From assembly GCA_015061625.1 (NCBI GenBank), contig SUWG01000002.1, positions 124,001 to 188,000 on the forward strand: a stretch of DNA of 64,000 nucleotides, given 5' to 3'. A program made the translations under genes and the position numbers. The notes below the pieces were generated by a model that saw only the letters and a list, made by a program, of their open reading frames with translations, did not search any database and was not told the origin of the DNA. This document shows, piece after piece, positions 1-64,000 of this stretch (position 1 is its first letter; each line of letters starts with the position of its first letter). Origin of the DNA: Lentisphaerota bacterium. Its GTDB lineage: Bacteria > Verrucomicrobiota > Lentisphaeria > Victivallales > Victivallaceae.

Positions 1-2
1 AG

Positions 3-482
3 CCGTATGCATCGCGTTATCCGGCCGATTTTTCCAGAATTTTTCTGGATGACACCGGTTATTCGCCGCGGGTAAATGAATACGATACATCTGTGCTTTA
101 TACCGATATGGTGCTGGGCAGAATGCTGGAAGAGTTGGAAAAACTGGATCGTCCGGCGTATCTTGTTTATATTTCGGATCATGGTTCTGTTTGTGATACG
201 GAGCGTTTGAGAACACCAGGTTCGGAAGAGAACACTGCTTACGAAGTTCCATTTTTAATTTGGACTAATCGCCGTTACCGGGAATTGATGGCAGATACCG
301 TGCGCAGAATGAATGATCGGCGTCATGTCCCGTTGCAGGCAGATCGGGCGCATTTCGGGTTGTTGGAAATGATGGGGATCATCTTTACCAAAGATGTGGA
401 AAGAGACAATTTCCTTTCTGAAAACTTTATGGAACTTCCGCGTTTCATAAGAGAAGGTCAGGCTCCGTATATAAAGGAATGA
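3..482 (+). CDS. Alkaline-phosphatase-superfamily phosphoethanolamine transferase/sulfatase, C-terminal part (5' truncated by window)
   Basis: The reading frame is open from base 3 and ends at TGA 480-482, so only the last ~159 residues are present. The metal-site motif ISDHGS, followed by EENTAYEVPFLIW, resembles the C-terminal active-site segment of EptA-type phosphoethanolamine transferases and related sulfatases, which act on the periplasmic side of the inner membrane on lipid A or cell-surface glycans. No membrane segment lies in the visible part; in EptA these are N-terminal and would be outside the window. The next gene, a membrane acyltransferase, overlaps or abuts the stop, so the two are probably one surface-modification operon. 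Family is fairly sure; substrate is unknown. Confidence 0.7.
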   Translation, partial: PYASRYPADFSRIFLDDTGYSPRVNEYDTSVLYTDMVLGRMLEELEKLDRPAYLVYISDHGSVCDTERLRTPGSEENTAYEVPFLIWTNRRYRELMADTVRRMNDRRHVPLQADRAHFGLLEMMGIIFTKDVERDNFLSENFMELPRFIREGQAPYIKE

Positions 483-487
483 TTATA

Positions 488-1543
488 ATGAAAGAGCGTC
501 AGTACGGATTGGACCTATACCGTATTATGGCAATGCTGATGATTACAGCGTTGCATATAAATTTTCAACATTGCAATTTGCTGAATCGGCATATTTCCCC
601 GGTGGGGTTGTATTACGCCGGATTGATTATAGAATATGTTTGTTTTGCCGGGGTGAATTGTTTTGCCATGCTTTCCGGTTTCTTAATGGGAAACAATACC
701 GGCGGTTATGATCGGCATTGGGGGTATCGCAGTTCTTCATTTCTGCTCAAGATGGTTTTTTGGGGGATTTTGCTTTATTTATTGGTTTATTTCTGTTTTC
801 CCGGAGGGCGCGAATACGATTTCGATATGCGAAAAACAGTATTCCCATTTATCGGTTTCTGGTGGTATATAAGTGCTTACTGCGGCGTATTGATATTTAT
901 GCCGCTGCTCAATACCGCATTGAGTAAATTTTCCAAACGTGATTATATCGTCTTATCGGCAGTGATGCTTGCTGTTTTTTCTGCGATTCCGACTTATTAT
1001 GATAATAATAGCGGCAATATGATTCTGGCCAATGGTTACTCAACTATTTGGCTGATCATTTGTTTTATTTTCGGAGCGGCGATCAAAAAACTTCTGCCGG
1101 AAATATTGCAAATAAAAAGAATCACTCTGATTCTGATTTTGCTGTTGTTGTCAAGTGTCGCTGTTCCGCTGGCTGTGGAATTGCTGGCCGGTAAGCGGTA
1201 TATGGAGTATACCACTCCATTTTGTGTGTTGGAAGCGGCCTGTCTGCTGATACTTTGTTCCCGGATAAAGATGGTCGATCCATTGTGGATCAAAATAATT
1301 TCTTTTATCAGTGTCAATTCATTGGGAATATATTTGGTGCAGAATTATCCGTATTTCTGGGAAAAGTACATAGTTCGCCACAATCCGCCGGTATATGAGC
1401 CGCTGAAATATTTGTGGTATCTGCCCGGAGTTATTTTGGCTTTGATGATAATCGGAGTATTCAGTAATTTTGCGGTGGATAAAATATACCGCATTGCCGG
1501 AGTTGATCGTTTGTTGCGTAAAATTTTTGCAATAAAACGCTGA
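488..1543 (+). CDS. Acyltransferase 3 family integral membrane protein (surface glycan O-acetyltransferase-like)
   Basis: A 351-residue polytopic protein with about ten hydrophobic segments. The N-terminus LDLYRIMAMLMITALHINF matches the start of acyltransferase-3 proteins, where an Arg and a His on the first helix are conserved; these transfer acetyl or other acyl groups to cell-surface sugars. I chose the second ATG (488) because AAGGA at 474-478 sits nine bases before it; the upstream ATG at 479 overlaps the previous stop. Coupling to the phosphoethanolamine transferase/sulfatase-like gene suggests joint envelope modification. The acyl acceptor cannot be read from the sequence. Confidence 0.75.
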   Translation: MKERQYGLDLYRIMAMLMITALHINFQHCNLLNRHISPVGLYYAGLIIEYVCFAGVNCFAMLSGFLMGNNTGGYDRHWGYRSSSFLLKMVFWGILLYLLVYFCFPGGREYDFDMRKTVFPFIGFWWYISAYCGVLIFMPLLNTALSKFSKRDYIVLSAVMLAVFSAIPTYYDNNSGNMILANGYSTIWLIICFIFGAAIKKLLPEILQIKRITLILILLLLSSVAVPLAVELLAGKRYMEYTTPFCVLEAACLLILCSRIKMVDPLWIKIISFISVNSLGIYLVQNYPYFWEKYIVRHNPPVYEPLKYLWYLPGVILALMIIGVFSNFAVDKIYRIAGVDRLLRKIFAIKR

Positions 1544-1715
1544 ATTTGTGAAAACTATTCTGTTTTTTGATCAGATTGCCGGATAAATAAAAGCAATTGT
1601 TGTAAAATCATTCCCGGATATCGTCTGTCAAACACCTTCCCGTTGATTGCTCGCGCGGTTTCAGAATCAGTGGAATATTTGAGCAAAAAAATAAATGCCT
1701 TAAAAGTCTACAATA

Positions 1716-1769
1716 ATAAAAAAAGGGGCGTTGCTTACCTTGTTTCAAGGTTTGGCAACTGCCCCTTTG
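1716..1769 (-). terminator. Rho-independent terminator after rpoZ
   Basis: On the minus strand a GC-rich stem (AAAGGGGC with GCCCCTTT, continued by TTGC/GCAA around one mismatch) closes a loop and is followed by a run of seven T. It lies just past the rpoZ stop and would end the leftward etfB-etfA-acd-rpoZ transcript. Bases 1544-1715 between it and the acyltransferase stop show nothing recognisable. Confidence 0.8.
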
Positions 1770-1782
1770 TCAGATATAAGAA

Positions 1783-2016
1783 TTACTCTTCTGCGGCCGT
1801 TTTTTCTTCAGCGGCTTCGGTTTCATCCGGGAATTCGTAGGTCAAAAGACCTTCTGCAATTTCCAGGAGAGCAATGTCAAGCAGATTCTCTGAATCGCAT
1901 TTGATCATTGGCCGGCCGCCGGCGGCTAACTGTTTGGCGCGTTTGGCGGCGACGACTGAAAGAATCTGCGGATCAGTGATGTTCTGTTTGGCCCGTTCCA
2001 GATAACTGTTGTTCAT
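1783..2016 (-). CDS. rpoZ: DNA-directed RNA polymerase omega subunit
   Basis: A 77-residue protein carrying the RpoZ core: VVAAKRAKQLAAGGRP, then LLDIALLEIAEGLL, with an acidic Glu/Ala-rich tail. Omega binds the beta' subunit and assists RNA polymerase assembly. AAGGAG is found ten bases before the ATG. It begins only 17 bases after the acyl-CoA dehydrogenase stop and a terminator follows, so it is probably the last gene of that operon. This is an unusual neighbour, since rpoZ commonly sits with gmk or spoT. Length is normal for the shorter omega subunits. Confidence 0.85.
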   Translation of the reverse strand: MNNSYLERAKQNITDPQILSVVAAKRAKQLAAGGRPMIKCDSENLLDIALLEIAEGLLTYEFPDETEAAEEKTAAEE

Positions 2017-2033
2017 TCTTAAAAGTCTCCTTG

Positions 2034-3764
2034 TCAGTAATCAATAATATCACGGTGATTGGCGATAAGTTTCGTATCACCGGAACAGACATTGAGGTAA
2101 CGACGTTCAAATTCCGCTACCGCATCCAAAACGTAACGTTCGGCGATTGCCGCACGGTCAGCGCAGATCGAGGCATCACGCAACAACAGCAAGCCGACGA
2201 AAATGTAAGTTTCCATTTCGACCAGATTGCGGGCCATCAAATCGTGATAGGCGGTATCTTTGTTGCCTTCATCAGTACGTTTTTCAGCGACAAATTTGAC
2301 CGCTTCAAGTTGTTTGGCATGGAGCGCAACCAATTTTTCACGCAACGCGGCAAGATCGGCGGGCAACTCCATGGCGAAAAGTTCTTCCATGCGCTTGTCG
2401 GCATCACGCTGCATCACACCGCCGATGGCAGCCACGATCTGCAACTGGGTGGTGCCTTCGTAGATGTTGGTAATGCGGGCATCACGATAGTAACGCTCTG
2501 CGTTGAAATCGCGCATATAACCGGTACCACCGTGGATTTGAATACCATCATAAGCAATGGAGTTGGCACTTTCCGTGGCCAGAGCTTTGCACATCGGAGT
2601 CAACTGGGCCGCCAGTTTGGTGTAATATTTCTGTTTCGCCCGGTCTTCATCGGTCGGAGTGCCATGCTCGACGATGTGGGTGTAAGCGTTGCGCAAGTCA
2701 ACGATACGGGTGGTTTCATACAGCAATGCACGGGCGGCGGTCAAACGGACTTTCATGCTGCTGAGCATGGAGTAGATGGCCGGGAATTTGTCGATGCTGC
2801 GTTTGAATTGTTCACGCTCGGAAGCGTATTTACGGGCCTGACGATAGGCGGCTTCGGCAATACCGACGGCCTGTGCGCTGATTGCCACACGGGCACCATT
2901 CATCAAACTCATGACGTAACGTATCAAACCCAGACGGCGTTTTCCGCAAAGCTGGGCGGGAACATCATTGAATTGCAATTCGCAGGTAGCCACACCGTGA
3001 ATACCCATTTTGTCTTCAATACGGCGTACCACCAACTGCGGACAGGCTTCGCAGATGAACATGGAAAGACCACGGCCATCAGTTGTACCTTCTTCCGAAC
3101 GGGCCAGTACCAGATGCACTTTGGAGCAACCGTTGGTGATGAATCGTTTCATGCCATTGAGATACCACTGGCCGTTTTCATCCTGATAAGCCCGCAGACG
3201 GACAGATTGCAGGTCAGAACCGTAATCCGGTTCGGTCAAGTCCATTGATCCGTCAAATTCGCCGGTGGCGAAACGGGGCAGGTAATAGTTTTTCTGGTCA
3301 TCATTGCCGAAAAAGTTGATTGTTTCAGCGATGTCCTGCAAACCGAAAATATTCTGCAATGAGGCATCGGCACGGGAAACGATTTCCGTCATCATCGTGT
3401 AGACAGAGCAGGGGAAATTCAGGCCGCCGTACTCATGACCGAGCATAACACCCATCAGACCGGCTTGGTTGAGGTCTTTGAGGTTCTGCAGGGTCAACGG
3501 GTGATAGATGACTTTGCCGTCTTTGAATTGCGCACCGACTTCATCCACGGTGCGGGAACGGGCTTCGATACGTTCTCCGGCGATTTCACCGATGACTTTC
3601 AATGCGCGCTCATAGTTGTCGAGCGCATCTTTGAAATCAACGGGGGCCGTTTCGAATTTTTCCGCATTGGTATAATTTCTTTCCAGCAGACCGGTGATTT
3701 CGGCCAGCTCAAGATTATGCAGCGTGAATTCGAGATCCTGATTGTCTGAAAAATAGTTCAACAT
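2034..3764 (-). CDS. Acyl-CoA dehydrogenase with C-terminal extension
   Basis: A 576-residue FAD enzyme that oxidises acyl-CoA to enoyl-CoA, passing electrons to EtfAB encoded just upstream. Signature 1 is at 174-184 (MDLTEPDYGSD). Signature 2 is around 410-440, with the putative catalytic base Glu436 in IYEGTTQ. The protein is ~180 residues longer than the classical ~380-residue enzymes; it has an N-terminal leader of ~80 residues and a helical C-terminal domain from ~455, as in the large acyl-CoA dehydrogenases with an extra C-terminal domain. AGGAGA precedes the ATG by ten bases. It follows etfA by 17 bases and is followed by rpoZ after 17 bases. Chain-length specificity cannot be told. 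Confidence 0.9.
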   Translation of the reverse strand: MLNYFSDNQDLEFTLHNLELAEITGLLERNYTNAEKFETAPVDFKDALDNYERALKVIGEIAGERIEARSRTVDEVGAQFKDGKVIYHPLTLQNLKDLNQAGLMGVMLGHEYGGLNFPCSVYTMMTEIVSRADASLQNIFGLQDIAETINFFGNDDQKNYYLPRFATGEFDGSMDLTEPDYGSDLQSVRLRAYQDENGQWYLNGMKRFITNGCSKVHLVLARSEEGTTDGRGLSMFICEACPQLVVRRIEDKMGIHGVATCELQFNDVPAQLCGKRRLGLIRYVMSLMNGARVAISAQAVGIAEAAYRQARKYASEREQFKRSIDKFPAIYSMLSSMKVRLTAARALLYETTRIVDLRNAYTHIVEHGTPTDEDRAKQKYYTKLAAQLTPMCKALATESANSIAYDGIQIHGGTGYMRDFNAERYYRDARITNIYEGTTQLQIVAAIGGVMQRDADKRMEELFAMELPADLAALREKLVALHAKQLEAVKFVAEKRTDEGNKDTAYHDLMARNLVEMETYIFVGLLLLRDASICADRAAIAERYVLDAVAEFERRYLNVCSGDTKLIANHRDIIDY

Positions 3765-3781
3765 TGTAATAGTTTCTCCTG

Positions 3782-4804
3782 TTACTGCTGCTTGGCTTTG
3801 AATGCTTTGATCATCTGCGGGATGACCTGATTGAGATCACCGACGATCGCATAATGAGCGCAACTGAAGATCGGGGCATCCGGATCGGTGTTGATCGCAA
3901 TGATCTTTTTGGATTCGCTCATGCCGGCAGTGTGCTGGATGGAGCCGGAAATACCGCAGGCAATGTAAAGACGCGGACGGACGGTGACACCGGTCTGACC
4001 GACCTGATGATCGTGACTGATCCAACCGGCATCGACTGCGGCGCGGGAAGCACCGACTTCACCGCCGATAGCCTCTGCCAAATCATAGATGAGTTTGAAG
4101 TTTTCTTTTGAACCGACACCGTAACCGCCGGCAACGATGATCTGCGCACCTTGCAAATCGACCTCTTTGTCAGCTCTGACACGTTCAATGACCTGAATGA
4201 CCGTATCTTCAGCGGAAAGTTCCACCGGAATACGGAGCAGTTCACCTTTGCGCGAGGTATCTTCCTCACCGAGTTTCATTACACCTTCGCGGACGGTTAC
4301 CATCTGGGGATCATCCCAGGTGTTGACAATGGTGGCAATGATGTTACCGCCGAATGCCGGACGGATCTGCATAAGTTTGTCGGTGTAACTTTTGCCGTTT
4401 TTCTTGTCTTCAAAATCGTCGATCTGCAAATCAGTGCAGTCCGCAGTAAGACCGGCCAGTTTTTCGGAAGCAATACGGGGAGCCAGTTCACGGCCTTTGA
4501 GAGTTGCTCCGAAAAGCAGAATATTCGGCTTGTGTTCCAAAATCAACTTCATGATGACTTTGGCATACGGCAACACGGTGAAAGGTTCCAAACGGGGGTC
4601 TTCTGCAAGAATGACCCGGTCGCAACCGTAGTGATAAAGGGTGTCGATACAACCGGAGAGATTGTCTCCGAGCAGAATGCCTTCAAGTTTTACACCGAGA
4701 CGGTCTGCCAGTTCACGGCCTTTGGAAACCAGTTGCAAACTGACTCCGGCGATTTTGCCCTGTTCCTGTTCAATGAATACCCAAACATTTCCAATATTAG
4801 CCAT
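3782..4804 (-). CDS. etfA: Electron transfer flavoprotein alpha subunit
   Basis: A 340-residue protein whose C-terminal half carries the FAD-binding ETF-alpha signature: VAGGYGVGSKENF, then DHQVGQTG, ACGISGSIQH and NTDPDAPIF. It pairs with EtfB to carry electrons between the acyl-CoA dehydrogenase and a quinone or ferredoxin acceptor. The start ATG lies three bases after the etfB stop, showing tight translational coupling. Whether this ETF takes part in flavin-based electron bifurcation cannot be decided by eye. Confidence 0.95.
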   Translation of the reverse strand: MANIGNVWVFIEQEQGKIAGVSLQLVSKGRELADRLGVKLEGILLGDNLSGCIDTLYHYGCDRVILAEDPRLEPFTVLPYAKVIMKLILEHKPNILLFGATLKGRELAPRIASEKLAGLTADCTDLQIDDFEDKKNGKSYTDKLMQIRPAFGGNIIATIVNTWDDPQMVTVREGVMKLGEEDTSRKGELLRIPVELSAEDTVIQVIERVRADKEVDLQGAQIIVAGGYGVGSKENFKLIYDLAEAIGGEVGASRAAVDAGWISHDHQVGQTGVTVRPRLYIACGISGSIQHTAGMSESKKIIAINTDPDAPIFSCAHYAIVGDLNQVIPQMIKAFKAKQQ

Positions 4805-4807
4805 ATT

Positions 4808-5695
4808 TCACCCCAGAGTGTGATCGCTGATAAGTTCGTGCATAAGTCCGGCGATACCTTCAGCATCGGCGGATACGGTCTTGGCCTCTCCGGCGGTAAG
4901 AACAACACTCATAACCTGTTTGACTTTTGTCGGAGAACCGGGGAAGCCGATACGGTCAGGTGCGGCATTGATGTCTGCGGCGGAGTATTCTTCGATCAAC
5001 AAACCGGCGGCTTTGAGGTCGGCCTTGCATTTTTCAGGATCGGCAATCTCGCCTTTTTTGGCTGCGGCATCAATTTCTCCGGGGGTGCGGGCGCGTTTGT
5101 ACTTCATGATCGCTTTGACATTCATCGGGCGCGGATCATTGGCATCAATAACGGTCAGCAGAGCCGGAAGCGGTGAAGAAAGAACTTCATATCCGCCCTC
5201 GATGGCGCGGCGGGCAACGATTTTGCCGGCTTCCAGAGATTTGACTTCTTCAACATAGCAAATCTGCGGGATGTTGAGTTTTTCGGCAATCTGGGGACCT
5301 ACCTGGGCAGTATCTCCGTCAATAGCCTGACGGCCGCAGAGAACCAGGTCGATATTGCCAAGTTTTTTCGCCACACAGCTCAAGGTGTAACTGGTTGCCA
5401 AAGTATCGGCACCGGCAAGTGCTCTGTCGGTGACCAGTACTGCCCGGTCGGCACCGCGGTAAAGTGACTGGCGCAAGACCTCGGCAGCGGCGGGCATTCC
5501 CATTGTCGCAACGGTCACATGGGCCTGATAACGGTCCTTGAGTTCAAGGGCCAATTCCAAAGCATTCAAATCCTCCGGGTTGAAGATTGCCGGTAGGGCG
5601 GCACGGTTCACAGTGCCTTCGGGAGTCATCGCATCACCGGAAATATTTTGAGTATCCGGCACCTGTTTGACAAATACCAACAGATGAAAACTCAC
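4808..5695 (-). CDS. etfB: Electron transfer flavoprotein beta subunit
   Basis: A 295-residue protein with the EtfB features: FVKQVPDT at the N-terminus, the AMP-site region GRQAIDGDTAQVGPQ, and PRPMNVKAIMKYKRA near the middle. It forms the ETF heterodimer with EtfA. I start at GTG 5693-5695 because a perfect GGAGGT (5702-5707) precedes it by six bases; a longer reading from GTG 5731 would place this Shine-Dalgarno inside the gene. First gene of the leftward etfB-etfA-acd-rpoZ operon, with a promoter at 5755-5783. Confidence 0.93.
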   Translation of the reverse strand: MSFHLLVFVKQVPDTQNISGDAMTPEGTVNRAALPAIFNPEDLNALELALELKDRYQAHVTVATMGMPAAAEVLRQSLYRGADRAVLVTDRALAGADTLATSYTLSCVAKKLGNIDLVLCGRQAIDGDTAQVGPQIAEKLNIPQICYVEEVKSLEAGKIVARRAIEGGYEVLSSPLPALLTVIDANDPRPMNVKAIMKYKRARTPGEIDAAAKKGEIADPEKCKADLKAAGLLIEEYSAADINAAPDRIGFPGSPTKVKQVMSVVLTAGEAKTVSADAEGIAGLMHELISDHTLG

Positions 5696-5726
5696 GGGGT
5701 TACCTCCATCGTTTCTTGAGTTAAAA

Positions 5727-5740
5727 GGCACAAACGTGCC
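5727..5740. promoter_or_regulatory. Short perfect inverted repeat in the etfB leader
   Basis: GGCAC-AAAC-GTGCC forms a perfect 5-bp inverted repeat about 10-20 bases downstream of the predicted etfB transcription start and upstream of the Shine-Dalgarno. It could be a repressor operator or a small hairpin in the leader RNA. No regulator can be assigned from sequence alone. Confidence 0.3.
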
Positions 5741-5754
5741 AAACCATTATATTT

Positions 5755-5783
5755 AATATAATACAACTGTTTGCAATTTTCAA
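5755..5783 (-). promoter_or_regulatory. Sigma-70-type promoter of the etfB operon
   Basis: On the minus strand TTGAAA (5778-5783) is followed after exactly 17 bases by TATATT (5755-5760), a near-consensus -35/-10 pair. Transcription would start about 50 bases before the etfB GTG. Confidence 0.6.
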
Positions 5784-5865
5784 ACACTTTATTACTTTTT
5801 TTATTTCCAAAGATGGGTACCGACGGCAACGGGGAGTATTTTTTGTTGATACATGGAAAAAAAGG

Positions 5866-5894
5866 TTGACTTCAATAGTTTGATGTGTTATTGT
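5866..5894 (+). promoter_or_regulatory. Sigma-70-type promoter of the PilT-like operon
   Basis: TTGACT (5866-5871), a 17-base spacer and TATTGT (5889-5894) lie about 55 bases before the ATG at 5951. It is divergent from the etfB promoter across a short AT-rich region. Confidence 0.5.
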
Positions 5895-5950
5895 ATTAAG
5901 TTGACACAGTGCGGTTACCATGTTATTCTTATCAGGAAAGGATTTTTTTT

Positions 5951-7438
5951 ATGACACCGGATGTCCCTTTGGAAATACAATGGTTTGTTTATGCGTTGAC
6001 CGATGCCGGAATCGTTGAAGACGATGATGCCCAGCAGTTGTGGGTGGATCTCGGTCAGCCCGATGATGTTTCTTATTTTGCCGAAACTGTTTTGAATCAA
6101 CTTTGTGAATCTTTGCCCGAAGAAGAACAGCAGGCCTGGGTAGAGCGGATCCAGGAATATATCGACTATGCTTGTGAGCAGGCCGCATCCGGATATTCTC
6201 CATTTGGTGGAGAGGCGGATGAACAGGGATATGCAGATGGACAGATGCCGGATTTTAATAACTTCTATTTTTATGAGCATTTGCCGAAGCTGGATGATGT
6301 CACAGAGTTATCAGATGAAGAAGTTCGGGAAAAAGTTGTGACTATTTTGACCAGTTTGCGGGAATTGGGATGCAGTGATTTGCATTTGTCTGCCGGTTCA
6401 CCGCCTTTTGTCAGAAGAATGTTGCAAATAGAAAGAATTGACTCATATGTTCTTACTGCAGAGGATGCAAAACGGTTGAATTTTGCATTGCTTACAGATG
6501 AACAACGCAAAAATTTTATTGAGGCTCAAGATATGAGTTTGGCCCTGGAGGTCGGCTATGATCGCTTCCGGGTGTGTATGATGGAGCAGAAAGATGGTAT
6601 CGCCGGAAGTTACCGTTTGGTACCGAGTCAGGTAAGATCGCTTGAGGAGCTCGGATATCTGCCCAAAGATGCCGAAAATATCAGACGTTTGCTGGATTAT
6701 CACAACGGTTTGATTCTGGTTACCGGGCCTATCGGTTCCGGTAAAACGACGACGTTGGCATCGATGATCGATGTTGTAAATGAAAAACGGCAGGATCATG
6801 TGATTTCAGTGGAAGACCCGATCGAAATTTTACAGATATCCAAAAACTGTCAGGTTTCCCAGCGTGAAGTAGGCAGACACACCAACAGTTACCGCACTGC
6901 TCTTAAAGCATCGTTGCGCGAAGACCCGGATATCATTGTTATCGGCGAAATGCATGACCTTGAAACGATTGAGAACGCGATCACCGCATCGGAAACCGGT
7001 CACTTGGTTATCGGTACACTTCACACCGGTAATGCTCCGAATACGTTGAATCGTTTGCTGGATGTGTTTCCTCCGAGTCAGCAGCCGCAGATCAGAGCGA
7101 TGACCGCTGGCAGTATGCGCGGTGTGATATGTCAGCAGTTGATACCTGATGGTTTCGGGGGCTTGACTCTGATTTACGAAATAATGCTTAACACAATGTC
7201 GGTCGCCAACATTATCAGCGAAGGAAATTCTTTCCGTTTGCATTCTACAATGCAAACAGCTACAAAGCAGGGAATGTGTACCTTTGATCAGTGCGTGTTT
7301 GAAAAATTTAAACTCGGTTTGATTTCTTTTGAAGCGGCACTGGATTACATGAAAGATGAAACTATCATCTTCCAGTTGAAAAAGGAACAGGCGCGCATCG
7401 AATTTGCTCAAAATGCCGCTGCCAAACGCAGAAGATAA
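5951..7438 (+). CDS. PilT/PilU-like secretion-type ATPase, divergent, with N-terminal extension
   Basis: A 495-residue ATPase of the type IV pilus retraction family. The first ~120 residues are an acidic, helical extension absent from PilT. The core then has CSDLHLSAG (~141-149), Walker A GPIGSGKT (259-266), the Asp-box EDPIE (288-292), DPDIIVIGEMHD (326-336) and the His-box LHTGNA. Two family positions differ: GPTGSGKT has Ile for Thr, and GEMRD has His for Arg. AGGAAAGGA precedes the ATG at 5951; the earlier in-frame start has no Shine-Dalgarno. It is followed 32 bases later by a second, more canonical PilT. A role as a PilU-like accessory motor is inference. Confidence 0.8.
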   Translation: MTPDVPLEIQWFVYALTDAGIVEDDDAQQLWVDLGQPDDVSYFAETVLNQLCESLPEEEQQAWVERIQEYIDYACEQAASGYSPFGGEADEQGYADGQMPDFNNFYFYEHLPKLDDVTELSDEEVREKVVTILTSLRELGCSDLHLSAGSPPFVRRMLQIERIDSYVLTAEDAKRLNFALLTDEQRKNFIEAQDMSLALEVGYDRFRVCMMEQKDGIAGSYRLVPSQVRSLEELGYLPKDAENIRRLLDYHNGLILVTGPIGSGKTTTLASMIDVVNEKRQDHVISVEDPIEILQISKNCQVSQREVGRHTNSYRTALKASLREDPDIIVIGEMHDLETIENAITASETGHLVIGTLHTGNAPNTLNRLLDVFPPSQQPQIRAMTAGSMRGVICQQLIPDGFGGLTLIYEIMLNTMSVANIISEGNSFRLHSTMQTATKQGMCTFDQCVFEKFKLGLISFEAALDYMKDETIIFQLKKEQARIEFAQNAAAKRRR

Positions 7439-7470
7439 TGGAAATTCAAATTAAAGGGATTTGAAATATT

Positions 7471-8769
7471 ATGGAAAGAAACGAACCGATTATCAATGGT
7501 TTTTTGCGTCAAATGCTGGATAATGGCGGATCAGACTTGCACCTGTCGATAAATTTTCCGCCCAAAGCCCGTTTTCACGGTAATATCGAGCCGCTTAATG
7601 ATGAAATTCTGACCCCGGAGTTTATGGAAGAATTGATGGAGGAAATCTGTCTGCCCAAAAAACGCTGGGAAGTTTTTATGGAAAAGCACGATCTGGACTT
7701 CGCTCACGAAATCCCCGGCTTGGCACGTTTCCGTTGTAACTTTTTTTACAACTATCACGGCATGGCCTGTGTTTTGCGTCAAATTCCCAGTAAAATATTG
7801 ACACTGGAAGATTTGCATCTTCCGGAAGTTCTAAAAAATATTTGCGAATACAAATCCGGTCTGGTACTGGTTACCGGACCTACCGGCAGTGGTAAATCCA
7901 CTACGCTGGCGGCGATGATCGACTATATCAATACTTATACCAGTAAACATATCATTACGATCGAAGACCCCATTGAGTTTGTGCATCAGAATAAAAATTG
8001 TACGATCGTTCACCGGGAGATCGGAATACACAGCCACTCCTTCCCGGAAGCATTGCGCGGCGTAATGCGTTCTGACCCGGATATTGTTCTTATCGGTGAG
8101 ATGCGCGATAATGAAACTATGCGTTTGGGATTAACTTGTGCTTCAATGGGTATGCTGGTTTTTGCCACGTTGCATACCAACAACGCTCCGCAGACCATCG
8201 ACCGTATTATTGATGCTTTTCCTTCGGATGAGCAGGCTCAGATCCGTACCATGTTGGCAGAGTGTTTGCAGGCGATTGTTTCCCAGTTGCTCTGCCGTAA
8301 ACTTGGCGGAGGCCGTGTCGCTGTGCATGAAGTTTTGCTTCATACTGACGGTTTGCCCAATACGATCCGTCAGGGGCAGATATCCAATATCAGAACGATC
8401 ATTGATGCCGGTGTCGGTATGGGAATGGTGGCGATGGATAACTCCATTCAGCGGGAATTTGATGCCGGAAATATTTCTGCTGAAGAAGCATATATGAAAG
8501 CCAGTGACAAAGGACGTTTCCTTGGAGTATTGCAAGCTGAAAAAAAACAGCAGGAGGCTGAAATGGCGGCTGCCTATGATGCCGCATACGGTGAGGAAGA
8601 GCAGCAATATGATGGTGAATATGCCGAAGGTGAATATGCGGACGGCGAATATGCCGAATATGCTGATGGCGAATATACTGACGGCGAATATACTGACGGC
8701 GAATATGCCGAATATGCTGATGGCGAATATACTGAAAATGGAACCGTCTACGAAGAAGAACAGCAGTAA
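7471..8769 (+). CDS. PilT-type twitching motility ATPase with repetitive acidic tail
   Basis: A 432-residue type IV pilus retraction ATPase. SDLHLSINFPPKARFHG is the N-terminal PilT signature; Walker A GPTGSGKS is at 136-143, EDPIEF at 165-170, GEMRDNET near 209-216 and TLHTNNAPQT near 233-242. The canonical core ends near residue 355. It is followed by a low-complexity acidic tail rich in (A/T)DGEY units at about 381-422, which is not part of PilT. The upstream paralogue makes a two-ATPase pair. No pilin, PilB or PilC gene is visible in the window, so the rest of the pilus or secretion machine must lie elsewhere. Confidence 0.88.
   Translation: MERNEPIINGFLRQMLDNGGSDLHLSINFPPKARFHGNIEPLNDEILTPEFMEELMEEICLPKKRWEVFMEKHDLDFAHEIPGLARFRCNFFYNYHGMACVLRQIPSKILTLEDLHLPEVLKNICEYKSGLVLVTGPTGSGKSTTLAAMIDYINTYTSKHIITIEDPIEFVHQNKNCTIVHREIGIHSHSFPEALRGVMRSDPDIVLIGEMRDNETMRLGLTCASMGMLVFATLHTNNAPQTIDRIIDAFPSDEQAQIRTMLAECLQAIVSQLLCRKLGGGRVAVHEVLLHTDGLPNTIRQGQISNIRTIIDAGVGMGMVAMDNSIQREFDAGNISAEEAYMKASDKGRFLGVLQAEKKQQEAEMAAAYDAAYGEEEQQYDGEYAEGEYADGEYAEYADGEYTDGEYTDGEYAEYADGEYTENGTVYEEEQQ
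8611..8740 (+). repeat. Imperfect 15-bp coding repeats in the PilT tail
   Basis: Repeated units of the form gatggcgaatat/actgacggcgaatat encode DGEY/TDGEY/AEYADGEY. Several 15- to 30-base blocks are identical or differ at one position. Such runs can change length by replication slippage. Confidence 0.8.
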
Positions 8770-8782
8770 GGATATATAACTG

Positions 8783-9280
8783 ATGAATGGTGAGTCAAGC
8801 CGATGGAAACGGTATGTCATGCCGGAGTGGAATCGGGCTTTTGTGATCCGTTTGTTACTGTTATTATTGTTTTCTGTAGTTTTATTTTCTGTTTTCCGGC
8901 CTTGTGTCATTTCCGGCAATAGTATGGAACCGGCGTGGAAGGATGGAAGTTTCACTTTGGTTTTCCGTTGGCGTTATTTGTTTGATGCTCCGCAAAGAGG
9001 CGATGTCGTTACGATCCGTTATTTCGGAAAACGTTTTTTGCTGAAGCGGGTTTTGGCATTGCCCGGAGATACTGTGGAATTCCGCAATGGTCTGTTGTTG
9101 GTGAATGGTGAAATCCAAGATGAACCGTATGTCGTAAATACGTGTGAATGGAATTGCGGTCCGGTAACTGTTCGGGAAGGACATTGTTTTGTGGCCGGTG
9201 ATAACCGGGATCAGGATATTTTGGAACACATATCCGGAGAGGTGCCGCTCGACCGGATAAGCGGAGGGCCTTTGTTTTGA
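8783..9280 (+). CDS. lepB: Signal peptidase I
   Basis: A 165-residue S26 peptidase that removes signal peptides at the outer face of the cytoplasmic membrane. One membrane segment (~21-38) is followed by box B SGNSMEP with the nucleophile Ser47, box D LLKRVLALPGD with the general base Lys88, and box E AGDNRDQD. It is shorter than E. coli LepB, with one membrane span and a compact catalytic domain. In box E the residues after GDNRD diverge from the usual N-S-x-D-S-R. It lies 13 bases after the pilT-like gene, possibly in the same transcript. Confidence 0.88.
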   Translation: MNGESSRWKRYVMPEWNRAFVIRLLLLLLFSVVLFSVFRPCVISGNSMEPAWKDGSFTLVFRWRYLFDAPQRGDVVTIRYFGKRFLLKRVLALPGDTVEFRNGLLLVNGEIQDEPYVVNTCEWNCGPVTVREGHCFVAGDNRDQDILEHISGEVPLDRISGGPLF

Positions 9281-9774
9281 AAAAGAAAGTGATTTTTGGT
9301 GCTGTAATATTTATTCTGTGTGTTGCTCTGGCTGGAATATATTGGTTTGTGAGCCGCGACCGGCGGGCAGTGATCAATATGGTTCAGGAGTTGGCTGATT
9401 CATTGTTTTTGAAAAGCGGCAGACCGGCTCATGAAGGAGTATTGAAACATCAGAAGGTCGGAGAGTTTTTTGCAGAGCGCATTTCGATCAGGATCGTTGA
9501 TCCGGAAATCTCTATGGATGTTTCCAATGAAGAACTTGTGCAATATGCCGCAATTTTTTTCCGTCAGGCTGATTCACTTGAAATCAAAACACAGGATGTT
9601 GCTGCGGAGGTCGCCGGAGAGAAAGCAACATTCAGTTGTGATGCTGAAATTTATTGTACTGTGAAAAATTCCGGAGATGAAATGTCCGGAGTTTACCGGA
9701 TCAGCGGCAGTGCGGAAAAAATCGATGGAAACTGGAAGATTTCTTCAATAGTTATTGAGCCTGTTATCAAGTAA
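9277..9774 (+). CDS. Membrane-anchored protein of unknown function
   Basis: A 165-residue protein with an N-terminal membrane anchor (~5-24) and a small soluble domain outside the membrane. The domain ends in alternating polar strands (EIYCTVK..., YRISGSAEKIDGNWKISSIVI) reminiscent of NTF2-like or lipoprotein-type beta folds, but I do not recognise the family. It starts with TTG overlapping the lepB stop by four bases; GGAGG at 9263-9267 supports this start. Confidence 0.6.
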   Translation: MKKKVIFGAVIFILCVALAGIYWFVSRDRRAVINMVQELADSLFLKSGRPAHEGVLKHQKVGEFFAERISIRIVDPEISMDVSNEELVQYAAIFFRQADSLEIKTQDVAAEVAGEKATFSCDAEIYCTVKNSGDEMSGVYRISGSAEKIDGNWKISSIVIEPVIK

Positions 9775-9778
9775 GTGC

Positions 9779-9807
9779 TTGTATTAACGACCAAAAGGTA
9801 ATATATT
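9779..9807 (+). promoter_or_regulatory. Promoter of the first amino-acid ABC cassette
   Basis: TTGTAT (9779-9784), 17 bases, TATATT (9802-9807), about 45 bases before the TTG start at 9854. It begins just past the previous stop codon. Confidence 0.5.
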
Positions 9808-9853
9808 ATAGAATATGTTTTTTACAATTTTTTTCAGTTAAGCGGGGGAAATT

Positions 9854-11374
9854 TTGAAAAAAGGTCTTATTTATTCTATTGTCACCGGCATTGTAATTGT
9901 TGCCGCGGTTTTCTGTTTTTGGTGGAAGTTTTGCCGGGATTCCGGCGAGAATGATGCCGGTCGTACTTTTACCATCGGTTTTGATGCCAACTTTCCTCCT
10001 TACGGTTACATGGAGGAAAACGGAGAATATTGTGGATTTGATATTGACCTGGCCAGAGAAGTTGCACGCCGCAATGGCTGGAAGTTGGTGCTGAAACCGA
10101 TCAACTGGGATGCCAAAGATGTTGAATTGAACAGCGGAATGATCGATTGTATTTGGAATGGATTTACGATTGATGGTCGCGAACACGCTTACACATGGAG
10201 CGATCCCTACGTTGCCAATCAGCAGGTCGTTTTGGTTCCGGTGGATTCTCCGATCTTTACTTTGAGAGATTTGCATGGAAAAACAGTTGCAGTACAAACT
10301 GATACCCCGGTACAGAAAGCATTGAGCAAAGATGGCAAACGTTATGAACAACTCGGCTCAAGACTGAAAGGTTTGATCATTACTCCGGATTATCCGACAG
10401 CGGTGATGATGATGGAGGCCGGCAGTGTGGATGCGGTTGCCATGGATGAGGGTGTTGCTGCCGAGCAAATGCGGAATGCTCCGGGAAAGTTCCGTGTGTT
10501 GGCAGAAACTGTGATGCCGGAGTATTATGGCATCGGTTTCCGCAAAGGAGATGTCGAGTTGCGTGATGCAGTGCAGCGGACACTGCTTGAAATGGTCGCA
10601 GACGGCACAGCGCAGGAGATTTCCGCCCGTTATTTTGACGGGGAAAACCGAATGATCCTCGGCACAGTGGAATTGGATATTCAGGAGGATGCTGATAATG
10701 CCGGAGTGGATGTGTTGAATGTTGCTGTGCAGTTGCTTAAAGGTTTAAAAGTATCGGTGATGATCTTTTTTCTGACGTTGCTTTTTGCATTGCCGCTGGG
10801 AATGTTGGTTTCCTGGGGAAGAATGAGTGGAAGTATTGTTGTCAGTGGTATATTCAAGGCATACATTTCGATCATGCGCGGTACACCGCTGATGCTGCAA
10901 CTTCTTGTGTGGTATTTCGGGCCGTTTTATCTCTTTGGTATTCAGTTGTCAAGACTTGAATTTTTAGGGATCGATTATCGTTTTATTGCAGTGATCATCG
11001 GTTTCTCGTTGAATTATGCCGCTTATTTTGCTGAAATATACCGTGGCGGGATCGAATCGATTTCCCGTGGGCAGTATGAAGCTGCTGATGTGTTGGGGTA
11101 TACCAGAGTGCAAACATTTTTCCGCATTATTCTGCCGCAGGTGGTAAAAAGGATACTGCCGCCGGTGACCAATGAGGTGATCACACTGGTCAAGGATACA
11201 TCGTTGGCATTTTCGCTGTCAGTGCTGGAAATGTTTACCATTGCACGGCAGATCGGCAGTGCATCTTCGACGATGATCCCATTTGTTGTCGCCGGAGTAT
11301 TTTACTATGTTTTCAACTTTATCGTTGCTTGGAGCATGGCATTGATTGAGAAAAAATTGAACTATTATCGGTGA
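9854..11374 (+). CDS. Polar amino-acid ABC transporter, fused substrate-binding protein and permease (copy 1)
   Basis: A 506-residue fusion. Residues 5-25 form a signal anchor. Residues ~38-265 are a family-3 solute-binding domain (TIGFDANFPPYGY, GFDIDLAREVARRNGW, SGMIDCIWNGFT). Residues ~285-500 are a HisM/GlnP-type permease with the EAA loop EAADVLGYTRVQTFFRIILP, which contacts the ATPase. Ligand is likely a polar amino acid such as cystine or glutamine, by family. The start is TTG with GGGGG five to nine bases upstream. The ATPase gene overlaps the stop by one base (TGATG). A similar cassette follows directly. Confidence 0.9.
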   Translation: MKKGLIYSIVTGIVIVAAVFCFWWKFCRDSGENDAGRTFTIGFDANFPPYGYMEENGEYCGFDIDLAREVARRNGWKLVLKPINWDAKDVELNSGMIDCIWNGFTIDGREHAYTWSDPYVANQQVVLVPVDSPIFTLRDLHGKTVAVQTDTPVQKALSKDGKRYEQLGSRLKGLIITPDYPTAVMMMEAGSVDAVAMDEGVAAEQMRNAPGKFRVLAETVMPEYYGIGFRKGDVELRDAVQRTLLEMVADGTAQEISARYFDGENRMILGTVELDIQEDADNAGVDVLNVAVQLLKGLKVSVMIFFLTLLFALPLGMLVSWGRMSGSIVVSGIFKAYISIMRGTPLMLQLLVWYFGPFYLFGIQLSRLEFLGIDYRFIAVIIGFSLNYAAYFAEIYRGGIESISRGQYEAADVLGYTRVQTFFRIILPQVVKRILPPVTNEVITLVKDTSLAFSLSVLEMFTIARQIGSASSTMIPFVVAGVFYYVFNFIVAWSMALIEKKLNYYR

Positions 11375-12132
11375 TGAAAATGGATTTGTTGCAAATAAGT
11401 AATCTCTCCAAAAGTTTTCATGAACACAGCGTGTTGCGTGATATTTCTTTTAAAGTCGGGCGTGGTGAGGTCGTGGCGGTGATTGGGCCGTCCGGTTCCG
11501 GTAAAACCACTTTATTGCGTTGTGCTACCATGCTGGAAAGAGCCGATGGCGGTTCTATTTCCATGGGCGGTGTCGTTTTTTTGCAGAATGGTGTTTATGC
11601 AGACCGGAAAATAATCAGAGAAGCCAGAAGCAAATGTGGAATGGTTTTTCAGGCTTTTAATTTGTTTCCGCATATGTCGGTTCTGGAAAATATTATTGAT
11701 GCCCCGGTTCATGTGGCGGGTGTTTCCCGGCAGGAGGCGGAAAAAAAAGCGATGGAATTGCTGGCAAAAATGGAACTTGTTGATTATGCAAGTTCTTATC
11801 CTTGTGAATTGTCCGGCGGTCAGCAACAGCGGGTGGCTATTGCCCGGGCGTTGGCTTTGAATCCGGAGATACTGTTCTTTGATGAACCGACGTCAGCACT
11901 TGATCCGGAATTGACCAAAGGGGTTTTGCGGGTGATTCGCAGTTTGGCCGACGAAAATATGACGATGGTGATTGTTACTCATGAAATGGATTTTGCTGCG
12001 ATGGTGGCTGATCGCATCGTTTTCATGGCTGACGGAATCATTGTGGAAGAAGGACGTGCTGAACAGGTGGTCAATCATCCGGTAAATGAGCGCACAAAGG
12101 CTTTTATTGCCGGATTGAAAGGTGGTTTTTAA
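11374..12132 (+). CDS. Polar amino-acid ABC transporter ATP-binding protein (copy 1)
   Basis: A 252-residue GlnQ/ArtP-type ATPase: Walker A GPSGSGKT (38-45), Q-loop VFQAFNLFPH, signature LSGGQ (146-150), Walker B ILFFDEP (166-172) and switch His in VTHEMDF. The chosen ATG overlaps the permease stop (TGATG); a GTG three bases earlier and an ATG six bases later are also possible. It powers the fused binding protein-permease encoded before it. Confidence 0.93.
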   Translation: MKMDLLQISNLSKSFHEHSVLRDISFKVGRGEVVAVIGPSGSGKTTLLRCATMLERADGGSISMGGVVFLQNGVYADRKIIREARSKCGMVFQAFNLFPHMSVLENIIDAPVHVAGVSRQEAEKKAMELLAKMELVDYASSYPCELSGGQQQRVAIARALALNPEILFFDEPTSALDPELTKGVLRVIRSLADENMTMVIVTHEMDFAAMVADRIVFMADGIIVEEGRAEQVVNHPVNERTKAFIAGLKGGF

Positions 12133-13560
12133 ATGATGTTTAAACGTTTATTTTTCATTTTGTCCTTGATGTTTCTGATGCCGGTGTGGGCCGGAAAAGT
12201 TATCAAGGTGGTCACTTCTGCCAACTTTCCTCCCTACGAGTTTCATCAAAACGGCCAGATTGTAGGAGTTGACATTGACATTATCCGTGAAGTTCTCCGG
12301 CGCAACGGGATGGAAATGGTGGTCGAGGATATGAAATTCGACTCCATTATCGTTGCCATCCAAACCGGGAAAGGGGATATTGCCGCTTCCGGTTTGACGG
12401 TTACAGAAGACCGTAAAAGAGAGGTGGATTTTTCAGTAACTTATGTTCAGGCTAAACAGGTCATCATTGTACGTGAAGATTCTGACATTGCCGCTCCGCA
12501 GGACTTGCAGGGCAGAAAGATCGGTGTGCAGAGCGGTACGACCGGCGATACTTTTGTGACCGAAAATATCGGCAATCCCCAGCGTTTTGACGATGCAAGT
12601 ACGGCTGTTGCCGCATTGAAAAGCGGAAAACTTGATGCGGTGGTTCTGGATTATGAGCCTGCTCGGGTCCATGTTGCCAGAAATGCCGGATTGAAATTGC
12701 TGGATGAACCGCTTACTTCCGAAGAATACGCCTTCGCCGTGGCCAAGGGAAATCGTGAACTTCTGGAAATGATCAACAAAACATTGCAAGAGATGATTGC
12801 AGACGGTACGATCGAGAATATCAGGGCCAAATACGAAAAAGTTACCGACATCGAAGTCGCTGAAACTGATCCTGATGGTTCATTCAAGGATGATTTGTAT
12901 ACTGTATTTGTGAAAAATGCCAGATGGCGTTATCTGTGCAATGGTCTTAAAGTGACACTGCTGGTGGCGTTTTTCTCGGTGATTCTCGGCGTTTCCATCG
13001 GATTTTTTGTGGCGATTATCCGCAGTACTGCTGATACGACGGGGAAATTGAAAATTGCCAATTTCCTTTGCAAGGTATATCTGATGATCATCCGGGGAAC
13101 CCCGGTGGTTTTGCAGTTGCTGATAATCTACTTCGTGGTATTCGGTTCAATGGATGTGGATAAAGTGTTGGTTGCGATCATTGCTTTCGGCATCAATTCC
13201 GGGGCTTATGTGGCTGAAATCATCCGTTCAGGAATTATGTCCATTGATCGCGGCCAGATGGAAGCCGGACGCAGTTTGGGATTATCTTACAGTAAAACCA
13301 TGATATTGGTCATTTTGCCGCAGGCTTTGAAAAATGTTTTACCGGCATTAGGCAATGAATTTATTGTACTGCTTAAAGAAACCAGTGTGTGCGGATTTAT
13401 TGCGTTGGAAGATTTGACCAAGGGCGGGGATGTTATCCGCAGTCAGACTTATAATGCGTTTCTGCCATTGATCGCAGTGGCATTGGTTTATCTTGTTCTG
13501 GTGATGACCTTCTCCTTTGCATTGGAGAAATTGGAAAAAAGGTTGAAGAAAAATGAGTGA
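12133..13560 (+). CDS. Polar amino-acid ABC transporter, fused substrate-binding protein and permease (copy 2)
   Basis: A 475-residue fusion with a cleavable-looking signal peptide (1-20, ending PVWA). The family-3 binding domain spans ~22-245 (VVTSANFPPYEF, GVDIDIIREVLRRNG) and the permease ~265-470, with the EAA loop MEAGRSLGLSYSKTMILVI. It differs clearly from copy 1, which keeps a membrane anchor in place of this signal peptide, so the two cassettes are not a recent duplication. It begins immediately after the copy-1 ATPase stop. Confidence 0.9.
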   Translation: MMFKRLFFILSLMFLMPVWAGKVIKVVTSANFPPYEFHQNGQIVGVDIDIIREVLRRNGMEMVVEDMKFDSIIVAIQTGKGDIAASGLTVTEDRKREVDFSVTYVQAKQVIIVREDSDIAAPQDLQGRKIGVQSGTTGDTFVTENIGNPQRFDDASTAVAALKSGKLDAVVLDYEPARVHVARNAGLKLLDEPLTSEEYAFAVAKGNRELLEMINKTLQEMIADGTIENIRAKYEKVTDIEVAETDPDGSFKDDLYTVFVKNARWRYLCNGLKVTLLVAFFSVILGVSIGFFVAIIRSTADTTGKLKIANFLCKVYLMIIRGTPVVLQLLIIYFVVFGSMDVDKVLVAIIAFGINSGAYVAEIIRSGIMSIDRGQMEAGRSLGLSYSKTMILVILPQALKNVLPALGNEFIVLLKETSVCGFIALEDLTKGGDVIRSQTYNAFLPLIAVALVYLVLVMTFSFALEKLEKRLKKNE

Positions 13561-14287
13561 TGAAATCATTTTGGAAGCTTGTTCATTGATCAAGGAATTT
13601 CCGGCTTTGCGTGCCGTGGATAACGTTTCTTTTTCGGTGCATAAAGGCGAAACAGTTTTTATCGTCGGTCCATCCGGTTCCGGGAAAAGTACTTTTCTGC
13701 GTTGTCTGAATATGCTGGAAAAGCCTACCGGAGGCGAGGTGTTGTTTCATGGCAAGCCGATCAATGCGGATTCTCGTGGAATCAACAGTTACCGCAGTAA
13801 AGTCGGTATGGTGTTTCAGCATTTTAATTTGTTTCCCCATCTTACTATTCGTCAGAATATAACTTTGGCTCCGGTGAAAACCGGTTTGTTAACTGAAGTT
13901 CAAGCCGAGAAAAAAGCAGATATTTTATTGCAGAGGATCGGTTTGCTGGATAAGGCGGATGCTTATCCGATGCAGTTGTCCGGCGGTCAGAAACAGCGGG
14001 TAGCCATTATCCGAGCCTGTGCAATGTCGCCGGAAATTTTGCTTTTCGACGAACCGACATCGGCTTTGGATCCGGAAATGGTTGGTGAAGTACAGTCATT
14101 GATGAAAGATCTTGCCGCAGAAGGTATGACTATGATCGTAGTTACTCACGAGATCACATTCGCTGCTGAGGTGGCTGATCGTATGGTGTTCATGGATCAT
14201 GGTAAAATTTTGGAGGTCGGAACTCCGACACAGTTGATGAATTCTGACAATCCGAGGATCAAAGAGTTTTTCACTAATGTTTTATAA
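13553..14287 (+). CDS. Polar amino-acid ABC transporter ATP-binding protein (copy 2)
   Basis: A 244-residue GlnQ-type ATPase overlapping the preceding permease by eight bases. Walker A GPSGSGKS is at 39-46, the signature LSGGQ at 142-146, Walker B LLFDEP at 163-168 and the switch His in VTHEITF. It lacks the ~10-residue insertion that copy 1 has between Walker A and the Q-loop. It completes the second cassette of this four-gene operon. Confidence 0.93.
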   Translation: MSDEIILEACSLIKEFPALRAVDNVSFSVHKGETVFIVGPSGSGKSTFLRCLNMLEKPTGGEVLFHGKPINADSRGINSYRSKVGMVFQHFNLFPHLTIRQNITLAPVKTGLLTEVQAEKKADILLQRIGLLDKADAYPMQLSGGQKQRVAIIRACAMSPEILLFDEPTSALDPEMVGEVQSLMKDLAAEGMTMIVVTHEITFAAEVADRMVFMDHGKILEVGTPTQLMNSDNPRIKEFFTNVL

Positions 14288-14319
14288 CAATAAATAGAAG
14301 CATGAAAGGATGATGAAAA

Positions 14320-14757
14320 ATGAAAAAAGTGTTGTTGATACTGCTTGGAGCGATTTTTTTTACCGGTTGCGCAACAGTCAGGCAAAGTGAAGAGGAATTG
14401 AGTGAAGCCGAAAGAATTGCCGCCAGAGAGCAGCAAATGGGCGAGGTGATGCTTGAGGCATTCCGGACTAAAAATTTTGAGCAGTACATCCAGTTTATTC
14501 CCCGTGGCGGCCGTCAGGAATATACACCGGAAATGTTCAACAATCAGCAACGTGAAATCCAGGCGAGTATGGGGGAGATCGTTTCATGGCGTTTCCTTGG
14601 CCGCTTGGAATTGGAACCGGCACACCGGTTGGTTTGGGCTGTGCGTTTTAAGAGTCGCACCATCCGGGGCGAGGAGATTCACAAAGAAGCACTCTTTTCG
14701 ATCGTTGTTGGGCGGGTCGATGAAAATTTACGGGTTTTTCTTTTCGCATTTATCTGA
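14320..14757 (+). CDS. Small lipoprotein of unknown function
   Basis: A 145-residue protein with a lipoprotein signal: a hydrophobic stretch ending in FTGC, with Cys17 as the lipidated residue. The mature part begins with a charged helical stretch (SEEELSEAERIAAREQQ) and continues as a small domain with FRTKNFEQYIQF and EEIHKEALFSIVVG. I do not recognise the family. AAGGATGA precedes the ATG. It sits between the amino-acid transporters and a TolC-type lipoprotein. Confidence 0.65.
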   Translation: MKKVLLILLGAIFFTGCATVRQSEEELSEAERIAAREQQMGEVMLEAFRTKNFEQYIQFIPRGGRQEYTPEMFNNQQREIQASMGEIVSWRFLGRLELEPAHRLVWAVRFKSRTIRGEEIHKEALFSIVVGRVDENLRVFLFAFI

Positions 14758-14765
14758 AAAAACAC

Positions 14766-14793
14766 TTGCAAAAAGCAAAAAATATGCTACATT
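14766..14793 (+). promoter_or_regulatory. Promoter of the TolC-like gene
   Basis: TTGCAA (14766-14771), 16 bases, TACATT (14788-14793), immediately after the previous stop. A short inverted repeat GTTAA-G-TTAAC (14804-14814) follows in the leader and could be an operator. Confidence 0.4.
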
Positions 14794-14846
14794 ATGTTTG
14801 ATTGTTAAGTTAACCTTACATAAATAAAATATGGAGATTGTTTGTA

Positions 14847-16454
14847 ATGGGCAAGAGTTTTAGTAGGATGTGGCAGGGGGCAATGGCATTTGTTATGGTT
14901 GCTGTTGCCGGTTGTTACAGTTATCAGGAGCCGGCGGCTGCAACTTACGGTGAAAGTTATTCTCAGCGTCAGAATGATGCTGCGGATGATATGTTCAAGG
15001 ACATTACTGTTTTGACATTGCGTGATGCCCAGCGTATTGCGATCAGAAATAATCCGACTTACATAGCCGCTTATCATGCGATGGAAGCGGCCCGAATGAA
15101 ATATTTGCAGGCTTGGGGGGCTTATTCTCCGACTGTGACCGCATTTTTTGATTTGGGTGCATCCACCTCGTGGGATATTCATCGTACTGGTTCGAGCCCG
15201 ACTCATGATCATCCCCGGTATGAGGGGATCAACACCTCTACCGGAGTTAAAGCGTCACTTTTGATTTTTGACGGTTTTGCCCGGATGTTCCGGTTGAAAG
15301 CCGCCCGCAGTGGGTTTGATTATCAGGCCCGAATGGAAGAAGATGCCTGCCGCACCATGATGCTGGCTGTTTCCTACGCGTACAACACGGTGCTGCTTGC
15401 AAAGGAAAACCGCCGGATCGCATTGGAGGATAAACGCTTCCAGTTGAGTTCTCTGGAAAATACCAAACATAAATTTGATGCCGGTGCCGCTCCTTTGAGT
15501 GATGTGCTTAACTTTGAGATCTATGTCCGTAATGCGGATCTCAGTTTGATTGCTGCTGATTATCAGTATGAAGTGGCAATCTATGCATTGGCGCAGTTGA
15601 TGGGGTATCCGGAAGGAACTTTGCCGGAACACGTTACTTTCCCGGAAGGTTATCAGACGGAGTTCGCTGATTTGCCTGCGGTTGAGATCTATTTGGATGC
15701 GGCATTGGCCAACCGTCCTGATCTCAAAGCTTATCGTGAACAGTTGAATATTGCTAAATATCAGGTTTATCAGGCTTGGGGGGCTTATTCTCCGACGGTC
15801 AGCGGCTACGCCCAGTGGTCGGTCAGTACCAGAGATGAGAGAAATTATCCCCGGTATCATTGGGATAGTATTGATACTACTGGATTTTCATACGGAATCC
15901 AAGCTTCCTGGACAATTTTCAACGGCGCGATCCGCTTTAATCAGTTGCGTGAAGCGCAGGCATCACAGGCTGTGGCGGAGTATCAGGTGGCGGCGCAGTG
16001 GTTTGCTGTGGTCAGTGAAGTGCGTACCGCATACGCCAACTATATTCAGAATGTCCGTAAAACACGTTTGCTTGCCGAAGTGCGTGAACTTTCCGCCCGT
16101 CAGCGGGATCTTGTTCAGGAGGAATATCAGGCCGGTAAAGCTGAGCTTACCCGTTTGAATGAAGCCCAGCGAGACTTGGTCGAAGCGGAAACATCTCTTG
16201 CCTCAAGTTACATCAATGTTCAAAATGCCAAGGCGCAGTTGATTTCAGTGGTCGGTGGTACTTCTGCTGAATATTACATGAGTAATGATGGAAGCAGCCG
16301 TTATCCGGGATTGGATGGCATTGCCGCTGCGGAAGAATCTGCAGACAGCGGTTCTGCCGGTGGTCAGACGGAACCGGTCGCGGCTCCGACAGTGAATCGT
16401 CCGGCACCTGCCGGTAACGCTCCGGCGATTCCGGGTTCAGCTTCTGAACAGTAA
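14847..16454 (+). CDS. TolC-type outer membrane efflux lipoprotein
   Basis: A 535-residue outer membrane factor with a lipobox (VAGC, Cys23). It has two homologous halves of long helices and strands as in TolC/OprM; each half has a LRDAQRIAIRNNP- or DLKAYREQLNIAKYQ-type helix followed by QAWGAYSPTV leading into the beta segment. The last ~45 residues are Pro/Ala-rich. Such proteins form the exit duct of tripartite efflux pumps or type I secretion. No adaptor (HlyD/AcrA) or pump gene is next to it. ATG 14847 has GGAG ten bases upstream; the TTG at 14838 is less likely. Confidence 0.85.
   Translation: MGKSFSRMWQGAMAFVMVAVAGCYSYQEPAAATYGESYSQRQNDAADDMFKDITVLTLRDAQRIAIRNNPTYIAAYHAMEAARMKYLQAWGAYSPTVTAFFDLGASTSWDIHRTGSSPTHDHPRYEGINTSTGVKASLLIFDGFARMFRLKAARSGFDYQARMEEDACRTMMLAVSYAYNTVLLAKENRRIALEDKRFQLSSLENTKHKFDAGAAPLSDVLNFEIYVRNADLSLIAADYQYEVAIYALAQLMGYPEGTLPEHVTFPEGYQTEFADLPAVEIYLDAALANRPDLKAYREQLNIAKYQVYQAWGAYSPTVSGYAQWSVSTRDERNYPRYHWDSIDTTGFSYGIQASWTIFNGAIRFNQLREAQASQAVAEYQVAAQWFAVVSEVRTAYANYIQNVRKTRLLAEVRELSARQRDLVQEEYQAGKAELTRLNEAQRDLVEAETSLASSYINVQNAKAQLISVVGGTSAEYYMSNDGSSRYPGLDGIAAAEESADSGSAGGQTEPVAAPTVNRPAPAGNAPAIPGSASEQ
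15108..15796 (+). repeat. Identical 26-bp segments in the two halves of the TolC-like gene
   Basis: Bases 15108-15133 and 15771-15796 are identical and encode the same QAWGAYSPT peptide at the start of the beta segment of each half, 221 codons apart. The flanks are only distantly similar. This is a remnant of the internal duplication of the family, kept identical by selection or local gene conversion. Confidence 0.8.
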
Positions 16455-16468
16455 TATACTTTACAAAA

Positions 16469-17059
16469 ATGTTTGGCAAAAATAAAAAAGAGTCGTTTAT
16501 TGTCTACACAGCCGGAGCGGCGGTCTTGAAAGAGATCGCCCGTCCGGTAACTGTTGTATCTGACGAGATCCGCCAGCTTGCTTCTGATATGCTCAAGGCA
16601 ATGCGGGTCTTTAATGGTATCGGATTGGCGGCTCCGCAGTATGGTAAATCGTTACGGATGGTTGTTTTTGATGTGCCGGCTGAAAATTCCACCGGTACAC
16701 CCGGCGAAGAGTATCTGTTGCCGAAAATGCCTTTAACTGTGATCAATCCTGAAATAGTCGCCCGCTCTGAACAGTTGATCAAACGAGAGGAAGGTTGTTT
16801 GTCGGTGCCGGATATTTTTGCTCCGGTGACCCGGCCGGCAACAGTGGTTTTCCGGGCACAGACTTTGGATGGTGAATTTTTTGAGTTTGAATGCGGCGGT
16901 CTGCTGGGCCGTTGTATTCAGCATGAATTGGATCATTTGGATGGTTTTCTGTTTACTGACCGTCTTGCTCCGGAAGATGAAAGAGTTATTCGCGGGGATT
17001 TGAATCGGTTGAAAAGTATCGGGCAGAGTTGCAATTATCGAAGGATCAGTAAAAAATGA
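16469..17059 (+). CDS. def: Peptide deformylase
   Basis: A 196-residue enzyme that removes the formyl group from nascent proteins. All three motifs are intact: GIGLAAPQ (50-57), EGCLS with metal ligand Cys110, and QHELDH (151-156) with the His ligands and catalytic Glu. It has an extra ~10-residue loop (ENSTGTPGEE) between motifs I and II. It overlaps the following membrane-protein gene by four bases (ATGA), so the two are translationally coupled. Confidence 0.95.
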   Translation: MFGKNKKESFIVYTAGAAVLKEIARPVTVVSDEIRQLASDMLKAMRVFNGIGLAAPQYGKSLRMVVFDVPAENSTGTPGEEYLLPKMPLTVINPEIVARSEQLIKREEGCLSVPDIFAPVTRPATVVFRAQTLDGEFFEFECGGLLGRCIQHELDHLDGFLFTDRLAPEDERVIRGDLNRLKSIGQSCNYRRISKK

Positions 17060-17997
17060 GTTTTTGGCGTTCTTTTTTTGGAACGTGCCGTGGGCCGTAC
17101 ATATTTCATGACTTATGTAAGAAGCACTCATGGGGCAGGGTGATTTGGCATTTATTCGTGCTTTGTTTGCTTTGCAGTATCTGTATCGGTATTGGCAATT
17201 ATTTAATGGTAAAATTCCGTTGGCGGGCAGCATATCATAAATTCAACGAAGTTTTCGGAGCAAGTGTTGAATTATCTGAAAGTGGCATTATTCCCCGGAA
17301 TGCTCCGGATGAAAACCGTCGCCAGGAATTGCCGTATAATACTCTGTTGATTTATACTCCGGAGGGACCGGATGCTGAATATGCTGATGAGACTTTGGAA
17401 AAACGCAATTTGATTATCGTTTGGAATCAGGCCGGATTGTTTGTTTTTACCCGTCATGATGGCGATTTATGGAGTTGGGTGCGTTATTTGCCGGATGGTT
17501 CATTGGAAAATTCTGCAGATTTGATTGGTTATCCGGCCATGAAAGATAAAATGATCGAGTTCGCCGGCATGAAACTTGGTGACAGCCGTTGGGCGTTTCC
17601 GGAATCAATGGATGGCGAGATGGATAGTTACCGTCTTTTCCGTTTGATCAGATTTGGTTTTGCGGTCGGAAAGGCGGCATTGTTCTTTGTTTCAAGTTTG
17701 ATGTTGATACTTTTTACATCGCTGATCTTTTCCGTGATTTATTGGCTGCTGTCGATGAAAAAGCAGTTGTTTTCATTTACGACCCTTTGGAAAACCGCCG
17801 TATATGCGGCTTTCCCTGTGATATTGGTGGTAAATGCTTTTCCTGCATTGCAGTTGCCGGGAACCAATTATTACAGTTATCTGTTTCTTATCGGTTGGAC
17901 CGGGTATTTGTTCTATGTCTTGCGTTATATGGCATTGAATCCGTCAGCGGATGAAGAAGATGAAAAAAAACAAGGAGAAGCCAATGGAAGCAACTGA
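17056..17997 (+). CDS. Membrane protein of unknown function (DUF1189-like layout)
   Basis: A 313-residue protein. One membrane segment lies near 30-52, then an extracytoplasmic domain of ~150 residues, then four hydrophobic segments between ~200 and 300, and a charged Glu/Lys tail. The layout resembles DUF1189 proteins, but the resemblance is weak. It overlaps def upstream by four bases and the CDC123-like gene downstream by 14 bases, so the three are one translational unit. Confidence 0.55.
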   Translation: MSFWRSFFGTCRGPYIFHDLCKKHSWGRVIWHLFVLCLLCSICIGIGNYLMVKFRWRAAYHKFNEVFGASVELSESGIIPRNAPDENRRQELPYNTLLIYTPEGPDAEYADETLEKRNLIIVWNQAGLFVFTRHDGDLWSWVRYLPDGSLENSADLIGYPAMKDKMIEFAGMKLGDSRWAFPESMDGEMDSYRLFRLIRFGFAVGKAALFFVSSLMLILFTSLIFSVIYWLLSMKKQLFSFTTLWKTAVYAAFPVILVVNAFPALQLPGTNYYSYLFLIGWTGYLFYVLRYMALNPSADEEDEKKQGEANGSN

Positions 17998-18727
17998 AAA
18001 ATTTTTCAGGGTTTCCCGGTGGTATACGGATTTGGCTCCGTGGACATGGGATACGAAGTTTGTCAAATTGCGTAAAGAAGTCAGGGATGCTTTCGCTTCT
18101 CACATGGATGAGGGCGAGGCTAAAAAGTATCTTTATTCTGAAGATGGAAAAAAACTGATGGCAGATTTGGCAGAGCCGATGGGGGACATTCCCGGCAATG
18201 CCTTTGCTTTTGTGGACTGTTGTGCGCCGACGGATACCGAGCGATTCAGCACTAAAGGTGGAGCTGTCTATTCGCCGCGAAGTGCACTTTTCTATTTGCT
18301 TCAAAGCAAAAAGGTCGCGGATTCTGCGGCCAGAGGAGAGGTGGAATTTATTTGTTTGCGTCCATTTCGTAATATTACCAAGGCGCGGGAATTCCGACTT
18401 TTTATTTATGAGGGTAAACTTTCGGCGATGAGTCAATATCATTTGATCCGCCATTTCCGCCGGTTGGAAGGGGTGAAAGATGGATATTGGAAAAAAGCCT
18501 GTGATTTTGTTGATGAAATCGTTTGGCGTTTGCCGGTAAAAACTTTGGTGATAGATATTTATATTACTTCGGGTAATGATATATTGATTGTTGATCTTAA
18601 TCCGTGGGGGGGCGAAACTGATCCGTTGTTGCTGAATTCATGGGAACGGGATTGGAGTATTCCGGTCGGAATTCAACTGATGGCGCCGCCTACTGAAATC
18701 AAGGGCGATGTAAAAGTTTCTTTCTAA
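17984..18727 (+). CDS. CDC123 (D123)-like ATP-grasp protein
   Basis: A 247-residue protein. The segment REFRLFIYEGKLSAMSQYH (~135-153) and the C-terminal IVDLNPWGGETDPLL (~202-216) match the D123/CDC123 family, whose hallmark is a (D/N)-N-P-x-x-x-x-T-D-x-L-L type metal/ATP motif. Eukaryotic CDC123 is an ATP-grasp protein that assembles translation factor eIF2; bacterial relatives have no established role. I start at ATG 17984 because AAGGAG (17972-17977) precedes it by six bases, inside the previous gene. Adjacent def and a membrane protein hint at a translation- or peptide-related role, which is inference. A terminator follows. Confidence 0.6.
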   Translation: MEATEKFFRVSRWYTDLAPWTWDTKFVKLRKEVRDAFASHMDEGEAKKYLYSEDGKKLMADLAEPMGDIPGNAFAFVDCCAPTDTERFSTKGGAVYSPRSALFYLLQSKKVADSAARGEVEFICLRPFRNITKAREFRLFIYEGKLSAMSQYHLIRHFRRLEGVKDGYWKKACDFVDEIVWRLPVKTLVIDIYITSGNDILIVDLNPWGGETDPLLLNSWERDWSIPVGIQLMAPPTEIKGDVKVSF

Positions 18728-18735
18728 ATGTTGGG

Positions 18736-18769
18736 AACACCACCGGAATTACTCCGATGGTGTTTTTTT
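18736..18769 (+). terminator. Rho-independent terminator after the CDC123-like gene
   Basis: AACACCA(C)CGGA pairs with TCCG(A)TGGTGTT around a short loop and is followed by seven T. It ends the def-membrane protein-CDC123-like unit. Confidence 0.75.
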
Positions 18770-18802
18770 ATGTCTTGATTTAGATGTGCTGTTGTAAAGT
18801 TT

Positions 18803-19483
18803 TTAATCCCAAGACGGTAAATTTTTGGCAAATATTTTAAGTTTTTGTTGCCGTTGCTGATAATCCGGCATAATATTGGCAACATTGCGCCAGAAAAGAG
18901 CAGAGTGATTCATTTCTTTCAAATGAGATAATTCGTGGACGATTACATAATCCACGCAAGCAACCGGACACTGAACCAACTTCCAACTTAAAGATATAAC
19001 TTTTGCGGATGTGCATGACCCCCAACGGGTATTGGCCGATGTTATCCGTATTTTTGATGGGTGCAAACCACATTTATTTTCCCAAATCTCCATGCGTTTG
19101 CGAAAAACGGTCAGTGCAAGTTCCCGGTAGAGGGTTATCATGGAATTTTTCATAGATTGTTCATCGCCGCGGGGAATGAGAAAAGCATCATCAAAAAGTC
19201 GCAGACGGCGAGTATGACGCAACTCAAACAACTCTCCTAAAAGCAAAAACTTGCTTTCACCGCTGAAATCCAATTGCGGTCGGCGGGGAGTCGCACGGCG
19301 CAGTGCTTCTATTGCCGGAGCATTTGATTGAATCAACTGCGGGGCGAAGCGGTCATTGAATGATTGCGGAACCAGTAATTCAATGACTCCGTCCGGAGCA
19401 ATTCGCAAGGCGATTTTTTTACGCCTTGCGCTGTGGATTATCCGATATTGATTATTCTGCATCAGCAAGAAATTTTTCTGCAT
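18803..19483 (-). CDS. YgjP-family zinc metallopeptidase (DUF45)
   Basis: A 226-residue protein of the YgjP/WLM-like family. The zinc motif HELSH (183-187) with the third ligand His193 in MNHSALFW is intact, and the family segment NTRWGSCTSAKVISLSWKL precedes it. It is probably cytoplasmic; E. coli YgjP is poorly characterised. The start overlaps the trxB stop by about 30 bases; ATG 19462 is a shorter alternative, and neither has a clear Shine-Dalgarno. It is translationally linked to trxB. Confidence 0.85.
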   Translation of the reverse strand: MQKNFLLMQNNQYRIIHSARRKKIALRIAPDGVIELLVPQSFNDRFAPQLIQSNAPAIEALRRATPRRPQLDFSGESKFLLLGELFELRHTRRLRLFDDAFLIPRGDEQSMKNSMITLYRELALTVFRKRMEIWENKCGLHPSKIRITSANTRWGSCTSAKVISLSWKLVQCPVACVDYVIVHELSHLKEMNHSALFWRNVANIMPDYQQRQQKLKIFAKNLPSWD

Positions 19484-20378
19484 CCATTGCGGCTCTTGCC
19501 CCCATGCCGGCAGCTACGATCGCCTGACGGTAACGGGGATCGGCGCAATCCCCGGCTGCAAAAACCCCGGAAATATTGGTGCAGGAGGTGTTGTTTTTCA
19601 AAACAATAAATCCGGCGATATCTGTTTCCACTCCGGCATCGTGGAAAAGTTTACTGCTGGGGGTATGGCCGAGAGCAGTGAATACTGCCGAGCAGGGAAG
19701 CAGAGACTCTTTGTTGAATTCCCGGTCAAGTATTCTTACTCCTGAAACTTTGGAATCTCCCACGATTTCGGTAATCAAAGTGTTGAGGTGAAATTTGATT
19801 TTGGGATGCTGTTTGGCTCTTTCGGCCATGATCAAAGATGCACGCAATTGATCCCGGCGGTGGATCAGATGGACTTCAGAAGCAAATCTGGTCAGAAACA
19901 ACGCTTCTTCCATGGCAGAATCTCCGCCGCCGGCAACGACAACCGGCACATCTTTATAAAACGCACCGTCACAGGTCGCACAAGCCGATACTCCATTGCC
20001 GTAGAGACGGTCTTCGCCGGGGATATCCAGCCGTCGCGGAATTGCTCCGGAAGCGATAATGAGAGCTTGACAGTCAATGGTTCTCCCGTCGGAAACTTTT
20101 AGTGTATGCGGTCCACCGGGAGTAAGCGCAACATCGGTGATTTGTTCGTATTCGAAAAACGCACCGAATTTTTCCGCTTGAAACTGGATATCCATCACCA
20201 GATCAAAACCGTTTACACCATTAGGGAATCCCGGAAAATTTTCCACATCACCGGTTTGAGTAAGCAGCCCGCCCGGGATATTTCCAGCGAAAACAAGTGG
20301 TTTTAAACCGGCTCTGGCGGCATAGATTGCTGCTGTTGAACCGGCCGGACCATTTCCTATGATTACGAGTTTTTCCAT
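19452..20378 (-). CDS. trxB: Thioredoxin reductase
   Basis: A 308-residue FAD/NADPH enzyme that reduces thioredoxin. FAD motif GNGPAG is at 8-13, the redox CATC at 133-136, and the NADPH motif GGGDSAMEEA at 150-159. GVFAAGDC is near the C-terminus. AAGGAA precedes the ATG. It is divergent from the ROK regulator gene; the intergenic region holds a CGTAC-N8-GTACG inverted repeat (20425-20442) of unknown role. Confidence 0.95.
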   Translation of the reverse strand: MEKLVIIGNGPAGSTAAIYAARAGLKPLVFAGNIPGGLLTQTGDVENFPGFPNGVNGFDLVMDIQFQAEKFGAFFEYEQITDVALTPGGPHTLKVSDGRTIDCQALIIASGAIPRRLDIPGEDRLYGNGVSACATCDGAFYKDVPVVVAGGGDSAMEEALFLTRFASEVHLIHRRDQLRASLIMAERAKQHPKIKFHLNTLITEIVGDSKVSGVRILDREFNKESLLPCSAVFTALGHTPSSKLFHDAGVETDIAGFIVLKNNTSCTNISGVFAAGDCADPRYRQAIVAAGMGARAAMDAEKFLADAE

Positions 20379-20491
20379 GAGAAGTTCCTTTTCGTTTTTT
20401 TATTTTACTCTGATCACTCTTAAACGTACATCATTAAGTACGATTTTTCTACTGATAAAAAGAATATTTTGCGGTTTTTTGTTAAAATAGT

Positions 20492-20520
20492 TTGACTTTA
20501 TCGGAAAAATGCAGTATATT
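20492..20520 (+). promoter_or_regulatory. Promoter of the ROK-nagB operon
   Basis: TTGACT (20492-20497), exactly 17 bases, TATATT (20515-20520): one of the strongest promoter matches in the window. It sets transcription start near 20527 and rules out the upstream TTG start codon for the ROK gene. Confidence 0.65.
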
Positions 20521-20557
20521 TTGGGAAAATGTCAACTTAATTTACAAACTTTTGCTT

Positions 20558-21655
20558 ATGCGTTTCACACACATATCCGGCAAACGCCGCATTTTTGAAA
20601 AACTCCGCCGGGAGGGGAGAATATCACGGGCTGAATTGGCTCGTAAATGTTCGTTGACCCGTCCTGCAGTATCTGCGATCGTTGAAGAATTGATCGCAGA
20701 TGGATTGGTGCGTGAACTTGGTCCGGGGCGTTCGACCGGCGGCAAGCCGCCGATTATGTTGGAATTTGTGCCGGAAGCGCGTTGTGCGATCGGTATCAAC
20801 CTCGGCGGCGATGGTTTGATCGAAGGGGTACTGTGTAATTTGTCCTGCGGGGTACTGCGATCTGAATCAGTAGCCTATGAGAATAATTTTGAAAATATTT
20901 TGCAAGGTTCGGAAAGACTTGTCAGAATGTTATCAAACAGTATTTCCGGAGGCGTTTTGGCTGGTGTCGGAATCGCTGTATCCGGTTTGGTGGATAACCA
21001 TGGGATCGTTGTTCATTCCAGTTTGGACATTGTGGGCAAACCTCTGGCAGAAATGTTGGAACACAATGCTGGTGTGCCGGTGAAAGTTGAGCGTCGTCCT
21101 AACGCTGCCGCCTTGGCAGAAGCTCTTTTTGGAGCGGGACGTGATGCTTCACGCCTGGTTTATTTAACCAGTGGGTTCGGTGTCGGTGCCGGATTGGTAA
21201 TAAATAATGAAATTTTTACCGGCAGTCATGGGTTCGCCGGAGAGGTGGGGCGGATGCATTTGCCTGATTCCCGGGTGTTGGAAGAGGCGGCCAGACCCAG
21301 CGAGATGTTGCGGAAGTATGCTGACGCAACCGGAATGTGTGTGGATATGGATGAATTTATCTGCCGTTATCAGGCCGGAGACAGACTCGCTGACAGTATG
21401 GTTCTGGAAAATGCCCGTTTTATGGCTTATGCTGCCGGTATTGCCGCTGAACTTTTTGATCCCGATGCCTTGGTGCTGGGGGGGGATGTTCTGGAGTTCG
21501 GAGAGCGGCATTTTGAAACATTCAGACGGGAGTTCCTTGCTGTTTCAACCGCTGCCGCATTGGGAAAACCGCCGGTCGTGGTGCGTTCTATGTTTGGGCG
21601 GCGCGGTGTCGCTGTCGGCGGTGCGCAGATAATACTTGATTCGTTGATACAATGA
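20558..21655 (+). CDS. ROK-family transcriptional repressor (NagC-like)
   Basis: A 365-residue protein. An N-terminal winged helix (~10-60, RISRAELARKCSLTRPAVSAI) is followed by a ROK domain. The sugar-kinase catalytic Asp motif NDANAAALGE appears as RRPNAAALAE, so the Asp is lost. The zinc motif C-x-C-G-x-x-G-C of ROK proteins is absent (HLPDSRVLEEAAR instead). It therefore should bind DNA and perhaps a sugar ligand but not phosphorylate. It lies directly upstream of nagB, which suggests an amino-sugar-responsive regulator, by analogy with NagC. Confidence 0.82.
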   Translation: MRFTHISGKRRIFEKLRREGRISRAELARKCSLTRPAVSAIVEELIADGLVRELGPGRSTGGKPPIMLEFVPEARCAIGINLGGDGLIEGVLCNLSCGVLRSESVAYENNFENILQGSERLVRMLSNSISGGVLAGVGIAVSGLVDNHGIVVHSSLDIVGKPLAEMLEHNAGVPVKVERRPNAAALAEALFGAGRDASRLVYLTSGFGVGAGLVINNEIFTGSHGFAGEVGRMHLPDSRVLEEAARPSEMLRKYADATGMCVDMDEFICRYQAGDRLADSMVLENARFMAYAAGIAAELFDPDALVLGGDVLEFGERHFETFRREFLAVSTAAALGKPPVVVRSMFGRRGVAVGGAQIILDSLIQ

Positions 21656-21684
21656 TCCATCTTTATGTGAAAGGAAAGAAAAAA

Positions 21685-22428
21685 ATGGATGTGAAAATTT
21701 TTGAAGACAAATTTGCGTTAGGCAAAGCTGCGGCCGCTCTTGGTGCTGAAAAAATCCGGGCGGCGATTGCCAAAAAAGGTTATGCCAATGTTATTTTGGC
21801 TACCGGTGCCAGCCAATTTGAAATGTTGGAAGCTTTGTTGACTGAAAAAGACATTGATTGGAGCGTGGTGAAATTTTTCCATTTGGATGAATATGTCGGT
21901 CTGCCGATCACCCATCCGGCCAGTTTCCGTCTTTATCTGTGGACTCGTTTTATTCAGAAACTTCCGGTGCCGCCTGCCGCATTTTTCCCGGTAAATGGTT
22001 CCGGTAAAGATATCAGGGCCGTGCTTAAAGAACTGGAGAAAAATATTACCGAAAATCCTATCGATGTGGCTTTTGTCGGTATCGGTGAAAATGGTCACCT
22101 TGCTTTCAACGATCCCCCGGCTGATTTTGATACTGAAGATGCCTATCTGGTTATTGAGTTGGAAGAGCGTTGCCGTAAGCAGCAGCTCGGCGAAGGTTGG
22201 TTCCCGACTTTTGACGATGTGCCTACCCATGCGATCAGCATGAGTGTCAAACAGTGCATGAAAGCCGCTTGTATTATCAACAGTGTGCCGGATTTGCGTA
22301 AAGCGGAAGCGGTCAAAATGGCCTTGGAAGGACCGGTGACCAATATGTGTGCTGCCAGTATGTTGCAGTTGCATCCGGATTGCACGACATTTCTTGATAA
22401 AGATTCTGCATCATTGTTGACTAAATAA
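21685..22428 (+). CDS. nagB: Glucosamine-6-phosphate deaminase/6-phosphogluconolactonase family (NagB-like)
   Basis: A 247-residue enzyme of the NagB family, expected to convert glucosamine-6-P to fructose-6-P and ammonia. LDEYVGL (67-73) keeps the first catalytic Asp. The second motif is GIGENGHLAFNDPP (132-145): His138 is kept, but the E. coli Asp141 position is Asn and the Glu148 position is Asp. This variant is seen in other NagB-like proteins, so activity or specificity may differ. AAGGAAAG supports the ATG at 21685. It begins 29 bases after the ROK regulator stop. Confidence 0.8.
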   Translation: MDVKIFEDKFALGKAAAALGAEKIRAAIAKKGYANVILATGASQFEMLEALLTEKDIDWSVVKFFHLDEYVGLPITHPASFRLYLWTRFIQKLPVPPAAFFPVNGSGKDIRAVLKELEKNITENPIDVAFVGIGENGHLAFNDPPADFDTEDAYLVIELEERCRKQQLGEGWFPTFDDVPTHAISMSVKQCMKAACIINSVPDLRKAEAVKMALEGPVTNMCAASMLQLHPDCTTFLDKDSASLLTK

Positions 22429-22430
22429 CT

Positions 22431-23081
22431 ATGGTAACAGAGTTTATCTTTGTCCGGCACGGGGAGACACAGGCAAACCGTGCCGGAATTCTTCAGGGTA
22501 ATACTGATTGTCCTTTGAATGAAAATGGTATCCGGCAAGCCCATGCTGTAGCGGAATATCTGCAGAATACCGAATTTGATGCGGCGTATAGCAGTCCGTT
22601 GTCAAGGGCTTTTAAAACGGCGGAGATAATTGCCGGATGCGGACATGAGAATATGCCGTTGCTTGCCGATGAAAGATTGCGTGAGTGGAATTGCGGACAG
22701 ATCGATGGTTTGAAGTGGGAAGATATCCATGCTAATTATTCCCATGAGGCAAAGTCATTTTGTTTTGAACAGATCGACGTTCAGATGCCGGGTGGAGAGT
22801 CAGGTGTCGAATTTCAGAATCGGATTGCCGCTTTTCTGGATGAAGCAGCCATCCGTCATGTCGGGAAAAGGATTTTGCTGGTTGCGCATGGTGGAGTATT
22901 GCAACGGATGTTTCGGGTGGTCGCCGGAGTGATTGTGCCGGGCAATATGATTCCCCTGGCAGGAAATGCCTCTGTAAGCAGTTTCATTTATAATCACGAT
23001 TTAAAAGCATGGCAGTTGACATCATGGAATATCCGGGAGCATTTGAAAGGTATTCCCCAGCATATTTCTCGTGTTTTGTAA
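22431..23081 (+). CDS. Histidine phosphatase (phosphoglycerate mutase-like)
   Basis: A 216-residue member of the histidine phosphatase family. RHGET (9-13) carries the phospho-accepting His10; YSSPLSRAFKTAEII and the later LLVAHGGVLQRM supply the second His. The sequence resembles GpmB/CobC-type broad phosphatases more than true phosphoglycerate mutases. It starts two bases after the nagB stop, so it is likely co-expressed and could act on a sugar phosphate; this is inference. Confidence 0.85.
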   Translation: MVTEFIFVRHGETQANRAGILQGNTDCPLNENGIRQAHAVAEYLQNTEFDAAYSSPLSRAFKTAEIIAGCGHENMPLLADERLREWNCGQIDGLKWEDIHANYSHEAKSFCFEQIDVQMPGGESGVEFQNRIAAFLDEAAIRHVGKRILLVAHGGVLQRMFRVVAGVIVPGNMIPLAGNASVSSFIYNHDLKAWQLTSWNIREHLKGIPQHISRVL

Positions 23082-23090
23082 TTACAATTT

Positions 23091-23124
23091 CACCGTTTGT
23101 ATTTTTATACATACGGTGTTTTTT
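23091..23124 (+). terminator. Rho-independent terminator after the ROK-nagB operon
   Basis: CACCGT (23091-23096) pairs with ACGGTG (23113-23118), with extra GTAT/ATAC pairing inside, followed by six T. It lies just before the convergent rluD stop. Confidence 0.75.
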
Positions 23125-23152
23125 GTGCCGGATTACTTGAATCTGGCGCAGT

Positions 23153-24088
23153 TTATTTGCCGGAAACCAGCATTTGCAGTTGTTTGAAATCTTTCGGCAA
23201 AGGAGAGGTGAAAGTCATCATTTCGCCGCTGACCGGGTGGGGCAGGGCAAGTTTCCAGGCGTGTAACATCTGCCGTGAAACGCCGGGAAATGAACAATTC
23301 CGGTTGCCGTAGACCTCGTCGCCGAGGATCGGCAATCCGATCGAACTCAAATGTACCCTGATCTGATGAGTGCGGCCGGTAAAAATTTTTACTTCTATCA
23401 ACGTCAATGGAATATTATTTACCATTTTATGGGCAATTATTTTATAAGTTGTGTGTGCCTCTTTTCCATTGCGATCCACAATAGCCATTTTTTGCCGGTT
23501 GACCGGATGGCGGCCGATAAGTGTTTTTAATTCTCCGGTAATCTGTTTGGGGACACCTCGACAGATGGCAAGGTAGGTTTTTCCGGTTTTCCGGTCGGCA
23601 AATGCTCTGCCAAGTTTGAATTTTGCTTCCACGGTTTTGGCAACAGCCAGACAACCGCTGGTGTCCTTGTCGAGCCGGTGGACTATGCCAGGGCGGGATG
23701 AATCGTCTTCGGCAAAATCTTGTGACATGGATGGATAACGACCAAGCAGGGCATTAACGATGGTGCCTTCGTGATTGCCGGGGGCAGGGTGAACTACGAC
23801 TCCCGCCGGTTTGTCGATTACCAGAAAGTGTGGATCTTCATAAAGAATGTCGAATTCAAACGGTTCAGGAGAAACGGTTTCGGAATTGTTTGAATCCGGA
23901 ATGGTTACTGACAGTGTCATCCCCGCATGAACTGCAAATCGCGGTTGGGTGACTGGGTTCCCATCAACTGTTACTGCACCATTTTTGATCAGATTCTGCA
24001 GAAAAGTACGTGAGTAATCCGGCAATAATATCGCCAAAGCCCGGTCCAGCCTGCCGGATGTTTCATTTGTGGTTGTGAATACAGGCAT
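23153..24088 (-). CDS. rluD: RluA/RluD-family 23S rRNA pseudouridine synthase
   Basis: A 311-residue protein. An S4 RNA-binding domain (~12-65) is followed by the catalytic domain with HRLDKDTSG (137-145), where Asp140 is the nucleophile, and later GRTHQIRVHLSSIG. The two-domain layout fits RluD or RluC rather than the shorter RluA; the symbol is therefore tentative. It overlaps lgt by 26 bases. Confidence 0.85.
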   Translation of the reverse strand: MPVFTTTNETSGRLDRALAILLPDYSRTFLQNLIKNGAVTVDGNPVTQPRFAVHAGMTLSVTIPDSNNSETVSPEPFEFDILYEDPHFLVIDKPAGVVVHPAPGNHEGTIVNALLGRYPSMSQDFAEDDSSRPGIVHRLDKDTSGCLAVAKTVEAKFKLGRAFADRKTGKTYLAICRGVPKQITGELKTLIGRHPVNRQKMAIVDRNGKEAHTTYKIIAHKMVNNIPLTLIEVKIFTGRTHQIRVHLSSIGLPILGDEVYGNRNCSFPGVSRQMLHAWKLALPHPVSGEMMTFTSPLPKDFKQLQMLVSGK

Positions 24089-24851
24089 TTTTCTTTTCCC
24101 GGTGCAGAGAATAGAACAACAATCCGGCTCCGGTGATGATGAGCAACAAACTTATGCATTGGGCCCCGGTAAGGTTGAGGATATATTTTTCATCAACCCT
24201 CAACATTTCATTGAAGAAACGCAAAACACCGTATGTCATCAAATAGGCTGAAACGACTGTTCCGCGTTTTGCTCCTTTGCGCAACAGCAGACAAAAGACA
24301 ATGCAAAGGATCACATTTTCAGCAGCTTCCACTAATTGAACCGGATGTACCATGGCTCCGGCCAATCTTAATTTTGTGCCGATCGGAGCGGGTACCCCCC
24401 AGAAACTGTCTGTGACTGCACCGTGGCAACAGCCGTTAAGGAAACAACCGGTTCTTCCGAATGCATGAGCTGCCGTCAGAGATGGAACAAATATATCCAG
24501 AATCCGGATGGTGTCAAGTTTATTTTTCAGCGTATAGATCACCAATGAAATAAATGCCAGAATGAAGCCGCCATAAAAAACCAGACCGCCGCGGTGGATA
24601 TAAAAAATCGTAACAGGGTCTTTGTCGAATCCATCTTCGTGGAAAAATTCAATGACATGATATATGCGTGCACCTAAAATTCCGGCAATCAGGGTTATGA
24701 TCATCATCGTTCCGCATTGATCTTTCGTTAGACCATCGACGAAACGGCGGTTTTTTTCCAACAGAATGGAGGCCGTCAAAAAACCGAGAGCTGCCATAAC
24801 TCCATACCAGCGGATGGAAAGGGTACCGATTTCAAAAAATATTGGATTCAT
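24063..24851 (-). CDS. lgt: Prolipoprotein diacylglyceryl transferase
   Basis: A 262-residue polytopic membrane enzyme that adds diacylglycerol to the lipobox Cys of prelipoproteins. The Lgt signature region is present: HRGGLVFYGG (86-95), and GRTGCFLNGCCHG (132-144), which is the GRxGNF block with Cys for Asn. Seven membrane segments are apparent. The ATG overlaps the DUF368 stop by four bases. The lipobox proteins at 14320, 14847 and 42241 are likely substrates. Confidence 0.93.
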   Translation of the reverse strand: MNPIFFEIGTLSIRWYGVMAALGFLTASILLEKNRRFVDGLTKDQCGTMMIITLIAGILGARIYHVIEFFHEDGFDKDPVTIFYIHRGGLVFYGGFILAFISLVIYTLKNKLDTIRILDIFVPSLTAAHAFGRTGCFLNGCCHGAVTDSFWGVPAPIGTKLRLAGAMVHPVQLVEAAENVILCIVFCLLLRKGAKRGTVVSAYLMTYGVLRFFNEMLRVDEKYILNLTGAQCISLLLIITGAGLLFYSLHREKKNACIHNHK

Positions 24852-25780
24852 AAATTATTTTCCTCGATTTTCTTTTTTTTGCGGGCGAAAAATTCAATGG
24901 CAATTACCAGTAATAAACCACCAAGCAGGCAGCCGATGATGCCGATCATGCTTAAATTGAATTCCGGAGCATCGTAAATCATGCGTTCATTAATTTCGTG
25001 ATGCCATGGCCAGAGACGGGGAATTGCTCCGACCATGAAGCCGATCAAGGCGGCGATAGTGGCATTGTAAAAGTTTTTGAGCAGATAGTTGAGCAGATGA
25101 ACAAATGCTCCTATACCGATCACCGCACCGAGGCCGAGGAAAAGAACGGTTGAAACATCTTCTGCGGAAAATTGCAAATGGGAAAGATTGCCGACCGCCA
25201 GCCATACCCGGTGGTATTGTCCGAATATCAGCAACAGAAAAGAACCGGAAAGACCGGGCAGGATCATGGCGATAATACAAATGGCACCATAGAGCATGAG
25301 CATGTACCATTGACTGCCGCCATCAACCGGCACCAGTGATACTATGCCGAATGCCGCCAGCGCACTGATGGCAAAACTTATCCACGCACCGGGAGTCCAT
25401 TTTTGCATTTGACGGTTGACGGTAAAAATACTGGCAATGATCAGGCCGAAAAAGAAAGCGAAAGTATATGATTTGTGATTTTCCAGCATCCAAACGAAAA
25501 ATTTTGCCAAAGTGGCAAACGAAACAACTACTCCCAAAACTAACCCGAAAAGGAAACGCCATGGAATGCGTTCATAAAGTTTTTTCCATTGACCGGCAAG
25601 TAGCAATTTGAGTGTTTCTGCACTGGCAATCGTGCTGATCGCATTGGTCAATTTTGCAAAAGCCCCCATTATAAAGAGCATGGTTCCGCCTGAAACGCCG
25701 GGGATGACATTGGCTCCTCCCATGCAGAATCCCACGGAAAAATTATAGAAATCTTCTTTGAGATTTTTGACGTTGATCAT
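24848..25780 (-). CDS. DUF368 family membrane protein
   Basis: A 310-residue polytopic protein whose N-terminal GFCMGGANVIPGVSGGTM is the hallmark of DUF368; a second related GAICIIAMILPGLSGSFLL lies in the middle. Members have been implicated in undecaprenyl-phosphate translocation (the PopT type), which would fit a cell-envelope role next to lgt. I start at ATG 25780, preceded by AGAGG; a longer reading frame upstream would read through the tRNA gene and is not real. Confidence 0.87.
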   Translation of the reverse strand: MINVKNLKEDFYNFSVGFCMGGANVIPGVSGGTMLFIMGAFAKLTNAISTIASAETLKLLLAGQWKKLYERIPWRFLFGLVLGVVVSFATLAKFFVWMLENHKSYTFAFFFGLIIASIFTVNRQMQKWTPGAWISFAISALAAFGIVSLVPVDGGSQWYMLMLYGAICIIAMILPGLSGSFLLLIFGQYHRVWLAVGNLSHLQFSAEDVSTVLFLGLGAVIGIGAFVHLLNYLLKNFYNATIAALIGFMVGAIPRLWPWHHEINERMIYDAPEFNLSMIGIIGCLLGGLLLVIAIEFFARKKKKIEENNL

Positions 25781-25818
25781 AAGTGAATACCTCTGAAACT
25801 GGTTCGCAGACACAAAAA

Positions 25819-25892
25819 TGGCAACCCCGCCAGGACTCGAACCTAATCTAAATGGACCAAAACCACTTGTGCTACCATTACACCACGGGGTT
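25819..25892 (-). tRNA. tRNA-Gln (anticodon TTG)
   Basis: A 74-base cloverleaf with CCA encoded. Acceptor AACCCCG/CGGGGTT is perfect; the D-stem is GTGT/GCAC, the anticodon stem AGTGG/CCATT with loop TTTTGGT gives anticodon TTG. The T-arm is TTAGG-TTCGAGT-CCTGG. A1-T72 and G73 are identity features of glutamine tRNAs. It ends 38 bases before the DUF368 start on the same strand. A possible weak promoter has TATATT at 25914-25919. Confidence 0.93.
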
Positions 25893-26021
25893 GCGCAATC
25901 ACAACATTTTATTAATATAATCCGCTTTTCTGATTTTTCCACATAAAAACTGAAAAAAATTGTAAAATCAGTGAACTTTGACGGAAAAAACGAAAAAAAA
26001 GCGGTTTTGTGATAAAAAAAC

Positions 26022-26050
26022 TTGCGTTTGTGATGTTGCGAGATTATATT
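26022..26050 (+). promoter_or_regulatory. Probable promoter of the secreted-protein gene
   Basis: TTGCGT (26022-26027), 17 bases, TATATT (26045-26050), about 75 bases before the ATG at 26129. The -35 is only half-consensus. Confidence 0.4.
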
Positions 26051-26128
26051 TATTAAGTGTATCAAAATGCTGTAATAAAAAGACGGCAAATAAAATTACA
26101 ACCAACTTTATGTGGAAAGGCAGATATG

Positions 26129-26740
26129 ATGTTGAAAAAAATTTCTCTGGTGGCGTTTTTTGTGTTCATGGCGACGGCAATTTTGCAAGCAGCTCCTTTT
26201 ATGAGTCACAATTCGCGTCGCGCTCCTCAAACATTGATTGTGGTCGGAAACTATAAAACTCCGCGCTTGATGGCGGCTACGATCAAGGGGTTGACCAGTC
26301 AACCGTATATGGTGATCACCAATGATGGTCGTTATTTCCTCTTTATGACCCGTTCCACAACTGAAATCCCGGCTGACCGTCTTGCGGCCTATCTCAACCG
26401 TCTTGATCCCAACCGTGTGGTTATTATCGGAGATGAAAGATATGTTACCCGTGAGCAGGAAAATGCTTTGCGCCAGATCAATACCAAACGGATTCCCATT
26501 ATTCGTATTTATGGTGGAGATTGGGGGCGTATTGCAGAGGAGTTGGATGATTTGCTCAATATCGGAAATCTCGCCCGTGAGTTCCGTCGCAATTACTTTG
26601 ATCTTTCCATGAGTGATGCCGAGGTTCGTGATTCTTCCGACGGAGAAGAACCATCCGCTCCGCCCGCCCGTGGTGATGCTCCGGCTGCACAGCCTGCCGG
26701 CAGTGATGATACTCCTGTTGCTGAACCTGATGCACTCTAA
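26129..26740 (+). CDS. Secreted protein of unknown function
   Basis: A 203-residue protein with a signal peptide (~1-21, ending LQAA). The mature part has two alternating strand-helix segments (TLIVVGNYK..., RVVIIGDERYVTREQENAL, IPIIRIYGGDWGRIAEEL). The second faintly resembles the cell-wall-binding repeat 2 pattern of strand-Gly-x-x-helix-strand-Gly-G. The last ~40 residues are Ser/Pro/Ala/Asp-rich and likely disordered. GGAAAGG supports the start at 26126 or 26129. I do not recognise a firm family. Confidence 0.55.
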   Translation: MLKKISLVAFFVFMATAILQAAPFMSHNSRRAPQTLIVVGNYKTPRLMAATIKGLTSQPYMVITNDGRYFLFMTRSTTEIPADRLAAYLNRLDPNRVVIIGDERYVTREQENALRQINTKRIPIIRIYGGDWGRIAEELDDLLNIGNLAREFRRNYFDLSMSDAEVRDSSDGEEPSAPPARGDAPAAQPAGSDDTPVAEPDAL

Positions 26741-26761
26741 TTCAATTTCAGGCGTAAAAAT

Positions 26762-27721
26762 ATGACTTCACTCTACCGTATCGCTGTCAATTGTTTCCGT
26801 GAGGCTCTCCGGGAACCGGTGTATTTTCTGATGCTTTTCGGAGCTTTGCTGATCATCGGACATTACCCGTGGATGACTTTGTTCGTTTTTCGAGAACAAT
26901 TGAAACTGGTCGTAGACGGAGCGATGGCAACCACGATGCTTTTTTCATTGGCGATCGGGGTTATCAGTGCTGCAAGTACGATTGCCAGAGAAATGCGTAA
27001 TGGTACAGTGCTGTTGTTGTTGAGCAAGCCGATTCCCCGGTGGAGTTTTGTGATCGGCAAGATGATCGGAATCGTGGCTGTGTCGGTACTTTTCTGTATT
27101 GTTTGCTGTTGTGCTTCTGTGATATCGGTTTATATTGCAGTAGATCAATTCCGGATGGAGATGACTCTCTATCTCTTTTTTCTCGGCTTGCTGATCGTTG
27201 CCTGTATTGGCGGTTTGGTGCTTAATTACATCAAGGGAGTCTCATTTTCGGAATTTACCGCATATTTGGCCGCTTTGTTGATGATTGGTATGACAATTTA
27301 TTGTCTGAAGTATCAGCCGCATCCGGAATTGTCACTGGCTGATTTGGGAAAAGCACTCTTTTTGTTGATCCCGGCGGTTGTGGTCATGTCTGTATTATCG
27401 GTTGGTTGTGCGACGAAATTTGACGTCGTGCCTACCATGTGCTTGTGTACGGTATTTTTCTTTCTCGGCTTGATGTCCAGTTATCTTTTCGGTTCCGGCG
27501 CATCTGATCCGACTTTGTCTGCGATTTATTCTTTGCTTTATGCGGCTATTCCCAACTGGCAGCTTTTTTGGATGGCTGATGCGATGGCAGTGAATCGTGT
27601 GATCCCGATGAGTTATGTTTATGGAGCGTGCGGATATGCAGTAGTTTATTCGCTGATCATTGCCGTTTGGGCTGTGGTCTGCTTCCAGAATCGCGAAGCT
27701 GCCGGTTCGCAGGAAATTTGA
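26762..27721 (+). CDS. ABC-2 type transporter permease
   Basis: A 319-residue polytopic protein. The N-terminal amphipathic start, the segment AREMRNGTVLLLLSKPIPRWSFVIGK and six or more hydrophobic helices fit ABC-2 permeases of the NatB/CcmB-like kind. In this family, that segment is the coupling region after the second membrane helix. No cognate ATPase gene lies nearby, so it must pair with one elsewhere. It starts 21 bases after the secreted protein, suggesting co-transcription. Confidence 0.7.
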   Translation: MTSLYRIAVNCFREALREPVYFLMLFGALLIIGHYPWMTLFVFREQLKLVVDGAMATTMLFSLAIGVISAASTIAREMRNGTVLLLLSKPIPRWSFVIGKMIGIVAVSVLFCIVCCCASVISVYIAVDQFRMEMTLYLFFLGLLIVACIGGLVLNYIKGVSFSEFTAYLAALLMIGMTIYCLKYQPHPELSLADLGKALFLLIPAVVVMSVLSVGCATKFDVVPTMCLCTVFFFLGLMSSYLFGSGASDPTLSAIYSLLYAAIPNWQLFWMADAMAVNRVIPMSYVYGACGYAVVYSLIIAVWAVVCFQNREAAGSQEI

Positions 27722-27742
27722 TTTTTTTGCTTGCGGCAGATC

Positions 27743-28534
27743 ATGGATGAATCTCCGGAAAAATCTCCCCTGATCGTGCTTGATGAGGTGGATTCTACCA
27801 ATACTTGGGCGATGCGTAATTTTGAAACGCTGGTCGATGGTACGGTCATCGCTGCGGTGTTTCAAAGTGCCGGGCGCGGCAGATTGGGGCGCAAGTGGCA
27901 GACGTTGCCGGGAACTGCTCTTACGGTCAGTGCAGTTTTCAAAAATGTTGAAAAACCCTTTCATGCCGGAATCATCATTGGACTTGCCGGATTAGAATTG
28001 ATCCGGGAATATGCTCCAGCGGCTTTCTCCTTTTTTAAATGGCCAAATGATATCTATATTCGAGAGTGTAAAATATCCGGAGTCCTTTCTGAAGGCGTTT
28101 TGCGTGGTGGATGTTTACGAGGGGTGGTTTCCGGTATCGGAATCAATGTGAATCAAAGCTCTGATGATCTTGCCGTATTGGAAAATCCGGCAACTTCCTT
28201 ATCTGTGCTTGTCGGGAAAAAGTTTTTTCTTGAAAAGTTGCGTTTTGAACTTGCAGAAAAGATAAAAAAATACTATATTATATATCAATCAAATTCCGGA
28301 ACTGTACTTGAATTGTGGCGTGATGAAAATCGTCTGATCGGGGAAAATCTGGTTTTGAATATGCCCGATGGCAGCGTAAGGCAGGGGTGTTTTACTGCGA
28401 TCGGAGCAAACGGGGAGATGTGTTTGCGTTCTTCCGATGGTGAAAATTTCCGTTTTGATTGCGGAGATGTGAAGATCGACACATCGTTGATTGATTTTAA
28501 TTTGTTGGAAAACAAGTGTAAACCAAAACAGTGA
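27743..28534 (+). CDS. birA: Biotin-[acetyl-CoA-carboxylase] ligase
   Basis: A 263-residue enzyme that attaches biotin to carrier-domain lysines. EVDSTNTWA (15-23) and the biotin/ATP motif GRGRLGRKW (44-52) are intact, as are FKWPNDIY and KISGVLSE. It has no N-terminal DNA-binding helix-turn-helix, so it is a ligase only. The C-terminal SH3-like domain is present. The start ATG 27743 has a poor Shine-Dalgarno; a TTG 12 bases earlier is possible. It directly precedes the oad operon, whose OadA has two biotin sites. Confidence 0.92.
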   Translation: MDESPEKSPLIVLDEVDSTNTWAMRNFETLVDGTVIAAVFQSAGRGRLGRKWQTLPGTALTVSAVFKNVEKPFHAGIIIGLAGLELIREYAPAAFSFFKWPNDIYIRECKISGVLSEGVLRGGCLRGVVSGIGINVNQSSDDLAVLENPATSLSVLVGKKFFLEKLRFELAEKIKKYYIIYQSNSGTVLELWRDENRLIGENLVLNMPDGSVRQGCFTAIGANGEMCLRSSDGENFRFDCGDVKIDTSLIDFNLLENKCKPKQ

Positions 28535-28549
28535 CCGGTCAAACGGTCA
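28532..28549 (+). terminator. Small hairpin between birA and oadG
   Basis: TGACCG and CGGTCA form a perfect 6-bp stem with a six-base loop overlapping the birA stop. Only a weak T-run follows, so it could be an attenuator, a processing site or an operator rather than a full terminator. Confidence 0.3.
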
Positions 28550-28570
28550 TTAAAAACAAAAGGAGTATCC

Positions 28571-28813
28571 ATGGGTGATAAAATGCTCGCCGGACTTCAG
28601 TTGATGGTCTTTGGTATGGGAATGGTGTATGTGTTCCTGATTATCATGATCTGTTGCATGAAGTTGATGTCCAAAATCATTGCGCCGATCGCAGCAAAGC
28701 AGAAGGCTGCCGAAGATGCGGCCAAAGCGGCTGTTAAAAAGAGTGCGCCGGCATCTTCTGATGATACGGCTCTGGTAGCGGCTGCGGTCGCTGCAGTGGC
28801 TGCCCGTCGCTGA
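28571..28813 (+). CDS. oadG: Oxaloacetate decarboxylase gamma-subunit-like protein
   Basis: An 80-residue protein with one N-terminal membrane helix (~8-33, LMVFGMGMVYVFLIIMI), then an Ala/Lys-rich tail. This is the layout of OadG, which anchors the alpha subunit to the membrane beta subunit. The C-terminal Zn-binding His/Asp pattern of classical OadG is not evident. AGGAG precedes the ATG. First gene of oadG-oadA-oadB. Confidence 0.8.
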   Translation: MGDKMLAGLQLMVFGMGMVYVFLIIMICCMKLMSKIIAPIAAKQKAAEDAAKAAVKKSAPASSDDTALVAAAVAAVAARR

Positions 28814-28852
28814 ATTGAGAAATAAAAAAATAAACTATAAAAAGGTGTTTTA

Positions 28853-30925
28853 ATGAAAAAGATTAAATTCATGGATTGCTCATTCCGTGACGGATTTCAG
28901 TCCTGTCTCGGTGCCCGGGTAAAAACAGAAGACTTTCTTCCCGCTCTTGATGCCGCAGTGAAAGCCGGAATCAATCACATCGAAATCGGTGGCGGTGCCC
29001 GTTTTCAGGCTCTTTATTTCTATTGTCAGGAAGATGCTTTTCAGATGATGGATAAATGGCGTGAAACCGTTGGCCCGGATGTCAACTTGCAGACTCTTTC
29101 CCGTGGTGTCAATGTGGTTGGTCTTTCCAGTCAGTCCAGCGATATCATCGATCTGCACGCCAAACTTTTCAAGAAACATGGTATTACCACTATTCGCAAC
29201 TTTGATGCTCTCAACGATGTGCGCAACCTTGATGTTTCCGGTCGTGCGATTGCCAAACATGGTTTGAAACATCAGGTTACGGTTACTTTGATGGGACTTG
29301 CTCCTAATTTGAACGAAGCCTACGCCCATACTCCTAAATTTTACATTGATCGTCTCAATGAAATTCTGCAGTCCGGCATTCCTTTTGACAGCGTAGCTTT
29401 CAAAGATGCTTCCGGTACCAGCACTCCGGCGACTGTTTTTGAAACTATCAAACAGGCCCGTGAAATTCTCGATGCCAACTACGGCAAAGGAGCCAAAGAG
29501 ATTCAGTTCCACACTCACGATACTGCCGGTATGGCGGTTGCCTGTAACATGGCGGCAATTGAAGCGGGAGCTGATGTTATCGACTTGGCGATGAGTCCGC
29601 TTTCCGGTGGTACTTGTGAAGCAGATATCCTCGTTATGTATCAGAAATTGCGTGGTACGGATTACACTTTGGATATTGATCCGGAAAAAATTCTCGGTGT
29701 GGAAAAAATCTTTGAAAAATGCATGGATAAATATTTCATGCCGCCTGAATCAATGCAGGTTTCTCCGAAGATTATCTTCTCACCCATGCCGGGTGGTGCG
29801 CTCACTGCCAATACCCAGATGATGCGCGATAATAAATGCCTTGACAAATATGACAAATGCATTGAGGAAATGCGTGATGTGGTGGCCAGAGGCGGTTTCG
29901 GAACCAGCGTGACTCCGGTCAGTCAGTTCTACTTCCAGCAGGCTTTCCGCAATGCGGTGCAGGGCAAAAATCCGGATGGTTCCTGGAAAATGGATCCCAA
30001 CGGCTACGGTAAAATGGTTCTCGGTTATTTCGGTAAAACTCCGGTTGCTCCTGATCCGCAGTTGGTCAAATGGGCAAGCGAGCAGCTCGGTCTTGAACCG
30101 ACCGATAAAGCAGTGGTTGAACTCAACGATGCCAATCCGAAACTGGGTATCGCTTACAATACCGAACTGCTGAAAGAGAATGGTTTGGAAGTTACCGAAG
30201 AAAATATCTTCATCGCCGCTGCCTGCGGTGAAAAGGGTATCAACTTCCTCAAAGGTGACAAGCCCATGGGCATCCGTTACAAAGAAGAGGAAAAACCGGC
30301 AGCCAAAGGTGGCGCAAAGGCTTATACTGCCAATGTCAATGGTACTAATGTCGTGGTTGAACTCAATGCCGCCGGTGATGCTTACACTGCCAAAGTCAAC
30401 GGCAAGAGTTTTGAAGTCAAACTTTCTGAAGGTGCTTCTGCGGCAGCCGTTGCTCCCGCTGCCGGTGCCGCCAGCACCATGACCAGTCCGCTTCCGGGTA
30501 CTGTAACCAAGATTCTGGTCAAAGCCGGTGATGCAGTCAAAGCCGGTGATACGGTGATGATCCTTGAAGCAATGAAAATGGAAACCCCGGTTGCCGCTGA
30601 TAAGGATGGCGTGATCGCTTCTGTCGAGGTCAATGTCGGTGCGGTCGTTGCCGAGGGAGATGCTCTGATCTCCATCGCCGGTGCTGCCGGTGCCGCTCCT
30701 GCGGCTGGTGGTGCCAGCACCATGACCAGTCCGCTTCCGGGCACTGTGACCAAAATTCTGGTGAAAGCCGGTGATGCGGTGAAAAACGGTGATACGGTGA
30801 TGATCCTCGAAGCGATGAAAATGGAAACTCCGGTTGCCGCTGACAAAGATGGTGTGGTTGCTTCTGTGGATGTAACTGTCGGAGCAGTTGTTGCCGAGGG
30901 TGACACGCTTTTGACCATCGGATAA
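28853..30925 (+). CDS. oadA: Oxaloacetate/methylmalonyl-CoA-type decarboxylase alpha subunit with two biotinyl domains
   Basis: A 690-residue protein. Residues 1-~290 form a carboxyltransferase barrel starting [17 protein letters not shown], with the metal-site FHTHDTAG; a conserved PYC/OadA helical domain runs to ~480. It then has two successive biotinyl domains, each with EAMKMET; the biotin lysines are Lys575 and Lys656. The enzyme transfers CO2 from a carboxy-acid (oxaloacetate by family) to biotin for Na+-coupled decarboxylation by OadB. The doubling is unusual: the two domains are nearly identical in DNA (period 243 bases). It could instead act as a pyruvate-carboxylase B-type subunit. 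Confidence 0.87.
30473..30922 (+). repeat. Tandem duplication of the biotinyl domain in oadA
   Basis: Two copies beginning at 30473 and 30716 (offset 243 bases, 81 codons) share long identical runs with mostly third-position differences. Both keep the biotinylation Lys. The linker between copies is Ala/Gly-rich. Confidence 0.88.
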
Positions 30926-30939
30926 GGAATTTCAGTAAA

Positions 30940-32640
30940 ATGAGTATGTTCAAAAAAATCAGTTTGGTGCTGATGTTCTCGGTAGCGGCGGTTTTCACTG
31001 CCGCCGGGGTTCGGTGCGAAGATGCGGCGAAAGTTGAAAATTGCCCGGTGATGGCGGTTCGCTGTGAATTGGCCTGTGATGGTTATGTGCTGGATGAAAA
31101 TTCCAGTGATGACCTCTTTGAGTGGTGGGTCAAAGGCAACAGCCGTAAATTGCTGTATGTCGGTAAACTGGCCGCTGGCGAAGAAATCAAATTCGTTCCG
31201 GCGACGATTTACACGGTCACCATTCCCTATGATGGTGTCTGCAATCCCGGTCGTCAGTTGATGATGTATCATCCGGAAGGTTACAGCAAAGGTATTCTTT
31301 ATTCCAAGAATACGATCCGTTTGGTTCCCGGAACCAAAGATGCCAGCGTTATTGATGCCGGCACCTTGCTGCCCGGTACTGTGGTTGCCGAATTTGAGGC
31401 TATTGAAATGACCCAGAGTGCGGTTGCCGGTGGAGATGTTGCCGGTCAGAAACTCGGCGGTTGGGGAAAAACTTTCAACGATTTGTGGCAGAGTACCGGT
31501 ATCTACGACCTGTACCGTCAGACGACGGCCAATTTCAGCAGTACCTGGACTCTCGGTCTGGGCCGTGTCATCATGATGCTGGTGGCTCTGGTGCTGATCT
31601 ATCTGGCGATCGTCAAAGAATTTGAACCGCTTTTGCTGCTGCCGATCGGTTTCGGCGCATTGTTGGCTAATATTCCATTGGCCGGTATTTCCGGACCGGA
31701 TGGTTTGCAGGGCATGATTTTTGAAGTCGGTATCAACAGCGGTGTTTTCCCGTTGCTGATCTTCCTCGGTGTCGGTGCAATGACTGACTTCGGTCCATTG
31801 ATCGCCAACCCGAAAACCGCTCTGCTCGGCGGTGCCGCCCAGTTCGGTATTTTCTCTGCCTTGCTCGGTGCTTTGGCTCTCGGTGCGATTGGTATTGACT
31901 TTGACCTTAAAGATGCCGCAAGTATCGGTATCATCGGTGGTGCGGATGGCCCGACCAGTATTTATCTGACCAGCCGTCTTTCTCCGAAATTGCTCGGTGC
32001 GGTCGCGGTGGCAGCTTACAGTTATATGGCTTTGGTACCGATCATTCAGCCGCCCATCATGCGTCTGTTGACTACAGAAGCTGAACGTAAGATCAAAATG
32101 TCCACTCTGCGCCCGGTGAGCAAGATCGAAAAGGTCTGCTTCCCGATCCTGATCACTTTGCTGTGTGCGTTGCTTTTGCCGGATGCCGCTCCGTTGATCG
32201 GTATGTTGATGTTCGGTAACTTGCTCAAAGAAAGCGGTGTGACTGAACGTTTGAATCAGACCGCCCAGAATGCGTTGATCAACATTGTCACCATCTTCCT
32301 GGGAATTGCGGTTGGCAGTAAACTTTCAGCGGATCAATTCTTGAGTGTGCAGACATTGGGAATTCTTTTCCTTGGCGCGGTGGCATTTTCCATTGGTACT
32401 GCTGCCGGATTGCTGTTTGCCAAACTGATGAATTGTTTCAGCAAAACCAAGATCAACCCGTTGATCGGTTCTGCCGGTGTGTCTGCGGTGCCGATGGCCG
32501 CCCGTGTGGCCAATAAGGTCGGTCAGGAAGCTGACCCGCACAACTTCCTGCTGATGCACGCTATGGGGCCGAATGTGGCCGGTGTTATCGGATCAGCGGT
32601 TGCTGCCGGTGTGTTGCTCAATATGCTTAAAAACCTTTGA
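30940..32640 (+). CDS. oadB: Na+-transporting decarboxylase beta subunit with N-terminal extracytoplasmic extension
   Basis: A 566-residue protein. Residues 1-~26 form a signal sequence and ~27-180 a soluble domain not found in ordinary OadB/GcdB (about 380-430 residues). The rest is the polytopic Na+ pump: [34 protein letters not shown] (bearing the essential Asp region) and SVTE-like GVTERLNQT segments. It decarboxylates carboxybiotin and exports Na+. It follows oadA by 14 bases. A terminator follows at 32664-32697. Confidence 0.87.
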
Positions 32641-32663
32641 GCATAATTGAATGCATTGATTTC

Positions 32664-32697
32664 GGAGCGTTGGAGTTATTTCAACGCTCCTGTTTTA
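32664..32697 (+). terminator. Rho-independent terminator after oadB
   Basis: GGAGCGTTG (32664-32672) pairs perfectly with CAACGCTCC (32682-32690), followed by TGTTTTAT. It ends the oad operon and lies just before the next gene. Confidence 0.75.
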
Positions 32698-32713
32698 TAT
32701 GGAAATAGGAGAT

Positions 32714-33691
32714 ATGATTAAAAGGATTTGTTTTATTGTTTTGGCGGCGGCATTTTTTATAGTACCGTGGTTATGGAGTCCGGCGCGGGATTGGGCTCCG
32801 GGAATAGCGGTATTAGCCGGAATTATTTTTGCGGTAACGTGGGGCAATCCATTTGCACAATATACTTCAAAAATAACGTCTGCTATGCTGGGGGCAACGA
32901 TCGTCGGCATGGGATGCGGCATGAATTTAATTAAAGTTTTGTATGCCGGAGCAAGCGGATTTATTTATACTTTGATTGGTATTGTTGCCGGTATCGGATT
33001 GGGAGCGTTGCTGGGAAAAGTTTTGAAGTTGCCGAAAAATGCCACATTTCTGGTCAGTGTCGGTACGTCGATTTGCGGCGGCAGTGCCATCGCCGCCGCC
33101 GCTCCGGCATTAAAAGCCAAGGCGCATGAGATAGCCATGGCATCGGCTACGGTGTTTGCGCTTAATGCGATTGCTCTGCTGATTTTTCCGGCAGTTGGTC
33201 ATTGGCTTGATTTTTCGCAGGAACAATTCGGCTTTTGGGCGGCATTGGCGATCCACGATACCAGTTCGGTAGTGGGAGCGTGTTTTCAATATGGGGATAA
33301 TGCGCTTGAAGTCGGTACGGTGGTCAAACTGGCAAGGGCATTGTGGATCGTGCCGGTAACGCTTTTTCTCTCGTTTTTTATTGCTGATAAGAGTGATGGA
33401 GAGGGGCGTAAGTTGAAGTTGAGGATACCGTGGTTTATTCCCGGATTTTTGATTGCCGCGGCGTTGGTGACATGGTTGCCGGTTTTGCGCGGGGCAGGGG
33501 GATGGATCAAGGAGATTTCCAAATATTTGATGATTCTTACGTTATTTTTGATTGGAGCGAACCTTAACCGGGATAAGCTCAAAGAATTGGGATTGCGCCC
33601 GGTGCTGCTCGGAGTTATTCTCTGGCTGATTCTCGGCGTGTCGTGGTGCCTTGCGGTTTATTACGGATTGGTAAATTGCTCAATTCAATAA
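32714..33691 (+). CDS. YeiH/UPF0324-family membrane protein (putative anion exporter)
   Basis: A 325-residue polytopic protein. AGIIFAVTWGNPFAQYTSK, then VGTSICGGSAIAAAAPAL (~113-130) and AIHDTSSVVGACFQYG are the family hallmarks. Family members have been proposed to export sulfite/sulfate-type anions. Start is uncertain: ATG 32714 has AGGAG only two bases upstream, while ATG 32699 has none and abuts the preceding terminator. Confidence 0.8.
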   Translation: MIKRICFIVLAAAFFIVPWLWSPARDWAPGIAVLAGIIFAVTWGNPFAQYTSKITSAMLGATIVGMGCGMNLIKVLYAGASGFIYTLIGIVAGIGLGALLGKVLKLPKNATFLVSVGTSICGGSAIAAAAPALKAKAHEIAMASATVFALNAIALLIFPAVGHWLDFSQEQFGFWAALAIHDTSSVVGACFQYGDNALEVGTVVKLARALWIVPVTLFLSFFIADKSDGEGRKLKLRIPWFIPGFLIAAALVTWLPVLRGAGGWIKEISKYLMILTLFLIGANLNRDKLKELGLRPVLLGVILWLILGVSWCLAVYYGLVNCSIQ

Positions 33692-33699
33692 AAGCAACA

Positions 33700-33727
33700 G
33701 GCCGTGGTAAAGCAATTTACCACGGCC
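33700..33727. terminator. Strong bidirectional hairpin between convergent genes
   Basis: A perfect 12-bp stem (GGCCGTGGTAAA with TTTACCACGGCC) closed by a GCAA (GNRA) tetraloop lies between the YeiH-like gene and the convergent deoxyribosyltransferase. T-rich bases flank both sides only loosely. Confidence 0.6.
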
Positions 33728-33776
33728 TTGAATTTGAAAATCATGCTGTCGGATAAGCATTTATTTCCGCAATTTT

Positions 33777-34451
33777 CTATTTCAGATAAATGCCGGAAGC
33801 GGCTTTTTGTTGAACGATATCTTGCAACTTTTCCGGAGTAAGTAATTGACTTATTCCGCCGCCGATACTTTTTACCGCCATGGCGTATTGATTGGATAAT
33901 TCATCTGTTTTCAGCCACGAATCGGCGGCAACGGCCTGGTCGAGAGCTTCAATAACTGTCCGGGCGATTTTTTGATAATAGTTTTCAAGCAGTGCGGCAG
34001 GTGTTTTTGTACTTTGCTTACATTCATGATACAGTACCATGCTGTTGATGTGGCGTACTTCAGTTCTTGGATAATGCGAACACATTAAATTCCACGGACA
34101 CCCATCCGGCAGAGTATGATCGCCGCTGTCGCGGAAATCGGTGCGCAGTAATACTGCCGGCATATCGACCATTTTGGCAAAACAGAATTCTACCACGGTT
34201 CCGGAATCTAAATCCGGGCCGTCGAAATTGGCGATGATGGCATCGCAACTTAAAAGCATTTCAAAATCAGCATCCCGGATAGTTTGAGAGGTGCGGTTTG
34301 CAACTTCACATTCACCGTTTTGAGGAAGCTGGATTTTGTAACGTCCGGCAGAATTTTTCTCAATGGCAGATGCCAGCATCAAATTGCCGGAAATATCTTT
34401 GCCGTCAAAAAGATCTCCGGCAAAATATACAGTCAAAGTTTTTTCTTTCAT
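33777..34451 (-). CDS. Nucleoside 2-deoxyribosyltransferase-like protein
   Basis: A 224-residue protein. VYFAGDLFDGKD at the N-terminus, then DADFEMLLSCDAIIANFDGPDLDSGTVVEFCFA, carry the family pattern: a first aromatic site and the DSGTxxE motif with the nucleophilic Glu. The family cleaves and exchanges nucleobases of deoxynucleosides. The ~60-residue C-terminal extension is longer than usual. AAGGAAG precedes the ATG; the promoter at 34476-34504 is close. It has its own transcript. Confidence 0.82.
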   Translation of the reverse strand: MKEKTLTVYFAGDLFDGKDISGNLMLASAIEKNSAGRYKIQLPQNGECEVANRTSQTIRDADFEMLLSCDAIIANFDGPDLDSGTVVEFCFAKMVDMPAVLLRTDFRDSGDHTLPDGCPWNLMCSHYPRTEVRHINSMVLYHECKQSTKTPAALLENYYQKIARTVIEALDQAVAADSWLKTDELSNQYAMAVKSIGGGISQLLTPEKLQDIVQQKAASGIYLK

Positions 34452-34475
34452 CTAAAAGCCTTCCTTATTTGACAT

Positions 34476-34504
34476 ATTATAGACTTGAAATTGCGAAAAA
34501 GCAA
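34476..34504 (-). promoter_or_regulatory. Promoter of the deoxyribosyltransferase gene
   Basis: On the minus strand TTGCTT (34499-34504) and a perfect TATAAT (34476-34481) are separated by 17 bases, ~25 bases before the start codon. Confidence 0.6.
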
Positions 34505-34523
34505 GAAGAATCAGGTAATTTCT

Positions 34524-34552
34524 TTGCAAAAATTGTCAATCAGGTGTATTTT
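34524..34552 (+). promoter_or_regulatory. Promoter of the hydroxyacid dehydrogenase gene
   Basis: TTGCAA (34524-34529), 17 bases, TATTTT (34547-34552). GGAGG (34573-34577) follows just before the ATG at 34582. It is divergent from the deoxyribosyltransferase promoter, with overlapping upstream regions. Confidence 0.5.
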
Positions 34553-34581
34553 ATAAGTGTAGATATCTTGCGGAGGAATGT

Positions 34582-35601
34582 ATGTCAATCAAAAAAATTC
34601 TTTTTATCAATGCTTTTCAGAAACACTATCCGATGTTTTGGAATGAAATGGGGATGGCAAAGGCGGAAAAATATGGTTTTCAAATCGATTTCCCTGCCAA
34701 AGACGGCGATGTGGAAAATATAGATTGGAGTAAGTTACTTCCTGAATATGATGCGTTGATCACCACCTGGCGTTCTCCGGTTTGTTCAGCAGAATTTCTG
34801 AAAAATGCTCCCAAGATCAAGGTGATTGGGCATTGTGCCGGTTCCGTAGTGGCGGTGGTCAATGAATCCACTTTTACTACCGGGGTGAAAGTTACCGGAG
34901 CCAACAGTGTCATGGCCGAGGCCGTTGCCGAATGGTCATTGCTTGCCACATTGCTCGCCCAGCGTAATTTGACCTGTTATGCAAAACTCAACCGGGCAGG
35001 GCGGATGAATTGGGCCGAAGCATACAATATGCAGGATATCAAAAAAATGACCATCGCTCTTTGGGGGATGGGGGATACGACCAGACATCTGCTCAAATTT
35101 CTTGCTCCGCTCAAGCCTGGCAGGATTTTGATCGTTTCCAATCATGCTTCCGAAGCGGAACTGTCTGCATACGGGGCTGAAAAAGCCACCTTGGATGAAG
35201 CGTTGCAAAATGCCGATGTATTCCACTGTCTGGTCGGCGTTACTGCTGAAAATTTTGAGCGTATCGGTGCAAAAGAATTCGCCATGATGAAAGATGGTGC
35301 AACCTTTGTCAATGGCGGCCGGGCAAGATTGACCAGAGAAAACGATTTGGTTGCCGAATTACAGACCGGCAGGATAAATGCCATTCTGGATGTTTTTTCC
35401 AAGGAGCCATTTGCTGAAGATCATCCATTTAACGATTTGGATAATGTCATTCTTACGCCGCACAATGCCGGATTTACCGGACGTGACCGTTTTCTGCCTT
35501 ATATCCTTGATGAATTCGATCGCTTTTTCCGTGGAGAAGCGATGCTTTCTGAAGTAAGCAGTAAACGTTTTGCCACGATGACCAACGAAAAAATGCGTTA
35601 A
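34582..35601 (+). CDS. D-2-hydroxyacid dehydrogenase family protein
   Basis: A 339-residue NAD(P)-dependent dehydrogenase of the D-isomer family. The nucleotide-binding region is ALWGMGDTTRHLLKFL (~159-174), slightly off the usual GxGxxG. The catalytic triad is visible: Arg247 in NGGRARL, Glu275 in FSKEPF and His294 in PHNAGFTG. The N-terminal catalytic lobe has SxAVAEW-type helix MAEAVAEWSLLATLL. The substrate (2-keto acid) is unknown. The next gene starts seven bases later. Confidence 0.88.
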   Translation: MSIKKILFINAFQKHYPMFWNEMGMAKAEKYGFQIDFPAKDGDVENIDWSKLLPEYDALITTWRSPVCSAEFLKNAPKIKVIGHCAGSVVAVVNESTFTTGVKVTGANSVMAEAVAEWSLLATLLAQRNLTCYAKLNRAGRMNWAEAYNMQDIKKMTIALWGMGDTTRHLLKFLAPLKPGRILIVSNHASEAELSAYGAEKATLDEALQNADVFHCLVGVTAENFERIGAKEFAMMKDGATFVNGGRARLTRENDLVAELQTGRINAILDVFSKEPFAEDHPFNDLDNVILTPHNAGFTGRDRFLPYILDEFDRFFRGEAMLSEVSSKRFATMTNEKMR

Positions 35602-35608
35602 GCAGAAT

Positions 35609-36589
35609 ATGAGTAAAAGCAATATCGGCAAAATAATAGTTTTTATTTTGTGTTTACTGCCGTTGAGCAGTTGGGGCAGAGAGTGTCACTTCTGTCACCA
35701 GAGAATTTCCGGACAATATTTTCATGCCTCCGGCAATGATTTTTGTTCGCGGGAGTGTTTTCTGGAAACTTTGCCCAAATGTTCTGTATGTGACAAACCA
35801 TGTGAACAAATGTATACTATGCAAGAGCGCAACTTTTGCAGTCGTGAGTGTATGCAGGAAATATACAAGTGTTCGGTATGTCAGAGAGGGGCGGAGCAGA
35901 TCTACTCATTATCCAATGATTACGGTCAGGAAAAATTGTTTTGTTCTCAATGCCGCTCATTGCCCAAATGTTATTATTGTTCATTCCCGAATAATCAGAG
36001 AAAATTGCCCGATGGCAGGCAAATTTGCCGTGATTGCCGTTCATCTGCCGTAACCGATCAACGGGAGATTCAGCGGATATTTAATCATTTGCGCAGTGAG
36101 TTGGCCAGAATTTACGGCTATGATAAACATCACCGGATCGAATTGCATATTGTCGATCTCCGGGAGTTGCACCGGCAGACTCCGGCAGCGCAACATGGCG
36201 GCGGAAATCAGTTGGGGTTGATGAAATACAGCAAAAGAGAAGAAGTGCGGAGGCGCGGCGGCCGGGAAGAACGGGTAATCGTCGAGGAAAACTGCCATAT
36301 ATACATCTTGAATACAATGCCCAGAATGATACTGATCAATACCATTGTCCATGAATTGACACATGATTATATCCGGCATAATATCGGAGAAGTTCGGGAT
36401 AAAACCAGCGAAGAAGGCTTTTGCGAATTGATCGCATCTCTCTATAATATCCGGATCGGCAATTCGATCCTTAACCGGGCCAAAGAGGCTTCCCGTGATC
36501 CGGTTTATGGTGGCGGTTACCGGCGGATGCGGGATATTTACCGCCGCAACAACCGCAGTTTCCGCCGTACATTGCAATCTGTACGTTGA
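35609..36589 (+). CDS. Secreted Cys-rich (LIM/TRASH-like) DA1-type metallopeptidase
   Basis: A 326-residue protein. A signal peptide (~1-22) is followed by a region (26-143) with about eight C-x2/4-C pairs (CHFC, CSREC, CSVC, CSREC, CSVC, CSQC, CYYC, CRDC) that fit several treble-clef zinc knuckles. The C-terminal half has HELTH (248-252) and SEEGFCELIAS (267-277). HExxH plus EEGxCE is the signature of the DA1-like peptidase of plant LIM-containing DA1 proteins. I infer a secreted zinc peptidase. It is preceded directly by the dehydrogenase gene. Target unknown. Confidence 0.65.
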   Translation: MSKSNIGKIIVFILCLLPLSSWGRECHFCHQRISGQYFHASGNDFCSRECFLETLPKCSVCDKPCEQMYTMQERNFCSRECMQEIYKCSVCQRGAEQIYSLSNDYGQEKLFCSQCRSLPKCYYCSFPNNQRKLPDGRQICRDCRSSAVTDQREIQRIFNHLRSELARIYGYDKHHRIELHIVDLRELHRQTPAAQHGGGNQLGLMKYSKREEVRRRGGREERVIVEENCHIYILNTMPRMILINTIVHELTHDYIRHNIGEVRDKTSEEGFCELIASLYNIRIGNSILNRAKEASRDPVYGGGYRRMRDIYRRNNRSFRRTLQSVR

Positions 36590-36674
36590 ATGACTTTACA
36601 TTTTTTCTCTCCGTGAGAAATAAAAGAAACGCAGCATCCGTTAAAAAGATGTAGTTACCACAGGGAGAGATCGT

Positions 36675-38600
36675 ATGAAAAAGTTGTTGTTTGGGATTTT
36701 TTTGTGGATGATGCTCCCTGTTCTTTCTGCCGAAGTTTGCAGTGAAGATTCATGCGTTCTTCCCGGAGACAGCGGAGGAAGCTTGTCTTTCCGGGTACTT
36801 TTGCCGGTGGCAGATAGTGCCGTCCCCCGGATTTCACAGGCTCCACGTCTGACAACCTTATCCGGGAAAACGATTGCCATTGTTGGTGGCAGTTTTATGG
36901 CAAGGGTCACTCATCCGGAACTTAAAAGATTGATTTTGCAGGATTATCCGGATGCCAGAGTTATTTTGCTCAATGAGATCGGTTCCGCCGGACCATGGCC
37001 CATGCCCGGAGTTGTCCGTCACCAATATAACGAATTTATTGAACGACTTCGGCAATTTGGCGTAGATGCTGTGATTTCCGGCAATGGCGGCTGCGGATTA
37101 TGCACTCCCAAAGAATGCGGTTCATGTATTGCTGCTGAATATTGTGGTATTCCGGCGGTGATGATCGCCGCACCGGGATTTGATCGTCAGGCGCATTCGG
37201 TTGCCGCTAATGCCGGTATTCCGGTGTTGCGGGTCGCTGTTTATCCGGGCGCATTTTCTGCTCACAGCACTGAAGAATTGCTGGAAAATACCCGGAATAT
37301 ACTTTATCCGCAAATAATCAGGGCTTTGATATCACCGATCAGTGACGATGAAGTTTCACAAACAGGGGGAACTTTAGAACGTGAATTTACCGGCACTTAT
37401 CAGGAAATAAACCGGTATTTTGCAGATAATGGTTGGAGTGATGGTTTGCCGATTGTACCACCGACCAGGGAATTGGTTGATGAATTCTTGAAGTTTTCGG
37501 TTTATCCGGCGGATATGGTTGTTGCGACAGTGCCGCCAGCCAACCGCAAAATCACTGCAGAAATGATTGCCGTAAATGGAGCAATGTCCGGTTGTCCTCC
37601 GGAATTTATGCCGATACTGATCGCTTTTACTCAAGCAATGACCAATGGCGATTTCCGGCGGACATTGGCCAGCACTCATGCGTGGACACCGTATTGCTGG
37701 ATAAACGGGCCGCTTGCCCGGCAGTTGGGGATCGATTATGCTCAAGGTGAAATTTCCCATCAACGCAACGCTTTGATCGGTCGGTTTATAAATTTGGCGA
37801 TGCTCAATTTCGGCGGTTATTATATCAAACAGAACCGGATGGGTACTTTCGGTTATCTTATGCCGTGGTGTCTGGCAGAAGATGAGCAACAGGCTGTTGC
37901 CATCGGCTGGCTGCCTTATCATATGCAAATGGGATATCAGTTAAATGAAAGCACCCTTACTGCATCATCGGCGTTGAATTGGGGCAATAATCTTACTCCG
38001 GCGACCTCTGATCCATTAAGGGTGATGGAGTTGATCGCTATGGATGCGGTTGAAAAAGAACAGTTTGCATTAGGCAGCGGTACTCCGTTTGTTTTTAGGA
38101 CTTTTCTGATTACCGGCAGTGTCGCAGAAATTCTCGCAGGGCAATACCGCAGTAAAAGAGATTTTGAAAATGCTTTGATCGCAACGGCCTTGCGCCCGGT
38201 GATGGAAAGAGTGTATGCTAATTATTGGGCTAATCCGGGCAGTTCATTTGATCCGGCAACTTATCCATTGAGTCGCCATGCAATCCGGATCAGCCGTCAG
38301 GAAAACAGTCGCAAAGTTGCGGTTCCGGAGTATTTGCGTTGGACGGCCTTGCCGGAAATTGAAATGGTTCCGGTCATGCAAGCCGGAAAAAGTGCAATTT
38401 TGATTACCGGTGATGCCAGCCGCAATAAAAGTATGTGTTTGCCGGGTGGAGGATATGTTACGATCCGTATCCCTCTGCCGGAAAATTGGGATGAGTTGAT
38501 GTGTGCCAAAGGCTATGAGCCATTGACTTCATTCTTTTTGAGCAGTGATCTGGTACCGGAACGTCAACCAAGTCGTTTCCAAAATTATCCCCGTCGTTGA
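36675..38600 (+). CDS. Secreted UGSC-like two-domain protein
   Basis: A 641-residue protein with a signal peptide (1-19). Domain 1 (~64-215) starts GKTIAIVGGSF and carries two C-x-x-C motifs: CGLC (140-143) and CGSC (148-151), then GIPAVMIAAPGF; this resembles the UGSC (Sec/Cys-Gly-Ser-Cys) family, here in an all-Cys form. Domain 2 (~240-640) begins NGWSDGLPIVPPTREL and continues VNGAMSGCPPEFMPIL, a conserved protein usually encoded separately near UGSC genes. Function of both is unknown; a thiol-redox role is plausible. Standalone gene with AGGGAGA before the ATG. Confidence 0.6.
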   Translation: MKKLLFGIFLWMMLPVLSAEVCSEDSCVLPGDSGGSLSFRVLLPVADSAVPRISQAPRLTTLSGKTIAIVGGSFMARVTHPELKRLILQDYPDARVILLNEIGSAGPWPMPGVVRHQYNEFIERLRQFGVDAVISGNGGCGLCTPKECGSCIAAEYCGIPAVMIAAPGFDRQAHSVAANAGIPVLRVAVYPGAFSAHSTEELLENTRNILYPQIIRALISPISDDEVSQTGGTLEREFTGTYQEINRYFADNGWSDGLPIVPPTRELVDEFLKFSVYPADMVVATVPPANRKITAEMIAVNGAMSGCPPEFMPILIAFTQAMTNGDFRRTLASTHAWTPYCWINGPLARQLGIDYAQGEISHQRNALIGRFINLAMLNFGGYYIKQNRMGTFGYLMPWCLAEDEQQAVAIGWLPYHMQMGYQLNESTLTASSALNWGNNLTPATSDPLRVMELIAMDAVEKEQFALGSGTPFVFRTFLITGSVAEILAGQYRSKRDFENALIATALRPVMERVYANYWANPGSSFDPATYPLSRHAIRISRQENSRKVAVPEYLRWTALPEIEMVPVMQAGKSAILITGDASRNKSMCLPGGGYVTIRIPLPENWDELMCAKGYEPLTSFFLSSDLVPERQPSRFQNYPRR

Positions 38601-38645
38601 ACGGGGATTCCCGTTTGTATTCTTTATTGAATATAAAATCAAAGA

Positions 38646-38678
38646 GGCTGCTGCAAAACATCAGGTTTTGCAACAGCC
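38646..38678. terminator. Bidirectional hairpin terminator
   Basis: GGCTGCTGCAAAAC and GTTTTGCAACAGCC form a 14-bp stem with one mismatch and a five-base loop. It separates the UGSC-like gene from the convergent flavin reductase gene. Confidence 0.65.
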
Positions 38679-38699
38679 CTTTCGGGTATTATGGCGAAG

Positions 38700-39275
38700 T
38701 TATTTCTTTTTGACCGAGAAGCCGAATGTGCCGACTACTTCGCCCAGTGACATATAATTGCCGTGAGCATAAGCCAGCAAATCTGCTTTGGTGATGTCGA
38801 AGTGATTTTTCTCATCGATAAATTCACTGGAAACCTGCACGGCAACCACTTCACCGATATAAAGAATATGTGACCCCAGATGAATGGAGTGTTTCACTTT
38901 GCACTCTAAAGACAGCGGACACTCTGCAATGACCGGGGCGGCAACTTTGCTTCCGGCAATGGGAGTAAGACCGCATTGGGCGAATTTATCCACATCTCTG
39001 CCGGAGACTACTCCGCAATAGTCAACTTTTTTCGCCATGGCAACAGTCGGCATATTTACTGTAAATGCACCGTTGCTTTCAATCAGACCACGGGAGTAAC
39101 GCTCCGGGCGCACCCCGATACCCACCATCGGCGGATTGCTGGAAAGAGTGCCCGCCCACGCTACAGTAAGGCAGTTGTATTTAAAGTTTTTGCCATCTCC
39201 GCAACCAACCAGAGTTGCCGGTACCGGGGCGAGTTGGGTGCCTCCGGGCCAAACGGTTTTCGGAATCGTTTTCAT
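38700..39275 (-). CDS. Flavin reductase-like (FMN-binding split barrel) protein
   Basis: A 191-residue protein of the flavin reductase-like family. VATLVGC-type start (PVPATLVGCGDGKNFKYN), then LTVAWAGTLSSNPPMVGIGVRPERYS, where NPP is characteristic, and CPLSLECKVKHSIHLGSHILYIGEV, which contacts flavin. Usually reduces or binds FMN and may serve a partner oxygenase or act as an iron/ferredoxin-linked flavoprotein. It starts three bases after the stop of the preceding gene on this strand. Confidence 0.82.
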   Translation of the reverse strand: MKTIPKTVWPGGTQLAPVPATLVGCGDGKNFKYNCLTVAWAGTLSSNPPMVGIGVRPERYSRGLIESNGAFTVNMPTVAMAKKVDYCGVVSGRDVDKFAQCGLTPIAGSKVAAPVIAECPLSLECKVKHSIHLGSHILYIGEVVAVQVSSEFIDEKNHFDITKADLLAYAHGNYMSLGEVVGTFGFSVKKK

Positions 39276-39278
39276 AAA

Positions 39279-40793
39279 TTATTGGTTCTCGTTGAATTTT
39301 CTGGTGATGTAGTTGATCGTTTTCTGATCCAGTGAATAATTCTCTGCCAGAATGTCGATAATATTTTTCCCGTTTTCAACAGTGATCGTTTCCGCGTGAC
39401 CATCGGCGAAAATAACCACGGCATTGTCGGTGTTTTCAACCGGACAAATTGCGATCGGCATGGAACTTGCATTGCGGATCTGGGTGAGTTTTACCGGGGA
39501 ACCGAAATAGATCACTCCGCAGGTAATTTGTTCATCAGAAAGATGATATTCCTGCAGTTGAGAAAGGGAATCCGGGAATGTCGCATCATGGTCATTGCAA
39601 TACATAAGGATAACTGTGCTGATTTCCCGCATATTATTGAAGCATTTTGTAACAGCAGCACGTTCTCTGGCCTCTTCAAGGGCCGGAAGCGCGATCAATG
39701 CCGGAACGGCGAGTGCGCCGGTCTGGATGCATTGCGCAAGTTGATAGAACGAAAAGTCTGACGCCGTGACCGAGTAATAGCCGTTGTCCTTGACTTGAAA
39801 TACCGATATCGCACGGCAGGGTTTTATCAACATATCAAAAATTGAGACAAAGGGAGTATCCTCCAGAGCAGTTCTTACTTGGGCAATTACTTCCTGCGGG
39901 ATGTCGAGCAGAAAGTAGCCGCAACCATCGGCAGGGATGTATTTGAGCAGATTGCTGTAACCGGCAACAGATGCCAGTGTGGCCGCGGGGGCTTCCAACA
40001 AGCGGGGCTGATTGGTGGCGGTGATTCTGCCATCCTGATAAAGCACGATGATTTCTCCGATCGGGGAGGGGATGCGGGCAACTATATCGCCATCAGCAGG
40101 CGGGATCATCCGTTTGAGGATGAGTGAAATTGAACCATTTTTGTCTGGAATGCTAACTTTGATTCCAGCATCGGCCAGCGTGGTGCCGGTGACCAGAATT
40201 TCGATATCTCCATCGACCGAGTCACACATCTGCCGAAGGTCAAATCCGGATTGTTTGAATTGGTCAATTCCGGCGGCAATTTCCTGAAACCGGGGATCGG
40301 TACTGTTTTTCAATTCGGCGTATACCATGTCAAAAATATGACCGAAATTCACTCTGGTCTTGAAAGCGATCCGGGTATCTGCCGGTAATATGGTCAAATC
40401 GACAGGAGCATTGCTCATTGACGGATCGATCAGAATGCTTTTAGCTTTCATGTCAGTCAATGTGAATATTTTGTAGACGTATGTGTCCGGAGCGACCTGC
40501 ACCGAACTTTGGGCGAAGGCTTTGAAAGCTCCGATATTCAGCAGCCTTACGACAGATTCCACTGCATTGTTGGCGGTTGGCGCAAAGGGTTCATTAGCGA
40601 AAATCACCCGGAAAATTGCCGGCAGGGTATTGTTGAAAAATTCTGTTGCCGGGCGGTTATCCTGGTATTGGAGCATCTCTCCGCCGACATCAACCTGGCT
40701 TACTGTAGCATTAAATTTTGCTTGTGCAGGAGTTTCTGCTGATACAATCAGTGCAAAAAATGCTGCAATCATACATGGGAAAAACTTTTTCAT
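39279..40793 (-). CDS. Secreted protein with pseudopilin-like (H-X9-DG) C-terminus
   Basis: A 504-residue protein with a signal peptide (~1-25). Residues ~27-375 are an unrecognised domain of alternating strands. The last ~120 residues have EEARERAAVTKCFNNMREI, then MYCNDHDATFPDSL and IFADGHAETI. This is the layout of DUF1559/type II pseudopilin-like proteins of planctomycetes and Lentisphaerota, in which a long helix follows the anchor and DGH closes the domain. Here that segment is preceded by a secreted domain instead of a prepilin leader. Shares a transcript with the flavin reductase. Confidence 0.6.
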   Translation of the reverse strand: MKKFFPCMIAAFFALIVSAETPAQAKFNATVSQVDVGGEMLQYQDNRPATEFFNNTLPAIFRVIFANEPFAPTANNAVESVVRLLNIGAFKAFAQSSVQVAPDTYVYKIFTLTDMKAKSILIDPSMSNAPVDLTILPADTRIAFKTRVNFGHIFDMVYAELKNSTDPRFQEIAAGIDQFKQSGFDLRQMCDSVDGDIEILVTGTTLADAGIKVSIPDKNGSISLILKRMIPPADGDIVARIPSPIGEIIVLYQDGRITATNQPRLLEAPAATLASVAGYSNLLKYIPADGCGYFLLDIPQEVIAQVRTALEDTPFVSIFDMLIKPCRAISVFQVKDNGYYSVTASDFSFYQLAQCIQTGALAVPALIALPALEEARERAAVTKCFNNMREISTVILMYCNDHDATFPDSLSQLQEYHLSDEQITCGVIYFGSPVKLTQIRNASSMPIAICPVENTDNAVVIFADGHAETITVENGKNIIDILAENYSLDQKTINYITRKFNENQ

Positions 40794-40964
40794 GATTTAT
40801 TCTCCTTTGGGTTAAGGTTATCTGAAAGATAATTTATCCGTGATTCGGTATTTTTCAAGCAGTATGCTGAAAAAAATAATTATTTTGTCGCAGACCGTTT
40901 GGTTGAAGTATGAGGTTTTTTTGCTCCGGATTTCAGTGTTGCTATTCAAGCAGTAATGCTCTGT

Positions 40965-41441
40965 CTATCCCAGCCAATCAGGTTCTTTGCGTTTGGTATA
41001 GTACCAGCGGCTGATCTGCGATTTTTTGAAACGGTAATATTCCCGGTATGCTGCCACAATATCCGGCTCAAGCGTTTGAAAATTTTTGAATGCTCTGGCA
41101 AAACTCCAATCTTCTGAAGCAGATGGCTGAAAGAGTGTTCCCCGGTACATCGCTGCCAACTTTGAATAGCAATGTTCTTTATTGAAACGGAAAATATATT
41201 CCAAATGCAAAAAGGTGTTGTATGTTAAAACCCAGTTCACCTTAAAAGGGGTATTCAGTGCTTTTATCACCGGATGAAAAACCGAATAAGGCTTCGGCAT
41301 GGTAGCGTATGGTATTTTTTGTTGCCAAAAAATCACTCCGGAAAGTATCTGGGCCGTTTCCAGACACATTTTACGCACATGGATATCGCAAAGCATTTGT
41401 GGAGAAAATGCCGGGTTTCTATCCAGAATAAACAACTGCAT
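40965..41441 (-). CDS. Uncharacterised phage-type protein
   Basis: A 158-residue protein whose N-terminus LDRNPAFSPQMLCDIHVRKM followed by LETAQILSG matches a family common in bacteriophages and some bacteria; in it, a D-x-(D/N)-P-...-Q-x-x-C-D-x-H-V-x-K-M motif is conserved. The function of the family is not known to me. The C-terminal third is rich in aromatic and basic residues (YREYYRFKKSQISRWYY). It starts three bases after the FMN reductase gene stop. Confidence 0.6.
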   Translation of the reverse strand: MQLFILDRNPAFSPQMLCDIHVRKMCLETAQILSGVIFWQQKIPYATMPKPYSVFHPVIKALNTPFKVNWVLTYNTFLHLEYIFRFNKEHCYSKLAAMYRGTLFQPSASEDWSFARAFKNFQTLEPDIVAAYREYYRFKKSQISRWYYTKRKEPDWLG

Positions 41442-41444
41442 TTT

Positions 41445-42098
41445 TTATTTTAATGCTGTTTTCCGTCCCAATTCAAATGCTTTTTTCTGATATGCCGGAA
41501 AAATGTGTTTTCTGACTTCCAACTTATGTTCCGCATTAAAGAGCGAGGATTCGTATTTGCTGTAGTCATCAAACTGCCAGGTATCGCATACATAAAGCGT
41601 TTCAACGTCGGATGAGCCGAAAATCAATTGCGGAAATGTTTTACATTTTTCCAGATATTCCCGGTAGCCGTAATCAGTAATGGCTTCTTCCTGAATATTC
41701 ATGGTGTAAACAAATGCAGTTTCCATCTTTTTCGGAGCGGCACTTGATGGTGGATTGGTGTATTTGAGCAGCGGAAAAAAGAGTCTTTCCATGAAATTTC
41801 TGAAAAGACCGCTTTCGGCACCGAAATAGATCGGTGTACCAAAAATTATACCATCGGCATGGATGAGTTTTTCCAGAACGGGAGTTAATCCGTCCCGCAA
41901 TGCGCAACGCCCGAAATTGTCTCCGTCTTTCAGTTTACAGGCAAAGCAACTGCGGCATCCGGAAAAATTCAAGCGGCCGAGGTGGATGAGTTCCGTTTCG
42001 GCTCCGGTAGTGGCTGCTCCTGCCAGAGTATGTTGAAGTATGTTTGCGGTGTTGCCGTTGTTGCGCGGACTGCCATTTACTGCATAAATTTTTTTCAT
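41445..42098 (-). CDS. NADPH-dependent FMN reductase/flavodoxin family protein
   Basis: A 217-residue flavoprotein. AVNGSPRNNGNTANIL (~5-20) is the phosphate-binding FMN loop; CRSCFACK (~48-55) is the Cys cluster found in iron-sulfur-flavoprotein-like members; FGTPIYFGAESGLFRNFMERL is the flavin-ring region. Likely a cytoplasmic electron carrier or quinone/FMN reductase. Divergent from the LRR lipoprotein gene. The next gene on this strand overlaps closely. Confidence 0.85.
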   Translation of the reverse strand: MKKIYAVNGSPRNNGNTANILQHTLAGAATTGAETELIHLGRLNFSGCRSCFACKLKDGDNFGRCALRDGLTPVLEKLIHADGIIFGTPIYFGAESGLFRNFMERLFFPLLKYTNPPSSAAPKKMETAFVYTMNIQEEAITDYGYREYLEKCKTFPQLIFGSSDVETLYVCDTWQFDDYSKYESSLFNAEHKLEVRKHIFPAYQKKAFELGRKTALK

Positions 42099-42178
42099 GA
42101 TCTCTCAACTCCATTCAAATTGTTTTCTGCAATGACTAATATAAAGCAAAAAACTTTTTTTTCAACACCCGAATTCTC

Positions 42179-42206
42179 TTGTAATCCATCTGAAGCGTGA
42201 TATATT
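42179..42206 (+). promoter_or_regulatory. Promoter of the LRR lipoprotein gene
   Basis: TTGTAA (42179-42184), 16 bases, TATATT (42201-42206), about 35 bases before the ATG. Confidence 0.5.
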
Positions 42207-42240
42207 AAAACACAGCGGATTTTATGGAATAATATGATTT

Positions 42241-43944
42241 ATGAGCAAGGTAAAATATTTAATCAACATAATCGGGTGCATCCTTTTATTTTGCGGATGT
42301 GCGGCTCCGAAAGCATTGGATGAAAATTATTTCTGTTTGGATGAGGTAAGGTTTATTGAACCTGGCATATTGGAGCTGAATGGCGAATATGCTGAAACAG
42401 CCTGGGGAATCCTTGAGTTGCGGGGCAAGGTCGAAAAGGATACATTGACTCTTTCCGGCACGGTGGAGTTTTGGGGAGATGACACGATCCAGCACCGGAT
42501 AACCATTCCGGAATCTGTAAATATTGTCAAATGCGGTAATAAAATATTGTGGACCCGCGGCGAAAATCTTCAAACCGCGATCGCCGGTGGATCTTCACCT
42601 GAATCTGCTCCGGTAACAGCATCAACTCCGGAAACGCCGGACGGTGAAAACGGAAATCCGCCGGTTGCCAACGAAAAAGATTCCGTGACCCACTTGATGA
42701 TCGGCGGTAATTCGTTTAATAAATTCCGGCCGCGTTGGCCCGGGTTTGAAAATATTTTCTTCGGAGAGCCGCCGGTCGTACCGGATCAGGTCGCGACCAT
42801 CCGGCAGATCGGTGCCGACAATGCGATCTACAATTTCAACGGGCAGACGATCAATGAGTTTCAAAACCTTGAAGTTTTGGAAATCCGGGGAACAACCTAT
42901 ATCCGTCACGCCGATTTGAGTGGTTTATCTCTGCCAAAATTGCGGGTGTTGGTGCTTGATCAAATCGAAGTTACCGGCCTGGAAAGTGCCAACTTGCCTG
43001 CGCTTGAAGAGTTTTATTTGAATGATATGCGTACTGTGCCGCTGGGAAAAATATCTTTGCCTGCCGGATTGGATAATTTGCACACGGTCGGTATTCAGGC
43101 GTATATAGGCAATTTTGATTTTTCCTCACTTGCCGGTAAGCCTTTGACCGCTCTCTGGGTAATCAGTGATTGTAAAAATTTTGAATTTTTACGGGGAATG
43201 CCGTTGAAGCATCTGCAACTGAATGGCTTCTCACCGGAGCCGGGGGCACTGGAGGTTTTGCGGTCTTTGCCATTGGAGTCGCTTTCACTTCAACCATTCC
43301 GGGCAATCAATGATTGGAATTTTTTAAGCGGTTTAAGGTTGAAACGAATCAGTATCAACGTATCCGGCAGCCGTGATTTTTCGTTGTCTTTGTTGCGTCA
43401 TATGCCATTGGAAGTTTTACGGATCAAGGGGTTGACCGCCGATGTCTCTGATGCGTGGATGAATTGCTGCAATCTGCCTTTGAAAGAACTGGTTTTATTC
43501 AATTGCCGCGTGCCTGAGGCGTTTTTGCGGACTAAACCAATTGAAAGTATCGCTCTTTATCAGTGCCTCTGGCCGATGGATGATCCATTGGCACTGCTCA
43601 ACAATTTGCCCGGAGTCAAACATCTGGCAGTTTGGCGTATGATCAAATTGCATAATGGCCGTCAGTACGGAATGATGGATCGTGCCTTGAACTGGAATAA
43701 TTTTATCGGCAGGGGAGTTGAATCACTTTGCATATCAACGGCTGATTTGAATTTCCTGCAAAAATTTCCGGGAATAAAAAAAGTGTTTATCCGGGAGATC
43801 AATACTCCGCCGGTTATGGAATCATTGAGCGGGCGTGAATTTGAAATTTTTTCATTGCCTTTCAAGTATCAGCAGGAGATTACCCGTTGTAATATAAAAA
43901 TTACCGGCCTGCCGCGTTTGGATATGCTGACGGCTGATTGGTAA
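42241..43944 (+). CDS. Leucine-rich-repeat-like lipoprotein
   Basis: A 567-residue protein with a lipobox FCGC (Cys20). After a ~100-residue beta-rich domain and a Pro/Glu/Thr linker (~120-145), it has a long series of irregular LRR-type strands: LEVLEIRG, LRVLVLDQIEVTGL, LEEFYLNDM, LKHLQLNGF, LESLSLQPF, LKELVLFNC, IESIALYQC. These give a surface-exposed curved scaffold. It differs from the BspA-like protein at 49930 in sequence and repeat length. Binding partner unknown. Confidence 0.75.
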   Translation: MSKVKYLINIIGCILLFCGCAAPKALDENYFCLDEVRFIEPGILELNGEYAETAWGILELRGKVEKDTLTLSGTVEFWGDDTIQHRITIPESVNIVKCGNKILWTRGENLQTAIAGGSSPESAPVTASTPETPDGENGNPPVANEKDSVTHLMIGGNSFNKFRPRWPGFENIFFGEPPVVPDQVATIRQIGADNAIYNFNGQTINEFQNLEVLEIRGTTYIRHADLSGLSLPKLRVLVLDQIEVTGLESANLPALEEFYLNDMRTVPLGKISLPAGLDNLHTVGIQAYIGNFDFSSLAGKPLTALWVISDCKNFEFLRGMPLKHLQLNGFSPEPGALEVLRSLPLESLSLQPFRAINDWNFLSGLRLKRISINVSGSRDFSLSLLRHMPLEVLRIKGLTADVSDAWMNCCNLPLKELVLFNCRVPEAFLRTKPIESIALYQCLWPMDDPLALLNNLPGVKHLAVWRMIKLHNGRQYGMMDRALNWNNFIGRGVESLCISTADLNFLQKFPGIKKVFIREINTPPVMESLSGREFEIFSLPFKYQQEITRCNIKITGLPRLDMLTADW

Positions 43945-43963
43945 AACTTGTGGAGATTTATTT

Positions 43964-44596
43964 ATGTCAGAATTAGTGGATTTGACGTGGGATTTCATCG
44001 GCGAAAGATATGCTCCGGATATCCGGCGCGAAGAGACAGCCCTGCAATCCGGTTTGACTGCGTATACCGGTGTGACATATAACATGAATCACGACGGTAT
44101 GAGTGGTACATATATTGATTTCCCCGGTCATATTGCCCAGACTGATAACGGGCTTTATGCGGACAACTGTCCTTTGGATATGCTCTACCGGGTGCCGGCA
44201 AGCGTGATCCGTTTGGCCAAAAGAAGCGGAGAAGGGGCCGTGAATGCCGATGAATTGGAACAGGCATTCGGTGGAAAAGTGACCACTCCGGCTTTGATAA
44301 TCAACGCTCTGGCTGATGCTATGGAGCCATCAGATATTGATCGCCGCAGTGTTTATCTGGATAACAGTGCAATACAATGGATCATTGACAGCAGATGCAA
44401 ATTGCTGGTTTCTGATATTTATGAAAGCAAGGCGCTGCATGGCGTTTTTCCGAAACTTTTCGGGGCAGGGGTTTCTACGGTGTGCATGCCGGTGAATCTG
44501 CATAAATTACCGGTCGGTACAGTGCGTTTGACCACGCTTTTTGCTAAAATGCCGCAAGTTACCCAACTGCCATGCCGGGTCGTCGCTGAATTTTAA
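43964..44596 (+). CDS. Cyclase/kynurenine-formamidase-like protein with altered metal site
   Basis: A 210-residue protein of the cyclase (PF04199) family, beginning LVDLTWDF. The family metal motif H-x-G-T-H-x-D-x-P-x-H appears as MSGTYIDFPGH (46-56): Asp52 and His56 remain, but both earlier His are Met and Tyr. Downstream, TPALIINAL and SDIYES occupy the usual strands. It may be catalytically changed or inactive. It is first of a three-gene operon with the AAC(3)-TIM fusion, whose Shine-Dalgarno begins a few bases past this stop. Confidence 0.72.
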   Translation: MSELVDLTWDFIGERYAPDIRREETALQSGLTAYTGVTYNMNHDGMSGTYIDFPGHIAQTDNGLYADNCPLDMLYRVPASVIRLAKRSGEGAVNADELEQAFGGKVTTPALIINALADAMEPSDIDRRSVYLDNSAIQWIIDSRCKLLVSDIYESKALHGVFPKLFGAGVSTVCMPVNLHKLPVGTVRLTTLFAKMPQVTQLPCRVVAEF

Positions 44597-44620
44597 CTAT
44601 TGGAAAAAAGGAATTGGATA

Positions 44621-46054
44621 ATGACAAAGAGTGAAATCGTTGCCGGTCTGCGGGAAATAGGCTTGTCTACCGGAGATAAAGTTTTATTGCACAGTTCGTT
44701 ATACAGTTTGGGCAATGTGGATGGCGGCGCAGATGCTGTGATCGATGCCTTTCTGGAAGTTTTGGGAAGTCAGGGAACTTTGCTGGTTCCGGTTTTCGGA
44801 GCTTTGGGAATCATTACTGAAACATTGAAGAAACGGCCGGAGGCGGTCATAAGTACTGCTCCGGTGGGTACTCTGGCTGCGATCGGTGCTGATGCTGAAA
44901 CATTGTGTCTGGATCACTGGCAGGCAGAAACTGCCCATGGCGAAAATACGCCATTTACCCGATTGGCAGAAATGGATGGTTATGTTTGTCTTTTGGGGTG
45001 TGATCAGGATCGCAATACATCATTGCACAGTGTGGAAGCATTGCTCAGGCTGCCTTATATGAATACCGCTACGACGACCTTCAAAACTCCGGAAGGGAAT
45101 GAAATCACCAAAGATTGGCCCTATTATCCCGGACCGCATCGTGATTTTATCGGTTTGGATCATTGCTTTTTGGAAAGCGGCGCAATGAAAATTTCCCGGA
45201 TCGGCAATGCGCAGGTTCGGTTGATCAAATCGCAAGATCTGTTGGATATCGGTTTGGCGATTGGTGCTGAAGATCCGGCATTTGTTCTGTGTGATAATCC
45301 CGCGTGTGCGGATTGCGTTAAACAACGGGCGGCGATCTTTGCCGACCGGATGAGTTGTGAATCATTCAAATTGACCGCTTCTGCGAAACTTGCCGGGCGT
45401 TATGTGCCGGAAATGGTGGAAAAACTTTCTGAAGTTGGTATAAACTTGATCGAATTGGATTATGTGCAGGGTAAAGCGTGTGCGTTTATGACTGCTGAAA
45501 AACTGCAGCGTATCGTCGCCGAGTTGCGGGAAAACGGTATAGAAATCAGCGCATTGAGTGCAGAGGTTGTGCCGGATGCTCCGGAAAAACTGACAGATTT
45601 GGCCAAGGCGGCAGGCATTGATCGTTTGATCCTGCCGGCTGGTGCTGTTGCGGCGGCTGAATATGCGGTGAAAAATGGTTTGGCGGTTTCTTTCCGTAAC
45701 ATCAACCACACGGCACTGGCATTGGCTTCGGCGGTCAATGAGTTCAAGAAGCATAATGAATGCAGTGTGTGCTTCAATCCGGCAGCGTTTGTCAAAGCCG
45801 GAGAACATCCGTTTTTGTATTCTTACCGGGTCGGTCGTTTCATTAAAAGTATCGGACAACTTGATGTGGTCGATGCGTTGTGGGATGGTTCATCGACCTT
45901 GCTGGCATACGGCAACGGCGAAATCAAGGAATTGATTTCGATTTTGCGGTGTCATAACTACTCAGGTTATCTCTGCCTTGGCGGCGGTACCGGTTATCCC
46001 GGCTCATTGAAAGAGGCCGCAGATGAGTTGATCTTTTTACTGGATAATATGTGA
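44621..46054 (+). CDS. AAC(3)-family N-acetyltransferase fused to a TIM-barrel (sugar isomerase-like) domain
   Basis: A 477-residue fusion. Residues 1-~235 follow the aminoglycoside 3-N-acetyltransferase/YokD fold: LLHSSLYSLGNVDGGADAVIDAF (in part), GTLLVPVFG, GENTPFTRLAEMDGYVCLLG and NTSLHSVE, with Glu108 and His136 in the usual places. The HP-x-x-S element is changed to APVGT. Residues ~240-477 look like an AP-endonuclease-2/xylose-isomerase-type barrel (VPEMVEKLSEVGINLIELD, HTALALASAVNEF, GYLCLGGGTGYPG). ATG 44621 has AAGGA eight bases upstream. Likely an acyl-CoA transferase on an amino sugar, not a resistance gene; this is inference. Confidence 0.65.
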   Translation: MTKSEIVAGLREIGLSTGDKVLLHSSLYSLGNVDGGADAVIDAFLEVLGSQGTLLVPVFGALGIITETLKKRPEAVISTAPVGTLAAIGADAETLCLDHWQAETAHGENTPFTRLAEMDGYVCLLGCDQDRNTSLHSVEALLRLPYMNTATTTFKTPEGNEITKDWPYYPGPHRDFIGLDHCFLESGAMKISRIGNAQVRLIKSQDLLDIGLAIGAEDPAFVLCDNPACADCVKQRAAIFADRMSCESFKLTASAKLAGRYVPEMVEKLSEVGINLIELDYVQGKACAFMTAEKLQRIVAELRENGIEISALSAEVVPDAPEKLTDLAKAAGIDRLILPAGAVAAAEYAVKNGLAVSFRNINHTALALASAVNEFKKHNECSVCFNPAAFVKAGEHPFLYSYRVGRFIKSIGQLDVVDALWDGSSTLLAYGNGEIKELISILRCHNYSGYLCLGGGTGYPGSLKEAADELIFLLDNM

Positions 46055-46067
46055 TGCCGGAGTATAT

Positions 46068-46733
46068 ATGTCTGAAAAGACTGTTGTTTTGACTTTTGAT
46101 GACTGTTGTAAAAGTCATTTGTATTTTGTACTTCCCATATTGCAGAAATATGGATTCAATGCGACATTTTTCATTTCCCGTCCGCAAAACTGGTTGAGCG
46201 ATTATCCTGAAGCGTATCTTTCCGGAGAAGAAATCGCCAGGATCCATCAAGCCGGATTTGAGATTGGCAATCATTCGATGAATCATCACCGGATGAATGA
46301 GTTGAGTGATGAAGTTTGCCGCAGTGAGGTGCGTGAACTCAATGAGTTTCTGACTTCATACGGCATTCCTGAACCGGTGAGTTTTGCCTATCCCGGCGGG
46401 CCTTATGCTGCTAACGCGGCGGCAATTTTACCTGAATTCGGTTTGCGTTGCGCCAGAACGACTGAACATTCAGTATGGGATTTGCAGAAAACTGATCCGA
46501 TGCGGGTGCCGAGTTTTTCCATTACGGAAAAAAGTGCAGATGACTTCAAAACTGCGATCGACTTGGCGGTTGATGATCCGGGCTATGCGGCAAGTATTCT
46601 TTATCACGGGGTGCCGGATATCCATCATCCGTGGTGCAACACTCCGGAGGAGATGTTTGCCGGCCAGATGAAATTTTTGGCTGACAATGGTTTTAAAGTT
46701 GTGAGCATGAGGGATTTTCTGAACCGGCGGTGA
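46068..46733 (+). CDS. Polysaccharide deacetylase (NodB-type)
   Basis: A 221-residue CE4 deacetylase. Motif 1 TFDDC keeps the catalytic and metal Asp (14-15). Motif 2 HSMNH (~73-77) supplies the two metal His. Motif 3 FAYPGGPY and a late LYHGVPD with the final His are present. No signal peptide, so it may act in the cytoplasm on a small N-acetyl substrate. Located 13 bases after the AAC(3)-TIM fusion in the same operon; together an acetylase and a deacetylase face a related substrate. Confidence 0.85.
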   Translation: MSEKTVVLTFDDCCKSHLYFVLPILQKYGFNATFFISRPQNWLSDYPEAYLSGEEIARIHQAGFEIGNHSMNHHRMNELSDEVCRSEVRELNEFLTSYGIPEPVSFAYPGGPYAANAAAILPEFGLRCARTTEHSVWDLQKTDPMRVPSFSITEKSADDFKTAIDLAVDDPGYAASILYHGVPDIHHPWCNTPEEMFAGQMKFLADNGFKVVSMRDFLNRR

Positions 46734-46739
46734 TGGTGG

Positions 46740-47018
46740 TCACGGAGTAGTCTGCCGCTCAAGTTCTGCGAGGAATTCCAGCGCATCTTTCCGGCAGTTG
46801 CCGCACATTTCCGGCGATGGTTGAAGCGATGCGCACACGGCGGGGCGTGCCGGAGAAGAAAATATTTTACAACGGAAATTTTCATCCAGATTGACACAGC
46901 GCACTCCGGCGGGTTTGCCGTTGGGCATCCCCGGAATGGGTGATGAGATGGATGGGGCAATGCAACACGCTCCGCAATTTGCCCGGCAGGATATCTTTTT
47001 CACGGTGTAAAACTCCAT
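46740..47018 (-). CDS. yeiW: YeiW-like Cys-cluster protein (UPF0153)
   Basis: A 92-residue protein with C-x3-C-x2-CC (CRANCGACC), then [35 protein letters not shown] and EMCGNCR. This closely follows E. coli YeiW over its whole length. The cysteine pattern suggests metal or Fe-S binding, but no function is known. It ends convergent to the deacetylase and starts seven bases before the next minus-strand gene ends. Confidence 0.87.
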
Positions 47019-47025
47019 TGATAAA

Positions 47026-47352
47026 TCAGGTGAATGTTTTGCGGATAAAGGCGATGACGGCGGTAATCAGACAGTAGGGGATCGCCGCCAGATAGACATA
47101 CAGCCAGCCGAAAAGCAGAGCCATTGCCGCTTCCGGCCCTTCGATTTGCCGCAGACCGATAACCATTGGGATGAACCACATGGCATTGACAAGGCACCAC
47201 GAAAACAGAGATATGCCGATAAGCCATAAAGGAATCGTTTTGCCGGTGAACCATTGCGGTTTGCTGCGGAATAAAAAGTGTAGTGCCGCCGGGATGATAA
47301 TAATAAAGGTTATTCCGAAAAGTAAACTTGTACAAGTTGCAATCACATTCAT
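47026..47352 (-). CDS. Small three-helix membrane protein
   Basis: A 108-residue protein with three hydrophobic helices at about 8-28, 42-63 and 78-100 separated by short loops. I do not recognise the family. It overlaps the GNAT gene by four bases and is followed closely by yeiW, so the three form one transcript. Confidence 0.6.
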
Positions 47353-47846
47353 AACTCTTTTTCCATGACAAAGTCATCCATGTAAAATCCGCCGCCGATA
47401 TCGATTTTGACTGACTCCACGGTGATAAAGTTGTTGCGCCGGTAAGCGCGGATGGCTTTGTCGTTGTATTTATTCACATTCAGCCGCAATTTGGAAAAAC
47501 CGGCCTCTTTTGCCCGCATTGCCACTTGATCCAGCATTGCAGAACCGATTTTTTTGCCATGATACCGGGATAAAAGATAGAGTTTATGCAATTTTGCAGT
47601 TTGAGGCAGATCGTAAGCTGACCATGAAAAATATCCGGCCGGAGAACCATCGATTCTGGCAATTTCAAAGTTGAAACCACTGGCAAGTTCATCTTCCATG
47701 ACTTCAGGCGAGTACATCATGTTCATCATATAGGAGATTTGTTCCGGAGCGAGGATAGGTGCAAAGGTTTCCGGCCAGATGTCGGCGGCGATATCCCGGA
47801 TTATCTGCAAACTGGCGGGATCGGTCAATTTTTCAAACGTGAGCAT
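47349..47846 (-). CDS. GNAT-family N-acetyltransferase
   Basis: A 165-residue acetyltransferase. The acetyl-CoA loop region LLSRYHGKKIGSAMLDQVAMRA (~95-116) is motif A; RLNVNKYNDKAIRAYRRNNF follows as motif B. GYFSWS and the N-terminal QISYMMNMMYSPE match a spermidine/amine-type subgroup often seen next to small membrane proteins. Substrate unknown. First gene of the leftward GNAT-membrane protein-yeiW unit. Confidence 0.85.
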   Translation of the reverse strand: MLTFEKLTDPASLQIIRDIAADIWPETFAPILAPEQISYMMNMMYSPEVMEDELASGFNFEIARIDGSPAGYFSWSAYDLPQTAKLHKLYLLSRYHGKKIGSAMLDQVAMRAKEAGFSKLRLNVNKYNDKAIRAYRRNNFITVESVKIDIGGGFYMDDFVMEKEL

Positions 47847-47906
47847 AAATTTTCCTGTAAAAGATGTAAAAAGATCAAATAATCCATTTTTTATTGATAA
47901 AATCTA

Positions 47907-47935
47907 TTTACTGTTGCGATTTTACGGTATATATT
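47907..47935 (+). promoter_or_regulatory. Promoter of the oxidoreductase-isomerase pair
   Basis: TTTACT (47907-47912), 17 bases, TATATT (47930-47935), about 50 bases before the ATG at 47990. Confidence 0.5.
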
Positions 47936-47989
47936 ATAGCATTGCCGGGGTGTATTTGCAAGTATTCCGGTTAAAAATGGAGAAAATCA

Positions 47990-49072
47990 ATGAGCAAGCA
48001 GAAAATCAAAGTCGGCATCTGGGGGCTTGGTCGCGCCGGATGGAGTATGCATACCAATGAACTTGATCGTTATAAAGATGAATTTGAAATCGTTGCCGGA
48101 TGTGATGTCGATGCATCCCGGCCGGAAAAGTTGGCGGAGCGTTATCCCGGAGCAAAGTGCTATACTGATGCGGAAGCCTTTTTGAATGATCCGGATGTGG
48201 AACTGGTTTCGGTGGCGATCCGTTCTGCCCAGCATATCGATTATGCCATTCGCGCTCTTGAGCATGGTAAGTATGTGTTTCTGGAAAAACCGGTGGCACT
48301 TTCCAGCGGTGCGCTGGAAAAACTGGCGGCGGCGATGGCCAAAGCACCGGGCAAAATCTTTTTCCGTCACAACCGCCGTTTTGAAGCGGCATTCAACCAT
48401 GTGCGGGAGATCATCGACAGCGGTATTCTCGGCAATGTTTATGAGATCAAACTTTGCCGTCACAGTTTCCAGTATCGTGAAGATTGGCAGGCTATCGTGG
48501 AGTGCGGCGGCGGACAACTCAACAACTGGGGCCCGCACCTGATCGACCATGCATTGCAGTTTCTTGATGCTCCGTTGGCGGATGTGTGGGGCGATTTGAA
48601 AAATATCAACGGACTGGGGGATGCCGAAGACACTGTCAAGATGATTTTCCGTGGCACCAATGGCCGCCTGGTTGATGTGGAAATCTCCGGGGCAGTGGCG
48701 CTCGCCGCTCCGGTTTATGCGGTTTACGGTGATCGCGGTTCATTGATTTGCGAGGATGAACAGGATATCCGTTTGCGTTATCTTGCTCCGGAATCGGCCC
48801 GTCCGGATGTGAAAGCGACAGATGTCACTCCGCCGCTTGATGGGGCATTCGGTTCAGTGCCGCAACAGAAGTGGATTCGCAAGACCATCATGGTCGAGCC
48901 GTCAAATCAGCGCACCGTGAATGATATTTATCATCATCTGTATCTGGCGATCCGTGAAAATGTGCCTTTCCCGGTGACTGCGCAAGAGACATTCAATGTA
49001 GTCAAAGCAACCGAAATGATCAAACTGCAAAATCCGGCTTTCCGTCAGAAACTGGATGAATTCGGCAAATAA
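47990..49072 (+). CDS. Gfo/Idh/MocA-family oxidoreductase
   Basis: A 360-residue NAD(P)-dependent sugar dehydrogenase. GIWGLGRAGWSMH (~8-20) is the nucleotide-binding loop, FLEKPVALS (~97-105) carries the family Lys, and the C-terminal half has the ~10-strand substrate domain with WGPHLIDHALQF, where His is in the catalytic position. Followed 29 bases later by a sugar isomerase; such pairs commonly handle uncommon sugars or inositols. Specific substrate unknown. Confidence 0.9.
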   Translation: MSKQKIKVGIWGLGRAGWSMHTNELDRYKDEFEIVAGCDVDASRPEKLAERYPGAKCYTDAEAFLNDPDVELVSVAIRSAQHIDYAIRALEHGKYVFLEKPVALSSGALEKLAAAMAKAPGKIFFRHNRRFEAAFNHVREIIDSGILGNVYEIKLCRHSFQYREDWQAIVECGGGQLNNWGPHLIDHALQFLDAPLADVWGDLKNINGLGDAEDTVKMIFRGTNGRLVDVEISGAVALAAPVYAVYGDRGSLICEDEQDIRLRYLAPESARPDVKATDVTPPLDGAFGSVPQQKWIRKTIMVEPSNQRTVNDIYHHLYLAIRENVPFPVTAQETFNVVKATEMIKLQNPAFRQKLDEFGK

Positions 49073-49101
49073 TCCTCACCTAAACATAAAGGAATTGAAA
49101 A

Positions 49102-49863
49102 ATGAAAAAAAGTCAACTTGCCGCCCAGCTTTTCACGCTGCGTGATTTCATCAAAACTCCGGCAGATGTGGCAAAAACTCTGCCCAAGGTGCGTGAGATC
49201 GGTTATGAAGCGATCCAGGTTTCCGGTATGGGGCCGATCGATGAAGCCGAATTGGTCAAAATTGCCAATGATTGCGGATTGACCATTTGCGCCACGCATG
49301 AAAACGCCCGGATGATCTGTGAGGAAACAGACAAGGTCATCGAGCGTTTGAAAAAACTCAACTGCCGTTATACTGCTTATCCGCATCCGCACACTCCGTT
49401 TGAGAGTCATGAGATCGTGCTGAATGTCGCCAAACAGATCAATGCGGCGGCGGAGGCCATGGCGAAAGAGGGTATTACGCTCTGCTATCACAACCACGCT
49501 TTGGAATTTGCCCGTTACAATGGTGAGTTGGTGCTGGATACGATTTATAATAATGCTCCGGCATTGGCGGCGGAAATCGATACATTCTGGATTCAGGCCG
49601 GCGGTCAGAACCCGGTGGAGTGGATCAAACGCTTCCCCAATAAACAACCGCTTTTGCATTTGAAAGAATTCGGTATCATCAACGGTGAACGCAAAATGCT
49701 GGCTGTCGGTAACGGCAATCTGGATTGGAAAGCGATCATTGATGCCGGCAAAGCCTGCGGCGTGGAATATTACATCGTCGAGCAGGATGATTGCAATGGC
49801 GTCGATCCCTTTGAGGAACTGCGCCGCAGTTACAATTACATTGCGGAAAACTTCTTTGAGTGA
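49102..49863 (+). CDS. Sugar phosphate isomerase/epimerase (xylose isomerase-like TIM barrel)
   Basis: A 253-residue TIM-barrel protein. LCYHNHALEFARYNGELVLD (in part) holds the barrel His residues, EIDTFWIQAGGQNPVEWI the metal Asp, and LLHLKEFG and YYIVEQDDC complete the site. It is a typical partner of Gfo/Idh/MocA dehydrogenases. GTTGAAAAATG-type start with AAGGAATTG. A terminator follows at 49890-49919. Confidence 0.88.
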   Translation: MKKSQLAAQLFTLRDFIKTPADVAKTLPKVREIGYEAIQVSGMGPIDEAELVKIANDCGLTICATHENARMICEETDKVIERLKKLNCRYTAYPHPHTPFESHEIVLNVAKQINAAAEAMAKEGITLCYHNHALEFARYNGELVLDTIYNNAPALAAEIDTFWIQAGGQNPVEWIKRFPNKQPLLHLKEFGIINGERKMLAVGNGNLDWKAIIDAGKACGVEYYIVEQDDCNGVDPFEELRRSYNYIAENFFE

Positions 49864-49889
49864 GATCGCTTGACTGCTTGAAAAATTAA

Positions 49890-49919
49890 GGCCGCAGTTT
49901 TTGTCTGCGGCCTTTTTTT
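49890..49919. terminator. Terminator between the isomerase and the BspA-like gene
   Basis: GGCCGCAG and CTGCGGCC form a perfect 8-bp stem around TTTTTGT, followed by seven T on the plus strand. It lies between two convergent genes and may serve both. Confidence 0.8.
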
Positions 49920-49929
49920 CGCCCTGATA

Positions 49930-52900
49930 TCATCTGCGTATAACTTCGCAACCTTCTGGAAAAGCATTATCAGCAATCCGGCAATCTCTGGGGATCGTAA
50001 CCCTTCTCAAACTTGAGCATCCCCAAAACGCTTCGTATTCAATCGACGACACGCTGTCTGGAATCGTAACGCTTGTCAAACTTTCGCAACCAAAAAATGT
50101 TTGAGATCCGATAAAAGTTATGCTGTCTGGAATCGTAACGCTTGTCAAACTTTTACAACCATAAAATGCTTGTATACCGATAAGTGTTACGCTGTCTGGA
50201 ATTGTAATGCTTGTCAATTTTGAGCAGTTGTAAAAAGCACGGTTTCCAATAGTGTGAACTGTGGTTGGAATCGTGATGTCGGTTAAATTTTTACAATAAT
50301 AAAATGCATTGTCCCCAATGAATGTTACACCGTCAGGAATGACACATCTGGCAACATCCCGGTTTATAGGCCTTTCAACCTTTTTTCCATCAGCACTTAA
50401 AATACAAGCATTATCATATTCTGCCCATCCTTCCCAATTATTTACTTTGCAACCATGAGGGAATGCCATATAGTATGAACAATTTTGAGGAACAATCGCC
50501 GATCGCAAGTTACTGCAGAGCAAGAATGTTCTGGAAATGATTGACGTTATACTCTCCGGAATGACGATGTGAGTCAATTTATTGCAATAATGAAATGCAC
50601 CATACGCAATTTCTGTTATTCCGTCAGGAATGGTATAAGAACCGGAATAGTCAGGGGGAAAATATAATAATCTATTACGTTTTGCATCAATTAATGCTCC
50701 GGCGTTATCGAGTCTGAAGTGCGGATTGTTGATTGATATATTCAGAGACTTTACTCCCGAAAACGCGGCACCGCTGTCAATGCGTGTGACGCTTTCCGGA
50801 ATTGTAACGGATGTTAATTTGGTGCATCCGTAAAAAGCACCGTGCCCGATGCTTGTAATTGAATCGGGTATGACATAAGTTCCTTCAAAATCCGGAGGGA
50901 AATAAAGCAACTTCCTTTGACTTATGTCGATAAGTGCCCCTCTGTTATCCAGCCGGAATCTCGGATTTCTGAATGATACATTGATTGACTTAACTTGGGT
51001 GAATGCTCCTTCGCCGATTTCCGTTACACTTTGAGGAATGGTCAGCATGGATAATTTACTGCAACCGAAAAAAGCAGAAATTCCGATAGTTGTTACCCCG
51101 TCATGAATAACAATATTGCTCAATTCGGCACAATATCTGAATGTTTCTGGTGCAATTGCGGTGACTTTTTCAGGGATTGTTATGTCGGTTAAGTTTGTAC
51201 AACCGGCAAATGCTTCCCGTCCGATAAATGTTACTGATGGCGGAAGTGATACTGATGTCAAGTCGCGGCATTCTGCAAATGCATATTTCCCGACAGATGT
51301 TACGCCATCATGAATCGTGACCGTTCTTAAGCCGCATTCCTGAAATGCATTATCTCCTATGTGGTGAACACTGCCGGGAATAGAAATGTTTTGCAAACTA
51401 CTGCATCTGTAAAACATCCATTGACTGATTGATGTTATGCCTGTTGGTAGTATGATGTTTCTTAAGTTTAAACAATTCGCAAATGTCGCAACGCCGATTG
51501 CAGTAACACTGTCGGGGAGCGTTATCGAAGTTAATGACCAACATTCCCAAAAGGCCCAGTTCCCGATTGTCTTGACTCCGTTGCCGATAACAACTGCGGT
51601 CAGGTTGGTACAACCACAAAAAGCGTTATCCCCAATGCCGGTTATGCCATCCGGTGTGGAATAAGTTCCTTGATAATCCGGCCGCAGATACAGAATCTTT
51701 CCTGCTTTAACATCGATCAGGGCTCCCTGGTTATCAAAGACAAAACTCGCATTGGTTATGGATACGGAAATGGATTTTACTTTGACGAATGCTCCATCGC
51801 CAATAGATGTAACGCTGTCAGGAATTGTTACATTGGCCAAGTTGCTACAGAGTGCGAATGCATATTCCCCGATAGATGTAACGCTGTCAGGAATTGTTAC
51901 ATTGGCCAAGTTGCTACAGAGTGCGAATGCATATTCCCCGATAGATGTAACGCTGCTTGGAATTGTTACGGATGTCAGTGCGGTACAGTTGTGAAATGCA
52001 GATTTTCCAATTTCCGTAACGCTGTCAGGTATTGTGACATTTGTCAATGCTCTGCAGTCAGCGAACGCACATTCCCCGATGGATGTAATGCTGTCAGGTA
52101 TTGTTACGGATGTCAGTGCGGTACAGTTTGAAAATACATATTTTCCAATCTCCGTAACGCTGTCAGGTATTGTTACGGATGTCAGTGCGGTACAGTTGTG
52201 AAATGCATATTTTCCAATTTCCGTAACGCTGTCAGGTATTGTTACGGATGTTAGTGCGGTACAGTTGTAAAATGCATATTTTCCAATTTCCGTAACGCTG
52301 TCAGGTATTGTTACGGATGTTAGTGCGGTACAGTTGTAAAATGCATATTTCCCTATTGAGACAACATTATCCTCTATTGTATACTCTCCGGCGAAAGCCG
52401 GCGGCAGATATAAAAGTTTACGTTGTTTAATATCAATTAATTCCCCATGCTGACCGATTTTGAAATTAGGATTATTGTCAGTTAAAACCACTGATTTGAC
52501 AAGTAAAAAAGCACCGTCTTTAATTGATGTTACGCTATTCGGAATGTTTATAGCAGTTAATTCTCTGCACCTGCAGAATGCCAACTCGCCGATTGTCGTA
52601 ACAGTGTCTGAAATGGAATATGTGCCTTGCGTACCGGGTGGCAAATATAAAAGTTTATGTTGTTTAATGTCAATCAAAGCTCCTGATTCATCAATTATGA
52701 AAAACGGGTTATTCCCCGATATTGTTACCGATTTAACAACAACAAAAGCCGCTTCTCCTATGTTTTTTACATTTGCAGAAATAATGATATTTAAACTGAA
52801 ACATCCAGCGAACGCATTTTCTTCAATTGATGTAACGCTTTCCGGGATATTTACGCCGGTCAGATCACTGCATCCATAAAATGCATTGTTTCCAATAGTC

Positions 52901-53439
52901 GTTATGCCCTCGGGGATGTTGGCAATAGTAATAGATTTATCTTTTACCCCGGTGATGGTGGTGCCATCTTCACTTACAGTAAGCCCGGCGGATTCGGCGG
53001 CTTGTTTGATTGCAGCAATGCGTTCTCTTTCTCTGTTTTGTGATTCTTGCTCTTGAGTATGATCTTGTTCTTGCTGCTCCGGCTCTTGGATATGTACACT
53101 ATCCTGTTCTTGCGGTCTTGGCTCTTGAGTCTGCACACTGTATTGTTTTTGTTTTTCTGAGTTTGGTGAATGTGACACATAGGCAACGATACCACCGGAA
53201 ATTACGGCAATGAGCAGAAATGACAATGTGACCGTAAAAAACAGACGTTTTTTGTTCCGTTGGGTTGCGTTAAGTAACGAAACTTGGGGCAGGGAGTTTT
53301 CCTGTGCCGGATTTTCCGGTTTTGTGTTTTTTTCGACGACAAAATTGTTGTTGCATGACGGACAACTCATCGTCATCCCGATCCACTCATCCTGAAGTTC
53401 AAGTTTCTGTTCGCACTTTGGACATTGGTTGTAAAACAT
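49930..53439 (-). CDS. BspA-like leucine-rich-repeat protein with zinc-ribbon N-terminus and membrane anchor
   Basis: A 1169-residue protein. Residues 6-29 have two C-x2-C pairs (CPKC, CPSC) forming a zinc ribbon like the MJ0042 type; a membrane helix is at ~65-88; 91-150 is a Gln/Glu-rich spacer. From ~165 to the end run BspA-type LRR_5 repeats of 23 residues (e.g. TEIGKYAFYNC TALTSVTIP DSV in pieces). Six interspersed modules of the form GALIDxKxxxLLYxPPxxxGxY are inserted between repeat blocks. Topology places the repeats outside the cytoplasm and the ribbon inside. GGGGGG precedes the ATG. Follows the U32 gene by 19 bases. Confidence 0.8.
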   Translation of the reverse strand: MFYNQCPKCEQKLELQDEWIGMTMSCPSCNNNFVVEKNTKPENPAQENSLPQVSLLNATQRNKKRLFFTVTLSFLLIAVISGGIVAYVSHSPNSEKQKQYSVQTQEPRPQEQDSVHIQEPEQQEQDHTQEQESQNRERERIAAIKQAAESAGLTVSEDGTTITGVKDKSITIANIPEGITTIGNNAFYGCSDLTGVNIPESVTSIEENAFAGCFSLNIIISANVKNIGEAAFVVVKSVTISGNNPFFIIDESGALIDIKQHKLLYLPPGTQGTYSISDTVTTIGELAFCRCRELTAINIPNSVTSIKDGAFLLVKSVVLTDNNPNFKIGQHGELIDIKQRKLLYLPPAFAGEYTIEDNVVSIGKYAFYNCTALTSVTIPDSVTEIGKYAFYNCTALTSVTIPDSVTEIGKYAFHNCTALTSVTIPDSVTEIGKYVFSNCTALTSVTIPDSITSIGECAFADCRALTNVTIPDSVTEIGKSAFHNCTALTSVTIPSSVTSIGEYAFALCSNLANVTIPDSVTSIGEYAFALCSNLANVTIPDSVTSIGDGAFVKVKSISVSITNASFVFDNQGALIDVKAGKILYLRPDYQGTYSTPDGITGIGDNAFCGCTNLTAVVIGNGVKTIGNWAFWECWSLTSITLPDSVTAIGVATFANCLNLRNIILPTGITSISQWMFYRCSSLQNISIPGSVHHIGDNAFQECGLRTVTIHDGVTSVGKYAFAECRDLTSVSLPPSVTFIGREAFAGCTNLTDITIPEKVTAIAPETFRYCAELSNIVIHDGVTTIGISAFFGCSKLSMLTIPQSVTEIGEGAFTQVKSINVSFRNPRFRLDNRGALIDISQRKLLYFPPDFEGTYVIPDSITSIGHGAFYGCTKLTSVTIPESVTRIDSGAAFSGVKSLNISINNPHFRLDNAGALIDAKRNRLLYFPPDYSGSYTIPDGITEIAYGAFHYCNKLTHIVIPESITSIISRTFLLCSNLRSAIVPQNCSYYMAFPHGCKVNNWEGWAEYDNACILSADGKKVERPINRDVARCVIPDGVTFIGDNAFYYCKNLTDITIPTTVHTIGNRAFYNCSKLTSITIPDSVTLIGIQAFYGCKSLTSVTIPDSITFIGSQTFFGCESLTSVTIPDSVSSIEYEAFWGCSSLRRVTIPRDCRIADNAFPEGCEVIRR
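51797..52355 (-). repeat. Near-identical 69-bp tandem repeats in the BspA-like gene
   Basis: About eight units of 69 bases (23 codons) follow each other; the last four differ at only one or a few bases, and two units near 51797-51935 are identical to each other. They encode the core LRR_5 repeat. This degree of identity points to recent amplification. Confidence 0.88.
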
Positions 53440-53458
53440 ATTCCCCCCGTTATTTTAC

Positions 53459-55699
53459 TCAAAGCCATTGAGAGTCAAAGTTAAATGTTTCGGTATCCGC
53501 ATTTTTCCAGTTGGCATTACGCAAATCGTAAAAGTCATAGATACCCGGCAGGCGGGGAATGGAGGTCACTTTTACCGGAAATATGCGGGATAATCCACTG
53601 CTTTTCTCAAAACGCAACTCAAATTTATTGTCTCTGGCATCGGAAAATTCTCCGGCAAAAGGTATTTTCGCTCTGGTAGTCAAAAGCGAGGGCCGCCCCA
53701 GACGGAAACACTCTACTTCCAATACCGATTTATCTCTCAAATCCAGAATATCCTGACGGCTCATTTCCAAATGGGCCATTATCCGGCGGCAATGCAAATC
53801 GGCCAATTCCTGTACCGCCGCACTGTTGCACACCGGCAGCGGAGCAGAGGCAATGACGAATACTTCCGGATCATCAGCAACGATTTTTTCCAGTAATTCC
53901 AAGCCGTACAACGCCGTTACCCGGAAACGGCGTATGCCGGAATCGTATGCGTTTTGAATCGCCCGTTTCAAGGCCGCAAGTTTTGCTTCCGGACAGAATT
54001 CCGGCAGTATCGCCTCTTGGGAAAGTTTATTCAAATCAAAAATATTATCTGCCCGCACCGCCCTGCGGTCGGCCGGTTCTGCACCGTTGGGTTTCATTGC
54101 GACGGTTTCACGCAAGTATTCCTCGGATACTTTCAACGGCATTACCGCCAGATAATCTTTGCGGAATTGATCCAAAGCACATACTCTTGTGTCAATGATC
54201 TGCAACGGCGTGATCTTTGCATGAAAATCTTTCCAGAATTCCCGGCGGATCTGCTTCAATTCTGCCGCAGGCAAAAACCATTTGCCGGAAACTTCCGCAC
54301 TGCTCTCTGATGCAAGGGCAAACTGCGTGGAATCCGCTTCGGCAAATGCTCCGAGCAATTTTGCCGCATCAACCGGGTGTTTATCGGCCGGAGCCAGATT
54401 CAAATCCACTGAATATGGTGCAAACGGTGCATTGAGTGTGTTGACCGACAATTTTTTGCCGTCAAGCGTTATATGCAATTTCACTTGCGGCTTGCGGGCA
54501 GGGAGGGCCTCCAGTCTGCGGCTGTAATCCGGGAAACTTTCACCGATCTTGAATATTCCACCATTGAGCGGCACTGCTTTGTCACAGCAAATGAAAACTC
54601 TCTGCCCCGGTCGGACATATTTGCTTTGATTGTTTTCCACAAACATTTTGGTCACGGTCAGAGCCACACCGTCATCGCCACTTTGCGGTTGGATACGCAG
54701 ACGGTCGCCCACGTGGATCCTTTTTTTTGCCGTAAAGCCGAATCCGTTATCCGCATAACCTTCAACACTGCCGACCAGTAATCCTGCCGCACCGATGGCA
54801 TCAGATTTGATCAAATCTTTGCCGGATTCAGTTGTATAAAAACCGTGTGACCAGCGGCGGCCGCAACCTTTGGAAAGCAGATTTCTGGCATCCGGCAGAA
54901 CTTCGTTGAATTTATCCGCCGGACAATCCAGCATCATCCGGTAGGCTTTGACTGTATTAGTCACATAATCCGGCTGGCGTAAACGTCCCTCGATTTTGAG
55001 CGACTGAACCCCGATCTTACGCAACTGCGGAATCAATTCCAATGCACAGAGATCCTGGGGCGAAAAGAAAAAACCATTGCCTTGTTTGGAAAAATATCTT
55101 CTGCGGCAAGGTTGTTTGCATTTGCCGCGGTTGCCGCTCCAACCACCCAAATAACTGGAAAACAGGCATACTCCGGATAGAGAACAACAAAGTGAACCGT
55201 GAATGAACACTTCCAATTCCAAATCAGTTTGCTTACGGATGGCGGACAATTCTTCCATCGTTACCTGACGCTCCAGAACCACCCTTTCCAATCCCAGTTT
55301 TTTGGCAAGAGCCAAGCCGGCCGAGTTGTGAAATCCCATCTGGGTCGAACCATGTAACGTCAAGCGCGGATAATATTCTCTTGCCAGACGCAGTACCCCC
55401 AAATCCTGAACCAGAACTCCATCCGGAGCGATCTCATCAATGGTATCAAGAGTTTCCATCAATTCCGGCAACTCGGTTTCCCGCAACAATGTGTTGAGTG
55501 TAAGATAAACTTTCTTGCCGGATGTATGGGCATGATCTACGACCTTTTTCATCATTTCCGGAGTAAAGTTTTCGCCGCGTTCACGGGCGTTGAATTTGCT
55601 CAAGCCGGCGTAAATGGCATCTGCTCCGGCATCGAATGCCGCCAGAGCACAAGCCGGAGAACCGGCGGGGCTGAGTAATTCCATGAATTTTTTATCCAT
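53459..55699 (-). CDS. U32-family protein (RlhA-like rRNA hydroxylase/peptidase)
   Basis: A 746-residue protein. It opens MELLSPAGSPACALAAFDAGADAIYAG, the U32 N-terminus (partly quoted). The Cys block GSLCCSLSGVCLFSSYLGG and NRGKCKQPCRRRYF (~170-205) contains the four Fe-S-type cysteines. The length, with a C-terminal extension of ~350 residues, fits RlhA (23S rRNA C2501 hydroxylation), though homologues include TrhP/UbiU-type proteins. The catalytic assignment is by family. It lies between an OppB-like permease and the BspA-like gene. Confidence 0.82.
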   Translation of the reverse strand: MDKKFMELLSPAGSPACALAAFDAGADAIYAGLSKFNARERGENFTPEMMKKVVDHAHTSGKKVYLTLNTLLRETELPELMETLDTIDEIAPDGVLVQDLGVLRLAREYYPRLTLHGSTQMGFHNSAGLALAKKLGLERVVLERQVTMEELSAIRKQTDLELEVFIHGSLCCSLSGVCLFSSYLGGWSGNRGKCKQPCRRRYFSKQGNGFFFSPQDLCALELIPQLRKIGVQSLKIEGRLRQPDYVTNTVKAYRMMLDCPADKFNEVLPDARNLLSKGCGRRWSHGFYTTESGKDLIKSDAIGAAGLLVGSVEGYADNGFGFTAKKRIHVGDRLRIQPQSGDDGVALTVTKMFVENNQSKYVRPGQRVFICCDKAVPLNGGIFKIGESFPDYSRRLEALPARKPQVKLHITLDGKKLSVNTLNAPFAPYSVDLNLAPADKHPVDAAKLLGAFAEADSTQFALASESSAEVSGKWFLPAAELKQIRREFWKDFHAKITPLQIIDTRVCALDQFRKDYLAVMPLKVSEEYLRETVAMKPNGAEPADRRAVRADNIFDLNKLSQEAILPEFCPEAKLAALKRAIQNAYDSGIRRFRVTALYGLELLEKIVADDPEVFVIASAPLPVCNSAAVQELADLHCRRIMAHLEMSRQDILDLRDKSVLEVECFRLGRPSLLTTRAKIPFAGEFSDARDNKFELRFEKSSGLSRIFPVKVTSIPRLPGIYDFYDLRNANWKNADTETFNFDSQWL

Positions 55700-55713
55700 A
55701 ATGAATATCCTTT

Positions 55714-56901
55714 TTATTCAAGTTTGATACGTTTGTCGGCCCATGCGTAAGCAATGTCGGTCAATAAATTGATCACAACAAACAGCAATGCACTTAAAAG
55801 CACCAATGCTTTGAGCAGTTGAATGTCCGAATCATACAGAGCCTGCATCCCGGCAAAACCCAAGCCGGGAATGCCGAAAAATGATTCCAGAAGCAGACTG
55901 CCGGTAAAAAGAAATGGCAATCCGGCACTGATTTTGGTAATGATCTGTACCATTGCATTGCGCAACAGGTGGCGGGAATATACCCTGAAACCATTTGCTC
56001 CTTTTGCCCATGCGGTGCGTAAATATTCTTTGCGCAGTTCATCAACGAAAACTGTTCGGAAAAATCGCAGATTATTACCGATACCGCTGAATATTCCGAT
56101 CATCACCGGCAGAATGTAGTTGTTTATGCCGCCATACCCCCAGACCGGCAGAATATTCAAATAATAACCGAAGAACCATTGACCGAAAATGATTGTCACC
56201 AGATAACTCATACTCATTGTGATCACTGCTGCCAAAAGCAGCAACCGGTCAACTGTCTGACCGGCAAAAGCAACCGCCAGCAACGCCAACACAATGCCGA
56301 AAAATATCTCTCCGGCAAATATCGGCAACATCAGCGACAATGATGGCCCGATGCCGCGTGCCAGCACATCTTTTACCGGTTCGCGGCTCATCAGAGTTTG
56401 CCCGAAATTAAAAAAACTGATGTAGGGAAATTCGCTTTTTATTATGACCAACTCTTTGATCGTCCGGAAAAACTGACTGTTCCACGGATCGCTTTGTTTG
56501 CGAAAAAAACGGCAGGACATCACCGGATCATCTGCGGTGGCTTCGATCGTTACTGCGGAAGCATCATCCGCTATTTCAATGACCGTTTCTCCGCCATCAG
56601 CATGGGTTATCACCGCAACCACATTTTCTGTGTCAATTATCCGGGGAAGTGTCAATGTTGTATCACTTTTTTCTGTCACTTCTGTAAACGCGGAAGTTTG
56701 ACAGTATTCTCCGTAAAAAAGCGGTAAATCGCTGCCGATTTCACGGCGCAAGGCTTCCACATCGGCAGGTTTTGCATTTTTTCCCAGCACTGCGGCCGCC
56801 GGATCTCCGGAGGCTACATTGAACAGCGAAAAGGTCAAAAGCAATACTCCGAATATAACCCAGACAGAGTAAAATGTACGGCGTAAAATGTATTTGATCA
56901 T
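55714..56901 (-). CDS. OppB/DppB-type ABC permease
   Basis: A 395-residue oligopeptide-type permease. The N-terminus ILRRTFYSVWVIFGVLLLTF is the first span. Between the first and second spans lies an extracytoplasmic insert of ~150 residues, larger than usual. The inner-membrane core has SLSLMLPIFAGEIFFG, then the EAA loop YLRTAWAKGANGFRVYSRHLLRNA. I start at ATG 56901; it lacks a Shine-Dalgarno and lies ~4 bases from the predicted transcription start. The OppC-like partner is 5.5 kb away at 62433. No binding protein or ATPases are in the window. Confidence 0.85.
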   Translation of the reverse strand: MIKYILRRTFYSVWVIFGVLLLTFSLFNVASGDPAAAVLGKNAKPADVEALRREIGSDLPLFYGEYCQTSAFTEVTEKSDTTLTLPRIIDTENVVAVITHADGGETVIEIADDASAVTIEATADDPVMSCRFFRKQSDPWNSQFFRTIKELVIIKSEFPYISFFNFGQTLMSREPVKDVLARGIGPSLSLMLPIFAGEIFFGIVLALLAVAFAGQTVDRLLLLAAVITMSMSYLVTIIFGQWFFGYYLNILPVWGYGGINNYILPVMIGIFSGIGNNLRFFRTVFVDELRKEYLRTAWAKGANGFRVYSRHLLRNAMVQIITKISAGLPFLFTGSLLLESFFGIPGLGFAGMQALYDSDIQLLKALVLLSALLFVVINLLTDIAYAWADKRIKLE

Positions 56902-56911
56902 AATAAAAGAT

Positions 56912-56940
56912 AAAATATCATGCAAAAGTGTATTTTTCAA
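56912..56940 (-). promoter_or_regulatory. Promoter of the OppB-like operon, near-leaderless
   Basis: On the minus strand TTGAAA (56935-56940), 17 bases, TATTTT (56912-56917). Transcription would start near 56905, about four bases before the ATG, which has no Shine-Dalgarno. Confidence 0.45.
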
Positions 56941-56961
56941 GGTGATTTTTGAAATAACCAC

Positions 56962-56990
56962 TTGCTTTGAAGCACTCTTGGAACTATTTT
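56962..56990 (+). promoter_or_regulatory. Promoter of the coiled-coil protein gene
   Basis: TTGCTT (56962-56967), 17 bases, TATTTT (56985-56990), ~38 bases before the ATG at 57029; back-to-back with the OppB promoter. Confidence 0.4.
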
Positions 56991-57028
56991 ACATAAACAT
57001 TAAAAATTCGGCAAGTGGAGATATTACT

Positions 57029-57625
57029 ATGTCACGCAAAGCATATATCAGCGATCATCTGATCGATATGCGCGATCGTTTGCAGCGCAACTATGAAAAA
57101 GTACATCATAATTCAGAGGCGAAAAAGGACGAGATCCCGGATGATTCGGTGAAGAATAATGATGTCGCAACTGCCGCAGAAAAAAAGGAAAACGACATTA
57201 GCGATGCCCAAAAACGTTATATGCCGTCCATCCGTAGAAGCAACAGTGTGGAACGTAAAAATGACCGGGAGCGCCGGGAACTTGAGGGCAGGGTGATCCA
57301 CGATTTGACCAAAAGCGAATGTGAATTGGAATTGCTTCAAAATGAGTTGGATGAGGTGCGTAAATATAATTCACTGTTAAAGAAAATCCATTCTGAACTT
57401 ATGACGATTGCAGAAAGTACCGAAACGGTCGATCTTACCCCTTTGCAGTCCGAATATTTTGCCGCAAGCGGCAGGCGCAACGCTTTTATGCGGCATCAAA
57501 CCGCGTCCGCTCCACCAGTGCCGGAATATCAAAAGTCCGGTAATGGTGGGCAGTGGCTCATTGCCGGAGCGATAATTTTATCCGGAGCGATTGTTTCCAT
57601 GGTTTTACTGGGGATTTTTTCTTGA
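57029..57625 (+). CDS. Coiled-coil tail-anchored protein of unknown function
   Basis: A 198-residue highly charged protein. Long helical stretches (~5-110) rich in Lys/Glu/Arg include a probable coiled coil ECELELLQNELDEVRKYN. The C-terminus has one membrane helix (~175-195, LIAGAIILSGAIVSMVLLG), so the protein is tail-anchored with a cytoplasmic body. I do not recognise the family. GTGGAG supports the ATG at 57029. Confidence 0.6.
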   Translation: MSRKAYISDHLIDMRDRLQRNYEKVHHNSEAKKDEIPDDSVKNNDVATAAEKKENDISDAQKRYMPSIRRSNSVERKNDRERRELEGRVIHDLTKSECELELLQNELDEVRKYNSLLKKIHSELMTIAESTETVDLTPLQSEYFAASGRRNAFMRHQTASAPPVPEYQKSGNGGQWLIAGAIILSGAIVSMVLLGIFS

Positions 57626-57680
57626 AAAAACGTTCTTGCGTGCGTATATTATATAAATAACATTGTTTACGGGGCAAATT

Positions 57681-58694
57681 ATGATAATCAAGACAACTGC
57701 ATATCCGCGCGCCGCTTTGATCGGCAATCCATCTGATGGATATTTCGGCAAAACGATTGCTTTTGTCTTTGATAATTACTCGGCCGGGGTGGAACTTTAC
57801 GAAACACCGCAAATTGCCTTTCTATCAGCCAAACGCGACCTTAATGAGTTCGATGACCTTGAGGATCTGGATCGAAAAATCGGTTTGTTCGGCTATTACG
57901 GCGGCATCCGGTTGCTGAAAGCCGCTGCCAGGAAGTTTCTGATCTACTGCCGTGAACTGGGAATCAAACTTGAGAAGAAAAATTTCACTATCCGGTATCA
58001 CAGTGATATTCCCAATCGCTTGGGACTTGCCGGTTCGTCGGCGATCATCACAGCGGCTATCCGGGCGATGGCACAATTTTATTCGGTGGAAATGCCTCCG
58101 GCAATATTGGCTAATGTGGTACTTGCCGCAGAAAGGGATGAGTTGAGTATTCCCGCCGGTTTGCAGGATCGGGTCGCTCAAGCTTACAATGTGCCGGTCT
58201 ATATGGACTTCGCTCAAGAGTATATGAAGCAAATGGGGCATGGCCTGTATGAAAAAATCGACATTCCGGAAAATATAAATTTTTATGTTGCTTACCGTAC
58301 TGATCTGGCCGAAGGATCGGAAATATTACATTCCCGTTTAAAAGATGATTATGAAGCCGGAGTGCCGGCAGTTTTGGCCGCAATGAAAGAGTGGGCCGAG
58401 TTGACTTTGCAGATGAAAAATGCGTTTGTCAGTGGTGATTTGGAGATCATTCCGGAATTGATCAATCGCAATTTTGATTTGCGCAGTGAGGTTTGCGGCG
58501 GCAGTATCAGTGCCAAAAACCGGCGGATGATCGAAATCGCCCGCCGGGCAGGGGCTTCTGCTAAATTCACCGGTTCCGGAGGGGCTATTGTTGGTACGTT
58601 TGAAAATGATGAAATGTTTACCGGGTTGCAACGGGCATTGAAAGTTTACGGAGTGGAAGTTGTCCGCCCCCATATCGTTACCGGTGGAGTTTAA
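57681..58694 (+). CDS. GHMP kinase, glucuronokinase-like
   Basis: A 337-residue sugar kinase of the GHMP family. RAALIGNPSDGYFGKTIAF (~10-28) and IPNRLGLAGSSAIITAA (~110-126, the GLxxSSA ATP loop) with KFTGSGGAIVG near the C-terminus match the three GHMP motifs. The first motif follows the plant glucuronokinase pattern rather than galactokinase or mevalonate kinase. It lies two bases before galU, which fits a kinase that makes a sugar-1-phosphate for a uridylyltransferase. ATG 57681 has GGGG six bases upstream. Confidence 0.75.
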   Translation: MIIKTTAYPRAALIGNPSDGYFGKTIAFVFDNYSAGVELYETPQIAFLSAKRDLNEFDDLEDLDRKIGLFGYYGGIRLLKAAARKFLIYCRELGIKLEKKNFTIRYHSDIPNRLGLAGSSAIITAAIRAMAQFYSVEMPPAILANVVLAAERDELSIPAGLQDRVAQAYNVPVYMDFAQEYMKQMGHGLYEKIDIPENINFYVAYRTDLAEGSEILHSRLKDDYEAGVPAVLAAMKEWAELTLQMKNAFVSGDLEIIPELINRNFDLRSEVCGGSISAKNRRMIEIARRAGASAKFTGSGGAIVGTFENDEMFTGLQRALKVYGVEVVRPHIVTGGV

Positions 58695-58696
58695 AT

Positions 58697-59587
58697 ATGA
58701 GTAAGCAAGTAACCAAAGCCGTGATCCCTGCCGCCGGATTCGGTACCAGGATGCTGCCGTTTACCAAGGCTGTTCCCAAAGAATTGATTCCTTTGGTGGA
58801 TACCCCGGTGTTGCAATATGTTGTGGAAGAGGCTGTCGCTTCCGGAGCAAATGAGATACTTGTTGTCATCAGCGAAGGCAAAGATGCCGTAAAAAATCAC
58901 TTTTCCCCCGCAGAAGATTTGGAGAAACGTTTGCACGATTCCGGTAAGGAACTGTTGTTGGAATCTATGCAAAAAATCAATACATTGGCAGATATCCGTT
59001 ATGTTTACCAGAGTGAACTCAACGGATTGGGCGGTGCAGTTGCTTTGGCCGGGGAATTCGTCGGTAATGATCCGTTTTTTGTATTATTGGGAGATACCGT
59101 AATGGATTCTGCCGATGCGTTGCCGGTGTCAGGGCAGTTGGCGGTGTTGTATGAAAAATATGGTGATCCGGTGGTGGCTCTGGCTGAAGTGCCTCTGGAA
59201 AAAGTTTCCAGTTACGGCATTGCTTCCGGCAGTGAAATTGCCCAAGGAGTGTGGCTTTTGGATGACCTGGTGGAAAAACCTGATGTTGCATCGGCTCCAA
59301 GCCGTATGGCCGTTTCTGCACGCTACTTGCTTACACCAGATATATTTCCGGAGTTGGGCAGGATCAAGCCGGGCAAAAATAATGAAATGCAATTAACTGA
59401 TGCTATCCGGGAACTTTTGCAAAAGCGGCGTTTCTATGGTTGTCAAGTCAAAGGAAAACGTTACGATCTGGGCAGTGTCAGCGGTTTTATTGCGGCGAAT
59501 GTGGAATTTGCCATGCGCCGCCCGGAACTGCAGGAAGTTCTGGGACGGCAAATTTTGGATATCCTGAAAGAAAAAAATATATTGTAA
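58697..59587 (+). CDS. galU: UTP-glucose-1-phosphate uridylyltransferase
   Basis: A 296-residue nucleotidyltransferase forming UDP-sugar from UTP and a sugar-1-phosphate. AVIPAAGFGTRMLPFTKAVPKE (~8-28, in part) is the nucleotide-binding loop; ELIPLVDTPVLQYVVEE, GLGGAVALA and KRYDLGSVSGFI follow as in GalU. Preceded two bases earlier by a GHMP kinase, so the cell can take a free sugar to UDP-sugar in two steps. Glucose-1-P is the usual substrate; glucuronate-1-P is possible here. Confidence 0.9.
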   Translation: MSKQVTKAVIPAAGFGTRMLPFTKAVPKELIPLVDTPVLQYVVEEAVASGANEILVVISEGKDAVKNHFSPAEDLEKRLHDSGKELLLESMQKINTLADIRYVYQSELNGLGGAVALAGEFVGNDPFFVLLGDTVMDSADALPVSGQLAVLYEKYGDPVVALAEVPLEKVSSYGIASGSEIAQGVWLLDDLVEKPDVASAPSRMAVSARYLLTPDIFPELGRIKPGKNNEMQLTDAIRELLQKRRFYGCQVKGKRYDLGSVSGFIAANVEFAMRRPELQEVLGRQILDILKEKNIL

Positions 59588-59604
59588 AGTATCAGAGTAG
59601 AAAA

Positions 59605-61152
59605 GTGTTCAAGTCGATCAAATCATTTTTTAAAAAATTGTTTTCCGATGAAAAAATTGAAAACAATAGTGTTGTGACCGGAAAAAAGGATAATACCGGG
59701 AAACAGAGCAGTAAAAACAAACCATCCGGAAACAGAAGTGGAAAAGACATTCCGAAATCGCAACGGGTAAAAAATAAACGAGAGCCTGAACGTAAAGGGA
59801 AGAAAAAGGAGACGCACAACACTCCCCCTGTTGTGCGGAATATCCCCCCGCGGCCGGAAGCATTGAAAGATGTTCCGGTGTGTGACGGGAAATTGCGTTT
59901 TCTTGATTTGGCATTGCATGAAGATGTGCAGTTCGGCATACAGAATGCCGGTTTTGAATATTGCACCCCGATCCAGCAGATGACGTTGCCGTTATTATTG
60001 CAGAATCGTGACCTCGCCGGCAAGGCTCAAACCGGAACCGGTAAAACTGCGGCATTTCTGCTTGCATCTTTCACCCGGTTGCTCAATACGCCGGTTATAG
60101 CAGAGAGAGAGGATGGTACGCCGAGAATGGTGGTGCTTGCACCGACCAGAGAATTGGCCATGCAAATCCACAAAGATGCTTGTGAACTCGGTGTTTTTAC
60201 CAATCTTAATATTGCCGTGGTTTTTGGTGGTATGGATCATGAAAAACAACGAAAAAATCTTGATTGTCAACTTGATGTATTGATCGGCACTCCCGGCCGG
60301 GTGATTGATTACAGCCGTTCCGGGGCATTAAAACTCAATGCGGTGGAAGTTTTGGTGATCGATGAGGCCGACCGGATGCTGGATATGGGATTTATTCCCG
60401 ATGTGAAGCGCATTGTAACTCAAATGCCGCGCAAAGGCGAAAGACAGACGTTGCTTTTCAGTGCCACGCTGGATGACAGTATTTTGCGACTTGCTTCCGG
60501 ATGGTTGGCAGATCCGGTGGTTTTTGAAAGTGAACCGGAAAAAATGGTCAGCGATAATATCAATCAAACCTTTTATTCGGTTTTACGGGAAGAAAAACTT
60601 GCATTGCTTTTGTATATTCTGCGTTCTATGGAATATGAGCGGATCATCGTTTTCGGCAACCGGAAAGATGTCAATGCCAAGTTGCAATATGATTTGGCGC
60701 GCTATGGATTCAATGTGCCGTTGCTTTCCGGAGATATTTCGCAGGATAAAAGGATCAAGATTCTGGAGCGTTTCCGTTCCGGTCAGGATAAGATAGTGAT
60801 AGCCACTGATGTAGCGGCTCGCGGGATCCATGTGGATGATGTGTCCATCGTGATCAATTATGATCTGCCGGAACAGCCCGAAGATTATATCCATCGTATC
60901 GGACGTACCGGTCGGGCTGGGAATACCGGCACATCCATAAGCTTCCTTTGTGAATATGGCGCATACTATCTGCCGCCGATTGAAGAGTTGCTGAAAACAC
61001 AATTCAGCAGTTCTTTGCCAACTGAAGATATGTTGGTTTTACCGCCGGAAGTGGAAAATCCCCGTTTCCCCGCCAAAGCTGCCCAGGCATCCGGCTCCGG
61101 CTTCCGGCGCAAAAGTTCATCATCCCGCCGGAATTCTTTCCGCCGTCGTTGA
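59605..61152 (+). CDS. DEAD-box RNA helicase (RhlE-like)
   Basis: A 515-residue helicase. The first ~90 residues are a basic, Lys/Asn/Ser-rich tail. Then the core: Q motif FEYCTPIQ, Walker A AQTGTGKT, PTRELAMQIH, VLVIDEADRMLDMGF (DEAD), SAT, and the second domain with IVFGNRKDV, IATDVAARG and HRIGRTGRAG. The C-terminus is Ser/Arg-rich. The start is a GTG at 59605, after the galU stop; an earlier in-frame ATG lies inside galU and is not used. Acts in RNA folding or degradation. Confidence 0.9.
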   Translation: MFKSIKSFFKKLFSDEKIENNSVVTGKKDNTGKQSSKNKPSGNRSGKDIPKSQRVKNKREPERKGKKKETHNTPPVVRNIPPRPEALKDVPVCDGKLRFLDLALHEDVQFGIQNAGFEYCTPIQQMTLPLLLQNRDLAGKAQTGTGKTAAFLLASFTRLLNTPVIAEREDGTPRMVVLAPTRELAMQIHKDACELGVFTNLNIAVVFGGMDHEKQRKNLDCQLDVLIGTPGRVIDYSRSGALKLNAVEVLVIDEADRMLDMGFIPDVKRIVTQMPRKGERQTLLFSATLDDSILRLASGWLADPVVFESEPEKMVSDNINQTFYSVLREEKLALLLYILRSMEYERIIVFGNRKDVNAKLQYDLARYGFNVPLLSGDISQDKRIKILERFRSGQDKIVIATDVAARGIHVDDVSIVINYDLPEQPEDYIHRIGRTGRAGNTGTSISFLCEYGAYYLPPIEELLKTQFSSSLPTEDMLVLPPEVENPRFPAKAAQASGSGFRRKSSSSRRNSFRRR

Positions 61153-61163
61153 GGTAATAAAGA

Positions 61164-62429
61164 ATGATGTGCAGCAAAATGGATAAAAAGGCATTTGATT
61201 GGCTCTTGTTGTGGATGATAACGGCAATTTATTTTTTTGCCAATTTGCAAAAGGTGATCATTCCCGGTGCGACGTTTAATAAATTGCAAAACATTTTTGC
61301 AATCGACAATGCTGATGCCGTTACGTCTCTGGGGGCAGTTTTTCTCGGCGTGTATGCCGCTGCCCAGTTAGTCGCCGGGGTGTTGGCCGACCGTTACGGT
61401 GGTGCAAGGGTGATTATGGTCGGTGGATTTGTTTTTTGTGCCGGTTCGGTATTGTCCGCTTTTGAAATTTCTTTACCTTTGCTTTATTTCAGCCGTTTTT
61501 TGACTGGGTTGGGAGCCGCATCGATTTATTTGAGTATGGTCAAAGAGATCGGGAGAGTTGCCGGTAACTCAATGCCGATGGTGATTGGTATTGCAACGAT
61601 CATCGGCTATTCCGGTTCGATTACCGGCGCGGCTCCTTTTGCTGCCGGAGTAGCAAAATATGGTTATTTTGCGATGGTCATGACAGCAGGAGTGGCGGCG
61701 TGTGTATTTTATGCTTTATATGCAGTCGCATCTTTTAAACAAATTTTACCGCCGGTAAAAAAGGAGGTCAGATTTTCTTGCCGAGGTTATTTATCCGTAT
61801 TGAGTACCAGGCAGAATAATGCTTTGATTTTTGCCGTCGGGATCAGTTTCGGAACATATTTTGCTTTGCAGTCCACGATCGGGAAAAAGTTTTTGGAAGA
61901 TTTTTGTGGTTTTTCTTCCAACTCTTCAGCTTTGGTAATGACAGTTACCATGATAATTGCCGCTGTCAATGGCTTCGTTGTTGCCAATATCAGCCGTTTG
62001 ACCGGTAATCGCAGGCGGCCGACGATTCTTTTTTCCGGGATCGGATGTTTTCTCGGGGCAGGGCTGATATCGGTCGGAATATTACTCGACACTTCTTGTG
62101 TCCTGCCGTTGTGCGGTATGATTTTGATGGCATTTGCCGGAAACATTTCCCCCATTTATGTTGCTTTGCTGAAAGAAAGCAACCGGGAAGATTCATTTGG
62201 TACTGTTGTATGTGTCGGCAACTGTCTGGCTTACGGGATATCGTCACTTTTTTCTGCCGGTGCGGGAAAATTGATGGATATTTTTGAACCTCAAGTTATC
62301 GGAGATATCCGGGTGTACGGCAGGGGATCGTATTTACTGGTGTTCGGAGTGTTGACTGTGCTTGGCATTATTTCTGCATTACTTTCTTTATTGGTTAAAG
62401 AATCATGCGGAAAAGATATCAGTAAATGA
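61164..62429 (+). CDS. Major facilitator superfamily transporter
   Basis: A 421-residue protein with ~12 hydrophobic helices in two halves. The MFS loop motif GVLADRYGGARVIMVGG (~70-86) between spans 2 and 3 is intact, and RFLTGLGAASIYLSMVKE follows in span 4. The second half ends in a charged tail. Substrate unknown. It starts 11 bases after the helicase; the preceding bases include TGAGG as a Shine-Dalgarno. Confidence 0.87.
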   Translation: MMCSKMDKKAFDWLLLWMITAIYFFANLQKVIIPGATFNKLQNIFAIDNADAVTSLGAVFLGVYAAAQLVAGVLADRYGGARVIMVGGFVFCAGSVLSAFEISLPLLYFSRFLTGLGAASIYLSMVKEIGRVAGNSMPMVIGIATIIGYSGSITGAAPFAAGVAKYGYFAMVMTAGVAACVFYALYAVASFKQILPPVKKEVRFSCRGYLSVLSTRQNNALIFAVGISFGTYFALQSTIGKKFLEDFCGFSSNSSALVMTVTMIIAAVNGFVVANISRLTGNRRRPTILFSGIGCFLGAGLISVGILLDTSCVLPLCGMILMAFAGNISPIYVALLKESNREDSFGTVVCVGNCLAYGISSLFSAGAGKLMDIFEPQVIGDIRVYGRGSYLLVFGVLTVLGIISALLSLLVKESCGKDISK

Positions 62430-62432
62430 TTG

Positions 62433-63350
62433 TTACCGTCTGGGATCAAGAGCATCGCGCAGAGAATCTCCGAGAATATTCAGCGCCAGAATCAATATGA
62501 GCAGGGCTGTTGAAGCAAAGGTTATTTCCCACCATATCCCGGCCCACAGGCGGCTTTGCCCATCGGAAATCATTACTCCCCAACTGGGCGTACTTTGCGC
62601 CCCCAAACCGAGATAACTGACAATGACTTCCAGCATTACAGCTCCGGCAAAAAGAGTGGTGAAATAGATGATTACCAGATGGAACACATTGGGCAGGATG
62701 TGCCGACGGATGATTGTTGCATTACTTACTCCGGCAATTTTTGCTGCTGAAATATATGGCAGACGTTTCAATTTCATCGTTTCTCCCCGGATAACTTTGC
62801 ATAATGTGCCCCAACTGGTCAGGCCGATTGCCAGATAAACTCCGAGCATTTCCGGTTCAGAATTGAGCCATGAGGCAACAGTTGTTACCATTTCTGCAGT
62901 TTTGGGTGACAGAAAATCCTGATTCATCAGCAGGGCAAAGGCGAGGATAAAAAGCAATGTCGGCATGGCGGCAAAAACACTGTATAACCATACGACCCCA
63001 TCGTCGATGTGTCCCCCTGAATATCCGGAAACCATGCCGAGGGTCACTCCTATGATAACGGCGATCACGCTGGCGAAAAAACCGGTTTTCAATGCACTGG
63101 CAGTTCCGGCAACACAGCGCAGAAAAACATCTCTGCCCTGATAATCGGTACCGCAAATATGAGATTGAGATGGAGATGCATGAAGTTCCGGGCCGGGAAG
63201 GTTATAGGCCGGAGTTATGCCGTTTTGTTTACAGCGAGAATTGTATATTTCGACTCCGATGGCAGTTGACAGGAAGAGCAGACAGATGGTCAGGGCGGTC
63301 ATTCCCCAGCGGTCATGCAGAAGTTTGTGCCATGCCGGATGTTTGGTCAT
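62433..63350 (-). CDS. OppC/DppC-type ABC permease
   Basis: A 305-residue oligopeptide-type permease. HICGTDYQGRDVFLRCVAGTA (in part) is the OppC N-terminal block before the second span, and TMKLKRLPYISAAKIAGVSNATIIRRHILPN carries the EAA loop (in part). Six membrane spans. Its ATG overlaps the mnmG stop by one base (TAATG), so it is translationally coupled to mnmG. It is separated from its likely OppB partner (55714) by 5.5 kb, which is unusual. Confidence 0.88.
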   Translation of the reverse strand: MTKHPAWHKLLHDRWGMTALTICLLFLSTAIGVEIYNSRCKQNGITPAYNLPGPELHASPSQSHICGTDYQGRDVFLRCVAGTASALKTGFFASVIAVIIGVTLGMVSGYSGGHIDDGVVWLYSVFAAMPTLLFILAFALLMNQDFLSPKTAEMVTTVASWLNSEPEMLGVYLAIGLTSWGTLCKVIRGETMKLKRLPYISAAKIAGVSNATIIRRHILPNVFHLVIIYFTTLFAGAVMLEVIVSYLGLGAQSTPSWGVMISDGQSRLWAGIWWEITFASTALLILILALNILGDSLRDALDPRR

Positions 63351-64000
63351 TATTCCTGCCCCCGCAACTTTTTCAGATGAACTTGAAGTAAAGCTATATC
63401 GGCCGGAGTTACCCCGTCTATGCGTCCGGCTTGCCCTAACGTTGCTGGCCGGATTTTTTCCAGTTTTTGTCTGGATTCATTGCATAATCCGCGGACATTT
63501 GCATAATCGAATGACTCCGGGATCGAACTTTCTTCCAGTTTTTTCAACCGGGCGATCTCAACTTCTTCACGTTGCAGATAACCATCGTATTTGGCAGAGA
63601 TCAGTAACTCCTGAAAAACTCTTTTCCCGATACGGTTCTCCGGAAGCGACAGCATTTTTGCGATCTCCGGTACGGTTTCGATACCGGTTCCCGGAACAAT
63701 ATCCCGCAACAGCGTGAATACCGGTATTTTTCCGTATTTATTCTGTTTGCAGAAATCAAGTTTGTCAAAGAAAAGTTTTTCATATCGCATATATTCAGCG
63801 AACTTGTCTTCCGGAAGCAATCCCCAGTCGTGAGCCATGCGGCACAATCTCAAATCGGCATTTTCCTGACGCAGAGTCAGACGATATTCCGCACGGCTGG
63901 TGAAAAGACGGTATGGCTCAACGATCTCTTTGGTTGACAGATCATCGAGCATAACTCCGATATAACTGGTGTCGCGGCCGGGAAAAACTGCGCTTTTTCC
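63350..64000 (-). CDS. mnmG: tRNA uridine-5-carboxymethylaminomethyl modification enzyme, C-terminal part (5' truncated by window)
   Basis: The reading frame is open to the end of the window (SYIGVMLDDLSTKEIVEP in part). The block TSRAEYRLTLRQENADLRL and GLLPEDKFAEYMR, then the helical C-terminal domain ending in GRIDGVTPADIALLQVHLKK, match MnmG/GidA, which with MnmE modifies the wobble uridine of tRNAs. About 217 of ~620 residues are present. It overlaps the OppC-like gene by one base. Confidence 0.93.
   Translation of the reverse strand, partial: GKSAVFPGRDTSYIGVMLDDLSTKEIVEPYRLFTSRAEYRLTLRQENADLRLCRMAHDWGLLPEDKFAEYMRYEKLFFDKLDFCKQNKYGKIPVFTLLRDIVPGTGIETVPEIAKMLSLPENRIGKRVFQELLISAKYDGYLQREEVEIARLKKLEESSIPESFDYANVRGLCNESRQKLEKIRPATLGQAGRIDGVTPADIALLQVHLKKLRGQE

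Follow-up and report, generated by a model that had tools for sequence, protein, structure and literature searches.

A probable exported cousin of the UGSC selenium-enzyme family in a Lentisphaerota bacterium, with conserved cysteines that resemble an electron relay

UGSC accounted for 255 selenoprotein sequences in a 2008 ocean survey, where it stood among the larger families (Table 2, in the accessible text of PMC2398784), and a 2026 review, in its available portion, counts it among the families with largely uncharacterized functions (PMC13188914). Neither a function nor an exported form was found in the titles and abstract openings of the papers listed by PMC searches on UGSC selenoproteins. 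A gene located in a 64,000-nucleotide stretch of a Lentisphaerota genome (contig SUWG01000002.1; the whole stretch analysed is called the window below) encodes a secreted-looking protein in which a UGSC-like domain is joined to a second conserved domain, and it raises the question of what chemistry such a protein might perform outside the cytoplasm. The protein is probably an exported cousin of the selenium-enzyme family, and its conserved cysteines, as far as sequence comparison can tell, look like an electron relay. Our preferred, though still tentative, reading is an exported two-domain thiol reductase whose N-terminal arm would be fed by a periplasmic DsbD/thioredoxin-like route.

Domain make-up, family membership, and distribution

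The gene and its parts, with the evidence for each in brackets, are located in the window as follows.

36675..38600, + strand: whole gene, secreted-looking two-domain UGSC protein of 641 aa (ORF, translation, orthologues)
36675..36731, + strand: probable signal peptide, residues 1-19 (by eye, cleavage LSA / EVC)
36738..36755, + strand: N-terminal dithiol arm Cys22-x4-Cys27, followed by VLPG (both Cys in 32/32 orthologues)
36795..37328, + strand: UGSC domain, residues 41-218, predicted alpha/beta fold (PF24696, AF2 models, fold comparison)
37092..37103, + strand: motif C140-G-L-C143, the UGSC equivalent (alignments to UGSC/CGSC relatives)
37116..37127, + strand: second CxxC string, CGSC, residues 148-151 (32-row alignment)
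37392..38597, + strand: second (partner) domain, residues 240-641 (13-sequence partner alignment)
37593..37595, + strand: Cys307 within AVNGAMSGCPPEFMP (32/32 orthologues, 13/13 partner sequences)

The gene has a plausible ribosome-binding site, agggagag. The N terminus of its product, MKKLLFGIFLWMMLPVLSAEVCSEDSCVLPG, consists, as judged by eye, of a signal-peptide-like stretch and a Cys pair after it, and a 10-residue stretch with at least seven residues from the set AILMFVW precedes the pair in 30 of 32 aligned orthologues. We infer that the protein is exported. Residues 41-218 match PF24696 with E=2.8e-14 and 54 bits against a gathering cut-off of 25, which makes the protein a Pfam-level UGSC member and agrees with the earlier note, where the gene had been read as a signal peptide fused to a UGSC-like domain and then to a conserved domain of the NGWSDGLPIVPPT type. 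The latter indeed begins at about residue 240, downstream of the UGSC domain in the same ORF. The score against the NCBIfam UGSC equivalog NF041046 is 37.7 bits, below the cut-off of 125, so that the protein is a divergent Pfam-level member and no equivalog. The motif of the family, with Sec or Cys first and Cys last, is present, since CGLC aligns with UGSC/CGSC. The protein shares with the UGSC family (PF24696/NF041046) the domain match, the position of UxxC/CxxC, and a partner domain that in several organisms adjoins it, but differs in its signal-peptide-like start, Cys in place of Sec, the N-terminal dithiol arm, and the divergent sequence.

The AF2 models of the UGSC domain are of low to modest confidence, and of low confidence in the motif loop. 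In the model with a mean pLDDT of 62.8, five strands alternate with helices in a flavodoxin/Rossmann-like alpha/beta arrangement, whose tied fold matches include PurE, CheY-like proteins, and dehydroquinate synthase. A thioredoxin fold has been suggested for UGSC in the accessible part of the 2008 paper (PMC2398784); no thioredoxin is among the 50 fold matches listed for this model, which excludes nothing. For the partner domain (residues 240-641), profile searches matched no Pfam or NCBIfam family and no GrdE-type model.

Matches to the protein were obtained in 13 of 60 genomes, every one in its own genus; a sample of 387 genomes from the phylum gave 39 with a match, some of these being fragments (the own genome is included in both counts). 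One relative is a Lentisphaerae MAG (L018). In an unrooted tree built from 16 of the 32 aligned rows and 12 outside rows, with long branches among the latter, a single branch separates the 16 secreted rows from the outside rows in 200/200 bootstrap trees, and nothing beyond this grouping is taken from the tree. Some copies are broken or partial; those in G002 (L010/L016) and G064, for example, appear truncated or divided between two reading frames, which may reflect either a gene that some genomes can do without or errors in assembly.

No neighbouring gene is common to more than four of 22 regions in the phylum. In the window, a DA1-like protein (PF12315, E=2e-6; 35609-36589, + strand) is encoded 85 bases upstream on the same strand; it looks secreted, is rich in Cys pairs, and contains VHELTHDY, a stretch of the HExxH type. 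Two reductase-like proteins are encoded downstream on the minus strand, one resembling flavin reductases (PF01613, 38700-39275), the other NADPH-dependent FMN reductases (PF03358, 41445-42098), and PF03358 proteins also adjoin the UGSC orthologue in L018, L073, and L075.

Conserved cysteines and relatives outside the phylum

The conservation of individual residues was judged from an alignment of 32 full-length rows, i.e., the window protein and 31 loci, with fragments, same-genome duplicates, L005 (which entered another alignment), and some matches of the 387-genome survey omitted. Invariant positions number 134 of 641, and among them are Cys22, Cys27, Cys140, Cys143, and Cys307, as well as His80, His197, and His335, each kept in 32/32 orthologues. 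Both C-x-x-C strings named in the earlier note exist, and the first, CGLC, has held its place as the UGSC motif, with neither of its cysteines replaced in any row. The refuting outcomes named in the earlier note were looked for: a UGSC HMM match is present, and the CGLC cysteines are retained in 32 of 32 orthologues. The second string, CGSC at residues 148-151, did not hold as a feature of the family: Cys151 is found in 30 of 32 orthologues and Cys148 in the window protein alone, the remaining rows having Met (15), Thr (13), Ala (2), or Val (1). The invariant Cys22, Cys27, and Cys307 had been overlooked at that first reading.

Relatives outside the phylum were collected by a tblastn search against plasmids, which gave 24 records; 18 of them were inspected, 16 annotated and two unannotated. 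When motif contexts are aligned, GGCGLCT of the window protein corresponds to GDUGSCTSW in Acidovorax and to GDCGSCTKF or GDCGSCSSW in haloarchaea. The survey for homologues with Sec that had been proposed was fruitful, as an in-frame TGA occupies the position of Cys140 on plasmids of Acidovorax sp. T1, Paracoccus ferrooxidans, and P. versutus; in P. ferrooxidans, this UGSC gene is flanked by annotated selA and selB, one to either side and neither more than 9 kb away.

A fusion of both domains was seen in Variovorax boronicumulans, Acidovorax T1 (through the in-frame TGA), Sporomusa, and Vibrio; Neorhizobium VafX2 has the fusion with a broken frame. UGSC and its partner are encoded by adjoining genes in haloarchaea, Roseovarius, Arthrobacter, Variovorax SRS16, and Paracoccus, and in Haladaptatus the partner gene was seen alone. 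Four haloarchaeal plasmids (Halorientalis, Halalkalicoccus, Halosolutus, and Halostagnicola; L027, L029, L030, and L095) carry a partner-UGSC-partner triple, in which the two flanking genes resemble each other. The statement of the earlier note that the NGWSDGLPIVPPT domain occurs as a separate gene near UGSC genes was correct, the adjoining genes being partly annotated as UGSC and partly recognizable as UGSC by translation. Cys307 is present in 13/13 rows of the partner-domain alignment; in Neorhizobium galegae VafX2, Ala stands at its position, as judged by eye.

A UGSC/Unknown_1 fusion was reported by Zhang and Gladyshev in 2008 (PMC2398784, accessible text), so a UGSC fusion as such is already known. 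It likewise consists of a UGSC domain and a conserved domain, Unknown_1, which may or may not be the NGWSDGLPIVPPT domain. The accessible text of that paper mentions no export, arm, or thioredoxin linkage, and what is new here is an apparently exported, all-Cys form of UGSC with a conserved dithiol arm.

Some of the relatives are tied to thioredoxin genes. A TrxR-type gene lies nearby in five of the 16 annotated plasmid neighbourhoods; the other 11 list none, and the gene tables are incomplete. The order is trxB-trxA-partner-UGSC in Arthrobacter, where the four genes stand in a row, and partner-UGSC-trxB in Roseovarius; trxB is also found in the neighbourhood in Variovorax SRS16, and the remaining two neighbourhoods, those of V. 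boronicumulans and Haloterrigena, encode Pyr_redox_2 proteins containing CTAC and CAKC.

The same relatives bear on a rather unlikely alternative, a covalent non-redox enzyme (isomerase, lyase, or transferase), in which Cys140 and/or Cys307 would act as a nucleophile or in acid/base catalysis and the arm would be a structural disulfide. The fused proteins on the Sporomusa (L028) and Vibrio (L091) plasmids, which keep the architecture, have MGTS instead of UGSC with no motif Cys, and genes for aconitase X and DUF126 are found close by; this suggests a non-redox branch of the UGSC family. Given the lack of a motif Cys in these two and of Cys307 in Neorhizobium, the fold can work otherwise. A non-redox enzyme would also accord with the flavodoxin/Rossmann-like model and its tied matches and with CoA-transferases, without a TrxR-type gene, in some neighbourhoods. 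However, three relatives have an in-frame TGA (Sec) within the motif, which, like trxB/trxA beside some relatives, points to redox chemistry, and both motif cysteines are invariant in the 32 orthologues.

The N-terminal arm and DsbD

If the protein is an exported thiol reductase, the N-terminal Cys pair is a candidate entry point for electrons. A C-x(3-5)-C pair follows the signal peptide in all 32 orthologues. In 26 of them (six are without it), it extends to C-x3-5-C-x-[LIVMAP]-P, as against one of 254 control ORFs, in which the pattern, composed after the sequences had been viewed, was allowed anywhere in the ORF. Since the bare C-x3-5-C is common in the controls (within the first 60 residues in 25 of 254), the weight lies on the tail of the motif and on its conservation. 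The arm is absent in fused relatives that lack a signal peptide (P0003, P0004, P0010, and the Vibrio protein), and a similar sequence, CADGVCAL, forms the C-terminal tail of the Roseovarius partner.

The arm resembles a hairpin in the N-terminal part of DsbD-like proteins; the corresponding hairpin of E. coli DsbD carries its redox cysteines. In the genomes studied here, 25 of 57 DsbD-like proteins (8/30 in the 60-genome set and 17/27 in UGSC carriers) have the arm pattern ahead of their membrane part, and 32 lack it; three further loci in the DsbD search contained no DsbD-like ORF. It may be bare, directly after the signal peptide, as in CVDGVCYLP, or lie within a larger N-terminal region, as in CNDAGVCFMP and CSGEVCLLP; CTDTMCYLP is another example. 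The likeness lies in the C-x(n)-C-x-[LM]-P hairpin, a short motif alone, and may be convergent; a Pfam scan with E up to 1 detected no DsbD domain in the UGSC protein. According to the available text on DsbD, electrons pass from the membrane part to the C-terminal domain and from there to the N-terminal domain (PMC13095759).

In the DsbD encoded in the same genome (L104:692-2424, contig 36), the N-terminal periplasmic part seems to have shrunk to a bare arm, CDEETGIC, which lacks the proline, and the gene is preceded by a small ORF for a secreted-looking, thioredoxin-like protein. Similarly short-armed DsbDs occur in 10 of 29 relatives' loci (L106-L115). Seven of the 11 short-armed proteins (L105-L115) belong to genomes in which no UGSC gene was found. 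DsbD_TM is present in the own genome and in all 27 other carriers tested (27 of the 39), and the own DsbD was matched in 55 of 60 relatives, with or without UGSC. DsbD being near-universal among the relatives, its co-occurrence with UGSC is compatible with the proposed reading but is no proof of it.

The signal-peptide-like start, the DsbD-like arm, and the presence of DsbD_TM in 27/27 carriers tested would also suit a DsbD-fed periplasmic protein-disulfide reductase or isomerase, or a reductase of oxidants such as peroxide or sulfoxide, whose targets would be proteins or oxidants and no nutrient. We regard such a function as unlikely, because several relatives without a signal peptide sit among transport and catabolic genes and because a conserved partner of 400 residues would seem to exceed the needs of a chaperone-type reductase; the thioredoxin fold is also absent from the model and its listed matches, although, as said above, this excludes nothing.

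A putative electron relay and its meaning

For an exported two-domain thiol reductase, a close analogy is offered by selenoprotein B of glycine/sarcosine/betaine reductase (GrdB) and by D-proline reductase PrdB (PF07355, TIGR01918, and TIGR04483), where a subunit with Sec/Cys-x-x-Cys likewise works with a second subunit. Glycine/betaine reductase works with TrxB and TrxA, which are found in some of its gene clusters (accessible text of PMC6778437 and PMC8547467). The window protein weakly matches TIGR01918 over the motif region with E=0.017 (14.1 bits of the 65.45 cut-off) and TIGR04483 with E=0.032 (13.7 bits of 300), and TIGR01917 is matched by four of seven UGSC relatives, far below the cut-off (best E=0.0091). 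The level of these matches is similar to that at which an unrelated 7beta-HSDH model matched one of the seven (E=0.033). PF07355 was not matched by the window protein in a Pfam scan with E up to 1, and no GrdB match was obtained in the 387 genomes of the phylum, where no control genome matched either. The UxxCxxC motif of glycine reductase selenoprotein B, as given in the available text of PMC6778437 and PMC13188914, is absent, since C140-x-x-C143 is followed by the next cysteines at 148 and 151. The weak matches hint at a distant kinship with the glycine/proline reductase selenoproteins, which falls short of membership.

The mechanism that we envisage would start with DsbD, which would bring electrons to the periplasm and reduce the Cys22/Cys27 arm, from which they would pass to the CGLC/Cys307 site. 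Cys140 would be the nucleophile attacking a substrate held between the two domains, the second domain would bind this substrate and contribute to a joint active site, and Cys143 and/or Cys307 would resolve the intermediate as a disulfide, which the flexible arm would then reset. In relatives without a signal peptide, a thioredoxin system would supply the electrons instead of the arm. The logic would be that of the B components of glycine and proline reductases, i.e., a Sec/Cys subunit and a partner subunit paid for by TrxB/TrxA. Which way the electrons flow, what each Cys does, and the joint active site are our inference.

A secreted metal-binding protein, with Cys and His holding a metal ion, is improbable: five Cys and three His are invariant in 32/32 orthologues, but the second CxxC, which had prompted the idea of a metal site, is not conserved, and Sec at the Cys140 position together with the thioredoxin linkage of some relatives fits redox chemistry better. 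When the earlier note spoke of an extracytoplasmic thiol-redox or metal protein, its first half thus remains the best reading, and the second, for want of a conserved second CxxC, is left with little support.

Turning back to the thiol reductase, a bolder and rather doubtful extension would be that this exported branch of UGSC, patchy over the phylum, performs glycine-reductase-like reductive chemistry outside the cytoplasm, where its own copy of the DsbD hairpin would let DsbD or a thioredoxin-like partner plug in instead of cytoplasmic thioredoxin. Should the arm act in the way proposed, it would give an exported enzyme simple access to the electrons of DsbD. For the family as a whole, the protein displays the key residues, a conserved partner domain, and, in some relatives, ties to thioredoxin genes; since an all-Cys form with these residues and this partner domain can be expressed without the selenium machinery, it makes the function of the UGSC family directly testable.
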